NCBI RefSeq assembly: GCF_020400825.1
Contig: NZ_JAINVH010000020.1
Location: 1 to 64,000, forward strand
DNA from: Streptomyces sp. HPF1205
Lineage (GTDB): Bacteria > Actinomycetota > Actinomycetes > Streptomycetales > Streptomycetaceae
Direction: 5' to 3'
Length of the DNA stretch: 64,000 bases
Positions 1 to 64,000 of this stretch are shown piece after piece (position 1 is the first letter of the stretch; each line of letters begins with the position of its first letter). The notes under the pieces are model-generated. The model did no database searches, was not told where the DNA came from, and saw nothing but the letters and a program-made list of their open reading frames with translations. The position numbers were made by a program, and so were the translations under genes.

Positions 1-2
1 CC

Positions 3-539
3 GCCTGGGCCGTCACGGCCGGCCTGACCGGCGGTGCCATGATCGCCGTCTCCGTGCTGGCGTTGCAGGCCAGCGGCGCGCCCGCGGCGAAGAACAACGC
101 CGCCCCGCCCAGCCCGCGCGCCTCGGCCACGACCCACCCGCACACCCCGCCGCCCCCGCCGCCGGTCCCGGCCCACTCCGGCATCGGCAAGCGCGTCGTG
201 TACTCCCTGTCGCAGCACCGGGTGTGGCTCGTGCCGGCCTCCGGCAAGCCCGTGACGACCTTCACCGTCCAACCCGGCACCGTCCCGCCCAGGCCCGGCC
301 CGCACCTGGTCACCCGCCGCAAGTCCGCCGGCGTCGGCACCGACGGCGCGTCCATCGAGCACATCGTGTTCTTCGACTACACCGCCGAGACGTGGGTCGC
401 CTTCTCCTCGGCCACCAGCGACAAGGTCGCCGCCCCCGACCCGTCCCTCCACACCGGCGCCATCCGCTCCCACCGCGCCCAGGGCACCGCCATCTGGAAC
501 GCCACCCGCATGGGGTCCGAGATCTACGTGGTGCGCTGA
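3..539 (+). CDS. L,D-transpeptidase-like membrane-anchored protein, 5' partial
   Basis: The frame is open to the left window edge, and a hydrophobic stretch (AWAVTAGLTGGA running into MIAVSVLAL) precedes the first in-window ATG at 39, so the true start probably lies upstream. After this membrane anchor comes a Pro/Thr-rich linker (about residues 25-60). The extracellular domain begins KRVVYSLSQHRVWLV and contains GAIRSHRAQGTAIWN. The opening resembles the first strand of YkuD-type L,D-transpeptidase domains, but I do not see the HGT/SxGC(I/V)R catalytic Cys signature, so activity is doubtful. It ends convergently with the next gene and overlaps it by 16 bases. I call it a transpeptidase-fold-like cell-envelope protein of unknown function. 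Confidence 0.6.
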   Translation, partial: AWAVTAGLTGGAMIAVSVLALQASGAPAAKNNAAPPSPRASATTHPHTPPPPPPVPAHSGIGKRVVYSLSQHRVWLVPASGKPVTTFTVQPGTVPPRPGPHLVTRRKSAGVGTDGASIEHIVFFDYTAETWVAFSSATSDKVAAPDPSLHTGAIRSHRAQGTAIWNATRMGSEIYVVR

Positions 540-1702
540 CGCGGCGGTTCCCCCGCCGGCGGCCGGTGCGATTCCCCCGCCGGCGGCCGGTGGTGGGCCA
601 GGTCCGGCAGCAGCGCCGGGTCGACGGGGGCGGTGAGGCGGATCTCGGTGAGCAGGGCCGGGCAGCCCTCGGCGACGAGGCGGGCGACCGCGCTGAGGCG
701 GTGGTTGCCGTCCAGGACGAGCCGGCGGTCCCCGTCGAGGGCGTACGTGGCCAGGAGCAGGCCGATCTCCTCGCCGTCGTGCCGGGCCTCGTAGCGGGCG
801 TACAGGTGCTGGACGCGGGCCTGCCGCTCCGGATGGAGCACGGACCCGTCGCCGGCCAGGTCGCGGTGCCGCAGCGGCTGGGCGCGCTCGTGGTCGTAGC
901 CGATCTCGCGGGCGCCGTCGTGGTACCAGGGCGCGTAATAGCCGTCGAGGGCCGCCAGGTCGTAGGGCGCCACGGGCACCGACAGCTTGTCCAGCCGCAC
1001 CGAGCCGTCCTCGCGCGCAGCCAGGCCGGCCAGCGCGTCCCAGTCGAGCGCGGTGCGGATGCGGTCCGTGCTCTGCGTGAAGTGCGTACGGAACAGGTCG
1101 AAGGTGACCCCGCCGGTCAGCGCGCCCAGCCGGGCCGTCTCCCCGTCGAGCTCCCGCGCCCAGAACTCCGCCATCGTCGGCGACCTCCTCGCGTTGAACA
1201 CGGCCGTCTCGCGCAGCTTGCGCACGACGGTCACCAGGTCCGCCCAGTCCTCGTCCGTCCACTGCGTGTGCGCCCGCAGACTCGACGTCAGGCTCGCGCG
1301 CACCGCCGCGACCGCCCGCACCACCGTGCGCAGATATTCTTCCTGCATCGCCTCCCGGGCGAGCGGCAGCAGCGCCAGCCCGGCGCGGCAGTCGTACAGC
1401 GTCCGGTGCGTGCGGCTGGGCAGGCTGCCCGCCCGCAGCAGCGGAACCGCCGCGGTGAGGATCGCCACCTTCTCCGTCAGCTCCAGGTCGGCCATGGCCT
1501 CCTGGATGTGGCCCTGCCGCCGGGCCAGCAGCATGCCGACCACCATGGTGGCCACGGCCCCCAGCCCGAAACTGGACGCCCAGTCCGACCAGCTCCACGC
1601 CTCCCCCGCCACCCACAGCAGCAGGTCCAGCAGCCCGGCCGCCACCGGCAGCACCGCCAGCGGCCAGTAACCGCGCCACAGCGTACGTAAGGTGCCGCGC
1701 AT
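524..1702 (-). CDS. Membrane protein with C-terminal ParB/Srx-like DGNHR motif
   Basis: 392 aa. The ATG at 1702 is preferred over an upstream TTG (1720) because a GGGGGAGGCGAGG ribosome site lies directly before it. The N-terminus has two hydrophobic segments (about residues 12-32 and 45-62), followed by a long, mostly helical charged region. Near the C-terminus (about 330-370) is RLVLDGNHRLSAVARL followed by a beta-strand-like segment, the pattern of the ParB/sulfiredoxin fold nucleotide-binding motif (DGxHRxxA). The last ~25 residues repeat HRPPAGE. I do not recognise the full-length family. Combining a membrane anchor with a ParB/Srx-like element is unusual. It lies downstream of another uncharacterised membrane protein on the same strand. 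Confidence 0.6.
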   Translation of the reverse strand: MRGTLRTLWRGYWPLAVLPVAAGLLDLLLWVAGEAWSWSDWASSFGLGAVATMVVGMLLARRQGHIQEAMADLELTEKVAILTAAVPLLRAGSLPSRTHRTLYDCRAGLALLPLAREAMQEEYLRTVVRAVAAVRASLTSSLRAHTQWTDEDWADLVTVVRKLRETAVFNARRSPTMAEFWARELDGETARLGALTGGVTFDLFRTHFTQSTDRIRTALDWDALAGLAAREDGSVRLDKLSVPVAPYDLAALDGYYAPWYHDGAREIGYDHERAQPLRHRDLAGDGSVLHPERQARVQHLYARYEARHDGEEIGLLLATYALDGDRRLVLDGNHRLSAVARLVAEGCPALLTEIRLTAPVDPALLPDLAHHRPPAGESHRPPAGEPPRQRTT

Positions 1703-1857
1703 CCTCGCCTCCCCCGTCAAGGGGACGTTCGAAGGGCCCGCGCGAGTTCCACGCGATCAGGCCGCCGTGCGCTTGTCCACGGCGCGCGCCCGTCCGCCCC
1801 GCCGCGGCTTCGCCCCGGAGCACGCCACCTTGGGCTGGAACGTGATCGGCATCGCGG

Positions 1858-2916
1858 TCACGGTGCGGCGGCACCGCCCGGGCCACCGGTGCCGCCGGAG
1901 TGCGCGCGGTACGGGTCGAGAGCGGCGGCGCGCTCGTGGTACGGGGCCCGGGACAGGCGCGCCACCAGCGTCCACATGGCGCGCTCGGCCGCCAGATCGG
2001 CGGGCAGCACGAGACCGAGCGCCGCGGCCAGCGGCCCCCGGCCGACGTTGACCAGGGCGCGCACGGCGGCGGCCCACTCGTCGGTCGCTGCGACGGCACA
2101 GCGGTACCACACGGGTGTCAAGGCGGTCAGTACGGCCGCCACCGCGACCAGTTGGCCGGTGTCCGGCCGCGCTGACGCCAGCGCGGCCACGGCGCTCAGG
2201 GCGACGAGCGCGTGGCCGTACAGCAGGGCGACGAAGAAGTCGACGTTCGTACGGGCCAGGTCGACCTGGCGGCGCACCTGCTCGGGGGCCGTCCCGGTCA
2301 GCTCGTTCCACAGCACCTGGGTGTCGAGCCGGAACCGGTCGTACCCGTACTCCTCCAGCCGCCGGATGGCGTTGCCCAGCCGCGTGGGCGCGATCTGCCG
2401 GTCGTCCACCGGGAAACGCGCCAGCTTCTCCCGCAGCAGCGCCCGCCGCACCTCACTGCGCCGCCGGTCGTGCGCGGCGAACCGCGCCAGCCGCGGATCC
2501 TCCCGCAACCGCGCGAGCCGGACGGTGTCCTGCGCGGTCAGCTCGCCCGGCCGCTCCTGCTCCCGCCGCTCCAGCCGCAGCAGCGCCAGCCGGTCCGCGA
2601 GCAGCCCCTTGCCCCGGCCCAGCCGCGCGCACCCGGCCACGTACGCGCGCTCCGGCCACAGCAGATACCCCTCCAGTACGCGGTAGAGGGGGTTCTGCAG
2701 GGCGCTGAGCACCAGCCCGAGCAGTACGGATCCGGCGAGCAGCAGCAGCGCGGTGTCGCCCCGCGTGCCCGGCCACACCCGGGTCACGGGCGCGGTGTGC
2801 CGCAGGCTGGGCGCGACGGCGAAGAAGAACACGCTCAGGTTGACGGCCGTCGGCAGCAGCCACCCGACCAGCAGCGTCCACGCCCCGCCCAGGACACCCT
2901 TGGCGATGTCACCCAA
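1858..2916 (-). CDS. Uncharacterised multi-pass membrane protein
   Basis: 352 aa, apparently from a TTG at 2916, since no ATG or GTG gives a complete first helix. Two N-terminal transmembrane segments (about residues 10-35 and 53-73) are followed by a charged region of about 150 residues rich in Arg, Glu and Leu. Two further hydrophobic segments follow (about 228-245 and 253-275), then an amphipathic C-terminal part ending in Gly/Pro/Ala. No catalytic motif is recognised. It lies 42 bp downstream of the EACC1-like gene on the same strand, so the two may be cotranscribed. It could be a scaffold or effector partner of that gene, but this rests only on proximity. Confidence 0.6.
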   Translation of the reverse strand: MGDIAKGVLGGAWTLLVGWLLPTAVNLSVFFFAVAPSLRHTAPVTRVWPGTRGDTALLLLAGSVLLGLVLSALQNPLYRVLEGYLLWPERAYVAGCARLGRGKGLLADRLALLRLERREQERPGELTAQDTVRLARLREDPRLARFAAHDRRRSEVRRALLREKLARFPVDDRQIAPTRLGNAIRRLEEYGYDRFRLDTQVLWNELTGTAPEQVRRQVDLARTNVDFFVALLYGHALVALSAVAALASARPDTGQLVAVAAVLTALTPVWYRCAVAATDEWAAAVRALVNVGRGPLAAALGLVLPADLAAERAMWTLVARLSRAPYHERAAALDPYRAHSGGTGGPGGAAAP

Positions 2917-2958
2917 CGGTCGGCCCCGCTCGCCCAGACAGTAGGGCGGTCGTTCCGG

Positions 2959-3525
2959 TCACCACTCGTCGTCGTCCTCGTCGCCGAACGGCGGGCCGGG
3001 CGGGGTGTTGCGGACGGTCGAGGGCAGGCCCGTGAGGCTCCCGGGCGAGGGGGCGTTGGTGACGGAGACACCGGGCGAGGCCGTGTCGGTGTGCTTGTTC
3101 TTCGGCTTGACGATGCCGCCGGAGGCGGGGGTGTCGTCCGGGCCGTCCTCCCGGTCCCCCGGATCGGCCCTTCGCGCCTCCTTCTCGACGAAATCGGCCA
3201 GCGCCAGGGTCGTCTCCGCGGATGTCCAGTGCCCGACCGCCAGCTCCAGCGTGCGCCCGCCGGACAGGGTCAGGACGAGTCGCGTGGGTGACCGCCTGCG
3301 TTCGCTGAGCCAACCCAACAGCGCCCGCGCGAACGAGGCTCCGGACGGCCTGGTGAACGTGACCAGGATGGCAGGACGGTTCCCGGCCTCGTCCGGAACG
3401 TCGTCCTCGACGCTCACGCTCGTCGACGTCGCGAGTTCACCGTCACGCAGCATCGCGAGCAGCGACTCGTACTCGTCACGCGGCGATATGTGCGGCTCGA
3501 ACACGAGCCTGATCCTCAACGCCAC
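2959..3525 (-). CDS. EACC1-like (effector-associated constant component) protein
   Basis: 188 aa. The first ~115 residues resemble the actinobacterial EACC1 family: a short strand (ALRIRLVFEP), DEYESLLAMLRDGEL, a helix ending LLGWLSERRR, a strand pair TRLVLTLSGGRTLELAVG, then a helix. The remaining ~70 residues are a Pro/Ser/Thr/Asp-rich tail ending GDEDDDEW. In the literature EACC1 proteins are small constant partners of variable effectors in predicted NTP-dependent conflict systems; no classical effector (caspase, trypsin-like, STAND) is adjacent here. The nearest same-strand partners are two unknown membrane proteins downstream. The assignment rests on pattern recognition and could be wrong. 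Confidence 0.5.
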   Translation of the reverse strand: MALRIRLVFEPHISPRDEYESLLAMLRDGELATSTSVSVEDDVPDEAGNRPAILVTFTRPSGASFARALLGWLSERRRSPTRLVLTLSGGRTLELAVGHWTSAETTLALADFVEKEARRADPGDREDGPDDTPASGGIVKPKNKHTDTASPGVSVTNAPSPGSLTGLPSTVRNTPPGPPFGDEDDDEW

Positions 3526-3594
3526 TGCGTCCCCCGCCGGTCGCCCTGCTCCGTGCCCTTCAGGATACGGAGAGGGCTCGACGCGGCGGGCCCT

Positions 3595-3906
3595 TTACGG
3601 GGTCCCCACGCGGGCGGCGAACGCCGTGAAGGCGGTCCACTGCGTGGGGTCGAACGTAAGAGTGGGCCCCTCGGGCACCTTGGAGTCCCTGACGTGTACG
3701 GCTCCGGGGTGCGCGGCGACCTCGACGCAGGCTCCGCCGTCTTCGCTGCTGTAGCTGGACTTGTGCCAGTCGAAGGCTATTTCGACGCAGTTCCCGCCGT
3801 CTTCGCTGCTGTAGCTGGACTTGCGCCAGTCGAAGGCGACTTCAAGGCAGTCTCCGCCCTGGCTGCCGCTGTAGCTGGACTTGAACCACTTCAGTCGGGT
3901 GCTCAT
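3595..3906 (-). CDS. DUF397 protein with three tandem W-K-S-S-Y-S motifs
   Basis: 103 aa. DUF397 proteins are small partners of XRE/DUF5753 regulators in Streptomyces. The usual single opening motif (W.KSSYS...GG.CVEVA) is present three times here: WFKSSYSGSQGGDCLEVA, WRKSSYSSEDGGNCVEIA and WHKSSYSSEDGGACVEVA, at 20-residue spacing. The normal end follows once (VHVRDSKVPEGPTLTF...W..F). The start ATG at 3906 overlaps the XRE stop by one base (TGATG), and GGAGAG at the end of the XRE gene acts as ribosome site, so translation is probably coupled. The family likely acts with the upstream XRE and ATP-binding proteins in a developmental or antibiotic switch. Confidence 0.88.
   Translation of the reverse strand: MSTRLKWFKSSYSGSQGGDCLEVAFDWRKSSYSSEDGGNCVEIAFDWHKSSYSSEDGGACVEVAAHPGAVHVRDSKVPEGPTLTFDPTQWTAFTAFAARVGTP
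3721..3899 (-). repeat. Three-copy 60-bp in-frame tandem repeat
   Basis: Blocks beginning near 3721, 3781 and 3841 align at exactly 60 bp. The first two differ at only a few bases; the third is more diverged. Each encodes one 20-residue W-K-S-S-Y-S unit of the DUF397 protein, so the repeat preserves frame. Confidence 0.9.
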
Positions 3907-4736
3907 CACTCTCCTAGCAGCCGGTCCAACAGGTCCCCCGTCTCCTCATGGTTGAGGGCCTGCGTGCGCAGCATCGCATACTTGTGCCTCAAGATGCTGA
4001 CGTCGTTAGGGGCGTAGATGAGCTGACTGCCGCGCTGTGTCTCAGCGTAGGCGAGGTGATCGTTCTCGGGCGTTTCCAAGAGGACGAAAGGACCGTCGAG
4101 CGCCGCATGGGCCGTGCGCCCCAGTGGCAGGATCTGGATCGCGATACCTGGTACCTCGGCCATCCGACGCAGGTGGCGTAGTTGGCTCCGGTAGACCTCG
4201 TCACCACCGATCCGGTCTCTCACGATGGCCTCTGAGAGGATGAAGCTGGTGATCGGCGGAACCTTGCGTTGCAGGATCTCCTGACGTTCGAGCCGTGCAG
4301 ACACCCGGAACTCGATTTCCTCATCGCTCAGCGTAGGAATGTCGTTGTGGAAGACAGCCCTCATGTACGACTCGGACTGCAGCATGCCCGGAGCAACCTG
4401 GTTCTGGAACGAGGAGATCGCGATGGCCTCGCGTTCGAATTCGACGAACTCGACGGCCCAAACCGGAATAACGTCAGGCTCCGGCAGGTAGCTGACCGCA
4501 ACCTCCAGCGCCCCCTTCGTGTCGAGAATGCGGTCGAACTCCTGGGCGAGTGACAGCGTGAGGGGCCGCCGGCCCTGTTCGATCGACTCCAGCTTCGCCT
4601 GGCTGATGATGACCATGGGGGCCAACTGGGCCTGCGTGTAGCCCGCCGCCGCGCGGAAGAGGGCTAACTGGGCGCCCACCGACTGGAAGGGATTGGACTT
4701 CTTCTTGTTCGGCGGACGCCGTTTACGTGGTGCCAT
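3906..4736 (-). CDS. XRE-family regulator with DUF5753 domain (WhiJ-like), TTA-containing
   Basis: 276 aa from the ATG at 4736 (MAPRKRRPP). A Lys/Arg-rich N-terminus precedes a helix-turn-helix (about residues 18-75: LALFRAAAGYTQAQLA, ISQAKLESIEQGRRPL). DUF5753 then begins at EFVEFEREAIAISSFQNQVAPGMLQ and runs to the C-terminus (LLDRLLGE). This architecture is typical of the WhiJ-like regulators found with DUF397 and RsbW-like genes. Codon 24 (Leu, 4667-4665) is TTA, the only TTA I noticed in a gene here, which implies possible dependence on the bldA tRNA. The gene is divergent from the ATP-binding gene; a 27-bp inverted repeat between them is the obvious operator. Confidence 0.92.
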   Translation of the reverse strand: MAPRKRRPPNKKKSNPFQSVGAQLALFRAAAGYTQAQLAPMVIISQAKLESIEQGRRPLTLSLAQEFDRILDTKGALEVAVSYLPEPDVIPVWAVEFVEFEREAIAISSFQNQVAPGMLQSESYMRAVFHNDIPTLSDEEIEFRVSARLERQEILQRKVPPITSFILSEAIVRDRIGGDEVYRSQLRHLRRMAEVPGIAIQILPLGRTAHAALDGPFVLLETPENDHLAYAETQRGSQLIYAPNDVSILRHKYAMLRTQALNHEETGDLLDRLLGE

Positions 4737-4779
4737 GCGACCGTAGATACCCCACTTCCCCCAGACGCGTATCGTCGTG

Positions 4780-4806
4780 AACTCGTACAACGAAAACGTA
4801 CGAGTT
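4780..4806. promoter_or_regulatory. 27-bp inverted repeat between xre and ATPase genes
   Basis: Perfect 9-bp arms AACTCGTAC (4780-4788) and GTACGAGTT (4798-4806) with a 9-nt spacer. It lies 44 bp from both divergent starts (4736 and 4851), where an autoregulatory site of the XRE protein would be expected. Function is inferred from position and symmetry. Confidence 0.65.
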
Positions 4807-4850
4807 GCGTATCTGGTATCGCGCGGTCGCCGCGCGCCACGCTGGGCCGC

Positions 4851-5306
4851 ATGAACACCGAGCCTCAACTCAGCGACGTACGGGAGCGGTTCTATCCGCG
4901 GGAGCGGCGCTCCATTCCGGCCGCACGTAAGTTCGCACAGCAGGCCCTCAGCGATTGGGGGTTGAACGAGCGCAGCGACGACGTACTGGTGTGCGTCAGT
5001 GAATTGGCGACGAATGCGCTGCTGCACGGGGTGCCGCCCGGGAGGGGGTTTCTGCTGCTGCTGAAACGGGAGGACGGGGACCGGTTGCGGGTGGAGGTGC
5101 ACGACAGCGGGGACGGGCACCCGGCGATGCGGCGGCAGGGGGCGCAGGCGGAGGCCGGGCGGGGGCTGTGGCTGGTGGACGCGCTGGCCGACGCCTGGGA
5201 TGTGGGGGCGAGGGTGCCGGGGAAGATCGTGTGGTGCGAGTTCGCGATGAAGGACCATGAAGGAAGGGCCGCCGGAGCCGGGGAGCGGGAAAACCACGTG
5301 ACGTGA
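4851..5306 (+). CDS. RsbW-like ATP-binding (HATPase_c_2) regulatory protein
   Basis: 151 aa. It has the GHKL ATPase boxes of the RsbW/SpoIIAB group: N box ELATNALLHG (about residue 51), G1 box VEVHDSGDGHP (about 84) and G2 box GRGLWLVDALADAW (about 104). There is no histidine phosphoacceptor domain, so it is an anti-sigma or serine-kinase-like switch protein rather than a sensor kinase. It is divergent from the XRE/DUF397 pair, the standard Streptomyces three-gene arrangement, and would be expected to act with those proteins in the cytoplasm. Its stop overlaps the start of the EamA gene by 4 bases (GTGA). Confidence 0.9.
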   Translation: MNTEPQLSDVRERFYPRERRSIPAARKFAQQALSDWGLNERSDDVLVCVSELATNALLHGVPPGRGFLLLLKREDGDRLRVEVHDSGDGHPAMRRQGAQAEAGRGLWLVDALADAWDVGARVPGKIVWCEFAMKDHEGRAAGAGERENHVT

Positions 5307-6250
5307 GAGGTCCGAGCGCCGAGAATTCGCGAGTGACGAGTGTCGACATAGGTGGCACGGGACCCGGGCCGGTCCCGCGGTCCCGCCTGACCGCGGCGGC
5401 GGGGCGCGGCTTCGGCGCCGTACCGCCACCGGCCCTGGTCCTGCTCGGCATCGTGAGCGTCCAGCTCGGCTCGGCACTGGCCACGCACCTGTTCGGCGCG
5501 GTGGGCAGCCGCGGGGCGGTCGCGCTGCGGCTGTTCTTCGCGGCGGCGGTGCTGATGCTGGTGTGGCGGCCCTCGCCGCGGCTCGGCCGCCGTACCTGGG
5601 CCGTGGTGGTCGGCTACGGGGTCGTTCTCGGCTCGATGAACCTGTGCTTCTACCTCGCGCTGGACCGGATCCCGCTGGGGATCGCGGTCACCACGGAGTT
5701 CCTGGGGCCGCTGGCGGTGGCCCTGGCCGGGTCGAGGCGGTGGCTGGACGCCTTCTGGGCCCTGCTCGCGGGCGGCGGTGTGGTCCTGCTGGTGGAGGGG
5801 CGCGGGGACCTCGACCTGACCGGTTTCCTGTTCGCCCTGGCCGCGGGGACGTGCTGGGGGCTCTACATCCTGCTGAGCGCCGCGCTGGGCCGCCACACCA
5901 CGGAAGGCGACGGCCTGGCGCTGGCGATGGCCGTCGCGGCGCTGGTGGTCGTGCCGTTCGGCGCGGTCGCCGGCGGGACGGCATTGTTCCGGCCGTGGGT
6001 GCTGGCCGCGGGATTCGGCGTGGCGCTGCTGTCCTCGGTGGTGCCGTACTCGCTGGAGTTGGAGGCGCTGCGCAGCATCCCGCCGCGCGTGTTCGGCATC
6101 CTGATGAGCCTGGAACCGGCGGTGGCCGCCCTCATCGGCCTCGTCGTACTCCAGGAGCCCCTGCGCTGGACGCAGTGGATCGCGGTGCTGTGCGTGATCG
6201 CCGCGTCGGCGGGCGCGACGCTCGGCGACAAGCCCGACGCAGAGGCGTAG
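5303..6250 (+). CDS. EamA/RhtA-like drug or metabolite exporter
   Basis: 315 aa with about ten hydrophobic segments and two EamA repeats (first about residues 45-165, second about 170-310, including SSVVPYSLELEALRSIPPRVFGIL and LEPAVAALIGLVVLQE). This matches the RhtA-like group of inner-membrane exporters for amino acids and related small molecules. The GTG at 5303 overlaps the previous stop; another GTG at 5332 would remove ten residues and is equally possible. It ends convergently 17 bp before the GtrA gene. The substrate cannot be read from sequence. Confidence 0.88.
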   Translation: MRGPSAENSRVTSVDIGGTGPGPVPRSRLTAAAGRGFGAVPPPALVLLGIVSVQLGSALATHLFGAVGSRGAVALRLFFAAAVLMLVWRPSPRLGRRTWAVVVGYGVVLGSMNLCFYLALDRIPLGIAVTTEFLGPLAVALAGSRRWLDAFWALLAGGGVVLLVEGRGDLDLTGFLFALAAGTCWGLYILLSAALGRHTTEGDGLALAMAVAALVVVPFGAVAGGTALFRPWVLAAGFGVALLSSVVPYSLELEALRSIPPRVFGILMSLEPAVAALIGLVVLQEPLRWTQWIAVLCVIAASAGATLGDKPDAEA

Positions 6251-6267
6251 GCGAGGCGTACGGGGGT

Positions 6268-6753
6268 TCAGGCGGTCTCGGCCGGGTCGTCGGCGGCGGC
6301 GTCGTCGGCGTCGTCGGCCGGATCCGCGCCGGGCGGGCCCGGAGGCGGGCCGGGGGACGGGTCCTTGCGCGGGGCGACCAGGATCCGCCGGGTGAGCACG
6401 TACGTGAACGGGATCGCGAGCGCCGCCGCCGGCAGCGGCGCCGCCTTATTGCTCATCCCCACCCAGTCCACCAGGGCGAAGAGACCCGCGCTCTGCACCA
6501 CGTAGTTCGTGGCGTTGGTCAGTGGGAACAGGGCGAACTTCTGCCAGGTCGGCCGGGTGCGGTAGGTGAAGTAGGTGTTCATGAGGAACGAGCCGGTCAT
6601 GCTCAGGAGGAAGGCGAGGGTGTACGCGGCGAAGTACGGCAGCGCGGGCAGCAGCAGCCGGTAGCAGCCGTAGAAGGTGGCGGTGTTGACCGCCCCCACC
6701 AGGCAGAACCGCAGGATCTGCCCGAGCCGTGCCCGCCCGTCCGGGCCCGGCAT
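6268..6753 (-). CDS. GtrA-family membrane protein
   Basis: 161 aa with four transmembrane segments. It starts GQILRFCLVGAVNTATFYGCYRLL, contains SMTGSFLMNTYFTYR and NATNYVVQSAGLF, and has a Pro/Asp-rich cytoplasmic tail. These are GtrA/GtcA hallmarks: small proteins thought to help flip undecaprenyl-phosphate-linked sugars. The ATG at 6753 overlaps the stop of the upstream GT2 gene by one base. It is the last gene of a YfhO-GT2-GtrA operon, matching the parts of the CsbB/YfhO/GtcA surface glycosylation systems of Firmicutes. The undecaprenyl-linked donor sugar is inferred from family. Confidence 0.88.
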   Translation of the reverse strand: MPGPDGRARLGQILRFCLVGAVNTATFYGCYRLLLPALPYFAAYTLAFLLSMTGSFLMNTYFTYRTRPTWQKFALFPLTNATNYVVQSAGLFALVDWVGMSNKAAPLPAAALAIPFTYVLTRRILVAPRKDPSPGPPPGPPGADPADDADDAAADDPAETA

Positions 6754-7871
6754 CACACCACCTTGCCGCGCTGCGGCTCCCGGGCCGTGTGCCGTGCGGG
6801 GGTGCGGCCGGGCCCGGCGGGGCGGCGCTCCTTGACCAGGAAGTGCGGGCGGCGCTTGGTCTCGTAGTAGATGCGGCCGATGTACTCGCCGATGAGGCCG
6901 AGCATGACCATCTGCACGCCGCCCAGGCCCACGACGATGGCGACCAGGGTGACGTAACCGGGCAGCGTGACCCCGTACGCGAGGGCGGTCACGGCGACCC
7001 ACACCGCGTAGAGCCCGGCCAGGCCGGTGAGCGCCAGGCCGGCCCAGATGGCGGTGCGCAACGGGCGGTTGTTGAAGGAGAACAGGCCGTCCATGCCGTA
7101 GTTGACCAGTGTGCCGAGCCGCCACTTGGACTGGCCGGCCTCGCGGGCGGTGTCCGGGTAGTCGAAGCTGACGGTGTCGAAGCCGACCCACGAGAACAGG
7201 CCCTTGGAGAAGCGGTTGTACTCCGGCAGCGACAGCAGGGCGTCCACCACGGGCCGCGCGAGCAGCCGGAAGTCGCCCACGCCGTCGGTGAGTTCGACGT
7301 CGACCCACGAGTTGACCAGCCGGTAGTACAGGCGGGTCAGCGCCGACCGCAGCGGCTTGTCGTGCTCGCGGCCCCGGCGGGCGATCACCTGGTCGTGGCC
7401 GAGGGCGTACAGGTCGAGCATCCGGGCGATGAGCTCGGGCGGGTGCTGGAGGTCGGCGTCCATGATGATCACCGCGTCGCCGGTCGTCTCGCGCAGCCCG
7501 GCGAGCATCCCGGCCTCCTTGCCGAAGTTCCGGGTGAACGAGACGTAGCGGGTGGTGCGCGGGTGGCGCTCGGCGATGAGCCGGATCCGGGCCAGGGTGC
7601 GGTCGCTGCTGCCGTCGTCCACGTAGCAGATCTCGTACGCGACGGGGAGGTTGTCGAGCGTGGCGCGGGTGGCGGCGTCGAAGCGGTCGATGACCGCTTC
7701 CTCGTTGTAGCAGGGGACGACGAGCGAGAGCCTGCCCATCCGCGCTCTCGTCCGCGGGCCGGGCCGCGAGCCCGTGTGCGTACCGGTCCGCGTATCCGGG
7801 CGCGTATCCGGGCGCGTACCCGGGTGCGCGCCCGTCGGCCGGTCCGGCGGGCGGCCCGTCGGGGACCTCAT
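6753..7871 (-). CDS. GT2 polyprenyl-phosphate glycosyltransferase (CsbB/GtrB-like)
   Basis: 372 aa from an ATG at 7871 that forms an ATGA overlap with the YfhO stop; an ATG at 7739 (MGRLSLVVP) would give 328 aa. The GT-A domain has LSLVVPCYNEE, CYVDDGSSDRT, MDADLQHPPELI (DXD-type metal site) and DFRLLARPVVDAL. Two C-terminal transmembrane helices (about 275-345) and GEYIGRIYYETKRRPHFLV complete the DPM1/GtrB-like pattern. It should transfer a sugar from a nucleotide donor to undecaprenyl phosphate at the inner membrane face. The Arg/Pro/Thr-rich first 44 residues are not conserved-looking and may not be translated. Confidence 0.88.
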   Translation of the reverse strand: MRSPTGRPPDRPTGAHPGTRPDTRPDTRTGTHTGSRPGPRTRARMGRLSLVVPCYNEEAVIDRFDAATRATLDNLPVAYEICYVDDGSSDRTLARIRLIAERHPRTTRYVSFTRNFGKEAGMLAGLRETTGDAVIIMDADLQHPPELIARMLDLYALGHDQVIARRGREHDKPLRSALTRLYYRLVNSWVDVELTDGVGDFRLLARPVVDALLSLPEYNRFSKGLFSWVGFDTVSFDYPDTAREAGQSKWRLGTLVNYGMDGLFSFNNRPLRTAIWAGLALTGLAGLYAVWVAVTALAYGVTLPGYVTLVAIVVGLGGVQMVMLGLIGEYIGRIYYETKRRPHFLVKERRPAGPGRTPARHTAREPQRGKVV

Positions 7872-10516
7872 CGGTGGGTCCAGAGGCTGGTCCATCGGCT
7901 GATCCATCGGCTCGTCCATCGGTTTCCTCGGCGGTGTTCGGTGTGTGCGGTACGCGGGGGACGGCGGCGCAGCGGGCCCGCGACGGCGACGGCCGCGAGG
8001 AGGGCCAGGGCCGATCCGCTCGCCGACAGGCCGAGCCGCAGCCCCGGGGGCCGGTAGGAGCAGGCGAGGCGGGAGCCGCCGCCGAGCCGTACGGCCATCA
8101 GGCCGCCGAGGGTCCCGGGCGCTTTCGCGGGCCCGCCGTCCACGGAGCACCGCCAGCCGCTCACGGCGGGCACCGCGACCACGGCGGTCCCCTGGCGGCC
8201 CGGCCGGAACGTGGCGCCGATCGTGTGGCCGCCCGCCGTGACCCGTTCGGGGCCGGTGGCGCGGAGGGTGGCGACGGCCCGCGCGAGGGCGGCCCGGTCG
8301 AGGCAGCCGACGGCGTGGCGCGGCACGGTCTGCGCCCGCGTACCGGCCAGATCCAGGGTCAGCACGCCGTCCGCCGGCACCGCCCCGATCGGCAGCAGCC
8401 CGTTGTCCGAGCCGGGGAAGCCGCCGGTGCGCCGGTAGGTGACGCCGTTCGCCGTGATCGTGCCGGCGAACCACGGGAGGTCGGCGTAGGCGGCGCTGCC
8501 CGGCGCGCAGGCCGCGCGGAAGGCCGTCGTACGGGCGGTCGTACGGGCGCTCTTGCCGTCGGCGGGCAGGCGCCAGGCGCCGCCGGGGGCGGTCGCGGGC
8601 GCCGGGCCGGCCGCGGGGGTCAGGGCGGGTACCGTCCAGACCTTGGCGCCCAGCACGCGCTCCTGGCGGGCGAAGACGGAAGCGTCGTGGGTCCCGCGGG
8701 TGTCGAAGGCCGCGCCCGGCCGGTAGGTGACGACGGGCGGCGCGGCCGCCGCACGCCGCACGGGGCCCTGGGGCGAGGCGACAAGGTAGCTGCTCACGCC
8801 CATGATCGCCCGGCCGACCGGATCGTCGAGGCTGAGCAGGTGCCGGCCGCGCATGTACCAGGCGGCGCCCAGGCCGCGCAGGGCGGCGGCGGTCCGCGCG
8901 GGCACGTAGCTGCTGTAGTACGCGCCGCCCTCGCCGCCCAGCAGCAGCGGGTCGTTGTCGGCGAACTCGTGCGGGCCCGGGTCGGTGCGCGAGGCCGGCC
9001 AGTTCTCGCGCGCCAGGATGTCCGCGCGGGCGGCGAGCGACTGCGCGTCGAGGGTCCGCTTCGGCCGCCACCAGGCGTCCCGGTCGCGGCGGACGGTCAC
9101 CGACCAGACGGTGAACGCGGTGGCGAGGACGACCGAGCAGGCCAGGACCGCGGTGAGCGCGGTGCGGGTGCGCCGCCGCCCGGACGCGCGGTGGAGCAGC
9201 ACCAGCAGCCCGGTCACCACGGCGGCGTCCGCCGCGACCAGGAGCAGGTCGTGGGTGGTGAGGTAGGCGCTGCCGCTGACGGTGAGGACGAGGAGGGCGA
9301 GCAGTTTGGCGCCGCCCAGCAGTTCGAGCGGGCGCGGGCCGCGGGCGAGGGCCAGCCAGGCGACCGCTGTCGTCATGGCGGTCAGGGCGAGGGAGGCCCG
9401 GTAGGGGCTGCCGTTGGGCAGGGCGAGCCCGTGCCACAGCAGAATGGTCGGCTCCCAGACGTACGACAGCGCCACGAGCAGCAGCAGCGCCGGCCACAGC
9501 AGGCGTTCCGCGGGCCGCACCCGACGCATGAACGGGAAGGTCAGCACCAGCAGCAGCGTGAGCACGCCGGTGGAGATCTGCGGGGCGCTCGGCGTGGGGC
9601 CGCCGGGCAGCAGGTGGGCGAGGTAGTCCCGCAGGCCCGGCGGCCCCGGGTAGACGGCCCGCAGGGGTTGCTGGGACGCCTTGCTCGCCCGGTAGGTGAC
9701 GGTCAGGACGGGCGCGGCGAGCGCCACGCCGGCCGCCGTCATCGAGACCGCCCGCAGCAGGGCCCGTCCCCGCTCCCGTCCCCGCTCCCGTACCGGACGC
9801 TCGTCGAGCGCGAGCCGGACCAGCAGCACCAGGCCCATGCCGAGGGTCGCCATGGCCGCGGTGTAGAAGTTGCCCGCCCAGCACACCGCAACCAGGGCGG
9901 CGCCCGCCACCCAGCGGCGTCCGAGCAGCGCCCAGTCGCCGGCGATGCCGAGCAGCGGCAGGCAGACCACGCCCCACATCCACATGGGGTCGGAGAAGCC
10001 GTCGGAGATCGTCCACGTGCTGACGCCGTAGCCGACGGACAGCACGGCCCGCGCCCACGGGGAGCCCGGGTGCAGCCGGCCGAGGAAGACCGTCATCAAG
10101 GCGGTGCCCAGGCCGATGCTCAGCAAGGTGACCAGGAAGACAGGTGCCTGGACCTCGTCCCTGGGGAAGACGGCCACCAGCCAGGAGAAGGGGTTGGTCA
10201 GGTAGGTGAGGAAGTCGGCCAGGAAGGGCACGCCGTAGCCGCTGTTCCAGTTGAGGAACAGGTCACCGGTGCCGCGCCCGTGCATCAGGTCCCACAGGTG
10301 CGCGTGCAGCGGCACGAACTGGTTGCCGAGGTCGTTGACGGCCCGCGACCGTCCGCCGAACGGGTAGGTGCCGTGCACCGCCATCGCCAGGCAGTAGGCA
10401 CCCATCGCCGACCCGGCCGCGGCGAGCGCCGCGAAGGCCTGCGTCCGCCTGTGCCCCGGGGAAGGCCGGACCGGCGACTCGGCGGCCGCCTCAACAGTTC
10501 TGCCGGACGTCAGCAC
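7868..10516 (-). CDS. YfhO-family multi-pass membrane protein (glycosyltransferase-C-like)
   Basis: 882 aa. About a dozen transmembrane helices fill residues 30-480, with an extracytoplasmic loop VNDLGNQFVPLHAHLWDLM after helix 1 and LFLNWNSGYGVPFLADFLTYLTNPFSW, the recognised YfhO opening. A large outer domain (about 500-830) and a final helix follow. YfhO proteins are proposed GT-C-like enzymes that transfer a lipid-linked sugar to a surface polymer such as teichoic acid. The first gene of an overlapping operon with GT2 and GtrA, it probably supplies the outer-face transfer step. Its C-terminus repeats Trp (RWTSRWISRWTSLW), encoded by tandem 12-mers. Confidence 0.9.
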   Translation of the reverse strand: MLTSGRTVEAAAESPVRPSPGHRRTQAFAALAAAGSAMGAYCLAMAVHGTYPFGGRSRAVNDLGNQFVPLHAHLWDLMHGRGTGDLFLNWNSGYGVPFLADFLTYLTNPFSWLVAVFPRDEVQAPVFLVTLLSIGLGTALMTVFLGRLHPGSPWARAVLSVGYGVSTWTISDGFSDPMWMWGVVCLPLLGIAGDWALLGRRWVAGAALVAVCWAGNFYTAAMATLGMGLVLLVRLALDERPVRERGRERGRALLRAVSMTAAGVALAAPVLTVTYRASKASQQPLRAVYPGPPGLRDYLAHLLPGGPTPSAPQISTGVLTLLLVLTFPFMRRVRPAERLLWPALLLLVALSYVWEPTILLWHGLALPNGSPYRASLALTAMTTAVAWLALARGPRPLELLGGAKLLALLVLTVSGSAYLTTHDLLLVAADAAVVTGLLVLLHRASGRRRTRTALTAVLACSVVLATAFTVWSVTVRRDRDAWWRPKRTLDAQSLAARADILARENWPASRTDPGPHEFADNDPLLLGGEGGAYYSSYVPARTAAALRGLGAAWYMRGRHLLSLDDPVGRAIMGVSSYLVASPQGPVRRAAAAPPVVTYRPGAAFDTRGTHDASVFARQERVLGAKVWTVPALTPAAGPAPATAPGGAWRLPADGKSARTTARTTAFRAACAPGSAAYADLPWFAGTITANGVTYRRTGGFPGSDNGLLPIGAVPADGVLTLDLAGTRAQTVPRHAVGCLDRAALARAVATLRATGPERVTAGGHTIGATFRPGRQGTAVVAVPAVSGWRCSVDGGPAKAPGTLGGLMAVRLGGGSRLACSYRPPGLRLGLSASGSALALLAAVAVAGPLRRRPPRTAHTEHRRGNRWTSRWISRWTSLWTHR
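7887..7922 (-). repeat. Three tandem 12-bp repeats at the YfhO 3' end
   Basis: Units ctggtccatcgg, ctgatccatcgg and ctcgtccatcgg are adjacent. They encode the Trp-repeat tail of YfhO and, in the overlapping frame, extra ATG codons (MDEPMDQPMD) ahead of the GT2 start. Confidence 0.85.
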
Positions 10517-10639
10517 CTGCCCGCCACCCCGGTTCCTCGCGGAGATCGCTCGCCTCAGGTCAAGCGCACTATGGCATGATTAGTGGGCTTTGGTACGGAT
10601 ATCGCCGGGAACGGCCTCCGGGCCCATGCGTATGGCCGC

Positions 10640-10710
10640 CGTGCGGTGTGCGGTGTGCGGTGTGCGGCGTGCGGGCGGTGGCGAGCGGTGTGCGGGCGGC
10701 GGCGTGCGGC
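10640..10710. repeat. GTGTGCG-rich degenerate tandem repeat, intergenic
   Basis: Repeated GTGCG/GTGTGCGG units fill much of the 248-bp gap between the YfhO start (10516) and the phosphatase stop (10765). Nearer YfhO the reverse strand reads TTGACC (around 10558-10563), a possible -35 element, but no convincing -10 follows. No gene is supported in this gap. Confidence 0.6.
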
Positions 10711-10764
10711 CGGAGGTCGGCGCTTTACGCGGGCCGGGCCCGGCGGGGAGCGCCCCGCGCGGAT

Positions 10765-11991
10765 TCACAGGCGCAGCACGACCAGTGCCGTGTCGTCCGT
10801 CGCCCCCGTCGGGGGGAGGAGCTCGGACAGCAGGACGTCGGCGAGGGGGTCGGGGTCGAGGGCGTGGTGCCGGGCGAGGGCGGAGGCGAGTCGGGACAGG
10901 CCCTCGTCGATGTCCTCGTAGCGGCGTTCGATCAGGCCGTCGGTGTAGAGGACGAGGGTGCTGCCGTCGGTGAAGCGGGCGGTGGCCTGGGGGCGGGTGA
11001 CGTGGTCGAGCCGGGCGCCGAGCGGCGGGTCGGTGGCCAGGTCGAGGAAGCGCACGCGGCCCTCGCTGTCGGCCAGGGCGGGCGGGGGGTGGCCGGCGCT
11101 GCTGTACTTGATCGTATGGGCGGGCCAGTCGATGAACGCGCTGACCGCGGTGGTGGCCTCGGCGCCCTCGATGGAGCGGGAGTACAGGCCGAGGGCCTCC
11201 AGCGCCTCGGCGGGGCCGGTCGTGGCGCGGGAGGCCGCGCTGAGGGCGCTGCGCAGCTGGCCCATGACGCCGGCGGCGTTCAGGCCGTGGCCCACCACGT
11301 CGCCGACGGCCACCGCCATGCGGTCGCGGGGCAGGTCCACCAGGTCGTACCAGTCGCCGCAGACGTTGAGGGCGCCCACCGCGGGGTGGTAGCGGACGGC
11401 GGCGCGGTGGCTGACCGGGCGGGGGGCGGGCAGCATCGCGGCCTGGAGGGTGAGGGCGACCTCGCGTTCACGGGCGTGCGCGGTCCGCAGGCGCTCGTTG
11501 ATCTCCTGGAGCTCGTGGGCGCGCATGTAGATCTCGCCCTCCAGCTCGCGGGGGCCGCGGTCGCCCTGGCCCGCGGCGCCGCGGGTGCGGATGAAGGCCG
11601 TGACCTCCTCCACGCGGTGCACCACGTAGTCGACGCTGCCGCTCGGGCCGCGCAGCGGGATGTTGACGATGCTCCAGTACCGCTCCTCGAAGGCGCCGGG
11701 GCGGTCGGTCCGCTGGACGTCGTACCGCTGGAGGGGCAGGGAGTCGCGCTCCCCGTTGGCCAGGACCCGGCGGAAGGAGGCGCCCACGGTCCGTGGGCCA
11801 CCGTGCGAGTCGAACGGGTTGTCGGGGAAGATGCGGAAGATGTACTGGCCGATCAGCTCCTCGGGGTCCCGCTCGGCCATCCGGGCGTACGCGTCGTTGA
11901 CGCCGACGAACTCCAGGCGGCGGTTGAGCACGGCGATACCGGAGGGCAGGGCCTCGAAGACCGCCCGATAGTCGACTTCCGGTTCCGTCAC
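10765..11991 (-). CDS. PAS-domain SpoIIE-type PP2C serine phosphatase
   Basis: 408 aa from a GTG at 11991 preceded by GAGGA. Residues 1-125 form a PAS domain (YRAVFEALPSGIAVLNRRLEFVGVNDAYARM). A coiled-coil-like linker (about 145-180) follows, then a SpoIIE/RsbU phosphatase domain with LQAAMLPAP, CGDWYDLVDLP, VAVGDVVGHGLNAA, SSAGHPPP, LVLYTDGLIERR and GATDDTALVVLRL. The Asp residues that bind metal in PP2C are present. Such proteins dephosphorylate anti-anti-sigma factors, so the likely role is to transmit a PAS-sensed signal to a sigma-factor partner switch. It has no membrane segment and is separated from neighbours by more than 240 bp. Confidence 0.92.
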   Translation of the reverse strand: MTEPEVDYRAVFEALPSGIAVLNRRLEFVGVNDAYARMAERDPEELIGQYIFRIFPDNPFDSHGGPRTVGASFRRVLANGERDSLPLQRYDVQRTDRPGAFEERYWSIVNIPLRGPSGSVDYVVHRVEEVTAFIRTRGAAGQGDRGPRELEGEIYMRAHELQEINERLRTAHAREREVALTLQAAMLPAPRPVSHRAAVRYHPAVGALNVCGDWYDLVDLPRDRMAVAVGDVVGHGLNAAGVMGQLRSALSAASRATTGPAEALEALGLYSRSIEGAEATTAVSAFIDWPAHTIKYSSAGHPPPALADSEGRVRFLDLATDPPLGARLDHVTRPQATARFTDGSTLVLYTDGLIERRYEDIDEGLSRLASALARHHALDPDPLADVLLSELLPPTGATDDTALVVLRL

Positions 11992-12261
11992 GCGCCGTCC
12001 TCTTCGCCCGGGGCCGCCACGGGTGCCGGCTGTGCCGCGAAGCGCACCCTTAGTCCAGGGTGCGCCCCCGACGGGCCTCCCGCCCCCGGGAGGGCCCGTC
12101 GGGGTGGCACCCGGGGGCTCGGGACGGGCCGGAGGCCGGCCCGAGGACCGGACGGGGAGGGTGCGGGCGGGCGGGACCGGATGGGGAGGGTGCGGGCGGG
12201 TGGCGCGGGCGGGGCGCCTCCTCGTCGGCGTCCGGTTCGGCGAGGAGGCGGGCCCCGGCCG

Positions 12262-14034
12262 TCAGAGGCGCTCGGGGGTGCGGATGCCCAGGAGGGCCAG
12301 GCCCTGGGCGAGGGTGCGGGCGGTCAGGTCGCACAGGAAGAGGCGGTTCTCGACCTGGGCCGGGCTGTCGGCGGTGAGCACCGGGCACTGCTCGTAGAAC
12401 GTGGTGAACAGCGAGGCGAGCTGGAACAGGTACGAGGCCAGGCGGTGCGGCTCGTAGGTCGCGGCGACCTCGGCCAGGGCGTCGGCGAACGCGTCCAGGT
12501 GGAGGCCGAGGGCGCGCTCGGCCGGGGCCAGCGCGAGCTCGGGGTGGGCGGCGGGCTTCTGGTCGTCAGCGGCCTTGCGGAAGATCGACTTCGTCCGGGC
12601 GTAGGCGTACTGGATGTACACGCTCGTGTCGCCGTTGAGCGAGACCATCCGGTCCAGGTCGAACACGTAGTCCCGGCCGAGGGACGTGGACAGGTCGGCG
12701 TACTTCACCGCGCCGATGCCGACCTGCCGGCCGTTGACCGCGATCTCCTCCTCGGTCAGGCCGATCTTCTCGCCCTTCTCCCGCACCACGGCGGTGGCCC
12801 GCTCGACCGCCTCGTCCAGCAGGTCCTCCAGCCGCACCGACCTGCCCGCCCGGGTCTTGAACGGCTTGCCGTCCGGGCCCAGCACCGTGCCGAAGGGCAG
12901 GTGCCGCGCGGTGACGCGGTCCGGGAGCCAGCCGGCCCGCCGGGCGGTCTCGAAGACCATCTTGAAGTGGAGCGCCTGGCGGACGTCCACCACGTACAGC
13001 AGGGTGTCGGCGTGCAGGTCGATGGTGCGGTTGCGGATCGCGGACAGGTCGGTGGCCGCGTAGCCGAAGCCGCCGTCGGTCTTGCGGACGATCAGCGGGA
13101 CGGGCTCGCCGTCCTTGCCCTTGATGTCGTCGAAGAAGACGCACAGCGCGCCGTTGGACCACACGGCCACGCCGGCCTTCTCCAGCAGGTCGCAGGTCTC
13201 GACCAGCATGTCGTTGTACCCCGACTCGCCGACGATGTCGGCGTCGGCGATCTCGATGTCCAGCTTGTCGTAGACCGAGTAGAAGTAGATCTTCGACTCG
13301 TCCACGATCTGCCGCCACAGCGCGATCGTCTCCGCGTCACCGGCCTGCAGGTCGACCACCCGGCGCCGGGACCGGTCCTTGAAGCCCTCGTCGGAGTCGA
13401 ACAGGGTCCTGGCGTTCTTGTAGAGCCGGTCGAGCCGGGACATGGACGCCTCGCCCGCGTCCGCGTCCTTGCCCTCGGTGTGGTCCAGCTCGTGCGGGTG
13501 CTCGACGAGGTACTGGATGAGCATGCCGAAGTTGGTGCCCCAGTCGCCGATGTGGTGGCGCCGGATCACCTTCTCCCCGGCGAACTCCAGGATCTTCGCG
13601 ATCGCGTCGCCGATCACGGACGAGCGCAGGTGGCCGACGTGCATCTCCTTCGCCACGTTGGGCTGGGCGTAGTCGAGCACGGTGGTGCCGGGGTCCGCCG
13701 CCTCGGGGACGCCCAGGCGCGGGTCGTCGGCCCGGGCGGCGAGGTTGGCGGTGATGGCCGCGTCCGCGACGGTGAGGTTGAGGAAGCCGGGGCCGGAGAC
13801 CTCGACCCGGCCCAGCAACTCGTCCTGCGGCAGTGCGGCCACGACCTGCTCGGCCAGCTCCCGCGGGTTGGCCTTGGCCCGCTTGGCCAGGCCCAGCACC
13901 CCGTTGGCCTGGAAGTCGGCCCGGTCGCTGCGTCGCAGCAGCGGGTCGGCACCGGCGGCCGACGGCACCGCTGCCGCGAGGGCGGCGGAGACACGCTGCT
14001 GGAGCGAAGCGGAAAGGGATGCGACCGAGGCCAT
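12262..14034 (-). CDS. argS: Arginyl-tRNA synthetase (class I)
   Basis: 590 aa, a normal length. Residues 1-100 are the Arg-tRNA N-domain. The HIGH-type signature is [21 protein letters not shown] (about residue 113), and the C-terminal anticodon-binding domain contains [16 protein letters not shown] and [24 protein letters not shown]. No canonical KMSKS is seen, only [19 protein letters not shown] in that position, which is common in ArgRS. It charges tRNA-Arg in the cytoplasm. The ATG at 14034 is chosen by homology, since no clear ribosome site precedes it. It is divergent from lysS, sharing a 335-bp intergenic region with two DnaA-box-like sequences. Confidence 0.97.
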
Positions 14035-14131
14035 GAGGAAGTGCCGTTTCTCGAGTCGGTGACGGTGGACGGCGCCGCGTCGTGCGGCGAGGTTCCCAGT
14101 GTCCCATGGGCCCCGCGCTCGGCGCCGCGAG

Positions 14132-14140
14132 TTATCCACA
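14132..14140 (+). promoter_or_regulatory. DnaA-box-like 9-mer TTATCCACA
   Basis: Exact match to the general bacterial DnaA box, in the 335-bp argS/lysS divergent region (14035-14369). That region holds no gene and is otherwise GC-rich with presumptive promoters for both synthetases. A second, Streptomyces-type box lies 63 bp away in the same orientation. Confidence 0.6.
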
Positions 14141-14194
14141 GGGCGGGGCGCGGGTCGCGGCGGGTCCTGGCGAGGTCGCGGCGGGCGAGCGGAG

Positions 14195-14203
14195 TTGTCC
14201 ACA
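14195..14203 (+). promoter_or_regulatory. DnaA-box-like 9-mer TTGTCCACA
   Basis: Exact match to the preferred Streptomyces DnaA box. It lies 167 bp before the lysS start and 161 bp before the argS start, in the same orientation as the box at 14132. Confidence 0.62.
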
Positions 14204-14369
14204 GGCCGGGGAAAAGGTGCGCGGGCGCAGGGCCCCGGTCTGGGAGAATGGCAGCGCCGGGACGTGACCGGCACAACCGTTGGACACATCCGTTGGACAC
14301 GCCCGTGAGGCTGCCGCCGCGCACCGGTCGCGCGAGCAGGCGAGCGGGCCGCCGAGAAGGAAGAGGATC

Positions 14370-16109
14370 GTGGCTGAGAGCACCGAGGCCGACTGGGTCT
14401 CCCGTTTGGCGGACGACGTGATCGCCGAGTCGGAGCGCCGCGCCCCCGGGAAACCCGTCGTCGTCGCCTCGGGACTGAGCCCGTCCGGGCCCATCCACCT
14501 GGGCAACCTGCGCGAGGTCATGACCCCGCACCTGGTGGCCGACGAGATCCGCCGCCGCGGCCACGAGGTGCGCCACCTGATCTCCTGGGACGACTACGAC
14601 CGGTACCGGAAGGTGCCGGCCGGGGTCCAGGGCATCGACGAGACCTGGGCCGAGCACATCGGCAAGCCGCTGACCTCCGTGCCGGCCCCGCGCGGCTCCG
14701 CGTACCCGAACTGGGCCGAGCACTTCAAGGCCCAGATGATCGAGGCCCTCGCCGAGCTCGGCGTGGAGTACGACGGGATCAGCCAGACCGAGCAGTACAC
14801 CGCGGGCGCCTACCGGCAGCAGATCCTGCACGCCGTGCGCCACCGCGCCGAGATCGACGCGATCCTGGACCGGTACCGGACGAAGAAGCCCGCGGCCAAG
14901 CCCGCACAGAAGGCCGGCCAGAAGCCGGTGGACGCCGCCGAGCTGGCGGCCGAGGAGGGCTCCGGCGCGGCCGAGGAGGACGACGGCAGCGGCGCCGGCG
15001 GCGTGGGCTACTTCCCCTACAAGCCGTACTGCGCGGACTGCGGCAAGGACCTGACCACCGTCACGGCGTACGACGACGAGACGACCGAGCTGACCTACCT
15101 GTGCGCCTGCGGCCACATCGAGACCGTCCGGCTGGCGGAGTTCGACCGCGGCAAGCTGGTGTGGAAGGTCGACTGGCCGATGAGGTGGGCGTACGAAGGG
15201 GTGATCTTCGAGCCGTCCGGCGTCGACCACTCCTCGCCCGGGTCGTCGTTCCAGGTCGGCGGGCAGATCGTCGGGCCCGTCTTCGGCGGGGAGCAGCCGA
15301 TCGGGCCGATGTACGCGTTCGTCGGCATCTCGGGGATGGCCAAGATGTCGTCCTCCCGCGGCGGGGTGCCCACCCCGGGTGACGCGCTGAGGATCATGGA
15401 GCCGCAGCTCCTGCGCTGGCTGTACGCCCGGCGGCGGCCCAACCAGTCGTTCAAGATCGCCTTCGACCAGGAGATCCAGCGGCTGTACGACGAGTGGGAC
15501 GCCCTGACCCGCAAGGTCCAGGACGGCGGCGCGCTGCCCGGCGACATCGCCGCGTACGGCAGGGCCGTCGGCACCGCCCGCGGCGAACTGCCCGCCACCG
15601 CGCGCCCGCTGCCGTACCGGACGCTGGCGTCCGTCGCCGACATCACCGCGGGCAACGAGGAGCAGACCCTGCGGATCCTGTCCGAGCTGGACCCGTCCCG
15701 GCCGCTGACCACCCTGGACGAGGTCAGGCCCCGGCTGGACCGCGCGGAGAACTGGATCAGCGCGCACGTCCCCGCCGACCAGCGCACGGTGGTCCGCGCC
15801 GAACCGGACCGCGAGCGGCTCGCCGCCCTCGGGGAGAGCGAGCGGGCGGGCCTGAAGCTGCTGGTGGACGGCCTCGACTCGCACTGGTCCCTGGACGGCC
15901 TGACCTCCCTGGTCTACGCGGTGCCGAAGGTCCTCGCCGGCCTCGAACCGGACGCCAAGCCGACCCCGGAGCTCAAGACCGCCCAGCGGTCGTTCTTCGT
16001 CCTCCTCTACGAGCTGCTCGTCGGCCGCGACACGGGCCCCCGCCTCCCGACCCTGCTGCTGGCGGTGGGCCAGGGCCGCGTAAGGAGGCTGCTGGGCGCG
16101 GGCGAGTAG
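14370..16109 (+). CDS. lysS: Lysyl-tRNA synthetase, class I
   Basis: 579 aa from a GTG at 14370 behind GGAAGAGGA; an upstream ATG at 14280 is in frame but lacks a ribosome site. The class I LysRS signatures are [17 protein letters not shown] (HIGH equivalent, about residue 32), a zinc-ribbon-like insertion CADCGKDL...CACGH (about 222-250), and [11 protein letters not shown] (KMSKS equivalent, about 325). An acidic Ala/Lys-rich insertion (about 170-210: [11 protein letters not shown]...EEDDGSG) precedes the zinc ribbon. The class I form is the archaeal-type enzyme found in many actinobacteria. A class II lysS/lysX elsewhere in the genome cannot be excluded. Confidence 0.96.
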
Positions 16110-16130
16110 CCGCCCCCGGCTCCGCCGGGA

Positions 16131-16435
16131 GCGGGCCGCGGTGAGCTGCCGGGAGTAGGCCGCGGGGCTGTCGGGGGAGTGCCGGGGGTTCGCCGGGAGC
16201 GGGGCGCGGGCGCTCCCGGCGGTTCGCCCGGGGGTTGGCCGGGAGTGGGCCGCGATGGCTGCTGGGGGTTGGCCGGGAGTAGGCCGCGGTGGCTGTCGGG
16301 AGTAGGCCGCGGTGAGCTGCCGGGGGTTCGCCGGGAGCGGGCCGCGGTGAGCTGCCGGGGGTTCGCCGGGAGTGGGCCGCGGTGGCTGCCGGGGGGTCGC
16401 CGGGAGCGGGGCGCGGGGGCTTCCGGGTGGGCCGT
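16131..16435. repeat. 35-bp minisatellite after lysS
   Basis: The 334-bp gap after lysS is almost wholly degenerate tandem repeat. The best copies start near 16307, 16342 and 16377 at exactly 35-bp spacing (core CCGCGGTGAGCTGCCGGGGG then TTCGCCGGGAGCGGG). Shorter, rearranged copies extend back to about 16131. The array separates two convergent genes and could fold into many hairpins; no gene is seen in it. Confidence 0.88.
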
Positions 16436-16443
16436 TGCCGGGG

Positions 16444-18189
16444 TTACGGGATGTGCTCGGCGTCGGCCTCCGACTGGAAGCGGTAGCGCAAGTCGCGGAT
16501 GGCGGTGACCAGTTCGCGCTCCTCGGGGGGCGTGCCCTGGTAGACGGTGGGCAGGAACCGGGCGAACTGGCGGGCGTTGGGGAAGTCGCCGTGCTCGCGG
16601 ACGTAGCGGCGGTAGGCGGCGAAGTACGCCTCCTCCACCGGGATGCCGTCGGGCAGGTCGAGCCCGGCGTTCGGGTACGACTCGGTCTCGGGCTCCGGCT
16701 CGGCCGCCTGCTGCCCCTGCGTCCGGCCGTCGGGGTTCAGCCGGAACGGCGGCCGGGGCAGGTCGGCGCCCTGCTCGGCGACGGACTCGGCGGCCGGGTC
16801 GGGGCCCGGGCCGGAGGCGCCGCCGTCAGGGCCGCCGGGGGCGCCGTTCGCGGGCGCGAAGCCGTTCGCCGCGCTCCGGCCGTTCACGCCGACGCTGCCC
16901 AGCGGGCGCGTGCGGCCGGGCGCCCCCGACGGCACCATCGGCACGTCCTGCGCCGGCACGTCCTGCCCCGGTACGGCCCCCTGCTCCTGCTGCTGCCCCG
17001 GCTCCTGGCCCGGTCCGGCCGCCCCCGGTCCGGCGTAGGCCACCTGCCCGTACTGCTGCTCCGCGAACTGCCCCTGCGGGTAGGGCCCCTGCGCGAACTG
17101 CCCCTGCCCCTCGTACTGCCCCTGCGCGTACTGTCCCTGTGCGTACCGCTGTTGCTGCAGGTACCGCTGCTGGGCCGCGAACCAGGGACTGTCGTGCGGG
17201 GCGCCCTGCCAGGCCGGCTGGTCGGCCGCCGGCGGCTGCCCGTACTGGTCGGCGTACTGCTGCGCGTACTGCCGGGCGTACATCTCCTGCTCGTACATCT
17301 CCTGCTCGTACGCCTCGAAGTCGGCGTCGGCGTACGCCCGCTGGTCCTGCGGGGCGGGGCCTTGGGCGGCCGGGGACTGGGCGGGGCGGGCCTGCGGCCG
17401 CGGCGCGGGGCCCCGAGCCTCGTCCCGGGCCTCGTCGCGGGCCTGCTCGCGAGGGGCCGGTTCCTCGGGCGCCGCCGTCAACTGCTTGTGCCCGGTGGCC
17501 AGTTCGATGCCGGCCGCCTCCAGACCCGCGTCGGCGGTCTCCGCCAGCGGCACCCCGTAGCGGGCGAGCCGCAGCGGCATGATCGCCTCCACGGGGGCCT
17601 TGCGGCGCCAGGCGATGCCGTACCGGGCGCGCAGCCGGGCCCGGTAGACCAGCCGGTCCTGCTCGCGGCGGATGACCTCCTCGTACGAGCGCAGCTCCCA
17701 CAGCTTCATCCGCCGCCACAGGCGGAAGGTCGGCAGGGGCGCCAGAAGCCAGCGGGTGATGCGGACCGACTCCATGTGCTTGTCGGCCGTGATGTCGGCG
17801 ATCCGGCCGATCGCGTGCCGGGCGGCCTCGACCGAGACCACGAACAGCACCGGGATGATCGCGTGCATGCCCACGCCGAGCTTGTCCGGCCAGGCGGCGG
17901 CGCCGTTGAACGCGATGGTCGCCGCCGTCAGCAGCCAGGCGGTCTGGCGCAGCAGCGGGAAGGGGATGCGCAGCCAGGTCAGCAGCAGGTCGAGCGCGAG
18001 CAGGACGACGATGCCGGCGTCGACACCGATCGGGAAGACGTTCGCGAACCAGCCGAAGCCCTTGTGCAGGGCCAGCGTGCGCACGGCGGCGTAGGAACCG
18101 GCGAAGCCGATCGCCGCGATGATCACCGCGCCGGTGACGACGACGCCGACGAGTATCCGGTGAGTCCGGGTCAAACGTATCGCGGCCAC
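16444..18189 (-). CDS. DUF2637 membrane protein with long Q/Y-rich low-complexity region
   Basis: 581 aa from a GTG at 18189. Residues 10-125 hold four transmembrane helices typical of DUF2637 (SpdB-like) proteins: HRILVGVVVTGAVIIAAIGF, FPIGVDAGIVVLLALDLLL, TAWLLTAATIAFNGAAAWPD and AIIPVLFVVSVEAARHAI. A basic helix-rich segment (about 150-235) follows. Residues 270-410 are strikingly rich in Gln, Tyr, Gly and Pro (QRYAQGQYAQGQYEGQGQF and similar), like a prion-like disordered tract. A compact C-terminal domain (about 510-578, EEAYFAAYRRYVREHGDFPN) ends the protein. SpdB relatives act in plasmid spread, but chromosomal members are of unknown function. Confidence 0.85.
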   Translation of the reverse strand: MAAIRLTRTHRILVGVVVTGAVIIAAIGFAGSYAAVRTLALHKGFGWFANVFPIGVDAGIVVLLALDLLLTWLRIPFPLLRQTAWLLTAATIAFNGAAAWPDKLGVGMHAIIPVLFVVSVEAARHAIGRIADITADKHMESVRITRWLLAPLPTFRLWRRMKLWELRSYEEVIRREQDRLVYRARLRARYGIAWRRKAPVEAIMPLRLARYGVPLAETADAGLEAAGIELATGHKQLTAAPEEPAPREQARDEARDEARGPAPRPQARPAQSPAAQGPAPQDQRAYADADFEAYEQEMYEQEMYARQYAQQYADQYGQPPAADQPAWQGAPHDSPWFAAQQRYLQQQRYAQGQYAQGQYEGQGQFAQGPYPQGQFAEQQYGQVAYAGPGAAGPGQEPGQQQEQGAVPGQDVPAQDVPMVPSGAPGRTRPLGSVGVNGRSAANGFAPANGAPGGPDGGASGPGPDPAAESVAEQGADLPRPPFRLNPDGRTQGQQAAEPEPETESYPNAGLDLPDGIPVEEAYFAAYRRYVREHGDFPNARQFARFLPTVYQGTPPEERELVTAIRDLRYRFQSEADAEHIP

Positions 18190-18339
18190 CCGCGAACCCT
18201 CCTGCCCTCTGACTGCCCCGTGGTCCAGCCCCTCGGCGACTGGCGGACACAGACTGCCATACGGCGCCGAAGAGAGGACCGTCCGATCGCCGAACGGTCG
18301 GACAAACGTACGGATAGCGGGTGGGCGGACCCCAGTTCG

Positions 18340-19140
18340 TTACGAGTTCGAGTTCGCCGCCGCGACCGCCGCGAGCGCGTCCTTCGCCGCCTGCTGCGCC
18401 CCGGTCTGCACGGCGCCCGCCGACGGGTTCTTCTTGCCTTCGAGTCCTGCGCCGTTGTACTCCACGAGCACCACGACATTGCCGGTACGGGCCAGCAGCG
18501 TGTCGTTCTGCGAGGTGATCTTGGCGAGCGTCTGCGTGCCGGTGACCTGGTTCGCCTGGTCGCCGAAGCCGGTCAGCGGGCTCGCGGTGAACCCCTTGAC
18601 GGCGGAGAGCTCCTGGAGCTGCTCGGTGTAGCGCTTGCGGGCCTGGTCCTCGGCCGAGCCGAGCCGCGGGTCGTCGGCGAAGCGCTGCAGGCTGACCGAC
18701 AGCCAGCGGTACTGGTACCCGTCCTTGCCGTTGCCCGTCCACGAGCAGGTGCCGCGCGTGTCCGGGTCGCCGCCCGAGGTCGGGGTGCCCGCGCTGTGCC
18801 TGGCCTTGGGTACGAGGCCGGCCACCGTGCCCGCGGTGACGGCCTTGCAGGGGCTGGGCAGCTTCGCGTACTTCGCGGGCGCGGCGGCGGTGGTGGTGCT
18901 GCTCCCGCCGCTCTTCCCCGAGCCGCCGCCGTCCGCGGAGCCGCCGCTCTTCCCGGAGCCGCCGGCCGAAGACGCAGCGCTCGCCGTCGCGGCCGGTTCG
19001 CCGCCGCCTCCCGAGCCGGAGCAGGAGACGAGCACCACGCCCGCCACGGCCGCGACCCCCACCGCGGCGCCGGCGATCAGGATGACCTTGCGGCGGCGCG
19101 AGTCGTCGGTACGGCGTCGGCGGCGTCCGTGGCTCGTCAT
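18340..19140 (-). CDS. DUF3558-like secreted lipoprotein
   Basis: 266 aa. A basic N-terminus (GRRRRRTDDSRRRK) and hydrophobic segment end in the lipobox LVSC (Cys at about residue 40). A Ser/Gly-rich linker follows, then a globular domain beginning KYAKLPSPCKAVTAGTVAGLVP and containing RGTCSWTGN, which resembles DUF3558 lipoproteins. AAGGACC precedes the ATG at 19140. The same domain layout (linker, LPxPC, then a central Cys-x-W) recurs in the lipoprotein at 21223-22149, making the two likely paralogues flanking the wall-anchored protein. The 150-bp gap to the DUF2637 gene holds no gene. Confidence 0.75.
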   Translation of the reverse strand: MTSHGRRRRRTDDSRRRKVILIAGAAVGVAAVAGVVLVSCSGSGGGGEPAATASAASSAGGSGKSGGSADGGGSGKSGGSSTTTAAAPAKYAKLPSPCKAVTAGTVAGLVPKARHSAGTPTSGGDPDTRGTCSWTGNGKDGYQYRWLSVSLQRFADDPRLGSAEDQARKRYTEQLQELSAVKGFTASPLTGFGDQANQVTGTQTLAKITSQNDTLLARTGNVVVLVEYNGAGLEGKKNPSAGAVQTGAQQAAKDALAAVAAANSNS

Positions 19141-19370
19141 GATCGGCGGTCCTTCGATGGTCAGGCGTCCGGTCGGCCCACCACCCTAACCGGCGCGGCC
19201 CCGGAGGACCGGCGGGGCCCCGGAGGGCTCCCGCCGCCCTGGGGCTCCCGCGGCCGCCTGCCCCGCGGCAGCGGCGGCGTACAACCGTTTTCCGGCGCCG
19301 CCCGTCTCGTCTTCAACAAGACACGCCGGCCCGAGCCGAAGGGGGGCGGGCCGGTCAGGGGAGGGAACCG

Positions 19371-21152
19371 ATGTCCATCACAGCGAGAGCAGGGGCAGGG
19401 GCAGGAGCAGGCGCCGGCGGGCGAAGGCCCGCGGCGGCCGTCCGCGCGCTGAGCGCCCTCGTCGCGTCCGGCGCCGCGCTCGCCGGGCTGGCGCTGGGCG
19501 CCGCCGCGCCCGCGCACGCCGACACCCACCTGACGCTGCGCACCTCCGAGCAGGAGGTGCGCCTGACGGCGGGCCCGCCCGGTCAGCAGGGCCAGCCGCA
19601 GACCGTGTCGGCCTTCGTGCTCGGCGGGGACGACCAGCACATCGACCGCGTCCAGGTCCGGGCCGAGCTGAGCGGCGGCCTGGCCGGGGCGGCGACGGCG
19701 ACCTGGCCGGAGGGCTGCACCCCCAGCGGCGCCGACAGCGCCCTGTGTGACGTCGCAGCCGACGATCAGATCACGGTCACGCTGCGCGCCGCCGCCGGCG
19801 CGCCCCACGCCACTGGCACCCTCACCTTCACCGGCGTGTCCGCGAACCTCGCCGGCGAGGCCGCCTCGACCGCCGTCACCGTCGAGTCGGGACCGGCCGT
19901 GTACGTCGTCGGCGTACCCGCGAGGACGAAGGCGAAGCCGGGGCAGGACGTCCCGTTGCCCTTCGACCTGGTCAACGCCGGCGACCAGGCGGGCGACGGG
20001 GCGATCGTCTCCCTGTGGATATCGCCCGGCCTGGACATCGACGGCCGCTCGTCGAGCTGCCTGTACAGCAGCGGGGGCGTCCCCTCGCACGTCCAGCACG
20101 TCGTGTGCTTCCTGGACGCCGTGTCGCCGGGCACGACCGTCTCCTACGCGCACGCGCTGACCTTCACCGCGAAGCCCTCCTCGCTCATCGAGGACGTGGA
20201 GATGAGCGTGGGGGCCGACACGTCCGCCGCCCACGCCGCCGCCCTGCGCGACTTCGACGGCGTCCCGGGAACGGGCCCCGCGCTGAAGCCCGACGGCAGC
20301 ACGGCGGGAATCCCGTCGGCGGGCCTTCGGCTCGGCGCCGATCCCAAGATCGACGTCGACAACACCGCGGAGATGTCCGTCACCACGCCGTCGCCCCTGA
20401 AGGGCGCCAACGGCGCCACCCTCGACGTCGACCTGGCCGTCACCAACCACGGCCCGGCCGACTACATGGACAGCTGGGACGAGTTCCCGGCCGCGTACGT
20501 CGAGCTCGTCCCGCCGCCCGGCACGACGATCAGCAGCTTCGTCGACGTGGGCTGCTTCATCCTGGCCAAGGACGACAAGACCGTGATCGGCAACGGCAAG
20601 CCCCGGACCGGCGACCGCGTGGTGTGCAAGACCTCCTACGTGTTCTTCGCGGGCCGCACGGAGCACTTCTCCTTCACGCTGCACGTCGACAAGGTGATCC
20701 CGGGCGCCACCGGCAAGGCGTACTTCCGTACCGACTCCCCCGAGGGCCGGCCCATGCCCTGGGACAAGAACACCGCGAACAACTCGGCGGCCTTCGTGCT
20801 CAACCCGGCCAAGGGCGGCGGCACGTCCGGCGGCTCGTCGGGCTCGGGCGGTTCGGGTACGACGGGCGGTACGACCGCGGGCACGGCGTCCGGCGGCTCC
20901 GGTACGTCCGCGGGCGGTACGGCGGGCGGTTCCGCCACCGCGGGGACGACCACCGGCGCGACGACCGGCTCGGCGTCCGGCTCCTCCGGCGGCACGTCCG
21001 GCACCTCCCCCGACGGCTCCCTCGCGGCCACAGGATCGGGCACGGCGCCGCTGATCACGGCGCTGGCGGGGACCGCCTGCGCGGCGGGCGCGGCCGTCCT
21101 GCTGCTCGCCCGCTCCCGCCGACGCGCCCACAGGGGCGCGGCCCGTCCCTGA
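19371..21152 (+). CDS. Secreted cell-wall protein with LAXTG sortase signal
   Basis: 593 aa, ATG preceded by GGGGAGGG. An N-terminal signal peptide (about residues 20-50, ending PAHAD) leads into two or three extracellular beta-rich domains of about 150 residues (APAHADTHLTLRT onward; a repeat-like NHGPADYMDSW segment near 360). A 100-residue Gly/Ser/Thr-rich stalk follows. The C-terminus has LAATGSG (a class E sortase LAXTG motif), a hydrophobic helix (LITALAGTACAAGAAVLLLA) and an RSRRRAHR tail, so it should be covalently attached to peptidoglycan. The middle resembles DUF11/CARDB-type adhesion domains. Binding partner unknown; the sortase is not in this window. Confidence 0.85.
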   Translation: MSITARAGAGAGAGAGGRRPAAAVRALSALVASGAALAGLALGAAAPAHADTHLTLRTSEQEVRLTAGPPGQQGQPQTVSAFVLGGDDQHIDRVQVRAELSGGLAGAATATWPEGCTPSGADSALCDVAADDQITVTLRAAAGAPHATGTLTFTGVSANLAGEAASTAVTVESGPAVYVVGVPARTKAKPGQDVPLPFDLVNAGDQAGDGAIVSLWISPGLDIDGRSSSCLYSSGGVPSHVQHVVCFLDAVSPGTTVSYAHALTFTAKPSSLIEDVEMSVGADTSAAHAAALRDFDGVPGTGPALKPDGSTAGIPSAGLRLGADPKIDVDNTAEMSVTTPSPLKGANGATLDVDLAVTNHGPADYMDSWDEFPAAYVELVPPPGTTISSFVDVGCFILAKDDKTVIGNGKPRTGDRVVCKTSYVFFAGRTEHFSFTLHVDKVIPGATGKAYFRTDSPEGRPMPWDKNTANNSAAFVLNPAKGGGTSGGSSGSGGSGTTGGTTAGTASGGSGTSAGGTAGGSATAGTTTGATTGSASGSSGGTSGTSPDGSLAATGSGTAPLITALAGTACAAGAAVLLLARSRRRAHRGAARP

Positions 21153-21222
21153 ACACCGTCCCCGCCCGTCACCTGCTGTCCCCGTCCCTGGCACCTCGGG
21201 GGACGGGGACAGCGGGCGGCGG

Positions 21223-22149
21223 CTACTTCTCGACCTTGCGCTCCAGTTGCGCGGCGGCCTGCTGAGCGGCCTGCTGCATCCTGGCGCTGTCCGGGCGGGG
21301 CGCGCCCTTGGCGGCCGTCTCCGAGTAGACGACGGTGACCAGGACGTTCGCCGTGCGGAAGACCACCGTCACATCGCGCCGGGCCGAACCCTTGGTGACG
21401 TCGTCCAGGAAGGCGTCGTTGCCGAGGTCGGTCAGGCGGCGAGGGGCCAGGTCGGGGGCGGCGGTGCCACTCCCGCCGTTCGTGGAGCCGCCGGACGCAT
21501 TGGCCGTGCCACCGGCCGTACCGGCAGTACCGGAGGCGCCGGAGGTCCCCGAGGTGCTCGTACCACCGGACGCGTCGGCGCCGGCGGACGAGCCCGCCGT
21601 ACCCGAGGAGCCCGCCGTATCCGAGGAGCCGGAGCTGGAGCCGTCGGAGGAGCTCTGGGCGGTCGCGCCGTCCGTGGTGGCCGCCGTACTCGTGGGGGCG
21701 GAGGGCCCGATCTGGTGGGCCGCGGCCTGCTGGTCGAAGTCCTCGCCCGCCTGCACCTCGTCGCTGATCGCGGGGTCGTACGAGACCACGCGCTCCAGGT
21801 CGACGCTCAGCGTCCGGGCCGTGCCGTCCGGCGTGCGCCCCTGCCACTTGCAGCCCACCCGGCGGTCGGTGTCGTAGGTCAGCGACTCCGTACCGGAGTA
21901 GTCCCCCGCGCCCGGCACGAGCTGCTTCAGCGCGTCCAGGTCCAGCGCCACGCAAGGCTGCGGCAGCGTCCGGTACTTGCCGGGTGGCGCGGGCGAGACC
22001 GTGGGACCGCCCGCCGGGAGCGACTTGGCGGCCGTGGCCTTCCCCGCGGACGTGCCGTGTCCGTCGCACGCGCCGAGCGCGGCGACGGCCAGGGCCACGA
22101 CGGCCGCACAGGCCGCGGCCGGTCGTCTTCCCGTGGACCGCTGGGGCAC
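21223..22149 (-). CDS. DUF3558-like lipoprotein with Ser/Gly/Thr-rich insert
   Basis: 308 aa from a GTG at 22149 behind AGGAAGGGACC; longer upstream frames lack a ribosome site. A signal sequence ends in ALGAC (Cys about residue 27). KYRTLPQPCVALDLDALKQLVPG and RRVGCKWQGR match the pattern of the lipoprotein at 18340-19140. Between the two halves of the domain lies a ~100-residue insert of Ser, Gly, Thr and Ala (about 145-235). A C-terminal segment, VVFRTANVLVTVVYSE then a Gln/Ala-rich helix, matches the paralogue's VVVLVEYN...QQAAK. It is probably an envelope lipoprotein of unknown function. It ends convergently with the LAXTG protein. Confidence 0.75.
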   Translation of the reverse strand: MPQRSTGRRPAAACAAVVALAVAALGACDGHGTSAGKATAAKSLPAGGPTVSPAPPGKYRTLPQPCVALDLDALKQLVPGAGDYSGTESLTYDTDRRVGCKWQGRTPDGTARTLSVDLERVVSYDPAISDEVQAGEDFDQQAAAHQIGPSAPTSTAATTDGATAQSSSDGSSSGSSDTAGSSGTAGSSAGADASGGTSTSGTSGASGTAGTAGGTANASGGSTNGGSGTAAPDLAPRRLTDLGNDAFLDDVTKGSARRDVTVVFRTANVLVTVVYSETAAKGAPRPDSARMQQAAQQAAAQLERKVEK

Positions 22150-22519
22150 TGGCTGGTCCCTTCCTCGTGCCTGTCGGGTGTGGTCGGGCCCGGTCGTCGC
22201 GGGCCCGGCACGGTTACGGCCGGACGCACGCACCGGCGCCCTGCCGGATGTACGGGCGTACGGGCCGGGGCCGCGGGCGGTGGCCCGGTCCGCCGGCCGC
22301 GGCGGGCCGAGCGGCGCGCGCGGACGGCGCCCCGTCGGCGCACCGCCGTAAACCCTTGGCGCACCTGAGCGAGCCCTGGACACAATGTCTACCGCACGCT
22401 TCACCGAAAGCGCCCGTCGGGGCGGACTATCGGGTGACGCGATCGCCGCCACGGGAGTTCGCGGCGGACGCGGCCCCGCGCACCACCGCGCACACCGCGC
22501 GGGGCGCGCGTGCCGTGAA

Positions 22520-22690
22520 CGCCACGTACGCCGTGTTCACCACGTATGCCAGGTACGACGGGTACGACGGGTGCGCCACGTACGCCATATAACGCCATGT
22601 ATGCCGCGTACGCGCGGACTCGACGTACATCGGGCCCATCACGTACGTCCCGTACGCCGTGTACACCGCGTACGCCACCTATGCCGTCTC
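22520..22690. repeat. GTAC/GTATGC-rich low-complexity leader upstream of rtcB
   Basis: The gap 22150-22703 contains no supported gene. Its last ~170 bp hold about ten GTAC tetramers and several GTATGCC units, mostly as CGTACGCC-type words. In the rtcB frame it reads as a Tyr/Ala-rich peptide (NATYAVFTTYARYDGY, then a TAA at 22590-22592, then YVPYAVYTAYATYAV up to the rtcB start). The reverse strand also reads Tyr-rich. The rest of the gap is ordinary GC-rich sequence. Confidence 0.75.
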
Positions 22691-22703
22691 CAGGGGGACA
22701 GTC

Positions 22704-23897
22704 ATGACCTACACCGAGGTGCCCGGCGCCCGGGTGCCCATCCGCATGTGGACCGACCCGGCCGCCGTCGAGGGCTCGGCGATGCAGCAACTGCGCAACG
22801 TCTCCTCGCTGCCGTGGATCGCGGGCCTGGCCGTCATGCCCGACGTCCACTACGGCAAGGGCGCCACGGTCGGCTCGGTCATCGCCATGCGCGGCGCGGT
22901 CTGCCCCGCGGCGGTCGGCGTGGACATCGGCTGCGGCATGAGCGCCGTCAAGACCTCGCTGCGCGCGGACGACCTGCCCGGCGACCTGTCCCGCCTGCGC
23001 GGCAGGATCGAACAGGCCATCCCGGTCGGCCGCGGCCTGCACGACACGCCGGTCGACCCCTCCGGCTTCCACGGCCTGCCCACGGCCGGCTGGGACGACT
23101 TCTGGACCCGCTTCCAGGGGCTCGCGCAGCCCGTCCACTTCCGCGAGGAGCGGGCGGCCAAGCAGTTGGGGACCCTCGGCTCCGGCAACCACTTCGTCGA
23201 GGTCTGCCTGGACACCGAGGACACGGTGTGGCTGATGCTGCACTCCGGCTCGCGCAACATCGGCAAGGAACTGGCGGAGCACCACATCGGCGAGGCGCAG
23301 AAGCTGCCGCACAACCAGGGCCTGGTCGACCGCGACCTCGCCGTCTTCATCGCGGACACGCCCCAGATGGCCGCCTACCGCAACGACCTGTTCTGGGCCC
23401 AGGAGTACGCCAAGCACAACCGGGCCCTGATGATGGCGCTGCTGAAGGACGTCGTCCGGCGCGAGTTCAAGAAGGCCAAGCCGGCGTTCGAACCGGAGAT
23501 CTCCTGCCACCACAACTACGTGGCCGAGGAGCGGTACGAGGGCGTGGACCTGCTGGTGACCCGCAAGGGCGCGATCCGGGCCGGCGCCGGCGACTTCGGC
23601 ATCATCCCGGGCTCCATGGGCACCGCCTCGTACATCGTGCGCGGCCTCGGCAACACCGCGGCCTTCAACTCGGCCTCCCACGGGGCCGGTCGGAAGATGA
23701 GCCGCAACGCCGCCAAGAAGCGCTTCTCCGCCCGCGACCTGGAGGAGCAGACCCGCGGCGTGGAGTGCCGCAAGGACTCCGGCGTGGTCGACGAGATCCC
23801 GGGCGCCTACAAGCCCATCGAGAAGGTGATGGACCAGCAGCGCGATCTGGTCGAGGTGGTCGCGAAGCTCAAGCAGGTCGTGTGCGTGAAGGGCTGA
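22704..23897 (+). CDS. rtcB: RtcB-family RNA ligase
   Basis: 397 aa from ATG 22704 with GGGGGA upstream; the in-frame ATG at 22659 would add repeat-encoded residues and has no ribosome site. Metal and catalytic signatures are present: MPDVHYGKGATVG, GVDIGCGMSAV, LGTLGSGNHFVEV, HSGSRNIGKE, and SHGAGRKMSR with the His expected to carry GMP. RtcB joins 2',3'-cyclic phosphate or 3'-phosphate RNA ends to 5'-OH ends using GTP and Mn2+. In bacteria it serves RNA repair rather than tRNA splicing. No archease or RtcA/RtcR gene lies beside it. A repetitive leader upstream may be regulatory. Confidence 0.95.
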   Translation: MTYTEVPGARVPIRMWTDPAAVEGSAMQQLRNVSSLPWIAGLAVMPDVHYGKGATVGSVIAMRGAVCPAAVGVDIGCGMSAVKTSLRADDLPGDLSRLRGRIEQAIPVGRGLHDTPVDPSGFHGLPTAGWDDFWTRFQGLAQPVHFREERAAKQLGTLGSGNHFVEVCLDTEDTVWLMLHSGSRNIGKELAEHHIGEAQKLPHNQGLVDRDLAVFIADTPQMAAYRNDLFWAQEYAKHNRALMMALLKDVVRREFKKAKPAFEPEISCHHNYVAEERYEGVDLLVTRKGAIRAGAGDFGIIPGSMGTASYIVRGLGNTAAFNSASHGAGRKMSRNAAKKRFSARDLEEQTRGVECRKDSGVVDEIPGAYKPIEKVMDQQRDLVEVVAKLKQVVCVKG

Positions 23898-23909
23898 GGC
23901 GGGGGAGCG

Positions 23910-23939
23910 GCGCCGGCGGCGGGACGTGGCCGCCGGCGC
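23910..23939 (+). terminator. Rho-independent-like hairpin after rtcB
   Basis: Perfect 11-bp stem GCGCCGGCGGC (23910-23920) / GCCGCCGGCGC (23929-23939) with an 8-nt loop, 12 bp after the rtcB stop. No U-tract follows, as is common in Streptomyces. It may also serve the converging redox operon. Confidence 0.7.
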
Positions 23940-23994
23940 TTCCGGACGAGGTGCCCGGGGTTCCTCAGCCGACCTCAGCCGACTTCAGCCGACC

Positions 23995-24309
23995 TCAACC
24001 CACCTCGGACGTGACGGTGGCCGTCGGTGAAGGTGATGACGTCGGTGACGTCGGTGAAGTCGGTGACGGTATCGAGACGGGCTGCGGACCCTGCTCCGTT
24101 CCGGTGTTCGCCGTCGGGGCCTTGCTGGGGGGCATCGGTGCGGCGGTGAGCAGGACCCGGCCGTAGGCGCCCATCACCGCGGCGGTCACGAGCACGATGA
24201 CCAGCCAGCGCAGGTGCAGGCGGGCGGGCAGGCTCAGGGCCCAGGCCAGCAGCCCGCCGGACGGTGCCCGCCGGGCCCGGCGGTTGCGCACGTATCCACC
24301 CCGGCTCAT
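23995..24309 (-). CDS. Small single-pass membrane protein of redox operon
   Basis: 104 aa with a near-perfect AAGGAGG six bases before its ATG. The ATG overlaps the reductase stop (ATGA), so it is translationally coupled. A basic N-terminus (RGGYVRNRRARRAP) precedes one transmembrane helix (about residues 33-57, LRWLVIVLVTAAVMGAYGRVLL). A Pro/Ser/Thr-rich outer tail with SPTSPTSPTSSPSPT follows. No known motif. Position and topology suggest an accessory subunit of the membrane redox system encoded upstream. Confidence 0.82.
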   Translation of the reverse strand: MSRGGYVRNRRARRAPSGGLLAWALSLPARLHLRWLVIVLVTAAVMGAYGRVLLTAAPMPPSKAPTANTGTEQGPQPVSIPSPTSPTSPTSSPSPTATVTSEVG

Positions 24310-26033
24310 CGTTTCCTCCTTCTGCGGGTGCCACGCGCACGCGGGCGGGAAAGGCCGATCTGGTCGCGGTAATAGAGGAGTTCCAACGGCATGTCGAAGG
24401 CCACGGCGGCCACGACCTGCGGCCCGTAGGGGGTTTGGCGGGTGTAGCGGGCGATGAAGCGCTCGGCGCGCAGGGACCCCTCGACGATCTCGACGTCCGT
24501 CCCCAGGGACGGGATCCCCGCGGCCTGGATCCGGGTGCCGTGCTGCTCGGACCAGAACCGGGGGACGGGTACGAAGCGGGTGGCGCGGTCCGGGCCGCGC
24601 AGCAGGGCGTCGGCGGCGTGCTGGCCCATCTCGACCGCGTGGATGAGGTGCTCGACGCGCCGGGGCTCGGAGTCGAAGCGCGGGTTGGGCCAGCGGGCGA
24701 CGTCGCCGGCGGCGACGATGTGCGGCAGGGTGCGGCCCCATGCGTCCACCGCGTGGGTGGTGGGCCCGCACAGCACGCCGTCGGAGACGTCGAGACCGCT
24801 GCCGCGCAGCCATTCGGTGCGGGGATGGCTGCCCAGGCCGAGGACGACGAAGTCGCAGTCGAGTACGCCGCCGTCGTCCAGCCGCAGTCTGAGCATGTCG
24901 CCGTGGTCCTGCCAGTCCGTGATCCGCGTGCCGAGCCGCACGTCCACGCCGGCCCGGCGCTGGATGCCGGCGACGACGGAGCCGACGCGTTCGCCGAGGA
25001 CTCGCCGCAGCAGGGGCGCGCTGTGCACCACCAGGGTGACGTCCATGCCGTGTTCGCGGGCGGTGCAGGCCAGTTCGCAGCCGACGAAGCCGCCGCCGAG
25101 GATCACCACGTGGTGGGCCTGCGCCGCGTGCATCGCGCGCTGCACGGCGGCGGCGTCGCCGAGCGTGCGTATCGTGCGGACCCGCTCGCTGAAGACCGGT
25201 GCCTCGGGCAGGCGTTTGGCGTCCACGCCTGTGGCGATGACCAGGCCGTCGAAGGGCAGCCGTTCGCCGCCGCGCAGTTCGAGGGCCGAGCCCGGCAGGT
25301 CGAGTCCGTGGATCGGGGTGTCGAGCAGCCAGTGGGCGTCGAGGCCGTCGTCCGCCCGGAAGACGAGCTGTTCGTCGCTCAGCGCGCCGGACAGGTACTG
25401 CTTGGACAGGGGCGGTCGGCTGTACGGGCGGTGCGGCTCCTCGCCGACCAGGACGAGTTCTCCGTCGAAGCCGCGTTCGCGCAGCCGGGTGGCCGCGCTC
25501 AGACCGGCCAGCCCGGCCCCCGCGACGGCGATCCTCCTGCGTCCGGCCCGGGACGCCTTCCCGCTGCGCAAGGGCCGGTCGGACCGGCGGCGGCTGTCGG
25601 GGCCCGCGCCGCCCTGGATCTGGATGGCCTGCATGGGGCAGCAGCGCACGGCCTGCCGCGCCTGGGCCGCGAACTCCGCGGGGACCGCGCGTGTGTAGTG
25701 CAGCGAGCCCGTCTCGGAGATCCGGAAGATCTCCGGGGCTTCCTGCTGGCAGATGCCGTAGATGTGGCAGCGGTTGTTGTCCACGCCGACCCGGACCGGT
25801 TCGTCCTCGGGGACCAGCACCGGGCCCGGCAGGTCGAACGAATCGGCCCTGATCGGTGCGGCGATGGACTGGAGTTCGATCGCGGCGGGCGGAGGAGGGG
25901 GCGCCGCGGCCCGCGCCGCGTACGGCGGGGGCGGGGGGCCCGGGTGGCTCCCGTTCGCAACGGGGGTGTACGGCGACCCGTTCGCGGCGGTCAGGAAGCG
26001 GTCGGCCGGGGATCCCGGTGGCGGTTGCGTCAC
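24306..26033 (-). CDS. Ferredoxin / FAD-dependent NAD(P)H reductase fusion
   Basis: 575 aa. After a Pro/Ala-rich N-terminus, residues 80-140 are a small ferredoxin: RCHIYGICQQEAPEIF gives C-x5-C and CCP supplies the distal ligand, as in P450-linked actinobacterial ferredoxins. Residues 165-560 are a two-dinucleotide-fold oxidoreductase: IAVAGAGLAGLSAATRLRERG (FAD), RPPLSKQYLSG, LVIATGVDAKRLP, HVVILGGGFVGCELA (NAD(P)) and IVAAGDVARWPN. This is the rubredoxin/ferredoxin reductase class fused to its own electron acceptor. It lies between a cytochrome b-like membrane gene and a small membrane gene with ATGA overlaps on both sides. It likely passes electrons from NAD(P)H to the membrane partner. 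Confidence 0.9.
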   Translation of the reverse strand: MTQPPPGSPADRFLTAANGSPYTPVANGSHPGPPPPPYAARAAAPPPPPAAIELQSIAAPIRADSFDLPGPVLVPEDEPVRVGVDNNRCHIYGICQQEAPEIFRISETGSLHYTRAVPAEFAAQARQAVRCCPMQAIQIQGGAGPDSRRRSDRPLRSGKASRAGRRRIAVAGAGLAGLSAATRLRERGFDGELVLVGEEPHRPYSRPPLSKQYLSGALSDEQLVFRADDGLDAHWLLDTPIHGLDLPGSALELRGGERLPFDGLVIATGVDAKRLPEAPVFSERVRTIRTLGDAAAVQRAMHAAQAHHVVILGGGFVGCELACTAREHGMDVTLVVHSAPLLRRVLGERVGSVVAGIQRRAGVDVRLGTRITDWQDHGDMLRLRLDDGGVLDCDFVVLGLGSHPRTEWLRGSGLDVSDGVLCGPTTHAVDAWGRTLPHIVAAGDVARWPNPRFDSEPRRVEHLIHAVEMGQHAADALLRGPDRATRFVPVPRFWSEQHGTRIQAAGIPSLGTDVEIVEGSLRAERFIARYTRQTPYGPQVVAAVAFDMPLELLYYRDQIGLSRPRARGTRRRRKR

Positions 26034-26773
26034 TTGACCACTCCGTCACGGCCGGCGAAGGCGCGCTGCCGCAAGCGGGACCGGGACGGGAAGAGACGGA
26101 TCAGGAACACCAGAAGAACCGTTCCGGCACCCGCCGCGACGCCGACCGACACCGGATTGAAGTGGCGCGGCTCGGGGTGCACGAGAAAGACGTGCAGCCA
26201 GAGCAGGGCGAAGGACACGTAGGCCAACTGGTGCGTCCTGAGCCAGCGGTGGTACCCGAGCCGGCGCTGGAGCCAGACCGAGCAGGCCACGGCGACAGCC
26301 AACTCCGTGCCGACGATGCCGAACCCGACCGGCACTCGCTGGACGTGACCGACGAAGGGAACGCCGAGCTGCGTCCAGCCGATGTCCCAGACCGGCTGGT
26401 ACAGGAACGTCAGGCCGTGGATGCCGCCGAAGATCATCGCGGACAGCGCCAGCGTCATGTGGGCCCCGTAGAAGGTGGCGCGGTTGACGGACCGCTGCAT
26501 GAACCGCAACCGCAGCATCACCCCGAGGACCACGGTCGCGACCATGAGCACGTAGGCGATCAGGGCCGCCAGCCGCGCGATCTTGTGCACGCCCACGTCG
26601 TACGGAACGTGCTGGTTGTACGCGTCGAGAGGCGACCCCGGTACGGGCGCCGCCGCACAGGCGGCCGGCGAGAACAGGCAGGAACAGAACACGGCCGCCA
26701 ACAGAAACCCGAGCACCGTCCCGGCCGTGACGACGGCCTGTCCGCGACGGGCCCCCACCACTCCCTTGGGCAT
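26030..26773 (-). CDS. Ferric reductase-like / cytochrome b-type transmembrane protein
   Basis: 247 aa from ATG 26773 with AGGGAG upstream. About six transmembrane helices. Histidines suited to haem ligation lie in VHKIARLAALIAYVLM, FYGAHMTLAL, GGIHGLTFLY, YHRWLRTHQLAYVSF and LLWLHVFLVHPEPRHF, the paired-His arrangement of FRD/Fre-type membrane reductases. The N-terminus is a signal-like segment (TVLGFLLAAVFCSCLF). Its stop overlaps the ferredoxin-reductase start, forming a three-gene operon. Most likely it carries electrons across the membrane to an outer acceptor; ferric iron or a quinone are possible substrates. Four GGGAATC-type repeats lie about 90-140 bp upstream. Confidence 0.85.
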   Translation of the reverse strand: MPKGVVGARRGQAVVTAGTVLGFLLAAVFCSCLFSPAACAAAPVPGSPLDAYNQHVPYDVGVHKIARLAALIAYVLMVATVVLGVMLRLRFMQRSVNRATFYGAHMTLALSAMIFGGIHGLTFLYQPVWDIGWTQLGVPFVGHVQRVPVGFGIVGTELAVAVACSVWLQRRLGYHRWLRTHQLAYVSFALLWLHVFLVHPEPRHFNPVSVGVAAGAGTVLLVFLIRLFPSRSRLRQRAFAGRDGVVK

Positions 26774-26863
26774 ACTGCGAACTCCCTGCGTAGAGGTCTG
26801 TGCGGGAGCGCGACGAACGACCCGCTGATCGTCGTCGAGCCCGATCGCGCCTCTCCCCGAAAC

Positions 26864-26911
26864 CCCTGGGAATCCCGAAAAGCCCTGGGAATCCTGGGAA
26901 TCCTGGGAAAT
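26864..26911. promoter_or_regulatory. Four CCTGGGAATC-type direct repeats upstream of redox operon
   Basis: Copies begin at 26865, 26884, 26893 and 26902 (last one CCTGGGAAA), so three are at 9-bp spacing, close to one helical turn. They lie 91-138 bp upstream of the membrane reductase start. The remaining gap (26774-27247) shows no gene and no other clear structure. Confidence 0.6.
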
Positions 26912-27247
26912 GACGCAAAAACCCCCGAAGGCAAGGCGCCCTTGGGCTGATGACCGGTCGGGCGCTCGCTTGGCGGCTGACGGTACACCAATCGACCGGC
27001 CGTGAGCGTTACCGAGCGTATGGCCTCCGTCCGGAATGATCGGTGAATTCCCGTTCGAGTGGTGACGGCGATCCCGTGTGGCAGCCAACCTCTGAGGACG
27101 CTCTGAGTTTCCGGCGCCGAACTCCGCGGCCCGGCGGTGTATTCCCCCTGGTCATCCCGTGTGTTCCGGTATCGGGCCCGGGGGTGACGTGCGCGGCGGG
27201 ACGCGCGAGCGGGGGACCCGTGACGGACGGCGCCGGCCGACGGGACG

Positions 27248-28273
27248 TCACGCCGCCGGGGGTTCGAAGTCCGCGCAGTCCGGCGGGCGGCGGGGGTTGA
27301 GGAGGGCCAGGCCCAGGCTGGTGACCGTGTGGAACACGTACTTGCCGTTGCGGCGGCTGGCCAGCAGGCCCGAGTCGCGCAGCACCGCGATCTGGTAGCT
27401 GGCGCTGGGCAGGGAGACCCCCACGGCCTCGGCGATCTCGGAGGTGGTGCGGGCCTCGGTGCGGGCCACCTCGCCGAGTACGGCCGCGCGGGTCCTGCCC
27501 AGCAGCCGGGTCAGGTCCTCGCCCGTGGCGGGGGCGTCCGCGCTGCCCGGGACCACCAGCGGCTCCCTCGCGGCGGGGAAGACCAGCACGGGCGGCAGCA
27601 GCGGGTCGGCGAGCGAGGTCGGCCGGCGCCAGCAGAAGTACGAGGGGAGCAGCAGCAGGCCGCGCCCGGCCAGATGCAGGTCGCGGGTGACCGGGTAGTC
27701 CACCTCCAGGACGGGCGCCGTCCAGGTGGCGTAGGGCCGCAGGCCCTCCAGGAGCGCCTGCGTACCGCCGTCCAGCAGCTCCCGGGTGCGTACCGCCACG
27801 TCCCTCGCGACCGCGGCCCGCACCTGCGGCCAGTACGGTGCCAGAACCGCCTGGTGGTACGTGGACATGGCGTCGGCCAGCTCCCGCAGCCCGCCGGGGG
27901 CCGCGACGCAGTACCCGGCGGTGCCGTGGCCGGTCTCGGCCAGCCGTACCAGGTCCCGGGCGACCTGGGAGGGCGGTGTCGCCAGCAGCCGCTCCAGCGC
28001 CGTGGCCGGCTCGGGCCCGGCCGGGTCCGGCGTGAGGAAGTCCGGGATGTACCCGGCGGACGGCACCAGGGAGCGCAGCAGGACCAGTGCGTCGTGCGTC
28101 GCCCGGTCGGCGCGCAGCCGCGCGTGGGCCGCCCGCCGCCATGCGCCGAAGACCGGCGGCGCCTCCCGGGAGTGCACCCGGCGCACGCTGTAGACCAGCT
28201 CCCACAGCGGGTCCGGGACGCGGGCGACCCGGACCTTCCGCAGGTCCTCGGCGGTGAAGTGGACGCGTAGCAC
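27248..28273 (-). CDS. ArsR-like winged-helix regulator with long N-terminal domain
   Basis: 341 aa. Residues 1-245 form a hydrophobic and charged domain of DUF5937-like character (MLRVHFTAEDLRKVRVARVPDPLWELVYSVRR). Residues 255-330 are a winged helix: LGRTRAAVLGEVARTEARTTSEIAEAVGVSLPSASYQIAVLRDSGLL (recognition helix SLPSASYQIAVLRD), then a wing ASRRNGKYVFHTVTSLG. No metal-binding Cys cluster of classic ArsR sensors is seen, so the ligand is unknown. It is a single-gene unit; downstream and upstream neighbours are more than 200 bp away. Streptomyces genomes carry many copies of this family. Confidence 0.85.
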   Translation of the reverse strand: MLRVHFTAEDLRKVRVARVPDPLWELVYSVRRVHSREAPPVFGAWRRAAHARLRADRATHDALVLLRSLVPSAGYIPDFLTPDPAGPEPATALERLLATPPSQVARDLVRLAETGHGTAGYCVAAPGGLRELADAMSTYHQAVLAPYWPQVRAAVARDVAVRTRELLDGGTQALLEGLRPYATWTAPVLEVDYPVTRDLHLAGRGLLLLPSYFCWRRPTSLADPLLPPVLVFPAAREPLVVPGSADAPATGEDLTRLLGRTRAAVLGEVARTEARTTSEIAEAVGVSLPSASYQIAVLRDSGLLASRRNGKYVFHTVTSLGLALLNPRRPPDCADFEPPAA

Positions 28274-28473
28274 GGAACTCCTCCCCGTACGGCGGCCGAC
28301 TCGGCCACCGCGGTCCTCTACGGACCGATTGCGGGGACGTGCTCAGCGCGGCAAGTGGTTGCGCCGGTTCCGCTCAGCGGAACGCGAGGCGGACGTGGCT
28401 GCCGATGCCCACGGGACGCATGGGACATACGGGGGCGGCACGACCGGGGAGCCCCCGTGCGCGGGAGGGCCGC

Positions 28474-29241
28474 TCAGAGCTCGCGGTGCACCTTGGTGTT
28501 GGAGGCCTGGGCGCGGGGGCGCAGGACGAGCAGGTCGACGTTGACGTGGGAGGGCCGGGTGACCGCCCAGGCGACGGTGTCGGCGACGTCCTCGGCGGTG
28601 AGCGGCTCGGCCACCCCCGCGTAGACGGCCGCCGCGCGCTCCGCGTCGCCGCGGAAGCGGGTGAGGGCGAACTCGTCGGTCCTGACCATGCCGGGGGCGA
28701 TCTCGATGACGCGCACGGGCCTGCCGTTCAGCTCCAGGCGCAGGGTCTCGGCGATGACGTGGGCGCCGTGCTTGGCGGCCACGTAGCCGCCTCCGCCCTC
28801 GTACGTCGCCAGGCCCGCCGTGGACGACAGCACGACCACGGTGCCGTCGCCGGAGGCGGTCAGGGCGGGCAGCAGGGCCTGGGTGACGTTGAGGACGCCG
28901 ATCACGTTGACCTCGTACATCCGGCGCCAGTCGGCGGGGTCGGCGGCGGCGACCGGCTCGGTCCCGATCGCGCCGCCCGCGTTGTTGACCAGCACGTGCA
29001 CGGGCGGGTGGGCGTCGAGGGAGGCGGCGAAGGCGTCGACGGCGGCGCGGTCGGTGACGTCGAGGGGGTGCGCGGAAACGCTGCGGCCCTCCGCGGTCAG
29101 CTCCTTGGCCAGCGCCTCCAGCCGCTCGGTACGGCGAGCGGCGAGCGCCACGTGGAATCCCGCCTCGGCCAGCCTGCGGGCCGAGGCGGCACCTATGCCG
29201 CTGCTCGCGCCGGTGACCACCGCGGTCCGGGAGCTCGTCAT
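28474..29241 (-). CDS. Short-chain dehydrogenase/reductase
   Basis: 255 aa from ATG 29241 with GAAAGG upstream. Classical SDR fold: TGASSGIGAASARRLAEAG (NAD(P) loop), RRTERLEAL with basic residues after strand 2 favouring NADP, NNAGG at strand 4, VVVLSSTAG with the catalytic Ser, and YVAAKHG with the catalytic Tyr/Lys. The C-terminal DVADTVAWAVTRPSHVNVDLLVLRPRAQA is typical of the YdfG group that oxidises 3-hydroxy acids such as serine. Substrate unknown. It lies 200 bp after the ArsR-like gene and 49 bp before the DUF-type membrane gene stop, all on the minus strand. Confidence 0.93.
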   Translation of the reverse strand: MTSSRTAVVTGASSGIGAASARRLAEAGFHVALAARRTERLEALAKELTAEGRSVSAHPLDVTDRAAVDAFAASLDAHPPVHVLVNNAGGAIGTEPVAAADPADWRRMYEVNVIGVLNVTQALLPALTASGDGTVVVLSSTAGLATYEGGGGYVAAKHGAHVIAETLRLELNGRPVRVIEIAPGMVRTDEFALTRFRGDAERAAAVYAGVAEPLTAEDVADTVAWAVTRPSHVNVDLLVLRPRAQASNTKVHREL

Positions 29242-29290
29242 GCCACGCCGCCTTTCTCGCGCCCGCGGTCTCACGACCGCGGGCCACCCG

Positions 29291-29857
29291 TCAGCATATG
29301 CGCGCCTTCCCGCCGCCGTTCAGCGCCCGCAGCGTCACCCGCTGGTTGAAGGCGAGCAGCGCCACCGTCGAACCGCACATCACGGCGGCGAGGGTGAGGT
29401 GGGCCGGCCCGGAGACCGCCTGCTTCCCGAGCGCGCCGAGTGCGAGGTGCAGCCCGACCCGCAGCGCGATCAGCCCGGCCAAGATCTTCCGGGTGCCGCG
29501 GCCCTTGAGCATCGCCCGGGCCGTGTTCAGCCGGCCGCGCATCACGGTACGGGCGAGCACGATGTTCGCCACCACGGTCGTGACCATGACCGTCCAGCCG
29601 TACGGGGACGACTTCACGACGTCGTAGGCGGCGCCGATCAGCCCCTCGAAGGCGAAGAACCAGACGGGGACGGGCCGGAAGACGGGGGCGCGGGTCTCGG
29701 CGCCGGCCCCGGGGGCGGGCTTGAGGAAGGCCGCGGAGCCGCTGTCGGTGTCGGGGGTGGGCTCGGGATCGGGGTCCGTGTCGGCGGGGGGCTCGGCGGG
29801 AGCTTCCGCGGTGGTGGTGGCGGGGTTCCCGGCGGGGGCGATGGTCGTCGTGGTCAT
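29291..29857 (-). CDS. Uncharacterised membrane protein (four hydrophobic segments)
   Basis: 188 aa from the ATG at 29857 (MTTTTIAPAG). An in-frame ATG at 29923 lies inside a 20-bp palindrome and is unlikely. The first 60 residues are disordered, rich in Ala, Pro, Glu and Asp. Three or four hydrophobic helices follow: VWFFAFEGLIGAAYDVV, WTVMVTTVVANIVLARTV, ILAGLIALRVGLHLALGAL and HLTLAAVMCGSTVALLAFN. I do not recognise the family. The palindrome 56 bp upstream suggests repressor or response-regulator control. Confidence 0.75.
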   Translation of the reverse strand: MTTTTIAPAGNPATTTAEAPAEPPADTDPDPEPTPDTDSGSAAFLKPAPGAGAETRAPVFRPVPVWFFAFEGLIGAAYDVVKSSPYGWTVMVTTVVANIVLARTVMRGRLNTARAMLKGRGTRKILAGLIALRVGLHLALGALGKQAVSGPAHLTLAAVMCGSTVALLAFNQRVTLRALNGGGKARIC

Positions 29858-29912
29858 GGCACAAGCATCACGGTGGCCGCGGCGCGGGCGGCAGAGCCGG
29901 AAATCCGCGTTC

Positions 29913-29932
29913 CCGCATGACATCTGTCATGC
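29913..29932. promoter_or_regulatory. 20-bp near-perfect palindrome, probable operator
   Basis: CGCATGACA-TC-TGTCATGCG has 9-bp perfect arms. It sits 56 bp before the membrane protein ATG, where a promoter should be. The ATGACA...TGTCAT core is of the kind bound by NarL/LuxR-family response regulators or TetR repressors; the cognate protein is not identified. Confidence 0.65.
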
Positions 29933-30263
29933 GTCCGGGGAAGCGCGGGGACCGTCTCGGCACTCCCGCTCGCGTGACGGCCCGGCGTGACAGCCCAGCG
30001 TGCCGGTTCGGCGCCCTGGCCACCGCCGGCTCCCTCACGTATCCCTTCCACCCGCCGCACGGCGAACGCCTGTTGGCGCGGGTGCTGAAGCGGGGGCCGA
30101 CGAAAGCTTTCGGCCAACTCGGGACCGCCGGGCGCTGAGTGCGGGAGGCCGCGGGCGGCGTCGCGGGGGGTCCGGACCACGCTCGTTCCACCGTCGGACC
30201 GCCCCGGCTGCGGGTTCGAGACGTGGCGGAGATCCGCCACAGGCGAAAGGGGTGAAGCGGACG

Positions 30264-30330
30264 GAAGGGATCAGGAAGGGATCAGGAAGGAATCAGAGAG
30301 GGATCAGGAAGCGATCGGCGAGGGATCAGG
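30264..30330 (-). repeat. 11-bp tandem repeats covering a stop codon
   Basis: Six degenerate units of GGAAGGGATCA run to 30330. On the minus strand each carries TGATCCCT, and the last provides the TGA stop (30328-30326) of the upstream gene. The rest of 29933-30263 shows no supported gene. Confidence 0.75.
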
Positions 30331-30754
30331 GCCAGACGAGGCAGTAGAGCTGGTGGCCGGATTCCTGGCAGCGGCGGGCGAAGTCCTGCCATTCGTGCAG
30401 CATCTGGTAGATGACGAAGGCGTCGCGCGGCCCCCGCCGGTCGGGAACGGTGGACCAGATGAACGCGGCGGCGCCGAGCTCCTCCTCGCCCGCCTTGCGC
30501 AGCGGTTCGACGACCGAGGCGGGCAGCCGTACGACGGCGTAGTCCGGGTGCAGGACGACGAGTTCGAGCGGCGGGACCTTCGCCGGGGGTATGCCCTCGA
30601 TGCCGGTGAGCACCATGGCGGCCATCGTCTCCGGCTTGACCTTGGTGTACATGCCCTGGCCGAGCTCGTCGCCGCCGAGTTCCTCCGGGCGCATGGAGAT
30701 GGGGACGCGGGCCGCCGTGGCCCCGTCGGGCGCACCGAAGTACTTGTAGGTCAC
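30326..30754 (-). CDS. Conserved hypothetical actinobacterial protein
   Basis: 142 aa from GTG 30754 (TYKYFGAPDGATAARVPISM); GTG codons slightly upstream are equally possible. A much longer frame to 31015 adds a Gln/Arg-rich stretch overlapping the hemL promoter region and is less likely. Two parts: an N-terminal strand-rich region (KVKPETMAAMVLTGIEGIPPAKVPPLELVVLHPDYAVVRLP) and a C-terminal helix-rich part ending EWQDFARRCQESGHQLYCLVWP. No membrane segment, no catalytic motif. I recall closely similar proteins next to hemL in other Streptomyces. Function unknown. Confidence 0.8.
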   Translation of the reverse strand: MTYKYFGAPDGATAARVPISMRPEELGGDELGQGMYTKVKPETMAAMVLTGIEGIPPAKVPPLELVVLHPDYAVVRLPASVVEPLRKAGEEELGAAAFIWSTVPDRRGPRDAFVIYQMLHEWQDFARRCQESGHQLYCLVWP

Positions 30755-31031
30755 CCCCACTCGGCCACCCCTGCTCCTGCCTTCCGCGGTCGGTCCGTCG
30801 TCCGCCGCCGGGCGGTTCCCGGCCCCGCGGCGCCTGCTGCCCTGCTGCCGATTGCCCTGCTGCCGCTGCTGCGGATCGCGCTGCTCGCCCTGTCCGTCAC
30901 CCAGTGCGTCACCACGCTGCTGCATTCCACTACCCGACCATCCGCAGACCCAACCATGCAACCCGATCATCGTCTCAGATGTCGGGTGGAGGCGGTGCGG
31001 CGCAACGCCCGGCATTTGAGAACATGTGCGT

Positions 31032-32339
31032 GTGAGCTATCCCTACGAAGCACCAGTGTCCCAGGAACTCTTCGACCGTGCGGCGGCCGTCACGCCGGGT
31101 GGCGTGAACTCTCCGGTGCGGGCGTTCCGTGCCGTGGGGGGCACACCGCGTTTCATGGTCTCCGGCCGGGGTCCGTATCTCACCGACGCGGACGGCCGCG
31201 AGTACGTCGACCTCGTCTGCTCCTGGGGGCCGATGATCCTCGGGCACGCCCACCCGGAGGTGATCGCGGCCGTGCAGGCGGCGGTGGCCCGCGGCACCTC
31301 CTTCGGCACGCCCGGCCAGGGCGAGGTCGAGCTGGCCGAGGAGATCGTCCGCCGGGTGGAGCCGGTGGACCAGGTGCGGCTGGTGTCGTCCGGCACCGAG
31401 GCGACGATGTCGGCGATCCGGCTCGCCCGCGGGTTCACCGGGCGCTCCAAGGTGGTCAAGTTCGCGGGTTGCTACCACGGTCATGTGGACGCCCTGCTGG
31501 CCGCCGCGGGTTCCGGGGTTGCCACTTTCGGGCTACCCGACACTCCGGGGGTGACGGGCGCGCAGGCCGGCGAGACCGTCGTGCTGCCGTACAACGATCT
31601 CGACGCGGTGCGCGCGGCCTTCGCCGCCCACCCCGGCGAGATCGCGTGCGTGATCACCGAGGCGTCGCCCGGCAACATGGGCGTGGTGCCGCCCGCCCCG
31701 GGCTTCAACGCGGGACTGGCCCGCCTGTGCGCCGACAACGGCGCGCTGTTCATCTCCGACGAGGTCATGACCGGCTTCCGGGTCAGCCGCTCCGGCTGGT
31801 ACGGGATCGACGGGGCGCGCCCCGACCTGATGACCTTCGGCAAGGTGATGGGCGGCGGCTTCCCGGCGGCGGCGTTCGGCGGACGCGCCGACGTCATGGC
31901 GCGCCTGGCACCGGCCGGCCCGGTCTACCAGGCCGGCACGCTGTCCGGGAACCCGGTGGCCACCGCCGCCGGGCTGGCGCAGCTGCGGCTGCTGGACGAC
32001 GCGGCGTACGCGGCCGTGGACGCGGTCTCGCTGGAGATCCAGGGGCTGGTCCGCGAGGCCCTCGGCAAGGAGGGCGTGGCGCACCGCGTGTCCAGTGCGG
32101 GCAGCATGTTCTCGATCTTCTTCACCGAGGACGAGGTGCGCGATTACGAGGACGCCAAGCGGCAGGAGGCGTTCCGCTACACCGCGTTCTTCCACGCCAT
32201 GCTGGCGCGGGGCGTGTACCTGCCGCCGTCGGCCTTCGAGACGTGGTTCGTGTCGACCGCGCACGACGAGCGGGCGGTGGAACGCGTCGCCGAGGCCCTT
32301 CCGGCCGCGGCCCGGGCAGCGGCGGAGGCGAGCGCATGA
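31032..32339 (+). CDS. hemL: Glutamate-1-semialdehyde 2,1-aminomutase
   Basis: 435 aa. The GTG at 31032 is chosen because homologues start [16 protein letters not shown] 31026 adds two residues. It converts glutamate-1-semialdehyde to 5-aminolevulinate, the C5-pathway precursor of haem. Class III aminotransferase features are present: [52 protein letters not shown] and the PLP lysine in TFGKVMGGG. Its stop overlaps the phosphatase start (ATGA). Upstream 277 bp separates it from a minus-strand gene. It fits the nearby cytochrome c and respiratory genes. Confidence 0.96.
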
Positions 32340-33028
32340 GCGGGACCGAGCGCGCCGAGGGGCGGCTGACCGTCGTCCACCTCGTACGGCACGGGGAGGT
32401 CCACAACCCCGCGGGCGTCCTGTACGGCAGGGCGCCCGGCTACCACCTGTCCGAGCTCGGGCGGCGGATGGCCGAGCGCGTCGCCGAGCACCTGGCGGGG
32501 CGGGACATCGGGTACGTGGTGGCGTCGCCGCTGGAGCGGGCGCGGGAGACGGCCGAGCCGATCGCCAAGGCGCACGGCCTGGACGTGGCCTCCGACCCGC
32601 GGCTCATCGAGGCCGCGAACGCCTTCGAGGGCAAGACCTTCGGCGTCGGCGACGGCGCCCTGAAGAACCCCTCCAACTGGAAGTACCTGCGCAATCCCTT
32701 CCGGCCGAGCTGGGGCGAGCCCTACGTCGACCAGGTGGTGCGGATGATGGGCGCGATCGGCTCGGCGCGGGAGGCCGCCGCCGGGCGCGAGGCCGTGTGC
32801 GTCAGCCACCAGCTCCCCATCTGGATCGTGCGGTCCTGGGCGGAACGCAGGCGCCTGTGGCACGACCCGCGCAAGCGGCAGTGCACGCTGGCGAGCGTGA
32901 CCTCCTTCACCTTCGACGGGACCGAGCTCGTCTCCGTCGGCTACGGCGAGCCCGCGCTCGACCTGGTGCCCGCCCACCTGCGGGCCGGGGCGAAGCCGCA
33001 GGGCAACCAGAAGGCGTTCGGCGCGTAG
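32336..33028 (+). CDS. Histidine phosphatase (phosphoglycerate-mutase-like)
   Basis: 230 aa. The family signature [12 protein letters not shown] (phosphorylated His in RHG) is at residue 17, with [14 protein letters not shown] and the second catalytic His in [13 protein letters not shown]. Between them lies [14 protein letters not shown]. It starts within the hemL stop (ATGA), so expression is coupled to hemL. Family members range from phosphoglycerate mutases to phosphatases of cofactors; with no metal-dependent features and a hemL link it is best called a phosphatase of unknown substrate. The C-terminal [13 protein letters not shown] tail is a common actinobacterial ending. Confidence 0.92.
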
Positions 33029-33052
33029 CGCCTCCGGCGGCGGGCCCGCGGA

Positions 33053-33101
33053 CGCGAAGAGGATCCGCCGGCGGGCCGCCGGCGCGAAGAGGATCCGCCG
33101 G
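33053..33101. repeat. Two 19-bp direct repeats, 30-bp period, after phosphatase
   Basis: CGCGAAGAGGATCCGCCGG occurs at 33053 and 33083 within the 383-bp gap 33029-33411. The gap also contains a GAAACGTTTC palindrome (33203-33212) and no supported gene. Confidence 0.85.
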
Positions 33102-33323
33102 GCGTACGCCATGGGCGCGGGTGTCCCCCTCACGGGACCCCGCGCCCTTTCGCACTCCCGCTGAACGGCGCGTGTGCGCCCGGCGGTCGCGGGCGTCAGG
33201 ACGAAACGTTTCTGCGCAAGGGGGGCGCGGCCGACGCGCGCCCGGGGGAGTCCCGCTCCGCGTCCTCGTTCATGCGGGTACTGCGGAAGAAGAAATTCCG
33301 CTTCTCAAGTAACCATGAGGAAC

Positions 33324-33338
33324 CTATGAACGTCATAG
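33324..33338. promoter_or_regulatory. Small inverted repeat CTATGA-ACG-TCATAG
   Basis: Perfect 6-bp arms with a 3-nt spacer, 74 bp before the start of the deacetylase-like lipoprotein. This AT-rich patch is unusual for the window and probably contains the promoter, but no clear -10/-35 pair was identified. Confidence 0.45.
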
Positions 33339-33411
33339 TGGGTGACCTGATTGTATGACCGGTCCTTTGCGGGGGACTCGCACGGGACGCCGGGGAAGAC
33401 GGGGAACGCAC

Positions 33412-34791
33412 ATGGGTTCCATGAATCGAAGGACTCTGCTGACGACGACCGCGGGCGCCGCCGCCGCGGTCGCCGTGGCGGGATGCGGGTCCGGCTCCGG
33501 GGGGAAGAGCGAGGGGGCGCCGCGCCCGCCGGGGACCGGCGGCTCCCGGCCGCACTCGGGGGCGGGCCCGTCGCCCGGCCCCACGGCGACCCTGATCGGT
33601 GACGGCTCGACCGCGCGCACCGGCCCGCAGCCCCACCAGCCGCCGAAGCCGGAGCGGCTGGAGCCGGGCCAGAAACCGCCCCAGTTCGTGATCTTCTCGT
33701 GGGACGGCGCCGGCGAGGTCGGCAACGGCCTCTTCCCCCGGTTCCGCAAGCTCGCCGCCGACCACGGCGCGTCGATGACGTTCTTCCTGTCCGGCCTCTA
33801 CCTGCTGCCCGAGGACAAGAAGCTCCGCTACGCCCCGCCCCGCAACCGCCGCGGCGCCTCCGACATCGGCTACCTCACCGACGAGCACGTCCGCGCCACC
33901 CTGGACAACGTCCGCCGGGCCTGGCTGGAGGGCCACGAGATCGGCACCCACTTCAACGGCCACTTCTGCGCCGGCCACGGCAGCGTGGGCAACTGGAGCC
34001 CGGCCGACTGGCACAGCGAGATCGAGCAGGCGAAAGGTTTCGTCACCCGCTGGAAGACCAACACCGGCTGGCACGACCTCGACCCGCTGCCCTTCGACTA
34101 CGACAAGGAGCTGATCGGCGGCCGCACCCCCTGCCTGCTCGGCCAGAAGCAGTGGCTGCCCACCGCCGCCGAGCTGGGCTTCCGCTACGACGCCAGCTCC
34201 CCGGGCGGCAACCAGGTCTGGCCGGGGAAGAAGCACGGCCTGTGGGACCTGCCGCTGCAGCTCATCCCGTTCCCCGGGCACCGCTTCGAGGTGCTGTCGA
34301 TGGACTACAACATGCTGGCCAACCAGTCCCACGCGGCCACGAAGTCCGACCCGCGCAACTACCCCGGCTGGCGCCGGCAGGCCGCCGCCTCGTACATCGC
34401 CGGCTTCCAGCGCGCGTACGAGACCAACCGGGCCCCCTTCTACATCGGCAACCACTTCGAGCACTGGAACGGCGGCATCTACATGGACGCCGTCGAGGAG
34501 GCGTTCAAGCACATCGCCTCCAGCGGGCTGGGGGACGTACGGCTGGTCTCCTTCCGCCAGTTCGTGGACTGGCTGGACGCCCAGGACCCGGCCGTGCTCG
34601 CCAAGCTCCGTACCCTGGAGGTCGGCGAGCAGCCGCCCGGCGGCTGGCGGGAGTTCCTGGCCGCACCGCCCACCGGTTCGGGCGGGCGCTCGGGCGCGGG
34701 CGGGCACTCGGGCGCGGGCGGCGGCTCCGGCTCCGGCGGGCACTCGGGCACGGGCGGCGCGGCGAGCGGCGGATCCGACGCCGTAACCTGA
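33412..34791 (+). CDS. Tat/lipoprotein polysaccharide deacetylase-like protein
   Basis: 459 aa from ATG 33412 (MGSMNRRTLL) with GGGGAA upstream. The N-terminus has a twin-arginine (NRRTLL) and lipobox AVAGC (about residue 24). A Pro/Ser-rich linker leads to a catalytic-type domain (about 90-430): QFVIFSWDGAGEVGNGLFPRF, HGASMTFFLSGLYLL, GHEIGTHFNGHFCAGHG and GNHFEHWNG. The TFF and H-x-x-G-T-H patterns resemble NodB-type polysaccharide deacetylases, where Asp and two His bind metal. The C-terminus is a Gly/Ser-rich tail. It is probably exported folded and acts on cell-envelope or extracellular glycan. Substrate unknown. Confidence 0.85.
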   Translation: MGSMNRRTLLTTTAGAAAAVAVAGCGSGSGGKSEGAPRPPGTGGSRPHSGAGPSPGPTATLIGDGSTARTGPQPHQPPKPERLEPGQKPPQFVIFSWDGAGEVGNGLFPRFRKLAADHGASMTFFLSGLYLLPEDKKLRYAPPRNRRGASDIGYLTDEHVRATLDNVRRAWLEGHEIGTHFNGHFCAGHGSVGNWSPADWHSEIEQAKGFVTRWKTNTGWHDLDPLPFDYDKELIGGRTPCLLGQKQWLPTAAELGFRYDASSPGGNQVWPGKKHGLWDLPLQLIPFPGHRFEVLSMDYNMLANQSHAATKSDPRNYPGWRRQAAASYIAGFQRAYETNRAPFYIGNHFEHWNGGIYMDAVEEAFKHIASSGLGDVRLVSFRQFVDWLDAQDPAVLAKLRTLEVGEQPPGGWREFLAAPPTGSGGRSGAGGHSGAGGGSGSGGHSGTGGAASGGSDAVT

Positions 34792-34874
34792 TGCTTATAT
34801 GGGGCAAATGCCGCTTTTGGTGTGGACGTCGGGGGTGCCCACGATCGCCCGGGGGCCCATGCGAAACTTTTCAC

Positions 34875-35486
34875 ATGAGCCCTACGCGCGCCCCCCGACG
34901 CCTCCGGTTCCGCGGTGCCGCCCTGGCGCTGGCCGGAACCGCGGCGCTGGCGTCGTCCCTCGCCGCCTGTTCGTCCGGTTCGGGCTCCTCCTCGGGCCAG
35001 TCGAACTTCGTCGGAGGCAACGGCGCCATCACCTTCGTCAAGGCGGCCGACCGCAAGCCCGCCCCCGACCTGTCCGGGAAGACCGTCGACGGTTCGCAGG
35101 CGAGCCTGGCCGCGTACAAGGGCAAGGTCGTCGTCGTCAACGTCTGGGGCTCGTGGTGCGCCCCCTGCCGCGCCGAGGCGCCCAACCTGGTCGCGGTCGC
35201 CAACGCCGACAAGGACAAGGGCGTGCAGTTCCTCGGCATCAACACCCGCGACCTGGAGACCGCCCCGGCCGCCCGCTTCGAGAAGAACTTCAAGGTCCCC
35301 TACCCGAGCCTGTACGACCGGGACGGCAGCCTGCTGCTGCGCTTCCCCAAGGGCAGCCTCAACGCCCAGGCGATCCCCTCCACGCTCGTCATCGACAAGC
35401 ACGGCCGGATCGCCGCCCGGGCGCTGAAGCCGCTCAGCGAGGACGACCTGAACCAGATGATCGCCCCGATCCTCGCGGAGAAGTGA
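34875..35486 (+). CDS. resA: ResA/TlpA-like thiol-disulfide oxidoreductase lipoprotein
   Basis: 203 aa. A signal sequence ends in the lipobox LAAC (about residue 32). The thioredoxin-like domain has VVNVWGSWCAPCRAEAPNLV with the CxxC active site (WCAPC), FLGINTRDLETAPAARFEKN and IPSTLVIDKHG. ResA reduces apocytochrome c haem-binding cysteines outside the membrane; electrons come through CcdA. It is the first gene of the resA-ccdA-resB-ccsA cluster; spacing to ccdA is one base. The short leader contains CGAAACTTTTCAC just before the start. Confidence 0.95.
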   Translation: MSPTRAPRRLRFRGAALALAGTAALASSLAACSSGSGSSSGQSNFVGGNGAITFVKAADRKPAPDLSGKTVDGSQASLAAYKGKVVVVNVWGSWCAPCRAEAPNLVAVANADKDKGVQFLGINTRDLETAPAARFEKNFKVPYPSLYDRDGSLLLRFPKGSLNAQAIPSTLVIDKHGRIAARALKPLSEDDLNQMIAPILAEK

Positions 35487-35487
35487 C

Positions 35488-36261
35488 ATGGTCGCCGGTA
35501 CGCCGGCCGTTCTCGCGGCCGACCCCAGCCAGACCGTGCTCACCGGAGCGCTGCTGGCGGCGATACCGGTCGCCATGGCCGCCGGCCTGCTCTCCTTCTT
35601 CTCCCCGTGCGTCCTGCCGCTCGTCCCCGGCTACCTGTCGTACGTGACCGGGCTCACCGGAACCGATCTCGCCGAGGCCAGGCGGGGCCGGATGGCGGCG
35701 GGCGCCACCTTGTTCGTCCTCGGCTTCAGCGCCGTCTTCGTCTCCGGCGGAGCGCTGTTCGGCAACTTCGGCTGGACCCTCAACAAGCACAAGCACGAGA
35801 TCACGATGGTGCTGGGCGCGCTGACCGTCGTCCTCGGCCTGGCCTTCATGGGGCTGATCGGCGGCCTCACCCAGCGCGAGTTCCGGTTCCACTTCCGGCC
35901 CGCCATGGGCCTGGCCGGCGCGCCATTGCTGGGCGCGCTGTTCGGCCTCGGCTGGGCGCCCTGCATCGGCCCGACCCTCGGCGCGGTCCAGGCGCTCGCC
36001 TTCAACGACGCCAGCGCGGGACGCGGCGCGCTGCTGATGTTCTTCTACTGCCTCGGTCTCGGTGTGCCGTTCATCGTGACGGCCATCGCCTTCCGCCGTA
36101 TGCTCGGCGCCTTCAGCTGGGTCAAACGCCATTACGCGTGGGTGATGCGAGCCGGCGGGGCCATGCTGGTCACCGTCGGCGTCCTGCTGCTCACCGGCGT
36201 CTGGGACCACATCACCTACCAGATGCAGATCTGGTCCGCAGGCTTCACTCCAGGATTCTGA
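35488..36261 (+). CDS. ccdA: CcdA cytochrome c biogenesis thiol transporter
   Basis: 257 aa with about six transmembrane helices. The two conserved cysteines lie in SFFSPCVLPLVPGYLSYVTG and LGWAPCIGPTLGAV, as in the DsbD/CcdA membrane core. CcdA moves reducing equivalents from cytoplasmic thioredoxin across the membrane to ResA. It follows resA with one base between and precedes resB with four bases, so the genes form one operon. GGAGAAG near the resA stop serves as ribosome site. Confidence 0.96.
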   Translation: MVAGTPAVLAADPSQTVLTGALLAAIPVAMAAGLLSFFSPCVLPLVPGYLSYVTGLTGTDLAEARRGRMAAGATLFVLGFSAVFVSGGALFGNFGWTLNKHKHEITMVLGALTVVLGLAFMGLIGGLTQREFRFHFRPAMGLAGAPLLGALFGLGWAPCIGPTLGAVQALAFNDASAGRGALLMFFYCLGLGVPFIVTAIAFRRMLGAFSWVKRHYAWVMRAGGAMLVTVGVLLLTGVWDHITYQMQIWSAGFTPGF

Positions 36262-36265
36262 ACCC

Positions 36266-38185
36266 ATGAGCATCACGCACAAGACCGGAGACGGTACCGC
36301 GCCCGGCGCCGGGACCGGGGCCGGGCACGGCCCGGCCGGGACCGCCGACGACGGCCGCCCCGAGGGCCAGGAACCTTCCGAGGGGCGAGAGGGCAACGAC
36401 GGCCTGGGGGTGGCCGGCGCGCAGCTCAGCACCGCGCCCGCCGACACCCTGGCCTCGCTGCCCGGCCTGGGCGTGCTGGGCTGGGTGCGCTGGATGTGGC
36501 GCCAGCTCACCTCGATGCGGATCGCGCTGATCCTGCTCTTCCTGCTGTCCCTGGCGGCGATCCCCGGCTCGCTGATCCCGCAGCACTCCGACCAGCTCAA
36601 GGTCGCCGCCTTCAAGCGGTCGCACCCGACGATCTCCCCGCTGTACGAGCGGCTGGGGATGTTCCACGTCTACAGCTCGCCGTGGTTCTCGGCGGTCTAC
36701 ATCCTGTTGTTCGTCTCGCTGGCCGGCTGCATCGTCCCGCGCACCTGGCAGTTCGTCGGCCAATTGCGGTCCCGGCCGCCGGCCGCCCCGCGCAACCTCA
36801 CCCGCCTGCCCGCCTACAGCACCTGGCGCACCGACGCCACTCCCGAGCAGGTCGCCGAGGCCGCCCGGCGCGCGCTGCGCGGCCGCCGGTTCCGTACCGC
36901 CGCCACCGGCACCTCGGTGGCCGGCGAGAAGGGCTATCTGCGCGAGGCCGGCAACCTGCTCTTCCACATCGCGCTGTTCGCCCTCCTCATCGGCTTCGCC
37001 CTGACCTCCCTGAACAACGCCCAGGGCGGCAAGCTGGTCGTCGAGGGCAACTCCTTCGTCAACAACCTCGCCGAGTACGACGACTTCAGTGGCGGCACCC
37101 TCTACGGCGCCGACGACCTCAAGCCCTTCGGCTTCCACCTGGACAGCTTCGACCAGAAGTACGCCACGACCGGCCCGGAGAAGGGCACCGCCCGCCTCTT
37201 CCGGGCCAACATCCACTACTGGAACGGCGCCGAGGGCAAGCGGACCAAGGGCTCCATCTCCGTCAACCACCCGCTGAGCATCGGCGGCGAGAAGGTCTAC
37301 CTGATCTCCCACGGCTACGCGCCCGTGGTGACCGTCAAGGACGGTCAGGGCAACGTGGCGTACCAGGGCCCGGTGCCGTTCCTGCCGCAGGACGCCAACC
37401 TGACCTCGACGGGTGTGATCAAGGTCCCGGACGCGGTCGGCAAGGACGGGGGACCCGACCAGCTCGGGTTCCGCGGGGTCTTCACCCCGACCTTCGCGCT
37501 GGACAAGGTGCGCGGCCCGCACTCGTCCTTCCCCACGCTCGGCTACCCCGCGCTGATCCTCACCGCCTACCACGGCGACCTGGGCATGAACTCGGGCATC
37601 CCGCAGAACGTCTACCAGCTCGACACCCAGCGGGCGAAGCAGTTCACGTACCCCGACGGCGGACCGTTCAGCAAGGCGCTGAAGGTCGGCGACACCATGA
37701 CCCTCCCCAACGGCGCCGGCACCCTGACCTTCGACGGCGTCAAGACGTGGGCCAGCTTCACCGTCTCCCACCAGGCGGGCAACACGCTCGCCCTCGTCGG
37801 CGGCGTGGCCGCGATCCTGGGCCTGGCCGGCTCGCTGTTCATCCAGCGCCGCAGGATCTGGGTACGGGCCGAGGCGGGCCCGGGCGGCGCCACCGTGGTC
37901 GAGATGGGCGGTCTGGGCCGCAGCGAGTCCGCCCGCATCGCCGACGAACTCGGCGACATCGCCTTCCAGCTCCAGCCGGACGCCCCGGCGAAACCGGAGG
38001 ACGAGCCGGCGGACGGCCCGGCGGACGGCCCGGCGGACGGCCCGCACGGCGACGACCCCGACGTACCCGGCGACGTCACCGACGAACCGGATGCACCCGA
38101 CGAATCCGACGAATCTGACGAATCCGACGACGTACCCGTCGATCCCGACGACGACGCAACCCACGACGAAGGAGCCCGCGCGTGA
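36266..38185 (+). CDS. resB: ResB cytochrome c biogenesis protein
   Basis: 639 aa. The N-terminal 70 residues are disordered. ResB membrane parts follow: LTSMRIALILLFLLSLAAIPG, FSAVYILLFVSLAGCIVPR, NLLFHIALFALLIGFALTS, and a last helix LALVGGVAAILGLAGSLF (about 500). A large outer domain lies between helices 3 and 4. ResB with CcsA forms the System II haem-delivery and cytochrome c synthesis complex. The C-terminus is an acidic repeat tail (PADGPADGPADG then DESDESDESDD), encoded by tandem 12-bp and 9-bp repeats. Its stop overlaps the ccsA GTG by four bases. Confidence 0.95.
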   Translation: MSITHKTGDGTAPGAGTGAGHGPAGTADDGRPEGQEPSEGREGNDGLGVAGAQLSTAPADTLASLPGLGVLGWVRWMWRQLTSMRIALILLFLLSLAAIPGSLIPQHSDQLKVAAFKRSHPTISPLYERLGMFHVYSSPWFSAVYILLFVSLAGCIVPRTWQFVGQLRSRPPAAPRNLTRLPAYSTWRTDATPEQVAEAARRALRGRRFRTAATGTSVAGEKGYLREAGNLLFHIALFALLIGFALTSLNNAQGGKLVVEGNSFVNNLAEYDDFSGGTLYGADDLKPFGFHLDSFDQKYATTGPEKGTARLFRANIHYWNGAEGKRTKGSISVNHPLSIGGEKVYLISHGYAPVVTVKDGQGNVAYQGPVPFLPQDANLTSTGVIKVPDAVGKDGGPDQLGFRGVFTPTFALDKVRGPHSSFPTLGYPALILTAYHGDLGMNSGIPQNVYQLDTQRAKQFTYPDGGPFSKALKVGDTMTLPNGAGTLTFDGVKTWASFTVSHQAGNTLALVGGVAAILGLAGSLFIQRRRIWVRAEAGPGGATVVEMGGLGRSESARIADELGDIAFQLQPDAPAKPEDEPADGPADGPADGPHGDDPDVPGDVTDEPDAPDESDESDESDDVPVDPDDDATHDEGARA

Positions 38186-39279
38186 ACCTCGCTGCCGCGG
38201 TCAACGAGAACTTCGCGAATTACAGCAACTACCTGATTCGCTCGGCGATGTTCGTCTACGCGCTCGCCTTCCTCGCCCACCTGGCCGAGTGGGTCTTCGG
38301 CGGCCGCAGCCGGATCGCCGTGCAGTCCGCGGCCCTGGTCACCGAGGCCGCCCCCGCGGCCCCGGCGGCCCAGGCGGGCCCGGAGGTCACGGTGACGACG
38401 GCCGCGGGCGGCACCGCCACCCTGGCGCGCCCCAAGGTCGTCACCCGCGCCTCCGCCAGCGACCGCGGCTTCGCGGACGGGCCGGGCGCGGCGGGCGGCA
38501 GCGAGAAGGGCGACCTGTACGGCCGGATCGCCATCTCCTTCACGGTCCTGGCCTGGCTGCTGCACCTCGGCGGCGTGGCCTTCCGCTGCGCCTCGGTGCA
38601 GCGCGCCCCCTGGGGCAACATGTACGAGTTCTCCACGACCTTCGGCATGGTCGCGGTCGGCGCGTACCTGGTGCTGCTCGCGCTGAAGAAGGACGTGCGC
38701 TGGATCGGCCTGTTCCTGACCACGTCGGTCCTGCTGGACCTGGGCCTGGCCCTGTCGGTGCTCTACACCGCCAGCGACCAGCTCGTACCGGCCCTGCACT
38801 CGTACTGGCTGTGGATCCACGTGTCCTGCGCGATCATCTCGGGCGCGGTGTTCTACCTGGCGGCCGTCGGCACCCTGCTGTACCTGTTCCGGGACCACTA
38901 CGAGGTCGCGGTGACCGCGGGGCGGGCGCAGGACAACCGCTGGGGCGACGTCATGCGGCGGCTCCCGGCCGCGGCGACCCTGGACAAGTTCGCGTACCGG
39001 ATGAACGCGCTGGTCTTCCCGCTGTGGACGTTCACCATCATCGCGGGCGCGATCTGGGCGCAGGCCGCGTGGGGCCACTACTGGGAGTGGGACCCGAAGG
39101 AGACCTGGTCGTTCATCACCTGGGTCGCGTACGCGGGCTACCTGCACGCCCGGGCCACCGCGGGCTGGAAGGGCCGCAAGGCCGCCTACCTGGCGCTGAT
39201 CGCCTTCGCCTGCTTCCTGTTCAACTACTACGGCGTGAACATCTTCGTCACCGGCAAGCACTCCTACGCCGGGGTCTGA
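38182..39279 (+). CDS. ccsA: CcsA/CcsB (ResC) cytochrome c synthase subunit
   Basis: 365 aa, GTG start overlapping the resB stop. About eight transmembrane helices; a ~60-residue Ala/Val-rich insertion follows helix 1. The tryptophan-rich WWD haem-handling motif is WGHYWEWDPKETWSF (about residue 297), with conserved histidines in AWLLHLGG, LHSYWLWIHVSCA and the C-terminal TGKHSYAGV. WGNMYEFSTTF is also typical. With ResB it exports haem and attaches it to apocytochrome c. It ends the operon, followed by a strong hairpin. Confidence 0.96.
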   Translation: MNLAAAVNENFANYSNYLIRSAMFVYALAFLAHLAEWVFGGRSRIAVQSAALVTEAAPAAPAAQAGPEVTVTTAAGGTATLARPKVVTRASASDRGFADGPGAAGGSEKGDLYGRIAISFTVLAWLLHLGGVAFRCASVQRAPWGNMYEFSTTFGMVAVGAYLVLLALKKDVRWIGLFLTTSVLLDLGLALSVLYTASDQLVPALHSYWLWIHVSCAIISGAVFYLAAVGTLLYLFRDHYEVAVTAGRAQDNRWGDVMRRLPAAATLDKFAYRMNALVFPLWTFTIIAGAIWAQAAWGHYWEWDPKETWSFITWVAYAGYLHARATAGWKGRKAAYLALIAFACFLFNYYGVNIFVTGKHSYAGV

Positions 39280-39293
39280 GCGCCCGGCCGGCG

Positions 39294-39329
39294 CCCGGCC
39301 GTCCCCGCCGACCGGCATGGACGGCCGGG
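39294..39329 (+). terminator. Hairpin terminator after cytochrome c operon
   Basis: Perfect 11-bp stem CCCGGCCGTCC (39294-39304) / GGACGGCCGGG (39319-39329), 14-nt loop, 15 bp after the ccsA stop. The converging PLDc_N gene ends at 39371, so the hairpin could serve both. Confidence 0.72.
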
Positions 39330-39370
39330 TGGCCGGGTAGCCGGGCGGCCGGGCGGTGTGCGTTGCCGCC

Positions 39371-39748
39371 TCAGTCGTTGTCCGGCGCGGTGCCGTCCTG
39401 CCCCCGCTTGCGCTTCTCGATCCGCTCGGCCAGCGACCGCAGGAACTCCGGGTTGTCGTCGGGGGCGATCCACTCGCCCGCCGGGATCGGCTCGCCCACG
39501 GCGGGACCCAGCCGGTACGAGCGGTGCCACTCCGAGGGCGTCGCGCCGCCGGCCACCACGGGCAGGCGCCGCTTGCCCAGGACCAGCCACGCCAGCGGGC
39601 CGACCACCACCTCGCCCAGCAGGATCACGATCAGCAGCCACACCACTTTGGGCAGGCCGCGCACCTGCGAAGGCGGCGTGCCCACGCAGTCCACGAGGGC
39701 GTATATCCACAGCGCGACCAGCAGCAGGTACGGCATGGACCGCAGCAT
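39371..39748 (-). CDS. PLDc_N-domain membrane protein
   Basis: 125 aa. MLRSMPYLLLVALWIYALVDCV and VVWLLIVILLGEVVVGPLAWLVLGKRR are the two transmembrane helices of a phospholipase D nuclease N-terminal (PLDc_N) domain, which normally stands alone in such small actinobacterial proteins. There is no HKD catalytic motif. The C-terminal 60 residues are polar and end in KRKRGQDGTAPDND. It is divergent from mqnL, 94 bp apart, and convergent with ccsA. Function unknown, probably membrane-related. Confidence 0.88.
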   Translation of the reverse strand: MLRSMPYLLLVALWIYALVDCVGTPPSQVRGLPKVVWLLIVILLGEVVVGPLAWLVLGKRRLPVVAGGATPSEWHRSYRLGPAVGEPIPAGEWIAPDDNPEFLRSLAERIEKRKRGQDGTAPDND

Positions 39749-39841
39749 GAGCAGACCCCCCAGATTGCCTTTCCTTCGAACCCGTCCAAGCCTAACCAGG
39801 GCGTCGCGTGGGCGGCGCGGGCGGGATGCGACACTGACCCC

Positions 39842-41296
39842 ATGGCTTACGACGACCTCCGCTCCCTGCTGCGGGCACTGGAGAAGGACCGCGACCTGGT
39901 GCGCGTGAAAGCCGAGGTCGACCCCTATCTGGAGGTCGGCGAGATCACCGACCGGGTCAACAAGGCCGGCGGTCCCGCGCTGCTGTTCGAGAACGTGAAG
40001 GGCTCGGTCGCGCCGCTGGCGATGAACGTGTACGGGACCGACCGCCGCCTGCTCAAGGCGCTGGGCCTGTCCTCGTACGACGAGATCGGCGAGAAGATCG
40101 CCGGGCTGCTCAAGCCGGAACTGCCGCACGGCTTCGTCGGGGTGCGCGAGGCGTTCGGGAAGCTGGCCGGCATGGTGCACGTGCCGCCGAAGAAGGTGAA
40201 GGACGGCCCGGTGCAGGAGGTCGTGCGCACCGGGGACGACGTCGACCTGGACGAGCTGCCCGCGCTGTTCACCTGGCCGCAGGACGGCGGGTCCTTCTTC
40301 AATCTCGGCCTGACCCACACCAAGGACCCCGAGAGCGGCGTACGCAATCTCGGCCTGTACCGGCTGCAGCGGCACGACCGTCGCACCATCGGCATGCACT
40401 GGCAGATCCACAAGGACAGCCGCAACCACTACCAGGTGGCCGCCCGCAGGGGCGAACGGCTGCCGGTCGCCATCGCCTTCGGCTGCCCGCCGGCCGTCAC
40501 GTACGCGGCCACCGCCCCGCTGCCCGGCGACATCGACGAGTACCTCTTCGCCGGCTTCGTCCAGGGCAGGCGGGTGGAGATGGTCGACTGCAGGACGGTG
40601 CCGCTGCAGGTGCCCGCGAACGCCGAGGTGGTGCTGGAGGGCTGGCTGGAGCCCGGCAAGACGCTGCCCGAGGGGCCGTTCGGCGATCACACGGGCTTCT
40701 ACACCCCGCGCGAACCGTTCCCCGCGCTGACCGTCGACTGCGTGACCATGCGCAAGCGGCCGCTGTTCCAGTCGATCGTGGTGGGCCGGCCGCCCACCGA
40801 GGACGGGCCGCTGGGCCGGGCCACCGAGCGCTTCTTCCTGCCGCTGCTGAAGATCATCGTCCCGGACATCGTGGACTACCACCTGCCCGAGGCGGGCGGC
40901 TTCCACAACTGCGCGATCGTCTCGATCGACAAGAAGTACCCCAAGCACGCCCAGAAGGTGATGCACGCCGTCTGGGGCGCCCACATGATGTCGCTCACCA
41001 AGCTGATCGTCGTGGTCGACGCCGACTGCGACGTGCACGACCTGCACGAGGTCGCCTGGCGGGCACTGGGCAACACCGACTACTCCCGCGACCTGTCCGT
41101 GGTCGAGGGCCCGGTCGATCACCTGGACCATGCCTCCTACCAGCAGTTCTGGGGCGGCAAGGCGGGCATCGACGCCACGCGCAAACTGCCCGAGGAGGGC
41201 TACACGCGCGACGGCGGCTGGCCGGAGATGGTGCTGTCCGATCCGGAGACCCGGGACCGGGTCACCCGACGCTGGAAGGAGTACGGCCTTTCATGA
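39842..41296 (+). CDS. mqnL: UbiD-family menaquinone biosynthesis decarboxylase
   Basis: 484 aa. It has the UbiD fold: LENVKGS-like FENVKGSVAPLAMNVYG, LFTWPQDGGSFFNLGLTHTKDP, RTIGMHWQIHKDSRNHY, EGPFGDHTGFYTPREPFP (the EGPFGDH Glu region) and DKKYPKHAQKVMHAVWG. It needs the prenylated flavin made by UbiX. In the futalosine pathway this protein decarboxylates the 1,4-dihydroxy-6-naphthoate product, before or after prenylation. The next gene, mqnP, overlaps its stop by four bases, supporting the menaquinone assignment over a ubiquinone or aromatic-acid role. Confidence 0.93.
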   Translation: MAYDDLRSLLRALEKDRDLVRVKAEVDPYLEVGEITDRVNKAGGPALLFENVKGSVAPLAMNVYGTDRRLLKALGLSSYDEIGEKIAGLLKPELPHGFVGVREAFGKLAGMVHVPPKKVKDGPVQEVVRTGDDVDLDELPALFTWPQDGGSFFNLGLTHTKDPESGVRNLGLYRLQRHDRRTIGMHWQIHKDSRNHYQVAARRGERLPVAIAFGCPPAVTYAATAPLPGDIDEYLFAGFVQGRRVEMVDCRTVPLQVPANAEVVLEGWLEPGKTLPEGPFGDHTGFYTPREPFPALTVDCVTMRKRPLFQSIVVGRPPTEDGPLGRATERFFLPLLKIIVPDIVDYHLPEAGGFHNCAIVSIDKKYPKHAQKVMHAVWGAHMMSLTKLIVVVDADCDVHDLHEVAWRALGNTDYSRDLSVVEGPVDHLDHASYQQFWGGKAGIDATRKLPEEGYTRDGGWPEMVLSDPETRDRVTRRWKEYGLS

Positions 41297-42219
41297 GTGC
41301 CGAGTCCGCGAGTCACGAAGTGTTCCGGCCCGCTCCCCGGCCCGACGGCGGCCGGGTGCGCGCCTTCCTGCGGCTCGTCATGATCGAGCACTCGGTCTTC
41401 GCGCTGCCGTTCGCCTACATCGCGGCGCTGACCGCGATGAACAGGGACGACGGCCAGGTGCACTGGGGCGAACTCCTGCTGGTCACGGTGGCGATGGTGG
41501 GTCTGCGGACCTTCGCCATGGCGTGCAACCGGATCATCGACCGGGAGATCGACGCGCGCAATCCCCGTACCGCCCACCGGGAACTGGTCACCGGGGCGGT
41601 GTCGGTGCGCTCGGCGTGGACCGGCGCGCTCGTCGCCCTCGCGGTGTTCCTGGGCGCCGCGGCGCTGCTCAACCCGCTGTGCCTGGCGCTGGCGCCGGTC
41701 GCCGCGGTGCCGATGGTGGTCTACCCGTACGGGAAGCGGTTCACGAACTTCCCGCACGCGATCCTCGGGCTGGCGCAGGCGATGGGCCCGATCGGGGCGT
41801 GGCTGGCGGTGACCGGGAGCTGGTCGTGGGACGCGGTGATCCTCGGCCTCGCCGTCGGCGTGTGGATCGGCGGCTTCGACCTGATCTACGCCAGCCAGGA
41901 CGTGGCCGCCGACCGGGCGCACGGCGTGAAGTCGGTCCCGGCCCGCTTCGGCATCCCGGGCGCGCTGTACGGGGCCCGGGCCTGCCACGCCGTCACCACC
42001 GGCCTGCTGATCTGGTACGGGGCCGCCACCGGCGCCGGGGCCTTCTGGTGGGTGGGCGTCGCGATCGTGGTCGGCGCGTTCGGCTACGAGCACTCGATCG
42101 TCCGGCCGGACGACCTGTCCCGGGTGAACCGGGCGTTCTTCACGGTGAACGGCGTCATCGGGATCACGCTGTTCGTGTTCGCGCTCGCCGACCTGATCGC
42201 GCGCGGCCTGGGCGTGTGA
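41293..42219 (+). CDS. mqnP: MqnP UbiA-family prenyltransferase
   Basis: 308 aa with eight or nine transmembrane helices. The first Asp-rich motif is CNRIIDREIDARNPRT (NxxxDxxxD); the second is DLIYASQDVAADRAHGVKS, with the usual final helix bundle. UbiA enzymes transfer a polyprenyl chain to an aromatic ring; here, directly after mqnL (4-bp overlap), the acceptor should be 1,4-dihydroxy-6-naphthoate of the futalosine pathway. Menaquinone in this group usually carries a nine-isoprene chain, which the sequence cannot show. Downstream is a GC-rich repeat, no gene. Confidence 0.93.
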   Translation: MSAESASHEVFRPAPRPDGGRVRAFLRLVMIEHSVFALPFAYIAALTAMNRDDGQVHWGELLLVTVAMVGLRTFAMACNRIIDREIDARNPRTAHRELVTGAVSVRSAWTGALVALAVFLGAAALLNPLCLALAPVAAVPMVVYPYGKRFTNFPHAILGLAQAMGPIGAWLAVTGSWSWDAVILGLAVGVWIGGFDLIYASQDVAADRAHGVKSVPARFGIPGALYGARACHAVTTGLLIWYGAATGAGAFWWVGVAIVVGAFGYEHSIVRPDDLSRVNRAFFTVNGVIGITLFVFALADLIARGLGV

Positions 42220-42266
42220 GGCCCGGGGGTCCGGGGCTTCGGCGTGTGACGCCCGGGGGTCCGGGG
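42211..42266. repeat. 26-bp direct repeat spanning the mqnP stop
   Basis: GGCGTGTGAGGCCCGGGGGT plus CCGGGG at 42211 recurs at 42241 with one change (GTGACG), period 30 bp. The first copy contains the mqnP stop codon. A third CCCGGGGGTCCG unit follows at about 42282. Confidence 0.88.
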
Positions 42267-42374
42267 GCCGTGGGTCCGAGGCCCGGGGGTCCGAGGGCCG
42301 GGTGTGAGGGGCCGCGTGCGACCGGACGGCGGGGCCGCCGCGGCGGGGCCGCGGCGGCCGGGGTGCCGTGCCGG

Positions 42375-43631
42375 CTAGTTGAGGCCGGAGTAGCTGGCGT
42401 CGGACGGACCGTTCGGCATGTTCTGCATGATCATGCCGATGATGTCCTGCGGGTTGAGCTGGTCGGCACCGGCCGGGACGTCCAGCGAGTCGGCGCTGTT
42501 GTCGATGGTGAGGGTGACCGGCAGCTTCTTGCCGTTCGCCTGGTCGTCGAGCTGTTCGAGGTCGAAGGTGACGGCGGAGACGTGGCCGCTCTTGACCGAC
42601 ACGTCGAAGGCGATGGTGCGGTTGGGCACGCCGCTGGTGTCGTTGAAGTTGTTCAGGTCGGACTGGCTGATGTTCGGGATCTGCTTGAGGATCGGGGTCA
42701 GATCGGTCGCCAGGTCCTTCGCGAGCTTGCGGGCGGGCACGGTCACCCGGACCACGCTCGCGCCGTCCTTCTTGCCGACGTCCTTGTAGGTGGCGTCCTT
42801 GTTGTTGAGGATGTCCTGCTTCAGCACGGCGAGGAGCCGGCCGCCGTCGATCTTCGGCATCTGGCCGTTCAGCGCGCCGCCCAGCGGGGAGCCGGAGGAG
42901 TCGCCCGAACCGAAGCCGGAGGCCCCGTTCTTCTGGGCCATCGACTTGGCGAAGTCCGTCCACGCCTTGGGGTCGAGGACGACCCACTGGCCGTTCAGGG
43001 CGGCCTTCACGGCGTGCAGCGACGACGGGAGCTGCTGGGCGTTGCCCAGGAACTGGTTGAACTCCCGCAGGTCCGAGGCCGCGTTGGGGGAGGTGTCCAG
43101 CTTCTCCAGTCCCTTGACGTCGGCCCGCAGGTAGAGCTTGTTGTCGAGCCCCCGCATCTCGATGAGGTTGCTCTTGCCGTCCGGGTCGTTGGACAGCGCG
43201 AAGGCGAACCGCCCGCCGGACGCGCCGGAGCGGGACTTCAGCAGGCTGAACTGCTTCTGCGTGCTGGCCGACATGCTCACGTGCAGCGACGCCACCATCT
43301 TGGCGTCGTCCCTGGTGAAGCCGCTGTTGGAGTCACCGCTGGTGAAGGCGGCGTAGATCTGGTCGGGCGTCGCGTCGAAGGACAGCCCGACCGTGGCGGA
43401 CTTCTGCTCGCCCAGCTTGGTCACGGCCTTCTGGACCTTGGCCTGGGGCGTGGCCTGGGCCGTCCCGCATGCGGCGGAGCCGGCGGCTATGAGGGCCACA
43501 ACGCCGGCGGCAGCGAGGCCCTTGCGCTTGGTGATGATGACGAACTCCTTGGACGCGTTGCGCGGATATGCGGGAAACGGATCGACGGTCGGGGGCGGTC
43601 GTAACGCCACGCACCGGCATCCGGCCGACAC
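42375..43631 (-). CDS. LolA/LppX-like lipoprotein, start codon uncertain
   Basis: The longest frame begins at an ATG at 43631, giving 418 aa, but its first ~31 residues (MSAGCRC...NASKEF) do not look like a signal peptide n-region. A perfect AAGGAG (in-frame Lys-Glu) sits six bases before two ATC codons at 43538 and 43535, where the normal start of VIITKRKGLAAAGVVALIAAG would be, followed by the lipobox AGSAAC. Initiation at ATC, or a changed start codon, is possible. The mature part has LHVSMSASTQKQFSLLKSR, GLDNKLYLRADVKGLEKL and later VDVSVKSGHVSAVTFDLEQL-like strands, as in LolA/LppX-like lipid-binding lipoproteins. Confidence 0.78.
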   Translation of the reverse strand: MSAGCRCVALRPPPTVDPFPAYPRNASKEFVIITKRKGLAAAGVVALIAAGSAACGTAQATPQAKVQKAVTKLGEQKSATVGLSFDATPDQIYAAFTSGDSNSGFTRDDAKMVASLHVSMSASTQKQFSLLKSRSGASGGRFAFALSNDPDGKSNLIEMRGLDNKLYLRADVKGLEKLDTSPNAASDLREFNQFLGNAQQLPSSLHAVKAALNGQWVVLDPKAWTDFAKSMAQKNGASGFGSGDSSGSPLGGALNGQMPKIDGGRLLAVLKQDILNNKDATYKDVGKKDGASVVRVTVPARKLAKDLATDLTPILKQIPNISQSDLNNFNDTSGVPNRTIAFDVSVKSGHVSAVTFDLEQLDDQANGKKLPVTLTIDNSADSLDVPAGADQLNPQDIIGMIMQNMPNGPSDASYSGLN

Positions 43632-43816
43632 GAGCGTATCTGTGCGCGGTCTATGAGTTCCCGGGGGTTTCCCGGACGCCGGACGTGGCGGCCGGTTGCC
43701 GGATCCCGGAAGTGGTACCTATTGCGACGACTTGGACCCCCCGGTGGTTGCACGCTCCGGGCACAGCGTGCGTAACGGTACGGTCGCGGCCCGCGGTTGG
43801 GCGCCGGCCGGCGGGT

Positions 43817-43854
43817 GGGCGCGACGGCCGAGGGGCGGGCGCGACGGCCGAGGG
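43817..43854. repeat. Tandem 18-bp repeat, 20-bp period
   Basis: GGGCGCGACGGCCGAGGG occurs at 43817 and 43837, in the gap between the lipoprotein and the rhomboid gene. If the lipoprotein starts near 43538 this gap is about 350 bp; it contains no supported gene. Confidence 0.85.
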
Positions 43855-43890
43855 CGGGCGGTGGCAGGCCGGCGCTCGGCGGCCGGGCGG

Positions 43891-44529
43891 TCAGCGCGCG
43901 GCGGGGGTCCCGGGGGTGCGCTCGCGGAAGAGGAAGGCCGCGGCCACCCCGCCCAGCAGGCCGAAGAGGTGGCCCTGCCAGGACACGCCGGTCGCACTCG
44001 GCAGCACACCCCACAGGATGGAGCCGTAGAGGACGCCGACGAGCAGGCCCACCACGATGTCCAGCGCCCGCCGGTCCACGAAGCCGCGTACCAGCAGGTA
44101 GCCGAACAGGCCGAATATCACCCCGGAGGCGCCCGCGGTGTTCGTGTGCGCGGGCGCGACCAGCCATACCCCCAGGCCGCCGATGACCATGACGGTCAGG
44201 CAGACCATCAGGAAGCGGGCTATGCCGCGCAGGGCGGCGATGAAGCCGAGCACCAGCAGCGGCAGGGTGTTGGACGCCACGTGCCCGAACCCGAAGTGGG
44301 TGAACGCCGAGGGGACGATGTCCACCAGCTCGCCGGGCCTGCGCGGCTCGATGCCCAGGCTGTCCAGGCGGTGGCCCGACACCACGTCGACGACTTCCAG
44401 TGCCCACAGCAGCGCGACCCACGACACCATCAGCACGGCGGCGGCGGTGACCCGCCCGCTCGCGCGCAAGGGGGCCAGCATCAGGTCGCCCACGCCGGTC
44501 CGCCGCCTGGCGGTCTGTCCGAGTGTCAC
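43891..44529 (-). CDS. Rhomboid-family intramembrane serine protease
   Basis: 212 aa from a GTG at 44529 (TLGQTARRR) with GAGGG upstream; the longer frame to 44646 adds a Gly-rich unlikely N-terminus. Six transmembrane helices. The catalytic dyad is visible: GASGVIFGLFGYLLV (GxSG Ser) and WQGHLFGLLGG (His), with the L1-loop FTHFGFGHVASNTLPLL. Rhomboids cut transmembrane substrates within the bilayer; the substrate here is unknown. It is convergent with nothing nearby; the mqnM gene lies divergently upstream with a 152-bp gap. Confidence 0.93.
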   Translation of the reverse strand: MTLGQTARRRTGVGDLMLAPLRASGRVTAAAVLMVSWVALLWALEVVDVVSGHRLDSLGIEPRRPGELVDIVPSAFTHFGFGHVASNTLPLLVLGFIAALRGIARFLMVCLTVMVIGGLGVWLVAPAHTNTAGASGVIFGLFGYLLVRGFVDRRALDIVVGLLVGVLYGSILWGVLPSATGVSWQGHLFGLLGGVAAAFLFRERTPGTPAAR

Positions 44530-44681
44530 CGTGCCCTCACCGTGCCCCCCTGTGGCCCGTCCCCCCACCTGCCCCTCACCGCTTCCAACGCCCCCGCCCG
44601 CGCGTCGGTTCCCGGCCCGGCCCGGGTTAGGCTCGACGGCGTGCACGGGACGACGCGGGCGGTACGGGCGGTACGGGCGGC

Positions 44682-45458
44682 ATGGACGGCGTGAGCGGCG
44701 GGAACGGGGGCGCGCGGGCGCACCGCGCCGCCGCGGTGAGCGCCCCTGCGCCCTGGGTGGTCGGGGTGTCCGGTGCCTCGGGCACGCCGTACGCCGCGGC
44801 CGTCCTGCGGGCGCTGCTGCGGGCGGGCGAGCGCGTCGACCTGGTGATCAGCCGGGCGGCCCGCCTGACGCTGCTGGACGAGACGGGGGCGCCCTTCCGC
44901 GACGCCCACTGGCGCGAGGACCTGGCCCGCTGGCTTGCCCGCGGCGCCGACGGCTCACCGGACGCCTTCGCCGCCGAGCAGTTCGACCTTTCGGCGGTAC
45001 GGCACTGGCCGGCCGGCGACCTGGCGGCCGGGCCGTCCTCCGGCTCGTACCCGACCAAGGGCATGCTGATCGTTCCGGCGAGCACCGCGTGCGTGGCCGG
45101 GGTGGCGCTGGGCCTGTCGAAGGACCTGCTGCAGCGGGCCGCGAGCGTCACTCTCAAGGAGCGCAAGGCCCTGGTGGTGGTGGTCCGCGAGACCCCGCTG
45201 ACCGGCCAGACGCTGCGCCACCTGGTCGCCCTCGACGACGCGGGCGCGGTGGTGCTGCCGGCCTCGCCCGCCTTCTACGCGGGCGCCACCGGCGCGCAGG
45301 ACCTGGTGGACTTCGTCGCGGGCCGGACGCTGGACGCGGCGGGCGTGCCGCACAAGCTCTACCGCCGCTGGACCGGCGACCTCGGCGGCGGTCTCGGCGG
45401 CGGCCCCGGCACGGACACCGGCACCGGCCCCGGCGGCCCGGGCGCGGACCGCCCGTAG
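44682..45458 (+). CDS. mqnM: UbiX-like flavin prenyltransferase (menaquinone branch)
   Basis: 258 aa. Flavin-binding signature WVVGVSGASGTPYAAAVLRAL (about residue 25) and PASTACVAGVALGLSKDLLQRAASVTLKER with RETPLTGQTLRHLVAL and PASPAFYAGA are the UbiX hallmarks. It makes prenylated FMN, the cofactor of UbiD decarboxylases, so it should serve mqnL 4.8 kb upstream. The first ~18 residues (MDGVSGGNGG...) are Gly-rich and the true start may be a GTG at 44691 or 44736. The C-terminal 25 residues are Gly-rich. Assignment as the menaquinone copy rests on neighbourhood. Confidence 0.92.
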   Translation: MDGVSGGNGGARAHRAAAVSAPAPWVVGVSGASGTPYAAAVLRALLRAGERVDLVISRAARLTLLDETGAPFRDAHWREDLARWLARGADGSPDAFAAEQFDLSAVRHWPAGDLAAGPSSGSYPTKGMLIVPASTACVAGVALGLSKDLLQRAASVTLKERKALVVVVRETPLTGQTLRHLVALDDAGAVVLPASPAFYAGATGAQDLVDFVAGRTLDAAGVPHKLYRRWTGDLGGGLGGGPGTDTGTGPGGPGADRP

Positions 45459-45466
45459 CGCTCCAC

Positions 45467-45481
45467 AAAGGCCCGAACGGT
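45467..45481. promoter_or_regulatory. 15-bp motif upstream of lrp gene, candidate Lrp site
   Basis: AAAGGCCCGAACGGT, 104 bp before the Lrp start. A 14/15 copy lies at 46058-46072 before mqnE. Sharing this motif on both sides of the regulator suggests autoregulation and control of mqnE; inferred from repetition only. Confidence 0.5.
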
Positions 45482-45585
45482 CCGGTGGCCCCCGTACAGA
45501 CAGATGCGCAGGGCACGGACCCGTTCATGCCTTAGATTCGAGACCGGACAGCGCAGTCGCGGCACGAACGGGAGGGTCCAGGCAG

Positions 45586-46038
45586 ATGGACGCGGTGGAC
45601 AGGCAGCTCATCCAGGCCTTGCGTGAGAACGGCCGCGCGTCGTACGCGGAGCTGGGCCGGCTCGTGGGCCTGTCCGGCCCGAGCGTCACCGACCGCATCA
45701 ACCGGCTCGAACAGGCCGGGGTGATCACCGGCTACCGGGCCACCGTCGCCCCGGCGGCCCTCGGCCTGGGCGTGACCGCGCTGGTCGGCCTGCAGCTCTC
45801 CGACGCCGCCGACCACGAGGACGTGGCCCGCAGGCTGCGCGACCTGGACGAGATCGAGGACTGCTGGTTCATCGCGGGCGACGACTCGTACATGCTCAAG
45901 GTGCGGGTCGGGGACGTGGACGGCCTGGAGCACACCATCCGCCGGCTGTCGGGCACGAAGGGCGTGGCGCGCACCCGTACCACGATCGTGCTGTCCACCA
46001 AGTGGGAGAACCGGGTGGGGGAGCTGCCGGGGGACTGA
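45586..46038 (+). CDS. Lrp/AsnC-family transcriptional regulator
   Basis: 150 aa. Residues 1-60 form the winged helix (DAVDRQLIQALRENGRASYAELGRLVGLSGPSVTDRINRLEQAGVITGY). Residues 65-145 are the RAM ligand domain (ALGLGVTALVGLQL, AGDDSYMLKVRVGDVDGLEHTIRRL, TTIVLSTKWENR). These proteins assemble into dimers or octamers and respond to amino acids or related ligands. It lies between mqnM and mqnE on the same strand, so it may tie menaquinone supply to metabolism. Confidence 0.94.
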   Translation: MDAVDRQLIQALRENGRASYAELGRLVGLSGPSVTDRINRLEQAGVITGYRATVAPAALGLGVTALVGLQLSDAADHEDVARRLRDLDEIEDCWFIAGDDSYMLKVRVGDVDGLEHTIRRLSGTKGVARTRTTIVLSTKWENRVGELPGD

Positions 46039-46057
46039 CCCCGGGGGCGTAGTGTCG

Positions 46058-46072
46058 AAAGGTCCGAACGGT
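46058..46072. promoter_or_regulatory. 15-bp motif upstream of mqnE, matching the lrp leader motif
   Basis: AAAGGTCCGAACGGT, one mismatch to the copy at 45467-45481. It lies 81 bp before the mqnE ATG and 20 bp after the Lrp stop. Confidence 0.5.
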
Positions 46073-46152
46073 TTGAGCGGGCCACGCGGTCGTACGGTCC
46101 GCGGTGGCCGGGTCCGCACGAGCATGAGTACGTACGTCGTGGGAGGCGCGCA

Positions 46153-47316
46153 ATGGACGCTGGGCTCAAGCGCGAGCTGGAGGAGAAGGTCCGCTCGGGG
46201 GAGCGGCTGTCCCGTGCGGACGGCATCGCCCTGTACGAGTCCGACGACCTGGCCTGGCTGGGCGGGCTGGCCCACCTCGTGCGGACACGGAAGAACGGCG
46301 ACGTCGTCCACTTCAACGTCAACCGCCACCTCAACATGACGAACGTGTGCACCGCGTCCTGCGCGTACTGCTCCTTCCAGCGCAAGCCGGGCGAGAAGGA
46401 CGCGTACACCATGCGCATCGAGGAGGCGGTACGGCTGGCCAAGGCGATGGAGGGGGAGAACCTCACCGAGCTGCACATCGTCAACGGCCTGCACCCGACG
46501 CTGCCGTGGCGGTACTACCCGCGGTCGCTGCGGGCGCTGAAGGAGGCGCTGCCGCAGGTGTCGCTGAAGGCGTTCACGGCCACCGAGATCCACCACTTCG
46601 AGACGATCTCCGGCCTGTCCGCCTCCGAGATCCTGGACGAGCTGATCGACGCCGGCCTGGAGTCGCTGACCGGCGGCGGCGCCGAGATCTTCGACTGGGA
46701 GGTCCGGCAGCACATCGTGGACCACCGCACCCACTGGGAGGACTGGTCCCGCATCCACCGGCTCGCCCACTCCAAGGGCCTCAAGACGCCCTGCACCATG
46801 CTCTACGGCCACATCGAGGAGCCCCGCCACCGCGTGGACCACGTGCTGCGGCTGCGCGAACTGCAGGACGAGACCGGGGGTTTCCAGGTCTTCATCCCGC
46901 TGCGCTACCAGCACGACTTCGTGGACATGAAGGACGGCAAGGTCCGCAACACCCTCCAGGCGCGCACCTCCATGGCCACCGGGGCCGAGGCGCTGAAGAC
47001 CTTCGCGGTCTCCCGGCTGCTGTTCGACAACGTTCCGCACGTGAAGGTGTTCTGGGTGATGCACGGCCTGTCCACCGCCCAACTGGCCCTCAACCACGGC
47101 GCGGACGACATGGACGGCTCGGTGGTCGAGTACAAGATCACCCACGACGCGGACTCCTTCGGCACGCCCAACAAGCTGACCAGGGAGGACATCCTGGAGC
47201 TGATCCGGGACGCCGGCTTCCGCCCGGTCGAGCGCAACACGCGGTACGAGATCATCCGCGAGTACCCCGGCCCCGACGCCTCCCGCCGGGACACGCCGCA
47301 GGCCATGAGGGTGTGA
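46153..47316 (+). CDS. mqnE: Aminofutalosine synthase MqnE (radical SAM)
   Basis: 387 aa, ATG with GGGAGGCGC before it. The radical SAM cluster motif CTASCAYC (C-x3-C-x2-C) follows NVNRHLNMTNV, with FTATEIHHFETISGLS, LTGGGAEIFDWEVRQ, ETGGFQVFIPLRYQHDF and ADDMDGSVVEYKITH. MqnE adds the adenosyl radical to 3-[(1-carboxyvinyl)oxy]benzoate and loses CO2, giving aminofutalosine. It depends on MqnA (49.7 kb) for its substrate. A candidate Lrp site lies upstream. Deamination to futalosine needs an enzyme not seen here. Confidence 0.95.
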   Translation: MDAGLKRELEEKVRSGERLSRADGIALYESDDLAWLGGLAHLVRTRKNGDVVHFNVNRHLNMTNVCTASCAYCSFQRKPGEKDAYTMRIEEAVRLAKAMEGENLTELHIVNGLHPTLPWRYYPRSLRALKEALPQVSLKAFTATEIHHFETISGLSASEILDELIDAGLESLTGGGAEIFDWEVRQHIVDHRTHWEDWSRIHRLAHSKGLKTPCTMLYGHIEEPRHRVDHVLRLRELQDETGGFQVFIPLRYQHDFVDMKDGKVRNTLQARTSMATGAEALKTFAVSRLLFDNVPHVKVFWVMHGLSTAQLALNHGADDMDGSVVEYKITHDADSFGTPNKLTREDILELIRDAGFRPVERNTRYEIIREYPGPDASRRDTPQAMRV

Positions 47317-47373
47317 CCGGCGCGACAGCGAAAGGGTTCGGGCGCGTCGGGGCGTAATGAATAGCATGCACTC

Positions 47374-47895
47374 ATGCCCCTTACGTGCGAGCTCGATCCG
47401 GTGATCGACGACGAGGTGTACGACGGCGTCCTCGCGCTGTGGACCGACGTGTCCAACGCGGGCGGCGCCGTCGGCTTCGTCCCGCCCGTCACCCCCGACG
47501 ACATCCGCCCGTCCCTGGAGCACGCCATCGCCGAGGTCCGGGCCGGCGGCCGCCGGCTGGTGCTCGGCCGCGACGACGAGGGACGCGTCGCCGCGACCGC
47601 GTTCCTCGCGTACAACACCCACCGGCTGATGCGGCACTGGATCTGGCTCTACACGGTGATGGTCCACCCCGCACACCAGGGCAAGGGGTACGGCCGCACC
47701 CTGATGGCCGCCGTCGAGGCCGCGGCCCGCGCCCTGCCCGGCATCGAGGCGATACGCCTCACCTGCCGCGGCGGCACCGGCGCCGACCGCTTCTACACGG
47801 CCTGCGGCTACAAAGAGGTCGGCCGCGTCCCCTCCGCGATACGGGTGGCCCCGGGCGACGACCGGGACGACGTCATCATGCTGATGATGTTGTGA
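47374..47895 (+). CDS. GNAT-family N-acetyltransferase
   Basis: 173 aa. The acetyl-CoA loop is VHPAHQGKGYGRTLMAAVEAAA (Q-x-x-G-x-G pattern), and the C-terminal part has RLTCRGGTGADRFYTACGYKEVGRVPSAIRV, typical GNAT motifs A and B. The N-terminal strand reads DDEVYDGVLALWTDV. The acceptor is unknown; amino-sugar, amine or peptide substrates are all possible. It follows mqnE by 57 bp on the same strand and may be cotranscribed with it, but nothing ties it to menaquinone. Confidence 0.9.
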   Translation: MPLTCELDPVIDDEVYDGVLALWTDVSNAGGAVGFVPPVTPDDIRPSLEHAIAEVRAGGRRLVLGRDDEGRVAATAFLAYNTHRLMRHWIWLYTVMVHPAHQGKGYGRTLMAAVEAAARALPGIEAIRLTCRGGTGADRFYTACGYKEVGRVPSAIRVAPGDDRDDVIMLMML

Positions 47896-47965
47896 ACTGC
47901 CGCCCTCCGGCCGCCGGGGCCCGGGGTACGGGGAACGCCGGGCGCCGGGTCGGCCTTGTGGTGAA

Positions 47966-47982
47966 GGGTCCGGTTCGGACCC
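47966..47982. promoter_or_regulatory. 17-bp palindrome GGGTCCG-GTT-CGGACCC
   Basis: Perfect 7-bp arms with a 3-nt centre, 39 bp before the DUF4229 start. Its TTCGGACC half resembles the reverse complement of the motif at 46058-46072. It could be a second Lrp site or a transcription-terminating stem for the GNAT gene. Confidence 0.45.
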
Positions 47983-48021
47983 GGGGGACCGGGGCGGGGC
48001 GCTCCGTGCTTCACTGGTTGC

Positions 48022-48339
48022 ATGTTCCGTTACACCGCACTGCGCTTCGGCCTCGTCGTCGCCAGCTTCGGCGTCATCTGGGGGCTGGTCCGGCTGCGGG
48101 TGCTGCCGGCCGGGCTCGGCGACTCGAACTACCTGTGGGTCGCGCTGCTGGCGCTCGTCGTCTCCGCGCCGCTGAGCTGGGTGCTGCTGCGCGGCGCCCG
48201 GGAGCAGGCGGCGCTCACCGTGTCCGAGAGGGTCGACCGCACCCGGCGCAACCTGATGGCCAGCGCCGGCCAGGAGGACGAGGCGGACGACGCCTCGCGC
48301 GACTCCGCCTCCCACGGCGGCGAGCCGCACACCGCCTGA
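48022..48339 (+). CDS. DUF4229 small membrane protein
   Basis: 105 aa with two transmembrane helices: RYTALRFGLVVASFGVIWGL and YLWVALLALVVSAPLSWVLLRG, then REQAALTVSERVDRTRRNL and an acidic tail (QEDEADDASRDSAS). This is the DUF4229 pattern of actinobacteria, which lies near menaquinone genes in several genomes. Function unknown. It is preceded by a 17-bp palindrome and followed by a TetR regulator on the same strand. Confidence 0.88.
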   Translation: MFRYTALRFGLVVASFGVIWGLVRLRVLPAGLGDSNYLWVALLALVVSAPLSWVLLRGAREQAALTVSERVDRTRRNLMASAGQEDEADDASRDSASHGGEPHTA

Positions 48340-48451
48340 CGTACGGCTCTCCCGCCCGTCGCCCGCCTACCCGTCCGTACCCCTGCGGGGCCCCGCGGCG
48401 GCGCCGGGCCACCCCGTAGGCTACCCACGCGGGCCCAAGGCGAGGGGAGGC

Positions 48452-49138
48452 GTGGCCGACGTGGCGGTGCAGGGCAAGCGGGTGCCTCGGGCGGTACGCG
48501 AGCAGCAGATGCTGGACGCGGCCGTCGCGATCTTCGCGCGGCGGGGGTACCGGGCCGCGTCGATGGACGAGATCGCCGTCGCGGCGGGCGTCAGCAAACC
48601 GCTCGTGTACCTCTACCTGAACTCCAAGGACGAGCTGTTCACCGCGTGCATCCGGCGTGAGGCCGAGGCGCTCAAGGCGGCCGTGCGGGCCGCCGTCGAG
48701 CCCGGCGCGCCCGCCGACCGCCAGTTGTGGAGCGGCCTGCTCGGCTTCTTCGAGCACACCGCCGCCCACCCGGACGGCTGGAGCATCCTCTACGCCCAGG
48801 CGCGCACGGTCGGCGAGCCGTTCGCCGACGAGGTCGCCGCCATGCGGGCCGAGATGGTCCGCTTCGTCACCGGCCTGATCGCGGCCGCCGCCCGCGACGC
48901 GGACTGCGGCGACGACACGGCGCTCGCCGGCCGCGAGGTCGCCGCGCTGGCCAACGCCCTGGTCGGCGCCGCCGAATCCCTCGCCGGCTGGGCCCCCTCG
49001 GCCTCCCGGCCGCCCACCCCGCGCGACACCGCCGCGACCTTGATGAACTTCGCCTGGTCGGGCCTGGACAACCTGATGCGCGGCGAACGGTGGGCTGCGC
49101 CCGCAGCGCCCACGGTTTCCACCGCACCCACGGCCTGA
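48452..49138 (+). CDS. TetR-family transcriptional regulator
   Basis: 228 aa, GTG behind GAGGGGAGG. Residues 13-60 hold the HTH: REQQMLDAAVAIFARRGYRAASMDEIAVAAGVSKPLVYLYLNSKDELF. The C-terminal ligand domain (about 70-210) is helical (LLGFFEHTAAHPDGWSILYAQARTVG) and resembles the TetR_C_13-like groups. Ligand and target genes are unknown. It is followed 23 bp later by a 13-bp stem terminator facing the cold-shock gene. Confidence 0.92.
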   Translation: MADVAVQGKRVPRAVREQQMLDAAVAIFARRGYRAASMDEIAVAAGVSKPLVYLYLNSKDELFTACIRREAEALKAAVRAAVEPGAPADRQLWSGLLGFFEHTAAHPDGWSILYAQARTVGEPFADEVAAMRAEMVRFVTGLIAAAARDADCGDDTALAGREVAALANALVGAAESLAGWAPSASRPPTPRDTAATLMNFAWSGLDNLMRGERWAAPAAPTVSTAPTA

Positions 49139-49161
49139 CCGCGGGCGGTGAACGCAAAGGC

Positions 49162-49190
49162 AGGGGCCCCGCACACGGTGCGGGGCCCCT
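49162..49190. terminator. Bidirectional 13-bp hairpin terminator
   Basis: AGGGGCCCCGCAC (49162-49174) and GTGCGGGGCCCCT (49178-49190) form a perfect 13-bp stem with a 3-nt loop, between the converging TetR (ends 49138) and cold shock (ends 49247) genes. It is the strongest terminator-like structure in the window. Confidence 0.88.
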
Positions 49191-49246
49191 TGGTATTACA
49201 GGTTCTGGACGCGATGACCGCGCCGCTTTTCCGTAACCAGTCGTGA

Positions 49247-49450
49247 CTAGTTGGGGGTGACGTTCTCCGCCTGCGGACCCTTCGGGCCCTGCGTGACGTC
49301 GAAGGTCACGGCCTGGTTCTCCTCAAGGGAGCGGAAGCCGGACGCGTTGATCGCGGAGTAGTGAACGAAGACATCCGGGCCGCCGCCGTCCTGGGCGATG
49401 AAGCCGAAGCCCTTTTCAGCGTTGAACCACTTGACGGTTCCGGTAGCCAT
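49247..49450 (-). CDS. Cold shock protein (CspA family)
   Basis: 67 aa, the normal length. The RNA-binding motifs are [17 protein letters not shown] (RNP1) and DVFVHYSAI (RNP2), with [16 protein letters not shown] at the end. These small proteins bind single-stranded nucleic acid as RNA chaperones. This matches the ScoF-type genes of Streptomyces. The transcript likely starts beyond 49550, since a hairpin lies in the leader, and TAGGCT on the minus strand near 49590 resembles a Streptomyces housekeeping -10. It is divergent from mqnA. Confidence 0.96.
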
Positions 49451-49452
49451 AA

Positions 49453-50580
<1,128 letters not shown>

Positions 50581-50603
50581 GTCCGCCGCGGGCGGGGGCG
50601 CCC

Positions 50604-51017
50604 TCAGCCGGTGACGGGCCGCGGCTCCCGCGCGGCCCGGGCGTCGTAGGCGTCGCGCGCGTCCAGGATCTCGTCGATGTGCTCCTCGGACCACACCCGG
50701 ATGCCGCTGAGCAGGTCGGTGACGCTCGCCCCGAGCGGCGTGGCCGCGTACTCCACGCGCGGCGGGATCGTCGGGTAGACCGTACGGGTGACCAGCCCGT
50801 CACGCTCCAGGGTGCGCAGGGTCTGGGTGAGCATCTTCTGGGTGATGCCGTCCAGGCGCCGGCGCAGCGCCCCGAAGCGCACCGGACCGCCGGACAGGGC
50901 CCCCATGACCAGCAGGGTCCACTTGTTCGCGAGGACGTCCAGGACCTGACGGGACGGGCAGGCAGCGAGGTAGGCGTCGGCGCCGCCGTGAAAGCGCAAG
51001 TCGGAGGTAGTACCCAT
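50604..51017 (-). CDS. HxlR-family transcriptional regulator
   Basis: 137 aa. HxlR pattern: CPSRQVLDVLANKWTLLVMGALSGGPVRFGALRRRLDGITQKMLTQTLRTLERDGLVTRTVYPTIPPRVEYAATPLG, a winged helix with the typical invariant K-W and T-Q-K-M-L-T. A single Cys (residue 20) could sense electrophiles or redox, as in YodB/HypR. It is divergent from an NADP-dependent quinone oxidoreductase 152 bp away; GGTACC-TATA-TACC and related half-sites between them (about 51001-51033) look like an operator. Together they form a likely quinone or electrophile-response pair. Confidence 0.93.
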   Translation of the reverse strand: MGTTSDLRFHGGADAYLAACPSRQVLDVLANKWTLLVMGALSGGPVRFGALRRRLDGITQKMLTQTLRTLERDGLVTRTVYPTIPPRVEYAATPLGASVTDLLSGIRVWSEEHIDEILDARDAYDARAAREPRPVTG

Positions 51018-51169
51018 GAGGTACCTATATACCCTCCACGTGCCTTCTACCCAAGGGGTACCGCCCGATCCGAGGATGGAGCCGTTCCCGAGAGGGACCG
51101 TCCGCTTCGTCCGGCGGCGTCCGCTCCCTTCAGCGGCGCCCGCCCCTTCCGGCAAGGAGAACCCCGGCC

Positions 51170-52108
51170 ATGCGCGCGATCACCCAGAACACCTTCGGCG
51201 GCCCCGAGGTCCTGGAGGTCACCGACCTGCCCGTGCCCGACCTGGGACCCGGCCGTGTGCTGGTCCGGGTCAAGGCCGCCGGCGTCAACCCGATCGAGCT
51301 GTTCATCCGCTCCGGAGCCTTCCCGCTGCTGGGCGAGCCGCCGTTCGTCCTCGGCTGGGACCTCTCGGGGGTGGTCGAGCGGGTCGAGCCGGGTGTGCAC
51401 CGCTTCAAGGAGGGCGACGAGGTGTACGGCCTCCCGCTGTTCCCCCTCGCCGCCGGCGCCTACGCGGAGTACGTGTCCGCCCCCGCCCGCCAGCTCGCCC
51501 GCAAGCCCGCCGGCATCAGCCACGAGGAGGCCGCCGCCCTCCCGCTGGTCGGCCTCACCGCCTGGCAGGCGTTCGCCGAGATCGCGGAGCTGCGGCCGGG
51601 GCAGCGGGTCCTCGTCCACGGCGCGGGCGGCGGCCTCGGCCACGTCGCCGTACAGCTCGCCAAGCACATGGGCGCCCAGGTCGTCGGCACGGCGAGCGCG
51701 GGCAAGCACGAGTTCCTGCGCGGCCTGGGCGCCGACCGGCTCATCGATCACCGGACGGCGGACTACGCCGAGGTGCTGCGCGACGACCCCGTGGACGTCG
51801 TGCTGGAGACCCTCGGCGGGGGCCACGCCGAGCGCTCCTTCACCATCCTGCGCCCCGGCGGCCTGCTCATCACCGCCGTCGAGCGGACCAGCACCACCCT
51901 GCCCGGCCTGGCCGCCGAGGCCGGGGTCCGCTTCGCGCCGCTCGGCGTGGAGCCCGACGCGGCCGGCCTGGAATCCCTCACCGCCCTCGTCGAGGCGGGC
52001 CGCCTGCGCCCGTACCTCCAGGAGGTCCTCCCGCTGGAGCAGGCGGCCAAGGCGCACGAGATCGTGGCGACCGGGTCGGTGCGGGGCAAGGTCGTGCTGT
52101 CGGTGTGA
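51170..52108 (+). CDS. NADP-dependent zinc-less quinone oxidoreductase
   Basis: 312 aa. MDR fold with VLVRVKAAGVNPIELFIRSG (catalytic-domain N-part), GWDLSGVVERVEPGV, VLVHGAGGGLGHVAVQLAKHMGAQVVG (NAD(P) loop), ADRLIDHRTADYAEVLRDDPVDVVLETLGG and VRGKVVLSV. The zinc ligands of alcohol dehydrogenases are absent, so it belongs with quinone or crotonyl-type reductases. It is divergent from the HxlR regulator, so it is probably induced by an electrophile or quinone. It lies just upstream of mqnC on the same strand (136-bp gap), but is not known to belong to the pathway. Confidence 0.92.
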   Translation: MRAITQNTFGGPEVLEVTDLPVPDLGPGRVLVRVKAAGVNPIELFIRSGAFPLLGEPPFVLGWDLSGVVERVEPGVHRFKEGDEVYGLPLFPLAAGAYAEYVSAPARQLARKPAGISHEEAAALPLVGLTAWQAFAEIAELRPGQRVLVHGAGGGLGHVAVQLAKHMGAQVVGTASAGKHEFLRGLGADRLIDHRTADYAEVLRDDPVDVVLETLGGGHAERSFTILRPGGLLITAVERTSTTLPGLAAEAGVRFAPLGVEPDAAGLESLTALVEAGRLRPYLQEVLPLEQAAKAHEIVATGSVRGKVVLSV

Positions 52109-52244
52109 GGGCGGCCCGGGGGCGTGCGGCTGGACGTGCGGCGGCGTGTGCGGCTGGGCGTGCGGCGGGAACCCGCCGCCGACCGCCGGCCGGGGGCGGG
52201 CGTAGTCTGTGCTGGTCCGCCCAGCGAGCGTGAAGGGACCCCCG

Positions 52245-53435
52245 GTGAGCGACCTCCAAGCCGTGCTCGACCGTGCCGCCCAGGGTGGGCGGATCAGCCC
52301 CGAGGAGGCGCTGGAGCTCTACCGCGACGCGCCGCTGCACGCGCTGGGGGCCGCCGCCGACGCGGCCAGGCGCCGCCGGTACGCGGGCACGGAACACATC
52401 GCCACGTACATCATCGAACGGAACATCAACTACACGAACGTGTGCGTGACGGCGTGCAAGTTCTGCGCCTTCTACGCTGCGCCCAAGGACGAGGCCAAGG
52501 GCTGGGTCCGGGACCTGGACGACATCCTGCGGCGGTGCGCGCAGACCGTGGAGCTCGGCGGGACGCAGATCATGTTCCAGGGCGGCCACCACCCGGACTT
52601 CGGGGTCGAGTACTACGAGAAGCACTTCGCGGCCATCAAGAAGGAGTTCCCGCAGCTCGTCATCCACTCCCTCGGCGCCTCCGAGGTCGAGCACATGTCG
52701 CGGATCTCCGGGGTGAGCGCCGAGGAGGCCATCCGCCGCATCCACGCCGCCGGACTCGACTCCTTCGCCGGGGCCGGCGCGGAACTGCTGCCCGAGCGGC
52801 CGCGCAAGGCCATCGCACCGCTGAAGGAGTCCGGCGAGCGGTGGCTGGAGATCATGGAGACCGCCCACAACCTGGGCGTGGAGTCCACCTCCACCATGCT
52901 GATGGGCACCGGCGAGACCAACGCCGAGCGGATCGAGCACCTGCGGATGATCCGCGACGTGCAGGACCGCACCGGCGGCTTCCGCGCCTTCATCCCGTAC
53001 ACCTACCAGCCGGAGAACAACCACCTGCGGGGCCGCACGCAGGCCACGCTCTTCGAGTACCTGCGGATGATCGCCGTCGCCCGGCTGTTCCTGGACAACG
53101 TCGCCCACATCCAGGGCTCCTGGCTCACCACCGGCAAGGAGGTGGGCCAGCTCTCCCTGCACTACGGCGCCGACGACCTGGGCTCGGTGATGCTGGAGGA
53201 GAACGTCGTCTCCTCGGCCGGCGCCCGGCACCGCTCCAACCGCATGGAGCTGATCCACCTGATCCGCACCGCCGGCCGCGTCCCGGCCCAGCGGGCCACC
53301 ACCTACGAGCACCTCGTCGTGCACGACGATCCGGCCAACGACCCGGTCGACGACCAGGTCGTCTCCCACCTGTCGTCCACGGCTATCGAGGGCGGCACCG
53401 CCCACCCCGAACTGAAGCTCCTGGACGCGCGCTGA
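52245..53435 (+). CDS. mqnC: Cyclic dehypoxanthinyl futalosine synthase MqnC (radical SAM)
   Basis: 396 aa. The GTG at 52245 ([11 protein letters not shown]) is preferred over the upstream TTG-type frame because AAGGGA precedes it. The cluster motif is CVTACKFC, with [67 protein letters not shown] and [19 protein letters not shown]. MqnC cyclises dehypoxanthinyl futalosine using an adenosyl radical. The protein resembles MqnE but with a different C-terminus. It is followed 15 bp later by menG. Confidence 0.95.
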
Positions 53436-53449
53436 CTAGGGTGGGCCCC

Positions 53450-54148
53450 GTGACCCGAGCCTCCCTGGACAAGCGCCCCAAGGACGTCGCCGCGATGTTC
53501 GACGGCGTCGCGGAGAAGTACGACCTGACCAACGACGTGCTCTCGCTGGGCCAGACCCGGCTGTGGCGGCGCGCGGTCGCCCAGGCGCTGGGCGTACGGC
53601 CGGGGGAGCGGGTGCTGGACCTCGGCGCCGGCACCGGCACGTCCTCGCTGCCGTTCGCCGCGGCGGGCGGCAGCGTGGTGCCGTGCGACTTCTCCCTGGG
53701 CATGCTCGCGCAGGGCAAGAAGCGCCACCCCGAACTGCCGCTGACGGCGGCGGACGCGACCCGGCTGCCGTTCGCCGACGGCGTGTTCGACGCGGCCGCC
53801 ATCTCCTTCGCGCTGCGCAACGTGCACGACCCGGACGCCGCCCTGCGCGAGATGCGCCGGGTGGTACGCCCCGGCGGCCGGCTCGTCGTCTGCGAGTTCA
53901 GCCACCCCACCATGAAGCCGCTGCGCACCGTCTACACCGAGTACCTGATGCGGGCGCTGCCCCCGGTGGCCACCGCGGTCAGCAGCAACCCGGACGCGTA
54001 CGTCTACCTCGCCGAGTCCATCCGCGCCTGGCCCGACCAGCGCGCCCTGGCCGCCCGCATCAAGACCGCCGGCTGGGCCTCGGTCGCCTGGCGCAACCTG
54101 ACCGGCGGCATCGTGGCACTCCACCGGGGCACGAAGCCGGCGGCCTAG
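53450..54148 (+). CDS. menG: Demethylmenaquinone methyltransferase MenG (UbiE)
   Basis: 232 aa from GTG 53450. It has class I methyltransferase motifs: [74 protein letters not shown] and [23 protein letters not shown]. UbiE/MenG transfers the final methyl from SAM to demethylmenaquinone. It follows mqnC by 15 bp. The substrate here should be demethylmenaquinone, since no ubiquinone pathway is expected in actinobacteria. It probably forms a unit with the reductase-like gene at 56184. Confidence 0.95.
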
Positions 54149-54315
54149 CAGGGCCCGCGCGGCCCGCGCCGCCCGCGTCCCGCGAGGGACGGAACGGGAT
54201 CGCCGCGGGGGGCTTGGCGGAGGGGTCAATTCCGGTGCCGGGGGCGGGAACTGGGCGCCTAAGCTGCGGTGTCTGTGGGGAGGACGGTTCCCCCCGACAC
54301 CCTGGAGTTGCCCCG

Positions 54316-56091
54316 ATGCCGTTCTGCCCCGCGTGCGGGAATCCGGTCTCCGATGCCGCGGACGTACGCTTTTGCGCGCGGTGCGGAAGGGAGTTGCCGC
54401 GTGGGGCGGGCGGGAGCGGGACACCACCAGCCGTACCGCCGCCTCCCGCCGCTCCTCCCGTGCGGGCGTACGCGCCCACCGCCCACGTGCCCGTTCCCGC
54501 CGGTCCCGTGTCCCGGACCGGGCCCTCGCCCGTCGGCGCGTTCGCGCGGCGGGTCGTCGGCGGGCGCTGGGACTGGCCGGCCCTCGCGGCCGGCGTGCCC
54601 GCGCTGGCGGTCGGCGCGCTGGCCGTGCTGATCGGCGTGGTCACCGGGCACACCCTGCCTCGTTCGGGCGTCGGCTGGTGGGCCAGGACCCGGCTCGCGC
54701 TGGCCCTGCTCGTCCAGGGGCTGGGCGGCAGCCTGCGGATCTCCGAGCCGTCCCCCGCCGTCTACGGCGGCTCCTACGACTCGCTCAGCGGCAGCGGCAG
54801 CGACGGCACGGACGGCACCGATGGCACCGACGGCTTCGGGGACTCCGGCACCGACTTCAGCCACTTCGGCGGCTCCGGCGGCTCGGACGGTTACGACGGG
54901 GGCTCCGACGGTTACGACGGCGGCTCCGACGGCTACGACGGCGGTACGGGGAGCTTCGGCGGACTCGGCGGCGGCCACTCCTCGTCCGGGCACCGCGTCC
55001 ACGAGACGCTGTCCGTGATGCCGCTGAGCGTCACCCTGCTGTGGATCGGGCTGATGGTCGTCGTCCTGCGGGCGGCCCGCAAGCGGCAGGCGGGGCCCGA
55101 GGCGGCGGTGCGGGTGACCGTTCTCGCCACCGCCGCCGCGCTGGTCCTCGCGCTGATCGGGCAGGTGCACATGAGGGGTTCCGACGTCTCCGGCGGCCCG
55201 TTCCTCGTCGCCGTCGGTGCCTTCCTCATCAGCCTGGCGACCTCGCTCGCCGTCCTGGCCGGGCCCGGCCTCGCCGGCCGGCTCGCCGCGCGGCCCGCGC
55301 TCGCGGCGGGCTACCGCGTCCTGCGCGCGGCCGTGCGCGCGCTGCTGGCCGCGGTCCTGCTGTCCGGCCTGGTCTGCCTGGTCGTGACGGCCTGCTACTA
55401 CGACGACGTGACCGGATGGGGCCTCGCCGCGGCCGCGCTCCTGCTGCCCAACCTCGGTGTGTCCGGCCTGAGTCTGGGCTGGGGCGGCCCGCTGGTGCTC
55501 CGCACGCGGGTATGGGGCGACAGGACCGTGCACCGCACGCTGGGGCTGTCGGACCTCGGCCATGTCTGGGGCGGCTGGGGCCTGGTGCTCGCGGTCGGCA
55601 CGGGGCTGGTGTGCGCCCTGCTGATCGGCCGGACGGCACTGCGGTCGCGGAACCGGCTGGAGCAGTTCGCGGTCGCCGGGGTGTTCACGGCGCTGTTCGC
55701 CGGGCTGGCGGCGCTCGCCGGTGTCGCGACGAGCGGAATCGTCGGCCAGGGCGGCCTCATGGCGGGCAGCGCCGCGCACTCCTCGGTGTCGTCCGACGTC
55801 CCGAAGGCGCTGCTGTTCGGCCTGCTGTGGTCGGTCGGCGGCGTGCTCGTGACCTGGTACGCGGCTAAGGCGGCGGGCCGGCCCACCCCGGCCCCGTACG
55901 TTCCGGCCCCGCGCACCCGGGCCCCGGCTCCGTACGGGCACGCGTACTCCTACCCGCCGGGCGTCCCCCCGGTCCCGCCGCCCGGGCACGCCCCCGGCCC
56001 CGTACCGCCGCAGCCCTCGGAACCGCCCGTCATGGACCTGGGTATCGTGCAACCGGACCGGCTGAGCGAGAAGCCGCCACGTCAGGAGTGA
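54316..56091 (+). CDS. Zinc-ribbon multi-pass membrane protein with Gly/Asp/Tyr repeat
   Basis: 591 aa. The N-terminus is a zinc ribbon (CPACGNPVSDAADVRFCARCGREL, C-x2-C...C-x2-C). A Pro/Ala-rich linker precedes a first helix (about 95-118). Residues 160-225 are low complexity: SDGTDGTDGTDG then three SDGYDGG units. About eight more transmembrane helices fill 240-540 (SLSVMPLSVTLLWIGLMVVVL, VLATAAALVLALIGQVHM and others). The end is a Pro-rich tail. Known relatives are uncharacterised zinc-ribbon membrane proteins, possibly envelope assembly or cell-wall stress. It lies between menG and the reductase-like gene, with a 4-bp overlap to the latter's longest frame. Confidence 0.7.
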   Translation: MPFCPACGNPVSDAADVRFCARCGRELPRGAGGSGTPPAVPPPPAAPPVRAYAPTAHVPVPAGPVSRTGPSPVGAFARRVVGGRWDWPALAAGVPALAVGALAVLIGVVTGHTLPRSGVGWWARTRLALALLVQGLGGSLRISEPSPAVYGGSYDSLSGSGSDGTDGTDGTDGFGDSGTDFSHFGGSGGSDGYDGGSDGYDGGSDGYDGGTGSFGGLGGGHSSSGHRVHETLSVMPLSVTLLWIGLMVVVLRAARKRQAGPEAAVRVTVLATAAALVLALIGQVHMRGSDVSGGPFLVAVGAFLISLATSLAVLAGPGLAGRLAARPALAAGYRVLRAAVRALLAAVLLSGLVCLVVTACYYDDVTGWGLAAAALLLPNLGVSGLSLGWGGPLVLRTRVWGDRTVHRTLGLSDLGHVWGGWGLVLAVGTGLVCALLIGRTALRSRNRLEQFAVAGVFTALFAGLAALAGVATSGIVGQGGLMAGSAAHSSVSSDVPKALLFGLLWSVGGVLVTWYAAKAAGRPTPAPYVPAPRTRAPAPYGHAYSYPPGVPPVPPPGHAPGPVPPQPSEPPVMDLGIVQPDRLSEKPPRQE

Positions 56092-56183
56092 TCGGCCGAC
56101 GGGCGTTTCATAGACTCGGCACAAGCCGTGCCGCTCCCGGGGCACCCCGGGCGGCGCCCCTCGCCGATACGGGAGAGCCCACC

Positions 56184-57470
56184 GTGACCGACACCGCCTT
56201 GTCCGAGCGCAGCGCCGACGTGATCGTCGTCGGTGCGGGGCCCGCCGGTTCGACCACCGCGTACTACCTGGCCAAGGCCGGTCTGGACGTCCTGCTGCTG
56301 GAGAAGACCGCCTTCCCGCGCGAGAAGGTGTGCGGCGACGGGCTCACCCCGCGTGCCACCAAGCAGCTCGTGGCGATGGGCATCGACGTCTCCGAGGAGG
56401 CGGGCTGGCTGCGCAACAAGGGCCTGCGCATCATCAGCGGCGGCAACCGGCTGCTGCTGGACTGGCCGGAGCTGGCCGCGTACCCGGACTACGGACTGGT
56501 CCGCAAGCGCGAGGACTTCGACGAACTCCTCGCCCAGCAGGCGGTGAAGGCGGGCGCGCGGCTGTACGAGCGGTGCAACGTGGCCGAGCCGCTGCTCGAC
56601 GAGCGCACCGGCCGCATCACCGGCGTGCGCGCCAAGCTCGGCGAGGAGAAGGCGCCCGCCGCCTTCTACGCGCCGCTGGTGGTCGCCGCCGACGGCAACT
56701 CCACCCGGCTGTCGCTGGCCATGGGGCTGCACCGGCGCGAGGACCGGCCGATGGGCGTGGCCGTGCGCACGTACTTCACCAGCCCGCGGCACGACGACGA
56801 CTACCTGGAGTCCTGGCTGGAGCTGTGGGACCGGCGCGGGCCGCAGGCACGCCAACTCCCCGGCTACGGCTGGATCTTCGGCATGGGCGACGGCACCTCC
56901 AACGTGGGCCTGGGCATCCTCGACTCCTCCGCCGCCTTCCGGGAGCTGGACTGGCGCGAGGTGCTCAGGACCTGGGTGGCGTCCATGCCCGAGGACTGGG
57001 GCTTCACCCCGGAGAACATGACCGGGCCGATCCGCGGCGCGGCCCTGCCGATGGCGTTCAACCGCCAGCCGCACTACACCCGCGGCCTGCTGCTGGTGGG
57101 CGACGCGGGCGGCCTGATCAACCCCTTCAACGGCGAGGGCATCGCCTACGCGATGGAGTCCGGCGCCATCGCCGCCGACGTCATCACCCAGGCGCACGCC
57201 CGGGCCACCGACGCCAAGCGCGAACTGGCCCTGAACGCCTACCCGAAGATCCTCAAGGACACCTACGGCGGCTACTACACGCTGGGCCGCGCCTTCGTGA
57301 AGCTGATCGGCAACCCGAAGGTCCTCCAGATGTGCACCCAGCGCGGCCTGACCCACCCGGTCCTGATGCGGTTCGCCCTCAAGCTCCTGGCCAACCTCAC
57401 GGACCCCACGGGCGGCGACGCGATGGACCGCATCATCAACGGCCTGACCAGGATCACCCCGAACGCCTGA
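56184..57470 (+). CDS. Geranylgeranyl-reductase-family flavoprotein, possible menaquinone reductase
   Basis: 428 aa from GTG 56184, where GGGAGAG and the VTDTALSER start support it over the long frame from 56088. The FAD loop VIVVGAGPAGSTTAYYLAKAG, TPRATKQLVAMGIDV, YGLVRKREDFDELLAQQA and VGDAGGLINPFNGEGIAYAMESG are the GGR family hallmarks. In mycobacteria the related MenJ reduces one double bond of the menaquinone tail. Here, downstream of mqnC and menG, a role in partial menaquinone saturation is likely but inferred. An archaeal-lipid role is excluded by the host. Confidence 0.85.
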   Translation: MTDTALSERSADVIVVGAGPAGSTTAYYLAKAGLDVLLLEKTAFPREKVCGDGLTPRATKQLVAMGIDVSEEAGWLRNKGLRIISGGNRLLLDWPELAAYPDYGLVRKREDFDELLAQQAVKAGARLYERCNVAEPLLDERTGRITGVRAKLGEEKAPAAFYAPLVVAADGNSTRLSLAMGLHRREDRPMGVAVRTYFTSPRHDDDYLESWLELWDRRGPQARQLPGYGWIFGMGDGTSNVGLGILDSSAAFRELDWREVLRTWVASMPEDWGFTPENMTGPIRGAALPMAFNRQPHYTRGLLLVGDAGGLINPFNGEGIAYAMESGAIAADVITQAHARATDAKRELALNAYPKILKDTYGGYYTLGRAFVKLIGNPKVLQMCTQRGLTHPVLMRFALKLLANLTDPTGGDAMDRIINGLTRITPNA

Positions 57471-57553
57471 CCCGCCGTACGCCCGAGCCGCCGTACGCCC
57501 GACCCGCCGAGCGCCGAGCGCCGAGCGCTGACCCGCCCGGCCGTCCCCGCGGT

Positions 57554-58003
57554 TCAGCCCGCGTACGACCAGCCGCTCCACCGGGTCACCCGGATCACCA
57601 CGACCGGGCCGGTGGGCGGCTGCCGCGCGTACTGCGGGTACTTCGCGGTCAGCAGGCGTACGGCGGGGTGTACGGCGGGGCCGCCGCCCGGGTCGTCCCC
57701 GCCCCGCGCCGCGGGTGCCCCGACCCGCGCCTCGCCGTCCGCCCGCGCCCACCACAGAGCGGTCCAGTCGTCGTCGTAGTGGTCCACGAGCAGCGCGACC
57801 CGCGGGTTCTCCCGGATGTTGGCGATCCGGCGCAGCTCGGCCCCCGACTTGGACTTGCGGTCGACGGCGAAGCAGAGCGTGTCGCCGTCGGCGGCGAAGG
57901 TCACGGGCACGAGGTGCGGCCGGCCGTCCGCGGAGGCGGTGGCCAGCCGCGCGACGGGCGCGGCCAAGAAGCGGCGGCGCGCTTCTGCCGGACTGAGCTT
58001 CAT
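57554..58003 (-). CDS. PPOX-class F420-dependent oxidoreductase-like protein
   Basis: 149 aa. It starts at an ATG (58003); MKLSPAEARRRFLAAPVARLATASADGRPHLVPVTFAADGDTLCFAVDRKSKSG is the split-barrel entry of the PPOX/F420 family, with NIRENPRVALLVDHYDDDW and the C-terminal RVTRWSGWSY. These proteins bind F420 or FMN and reduce small molecules; the substrate is unknown. It is convergent with the reductase-like gene at 57470 and precedes the kinase gene on the same strand (58027 stop). GC-rich short repeats (GCCGTACGCCCGA, GCCGAGC) fill the gap. Confidence 0.85.
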   Translation of the reverse strand: MKLSPAEARRRFLAAPVARLATASADGRPHLVPVTFAADGDTLCFAVDRKSKSGAELRRIANIRENPRVALLVDHYDDDWTALWWARADGEARVGAPAARGGDDPGGGPAVHPAVRLLTAKYPQYARQPPTGPVVVIRVTRWSGWSYAG

Positions 58004-58026
58004 AGCGGCGACGGTAGCCGGGCGGG

Positions 58027-59889
58027 TCAGTCCGTGGGCGGGATGGCGTTGCGCCAGACGGTGATGTCGACGACGGCGTAGGTGCTGGGCTCGCTGCTCT
58101 TCGAGGAGCGCCGGAAGGTGATCAGGGCGACGGCGCTGTCGGTGCTCGCGCAGATCTGCGAGCCGGCCGACAGCCGGGCCGCGTCGACCTGCGTGGTGTA
58201 GCGGGTGTCCTTGAGGCAGGTGTCGAGGGAGCCCGTCTCGCCGCCGTCGAGCAGGACGAGTTTCCGCGTGTTCGTGGCGAAGCGGCAGCCGGGGTCGATC
58301 TCCGTGGTGCAGTAGTAGAAGAAGTCGTCGTCGAGGCCCTTGGCGGGTTTGAGGTCGGCGTCGCCGAAGGCCACGTGGTACTCGTCGGCGAGCTCGACTC
58401 CGGGGTGCCGCTCGGGCGTGGGCGCGGGCGGGGTGCGGCTCCCGGAGCCGCTGCCGGTGGAGGACGGCGCGGGTGCCGACGTGCCGGTGCCGCCGCCGGT
58501 CCTCGACGCGTTGTCGTCCTTGCCGCCGCCGCTGAGGGCGTTGAGCACGGCGCCGAGGATGCCCAGGGCCACGATCACCCCGACCACGGCCAGCACGACC
58601 GGCCCGCGCCGGCTCCGGCGCGGCGGGGGACCCGCCCACCCCTGCGGCCGCTGCTGCTGGTACGGCGGGTACGGTCCGCCGGTCCGTACCGGCTGGTGCG
58701 GCGGCCGCTGGTACTGCGGCGGCCCGGGGACGGGCGCTGCGTGCTGGGTGGGCCGGTAGTGCTGGGGCGGTACGGAGCCGGGCGGCGGAGTGGGCGCGGG
58801 CGGCGGCGCGAACCCGGGCGGGGGCGTGCGCGGGGCCGTCTGCGTCGGCTGGTGATGCGGCTGCGCGGGCTGCCGCGGTTGCCCGGGCGCGGCGTACTGG
58901 GCGGGCGCGGCGTGCGGTGCCGGCGCCGCCTGCTGGGTGGGCCGGTACGTCGCCGGGGCGTCGGGCGCGGTGGGGAGCTGGGCCGGGAGCGCGTGGCGCT
59001 GCGGGATGTCCGCCGCGATCGCGCTCGGCAGCCACTGGTCGGGGCGGCGCAACTGCGTCTCGTCGGACGCCTCCTGGCACATGGCGACGATCCGGGCGAG
59101 GGACGGGCGCCGGGCCGGGTCCTTGTCCAGGCAGCCGGTGACCAGGGGCCTGAGCCGCTCGGGCAGGGCGGACAGGTCGGGCTCCTCGTGGACGATCCGG
59201 TACAGCACGGCGTGGGAGGGGCCGTCGCCGTAGGCGGGGGAGCCCAGGGCCGCGTAGGCGGCGACCTGACCGAGGGCGAAGACGTCGGTCGCCGGGGTGA
59301 TCTCACGGCCGGCGGCCTGCTCGGGCGCCATGAACGCCGGAGTGCCGATGGTGACACCGCTGTCGGTCAGCGCGGTGGAGTCGGCGGCGCGGGCGATGCC
59401 GAAGTCGATGACGCGCGGCCCGTCGGCGGCCAGCAGTACGTTGGACGGCTTCAGGTCGCGGTGCACGAGCCCGGCGGCGTGCACCCCCTGGAGCGCCTCG
59501 GCGATGCCCGCGACGAGGAGCAGCACCGTGGGCAGCGGCAGCGGCCCGTGCTCGGCCACCGCGGCGGACAGCGTCGGTCCCTGGACGAACGCGGTGGCCA
59601 GCCACGGGCGTGCGCCCTCCGCGTCACTGTCGATGACGGGCGCGGTGTAGAGGCCGTGCACCCGCTGGGCGGCCTGCACCTCCTGGCGGAAGCGGCGCCG
59701 GAACTCGGGGTCCTCGGCGAACTCCGGGCGGATCACCTTGACGGCGACCGGCCGCCCGGCCGGGGTGTACGACAGGTACACCTTGCCCATTCCGCCGGCC
59801 CCGAGCCGGGCCGTCAGCCGGTAGCGGCCGGCCTCGGCCGGGTCGTCCGCGTCGAGTGGCTGGAAAACCCCGCCGGACTCCGTGCTCAT
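58027..59889 (-). CDS. Transmembrane Ser/Thr protein kinase
   Basis: 620 aa. Kinase domain (about residues 20-280): RLTARLGAGGMGKVYLS (glycine loop), VAVKVIRPEF (Lys), HRDLKPSNVLL (catalytic loop), IDFGIAR, TPAFMAPEQ, then a juxtamembrane region rich in Gln, Pro and Ala (about 300-440). One transmembrane helix (GPVVLAVVGVIVALGILGAVL, about 455) leads to an extracellular part with a Ser/Gly linker and a small domain containing DFFYYCTTEIDPGCRFATN, likely disulphide-stabilised. This is the PknB-like actinobacterial layout, without PASTA repeats. The outer sensor domain is not recognised. Confidence 0.93.
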   Translation of the reverse strand: MSTESGGVFQPLDADDPAEAGRYRLTARLGAGGMGKVYLSYTPAGRPVAVKVIRPEFAEDPEFRRRFRQEVQAAQRVHGLYTAPVIDSDAEGARPWLATAFVQGPTLSAAVAEHGPLPLPTVLLLVAGIAEALQGVHAAGLVHRDLKPSNVLLAADGPRVIDFGIARAADSTALTDSGVTIGTPAFMAPEQAAGREITPATDVFALGQVAAYAALGSPAYGDGPSHAVLYRIVHEEPDLSALPERLRPLVTGCLDKDPARRPSLARIVAMCQEASDETQLRRPDQWLPSAIAADIPQRHALPAQLPTAPDAPATYRPTQQAAPAPHAAPAQYAAPGQPRQPAQPHHQPTQTAPRTPPPGFAPPPAPTPPPGSVPPQHYRPTQHAAPVPGPPQYQRPPHQPVRTGGPYPPYQQQRPQGWAGPPPRRSRRGPVVLAVVGVIVALGILGAVLNALSGGGKDDNASRTGGGTGTSAPAPSSTGSGSGSRTPPAPTPERHPGVELADEYHVAFGDADLKPAKGLDDDFFYYCTTEIDPGCRFATNTRKLVLLDGGETGSLDTCLKDTRYTTQVDAARLSAGSQICASTDSAVALITFRRSSKSSEPSTYAVVDITVWRNAIPPTD

Positions 59890-60125
59890 GTCGTACCGCC
59901 CCGTTCCCCCGTAGTCGCCGACAGCGCCACGGAGATTACCGTGAGCATTCGGGAAACCGCCCACCGCGCCGGGGTAACGCGACCGGATCCGCACAGGATC
60001 GTGGCGCGACCGCCACAAAACGCCGACCGGGTGGGGGATGCCGCCGGGTGCGGGACCGCACCCGGGCGCGGGGCTTCACCGGGCGGCGGCCCCGGTGGGG
60101 ACGGTTCCCACCGGGCCGCCGCCCT

Positions 60126-60172
60126 CCGGACCCCGCCGCCCTACCGGACCCCGCCGCCCTCCGGACCCCGCA
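60126..60172. repeat. 17-bp tandem repeat CCGGACCCCGCCGCCCT
   Basis: Two and a half copies at a 17-bp period (changes CTCC/CTAC), within the 325-bp gap between the kinase start and the NlpC/P60 stop. No gene is supported in the gap. Confidence 0.85.
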
Positions 60173-60214
60173 CCCCGGCCCGGCCGGCGGCCTGGGCCGG
60201 GCCGGGGGCGGGAG

Positions 60215-61141
60215 TCAGAGGACCCTTACGGCCCAGTCCGGCATGTAGTCCGCCAGTTGGTGGATCCCCACCGGGGTGGACGGGTTGGCCGCGTCCAGGT
60301 ACTGGCCGCCGCCGATGAAGACGCCCACGTGGTAGGCGCTGCCCTCGCCGCCCCAGAAGACGAGGTCGCCGGGCCGCAGGTCGGAGATCGACACGGGGGT
60401 GCCGGCCGTCGACTGCTCCTGCGAGGTCCGCGGCAGGGTGACGCCGACGGACGCGAACGCGGCCTGGGTCAGGCCGGAGCAGTCGTACGCGCCGGGGCCG
60501 GTCGCGCCGTACACGTAGGGCTTGCCGATCTGCGCCTTGAGGAAGGCGATGAGCTGGTCGGCCTTGCCGGCGGGGGTGGCGGTGGGCGTGGGCGCGGCGG
60601 TGGGGGCCGGAGCCGCCGCGGCGGTCGGGGTGGGGGCCGGTGCCGTTGCCGCCGCCCGGACGCGGGCAGCGGCCTGCGCGGCCCTCGCCTCGGCCCGCGC
60701 CGCGGCCTTCGCCTTCGCGGCGGCCTCGGCCGCGGCCTTCTTCGCGGCGGTGGCCCTGGCGGCCGCGGCCTTCGCCTTCGCCGCTCGGGCGGCTTGCGCG
60801 GCCTTGGCGGCCTGCGCGGCCTTCTCCTTGGCCGCCGCCTGCGCCGCGGCCTTCTCCTGGGCGGCGGTCCGCACCTGCCGGGCCGTCTGCCGGGCTATCG
60901 CGTCGGCGGCCATCTGGGCGCGGGTGACGGTGAACCAGTCGGGCGCGGCCGCGGTGGCCGCGGTCTTCGCCGCGTGGTGGTGCCGGTGGTGCGAGTCGGC
61001 CATGGCCGGAGCGGCCGCGCCGCTGAGAGCGAGCGCGCTGACGACACCGCCGACGAGCCCGGCCCGGCGAGCCCAGTTGGGGTCGCGGGGCGCCGCGTGC
61101 CGTCGGCGGCCGGTATGCGGATAAGTATGCGAATCGGACAT
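60215..61141 (-). CDS. Secreted NlpC/P60-family peptidoglycan hydrolase
   Basis: 308 aa from ATG 61141. A signal-like segment (ARRAGLVGGVVSALALSGAAAPAMA) follows a polar N-terminus. Residues 75-190 are a long Ala/Lys-rich coiled-coil-like stalk (AAKEKAAQAAKAAQAARAAK). The NlpC/P60 domain (about 205-305) has YVYGATGPGAYDCSGLTQAAF with the nucleophile Cys, YHVGVFIGGGQYLDA with the His, and a C-terminal VGIHQLADYMPDW with a possible third residue. It should cut D-gamma-Glu-meso-DAP type bonds in peptidoglycan stems, outside the membrane. It is divergent from nuoA across a 627-bp gap. Confidence 0.92.
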   Translation of the reverse strand: MSDSHTYPHTGRRRHAAPRDPNWARRAGLVGGVVSALALSGAAAPAMADSHHRHHHAAKTAATAAAPDWFTVTRAQMAADAIARQTARQVRTAAQEKAAAQAAAKEKAAQAAKAAQAARAAKAKAAAARATAAKKAAAEAAAKAKAAARAEARAAQAAARVRAAATAPAPTPTAAAAPAPTAAPTPTATPAGKADQLIAFLKAQIGKPYVYGATGPGAYDCSGLTQAAFASVGVTLPRTSQEQSTAGTPVSISDLRPGDLVFWGGEGSAYHVGVFIGGGQYLDAANPSTPVGIHQLADYMPDWAVRVL

Positions 61142-61636
61142 ATCTGTCCGGGAGTTGTTCGGGGGCATGCGCACATGGCTATCAGGAACGATTGGTTCCG
61201 TTCAATAAAGGTGGGATACACCACACTTGACGTGATCACGGGTCGAATGACCGATTCGCGATCTTGCGCTCGGTGCCCTTTGTTGTGTTTTCACCGCTCC
61301 GGTTACTTATGCGCTCGTGCACGCATTCACGCGCCCTTCCGCCGCCCGTTCGTCGCCCGTTCCGGCGCTCCGGGGCGCTCCGGGTGCCGTCCGGCCCGGG
61401 CGGCGCCTGCTATCACGGGATCGCGTCCCACGCGAATTTGATTCGAGGGTGACCCGACTGATAATGGGAACACGGCCCTGACCAGCGGGAACACCCTCGA
61501 TTGCGACAGGAAGTGATCGTTTCCGCCGCATCGCGCGCAAGATCACCACTCATCCGACTTCATGATCAGTTGCCAGGTGGTGGAGATCACAAAGGTCGCG
61601 TGGTACCCCGTGTCGCAGATCACAGACCGGGAGGCA

Positions 61637-61675
61637 TAGTATGCAGGCGGCTTGGGCTTGTGAACTGCCTCACAT
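61637..61675 (+). promoter_or_regulatory. nuo promoter -10 and Rex-like operator
   Basis: TAGTAT (61637-61642) resembles a Streptomyces housekeeping -10. TTGTGAACTGCCTCACAT (61658-61675) matches the Rex consensus TTGTGAAnnnnTTCACAA with two changes in the right half. Rex senses NADH/NAD+ and is known to control nuo in S. coelicolor. The site lies 16 bp after the -10 and 94 bp before the nuoA GTG. The remaining gap (61142-61636) shows no supported gene. Confidence 0.7.
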
Positions 61676-61768
61676 AGACGCGATCTTCGTGATTTCCGTG
61701 ACGCGGCAGGCAAGAACAACCACGGTCCGTACACATCAGTCACTGCCGACTGGAAGGAGCGGGGAACG

Positions 61769-62128
61769 GTGAACGCCTACGCGCCGATCATCGTGCTGGG
61801 CGGCCTCGCGGCCGGCTTCGCGATCTTCTCCGTTTTCATGGCCTCGATCATCGGGCCCAAGCGCTACAACCGGGCCAAGCTGGAAGCGTACGAGTGCGGT
61901 ATCGAGCCCACTCCGCAGCCGGCCGGCGGCGGCCGCTTCCCGATCAAGTACTACCTGACGGCGATGCTGTTCATCGTCTTCGACATCGAGATCGTCTTCC
62001 TCTACCCCTGGGCCGTCACCTTCGACCGCCTGGGGATGTTCGGGCTCGTCGAGATGCTCCTCTTCGTCGCCACCGTCTTCGTCGCCTACGCGTACGTGTG
62101 GCGGCGCGGCGGCCTGGAGTGGGACTAG
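61769..62128 (+). CDS. nuoA: NADH-quinone oxidoreductase subunit A
   Basis: 119 aa from a GTG at 61769 with GGAAGGAGCGGGGAACG before it. Three transmembrane helices: [45 protein letters not shown] and [18 protein letters not shown]. The loop [13 protein letters not shown] and the [11 protein letters not shown] segment are the NuoA signatures at the quinone site. It is the first gene of complex I, under a Rex-like site, and is followed by nuoB after 79 bp. Menaquinone is the likely electron acceptor. Confidence 0.97.
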
Positions 62129-62207
62129 TCGGCGGCGCGGGGACCACGGGGAACCACGGGACACCAGGACTGCGGACCGAGCGGAAGAGCGGACCAGGAG
62201 CCAACGC

Positions 62208-62762
62208 ATGGGTATCGAAGAGAAACTGCCGAGCGGATTCCTGCTCACGACGGTGGAGACCGCGGCCGGCTGGGTGCGCAAGGCGTCGGTGTTCCCGGCC
62301 ACCTTCGGACTCGCCTGCTGCGCCATCGAGATGATGACCACCGGCGCCGGGCGGTACGACATGGCCCGGTTCGGGATGGAGGTCTTCCGCGGCTCGCCGC
62401 GCCAGGCCGACCTGATGATCGTGGCCGGCCGGGTCAGCCAGAAGATGGCCCCGGTGCTGCGGCAGGTCTACGACCAGATGCCGAACCCCAAGTGGGTCAT
62501 CTCCATGGGCGTGTGCGCCTCCAGCGGCGGGATGTTCAACAACTACGCGATCGTGCAGGGCGTCGACCACATCGTGCCGGTCGACATCTACCTGCCCGGC
62601 TGTCCGCCGCGGCCCGAGATGCTGCTCGACGCGATCCTCAAGCTGCACGAGAAGATCCAGGGCGGCAAGCTCGGCGTGCACCGCGAGCAGGCCGCCCGCG
62701 AGGCCGAGGAAGCCGCCCGCAACGCCCTTCCGCTGATCGAGATGAAGGGGCTGCTGCGGTGA
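62208..62762 (+). CDS. nuoB: NADH-quinone oxidoreductase subunit B
   Basis: 184 aa, ATG after AGGAGCC. The N2 cluster ligands are visible: [11 protein letters not shown] (paired Cys), [10 protein letters not shown], and [16 protein letters not shown] with the last Cys. NuoB carries the terminal [4Fe-4S] cluster that reduces quinone. It overlaps nuoC by 4 bases (GTGA). The C-terminal Ala/Glu-rich tail is a common actinobacterial extension. Confidence 0.97.
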
Positions 62763-63505
62763 CCGACACCTCCAACACCCCGAACGGGAACAACCTCCCC
62801 ACCCAGCGCGACGACACCGCCGGCGAGGTGATCGGCGTCCGCAAGGGCATGTTCGGCGCCAACAACGGCGGCGACACCTCCGGCTACGGCGGCCTGGTCC
62901 GCACCGTCCGGCTGCCCGGCGCGAGCACCCGCCCGTACGGCGGACCGCGCGGCGAGAGCGGCGAGGGCGTCTTCGACCTGATCGCCGACGAGCTGGAGGG
63001 CGCGCTGGAGGAGCAGGGCCTGCCGCCCGGCGAGGCGATCGAGAAGACGGTCGTGGACCGCGGCGAACTGACCTTCCACATCGCCCGCGAGCACCTGGTG
63101 CGGGTCGCCCGCACGCTGCGCGACGACCCGGCGCTGCGCTTCGAGCTGTGCACCGGCGTCAGCGGCGTGCACTACCCCGGCGACCGCGGCCGCGAACTGC
63201 ACGCCGTCTACCACCTGCGGTCGCTGACCCACACCCGGCTGATCCGGCTGGAGGTCGGCATCCCCGACGCCGACCCGCACGTCCCCTCGCTGGTCCCGGT
63301 CTACCCGACCAACGACTGGCACGAGCGCGAGACGTACGACTTCTTCGGCATCGTCTTCGACGGCCACCCCGCGCTCACCCGCATCATGATGCCGGACGAC
63401 TGGCCCGGCCATCCGCAGCGCAAGGACTACCCGCTCGGCGGCATCCCCGTCGAGTACAAGGGCGCCCAGATCCCGGCTCCCGACCAGCGGAGGTCGTACA
63501 GCTGA
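62759..63505 (+). CDS. nuoC: NADH-quinone oxidoreductase subunit C
   Basis: 248 aa from GTG 62759. The first ~75 residues are an Asn/Gly-rich extension ([27 protein letters not shown]). The 30-kDa signature is [20 protein letters not shown] and [16 protein letters not shown] near the end. NuoC is a structural subunit of the peripheral arm, next to nuoD. The stop overlaps the nuoD start by one base (TGATG). This is a separate nuoC and nuoD pair, unlike the fused NuoCD of enterobacteria. Confidence 0.97.
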
Positions 63506-64000
63506 TGAGCACTCCCCAAGCCCCCCACGCGCCGACCCAGGCCGAAGAGCGCGAGACCACCGAAGGCCGGGTCTTCACCGTCACCGGCGGCGACTGGGAC
63601 GAACTCGCCGAGACCGTCGGCAAGGCCGACGACGAGCGGATCATCGTCAACATGGGCCCGCAGCACCCGTCCACCCACGGCGTGCTGCGGCTGATCCTGG
63701 AGATCGACGGCGAGACGGTCACCGAGGCCAGGGCCGGCATCGGCTACCTGCACACCGGCATCGAGAAGAACATGGAGTTCCGGACCTGGACCCAGGGGTC
63801 CACGTTCGTGACGCGCATGGACTACCTCACGCCGCTGTTCAACGAGACGGCGTACTGCCTGGCCGTGGAGAAGCTGCTCGGCATCACCGACCAGGTGCCG
63901 GACCGGGCGAGCGTCATCCGGGTCATGCTGATGGAGCTCAACCGGATCTCCTCCCACCTGGTGGCCATCGCCACCGGCGGCATGGAGCTGGGCGCCACCA
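63505..64000 (+). CDS. nuoD: NADH-quinone oxidoreductase subunit D, 3' partial
   Basis: The first ~165 residues are present; the gene runs off the right window edge. Start is ATG 63505, overlapping the nuoC stop. NuoD signatures are [52 protein letters not shown] and [18 protein letters not shown]. NuoD forms part of the quinone-binding site with NuoB. A ~40-residue polar N-terminal extension ([19 protein letters not shown]) precedes the conserved part. The remaining nuo genes presumably follow outside the window. Confidence 0.96.

Follow-up and report, generated by a model that had tools for sequence, protein, structure and literature searches.

A clade-conserved TTA codon in a WhiJ-type regulator gene of Actinacidiphila as a candidate point of bldA control

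The gene for an XRE/DUF5753 regulator in the window, by which we mean the whole 64-kb stretch of DNA that was analysed, has TTA as its 24th codon, and this codon has been kept at the same leucine in all nine members of a clade from the genus Actinacidiphila. TTA is a rare leucine codon that, in the relatives of Streptomyces, has a developmentally controlled tRNA as its sole reader. The gene belongs to a WhiJ-type triad, and the reading that we favour, and consider reasonably probable from the comparison of homologous sequences, is that the UUA codon of the regulator is under selection and that bldA would gate the translation of an autoregulated switch together with its coupled partner. The codon would then probably serve to time the production of both the regulator and the partner protein.

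Results

Reading of the minus strand and its translation from the ATG at 4736 (MAPRKRRPPNKKKSNPFQSVGAQ-L24-ALFRAAAGYTQ) bear out the claim, made in an earlier note on this DNA, that codon 24 of the XRE/DUF5753 gene is TTA (Table 1). Orthologues share this ATGGCACC start and the N-terminus, which backs the choice of start; the frame as such continues open upstream, but an extension in that direction runs into the divergent ATPase gene. The earlier note had noticed no other TTA within a gene of the window, but the gene at 524–1702 has one at codon 5. The codon scan of the 60 predicted genes did, however, find TTA within genes to be rare, in around two of the 60, rather than abundant nearby. A third TTA, near 43604–43602, probably precedes the point at which its gene truly begins. 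A TTA codon in any given gene here is uncommon and by itself unremarkable, and it is conservation that probably raises the one at codon 24 above chance.

Table 1. Positions of the TTA codon, the triad genes and the associated elements within the window.
Feature	Position	Strand	Evidence or context
TTA as codon 24 of the XRE gene, where the helix-turn-helix region begins	4667–4665	minus	Sequence and translation
XRE/DUF5753 (WhiJ-like) regulator, 276 aa	4736–3906	minus	Pfam DUF5753 1.5e-47, HTH_31 4.9e-11
DUF397 partner, 103 aa, three DUF397-type repeats; ATG overlaps the XRE stop	3595–3906	minus	Pfam DUF397 8.7e-40, three stretches
TGATG, in which stop and start overlap; AGGAG-type ribosome site inside the end of the XRE gene	3904–3908	minus	Overlap conserved at 9/9 TTA loci
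AbaA-like HATPase (anti-sigma-factor-like), without TTA; divergent with respect to XRE	4851–5306	plus	Pfam HATPase_c_2 1e-14
Inverted repeat AACTCGTAC-N9-GTACGAGTT, putative operator	4806–4780		Central in the 114 bp separating xre from the abaA-like gene
Conserved GTGGGGTA element, ~12–20 bases before the ATG	4748–4755	minus	Upstream alignment

The other gene with TTA (524–1702, minus strand; TTA at 1690–1688) encodes a protein of 392 aa behind a good ribosome site (GGGGGAGGCGAGG-ATG). By eye, its product has a membrane part at the N-terminus and a DGNHRLSA motif like that of ParB. It has no Pfam match, and 34 further genomes of the genus yielded no homologue. This gene and that of an unknown membrane protein (1858–2916) adjoin a minus-strand gene (2959–3525) whose product has an EACC1 domain (PF19953, 1e-8). 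The domain is named as part of predicted NTP-dependent conflict systems (PMC7159879), and the three genes possibly make up one small conflict module.

The proposal that the regulator gene sits in a WhiJ-like triad is upheld by Pfam, which identifies all three elements, namely HTH_31 with DUF5753 in the regulator, an adjacent DUF397 gene and an adjacent AbaA-like HATPase gene, and the layout matches that of WhiJ-type triads as described previously (PMC4255298; PMC10294661). The AbaA-like HATPase also gave a match to an RsbA-like anti-sigma factor that was below cut-off, and the NCBIfam Sco1979 model scored 128, below its cut-off of 350, so that no orthology with a named S. coelicolor gene was established. 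That the DUF397 protein is a coupled partner, as was also suggested beforehand, fits with the conserved stop/start overlap, since the stop of the XRE gene overlaps the DUF397 start in 9/9 TTA loci (as TGATG, TAATG or ATGA), with GGAGAG directly before it. The Streptomyces coelicolor gene SCO6638, which contains TTA and whose stop overlaps the start of SCO6637, offers a precedent for the effect proposed here on DUF397, as a bldA mutant makes less of both products or none (PMC2000904).

The N-terminal DUF397 motif of the partner (KSSYSSEDGG.CVE.AFDW) is present in three near-identical copies, and the locus L075 likewise has three consecutive DUF397 matches. In six Streptomyces homologues (L032, L041, L093, L116, L136 and L155) TTA is the last codon of the XRE gene, which seems to follow simply from the TTATGA in which the gene overlaps the next start codon.

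Searches of the genus, the family and named genomes yielded 115 distinct homologues, ten of which have TTA at the aligned position. Nine of these ten form a single clade (support 100/97), all from the genus of the window, and 105 of the 106 other Streptomycetaceae homologues are without TTA at codon 24. The tenth carrier, L064, comes from another genus of the family (taken as Streptomyces) and is distant in the tree, its sister L056 having TTG. The non-TTA codons at this site across the 115 homologues are CTC (44), GTC (25), GTG (23), CTG (6), TTG (5), CTA (1) and ATC (1). Comparison of the orthologous codon in related genomes, the check put forward with the original claim of bldA control, supports that claim within the near clade, where every member has TTA, and goes against it among distant homologues, with their CTC, CTG or valine codons.

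The nine clade genes share 57–91% protein identity, and their codon identity at shared residues averages 0.59. Fifteen leucine columns are invariant among them, and codon 24 alone uses TTA (9/9), with most of the others mixing CTG, CTC and TTG. Between most of the nine loci, only ~1.5 kb, the triad, can be aligned and the flanks differ, with the locus L068 stopping at a contig end; the pairs L069/L072 and L070/L071 share their flanks too. One genome has two copies at different places, both with TTA, and overall the triads that carry the codon are embedded in at least five clearly distinct neighborhoods. Beside the copy L073, the AbaA-like gene could not be matched, and the AbaA-like partners of L069 and L072 each have a TTA of their own. 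An origin from a plasmid was also considered and is not supported, with plasmid records giving only distant relatives at 34–36% identity.

It could be argued that the TTA is a neutral relic, gained by chance in the ancestor of the Actinacidiphila clade and present still because too little time has passed for its loss. A single gain would indeed account for all nine occurrences, the carriers being one clade and the separate Streptomyces case L064, yet the genes have diverged to the extent given above with heavy synonymous change, and other TTA codons of the family turn over completely between nearest relatives. Not one of 14 such codons (last codons left out) was shared with the nearest relative, vs. 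nine of ten at codon 24 (Fisher P = 8e-6, on counts that are non-independent through shared ancestry). Similarly, among pairs with at least 65% identity, TTA was shared in 40 of 41 at codon 24 vs. 2 of 457 at other sites. Modeling was less uniform. An initial frequency-based neutral model gave weak support for selection, and a substitution model for leucine codons, for which 32 other leucine columns served as the fitting data, gave a neutral probability of nine retentions from a TTA ancestor of 8e-5 with rates set by nucleotide frequencies, which speaks against a relic, and of 0.15 with rates set by codon frequencies, which speaks for one. These two versions fit about equally (likelihoods of −263.7 and −262.0, respectively). 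Whilst the outcome hinges on the neutral model, selection on the TTA at codon 24 is likely, and we regard a neutral relic as an unlikely explanation.

Alternatively, the TTA may have been kept for a reason unconnected with its tRNA, such as a DNA site, a promoter, mRNA structure or slow early translation. Being early in its own gene and 184 bases away from where the divergent gene starts, the codon falls in a place that might accommodate a DNA element, and several loci have CAATTAGC around it. The neighboring codons are nevertheless variable, with GGC, GGG, GGA or GGT three before, CAG, CAA or CTG just before, and GCC, GCA, GCG or GGG after. This variation in third positions and in residues speaks against an extended DNA site around codon 24 and indicates that the conserved unit is the codon; the conserved putative operator, moreover, is 115–140 bases off. 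An explanation of this kind is thus considered quite improbable, well behind that of a neutral relic.

The core of the inverted repeat, CGTAC-N9-GTACG, precedes the start codon in 107 of the 115 homologues, at a median of 65 bases, and was found in none of the shuffled sequences. Other spacers are almost absent, save in 21 sequences that also show an 18-base spacing of the halves, which is perhaps a third half-site. Genome-wide, a slightly stricter form of the motif has three occurrences, and among the 23 DUF5753 loci of the genome this is the only one with the core motif within ~1.5 kb. The simplest reading is that the palindrome is a putative operator that is local, autoregulatory and divergent. 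No report of the motif was found in a full-text literature search, most subscription journals being outside its coverage. We present CGTAC-N9-GTACG as a candidate operator in a family about whose binding sites little is known. The GTGGGGTA element, closer to the gene, may be the −10 region of a transcript with a short leader or none.

The genome (8.4 Mb in 187 contigs, 99% complete) belongs to Actinacidiphila, which is within the Streptomyces family and outside Streptomyces in the strict sense. A bldA tRNA-Leu(UAA) gene is present, identified by ARAGORN as tRNA-Leu (taa) and with one mismatch in 33 bases to the bldA pattern of S. coelicolor. An ORF of the AdpA type, presumed to be AdpA from its motif, has TTA at RS-L-PEEIG, in the linker between the DJ-1/PfpI and DNA-binding parts. 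With both the tRNA gene and the TTA in the adpA linker, the bldA-adpA system appears to be in place. Against dependence of codon 24 on bldA, some UUA codons are decoded without bldA in certain species. Elsewhere in the window, only two other genes lie between an mqnA-like and an mqnC-like gene (49726–54148), an interval that in S. coelicolor presumably contains whiJ itself.

Discussion

Under bldA control, scarcity of the bldA tRNA would cause ribosomes to stall at codon 24 and no XRE protein would be produced, whilst translational coupling would leave DUF397, encoded by the overlapping gene, poorly expressed. Once the tRNA became available, which is expected in late growth, the two proteins would appear together. 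The XRE protein may then bind the palindrome that lies between its own gene and the abaA-like one, and the pair would set the expression of these two genes, with a direction and timing that are likewise proposed. A survey of 213 Streptomyces species found most TTA codons to be poorly conserved (PMC10327506), and the persistence of the present one across deep divergence, gene movement and duplication is a sign that the codon works in regulation. If so, the locus would offer a clean case of bldA acting on a WhiJ-type switch, and one that is open to testing. A wider reading, in which the locus is a developmental checkpoint specific to Actinacidiphila and a single codon gates a WhiJ paralogue, a coupled DUF397 repeat protein and, via the palindromic operator, an anti-sigma-like protein, is offered more tentatively, as a real possibility that we would stop short of calling probable.

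A close parallel for the pair itself is Scr1/Scr2 (SCO4441/4442), an activator of antibiotic production in which an XRE/DUF5753 protein likewise needs its DUF397 partner (PMC6262351). The paper on this pair mentions no link to bldA or TTA, and its DUF397 partner is of 63 aa, compared to the 103 aa and three repeats found here. Orthology with Scr1 was weighed on position and domain layout and was not established. XRE-DUF397 pairs have been predicted to be type II toxin-antitoxin systems, according to work cited in PMC10364602, in which case the TTA might limit an antitoxin. Overexpression of Scr1/Scr2 and of fourteen further pairs from S. coelicolor gave no such behavior, however (PMC6262351; PMC10364602), and we think it highly improbable that the present pair is a system of this kind.

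Control by bldA through a conserved TTA is known from adpA, which is also a developmental regulator (PMC4255298) and which has its TTA in this genome too. The TTA of adpA is, however, near universal and located between two domains, whereas the one described here is limited to a clade and falls at codon 24. Among WhiJ-like genes, SCO1242 is a close comparison, being a WhiJ-type DNA-binding regulator with a conserved TTA that is carried by 9 of the 11 orthologues from Streptomyces (PMC4255298, Table 2). It probably represents another paralogue group. In Streptomyces, homologues of the gene described here have mainly CTC, GTC or GTG at this codon. The same review found no TTA in 19 other whiJ-like genes of S. 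coelicolor, and reported conserved TTA codons in several AbaA-like genes of whiJ-type clusters (PMC4255298). Conserved TTA codons in members of such clusters are thus already known, and what is new here is one that is limited to a genus.

The whiJ locus (SCO4542–4544) and its paralogues, including iosA-whiJ9-bldB9 of S. venezuelae, have the same triad of XRE regulator, small partner and AbaA-like gene (iosA in the case of whiJ9), with a regulator that probably acts on the intergenic region as is proposed here (PMC10294661). There are two differences. Unlike the present XRE gene, whiJ (SCO4543) and its neighbors are without TTA (PMC4255298), and WhiJ9 binds direct repeats (PMC10294661), whereas the conserved element at this locus is an inverted repeat with a 9-bp spacer.
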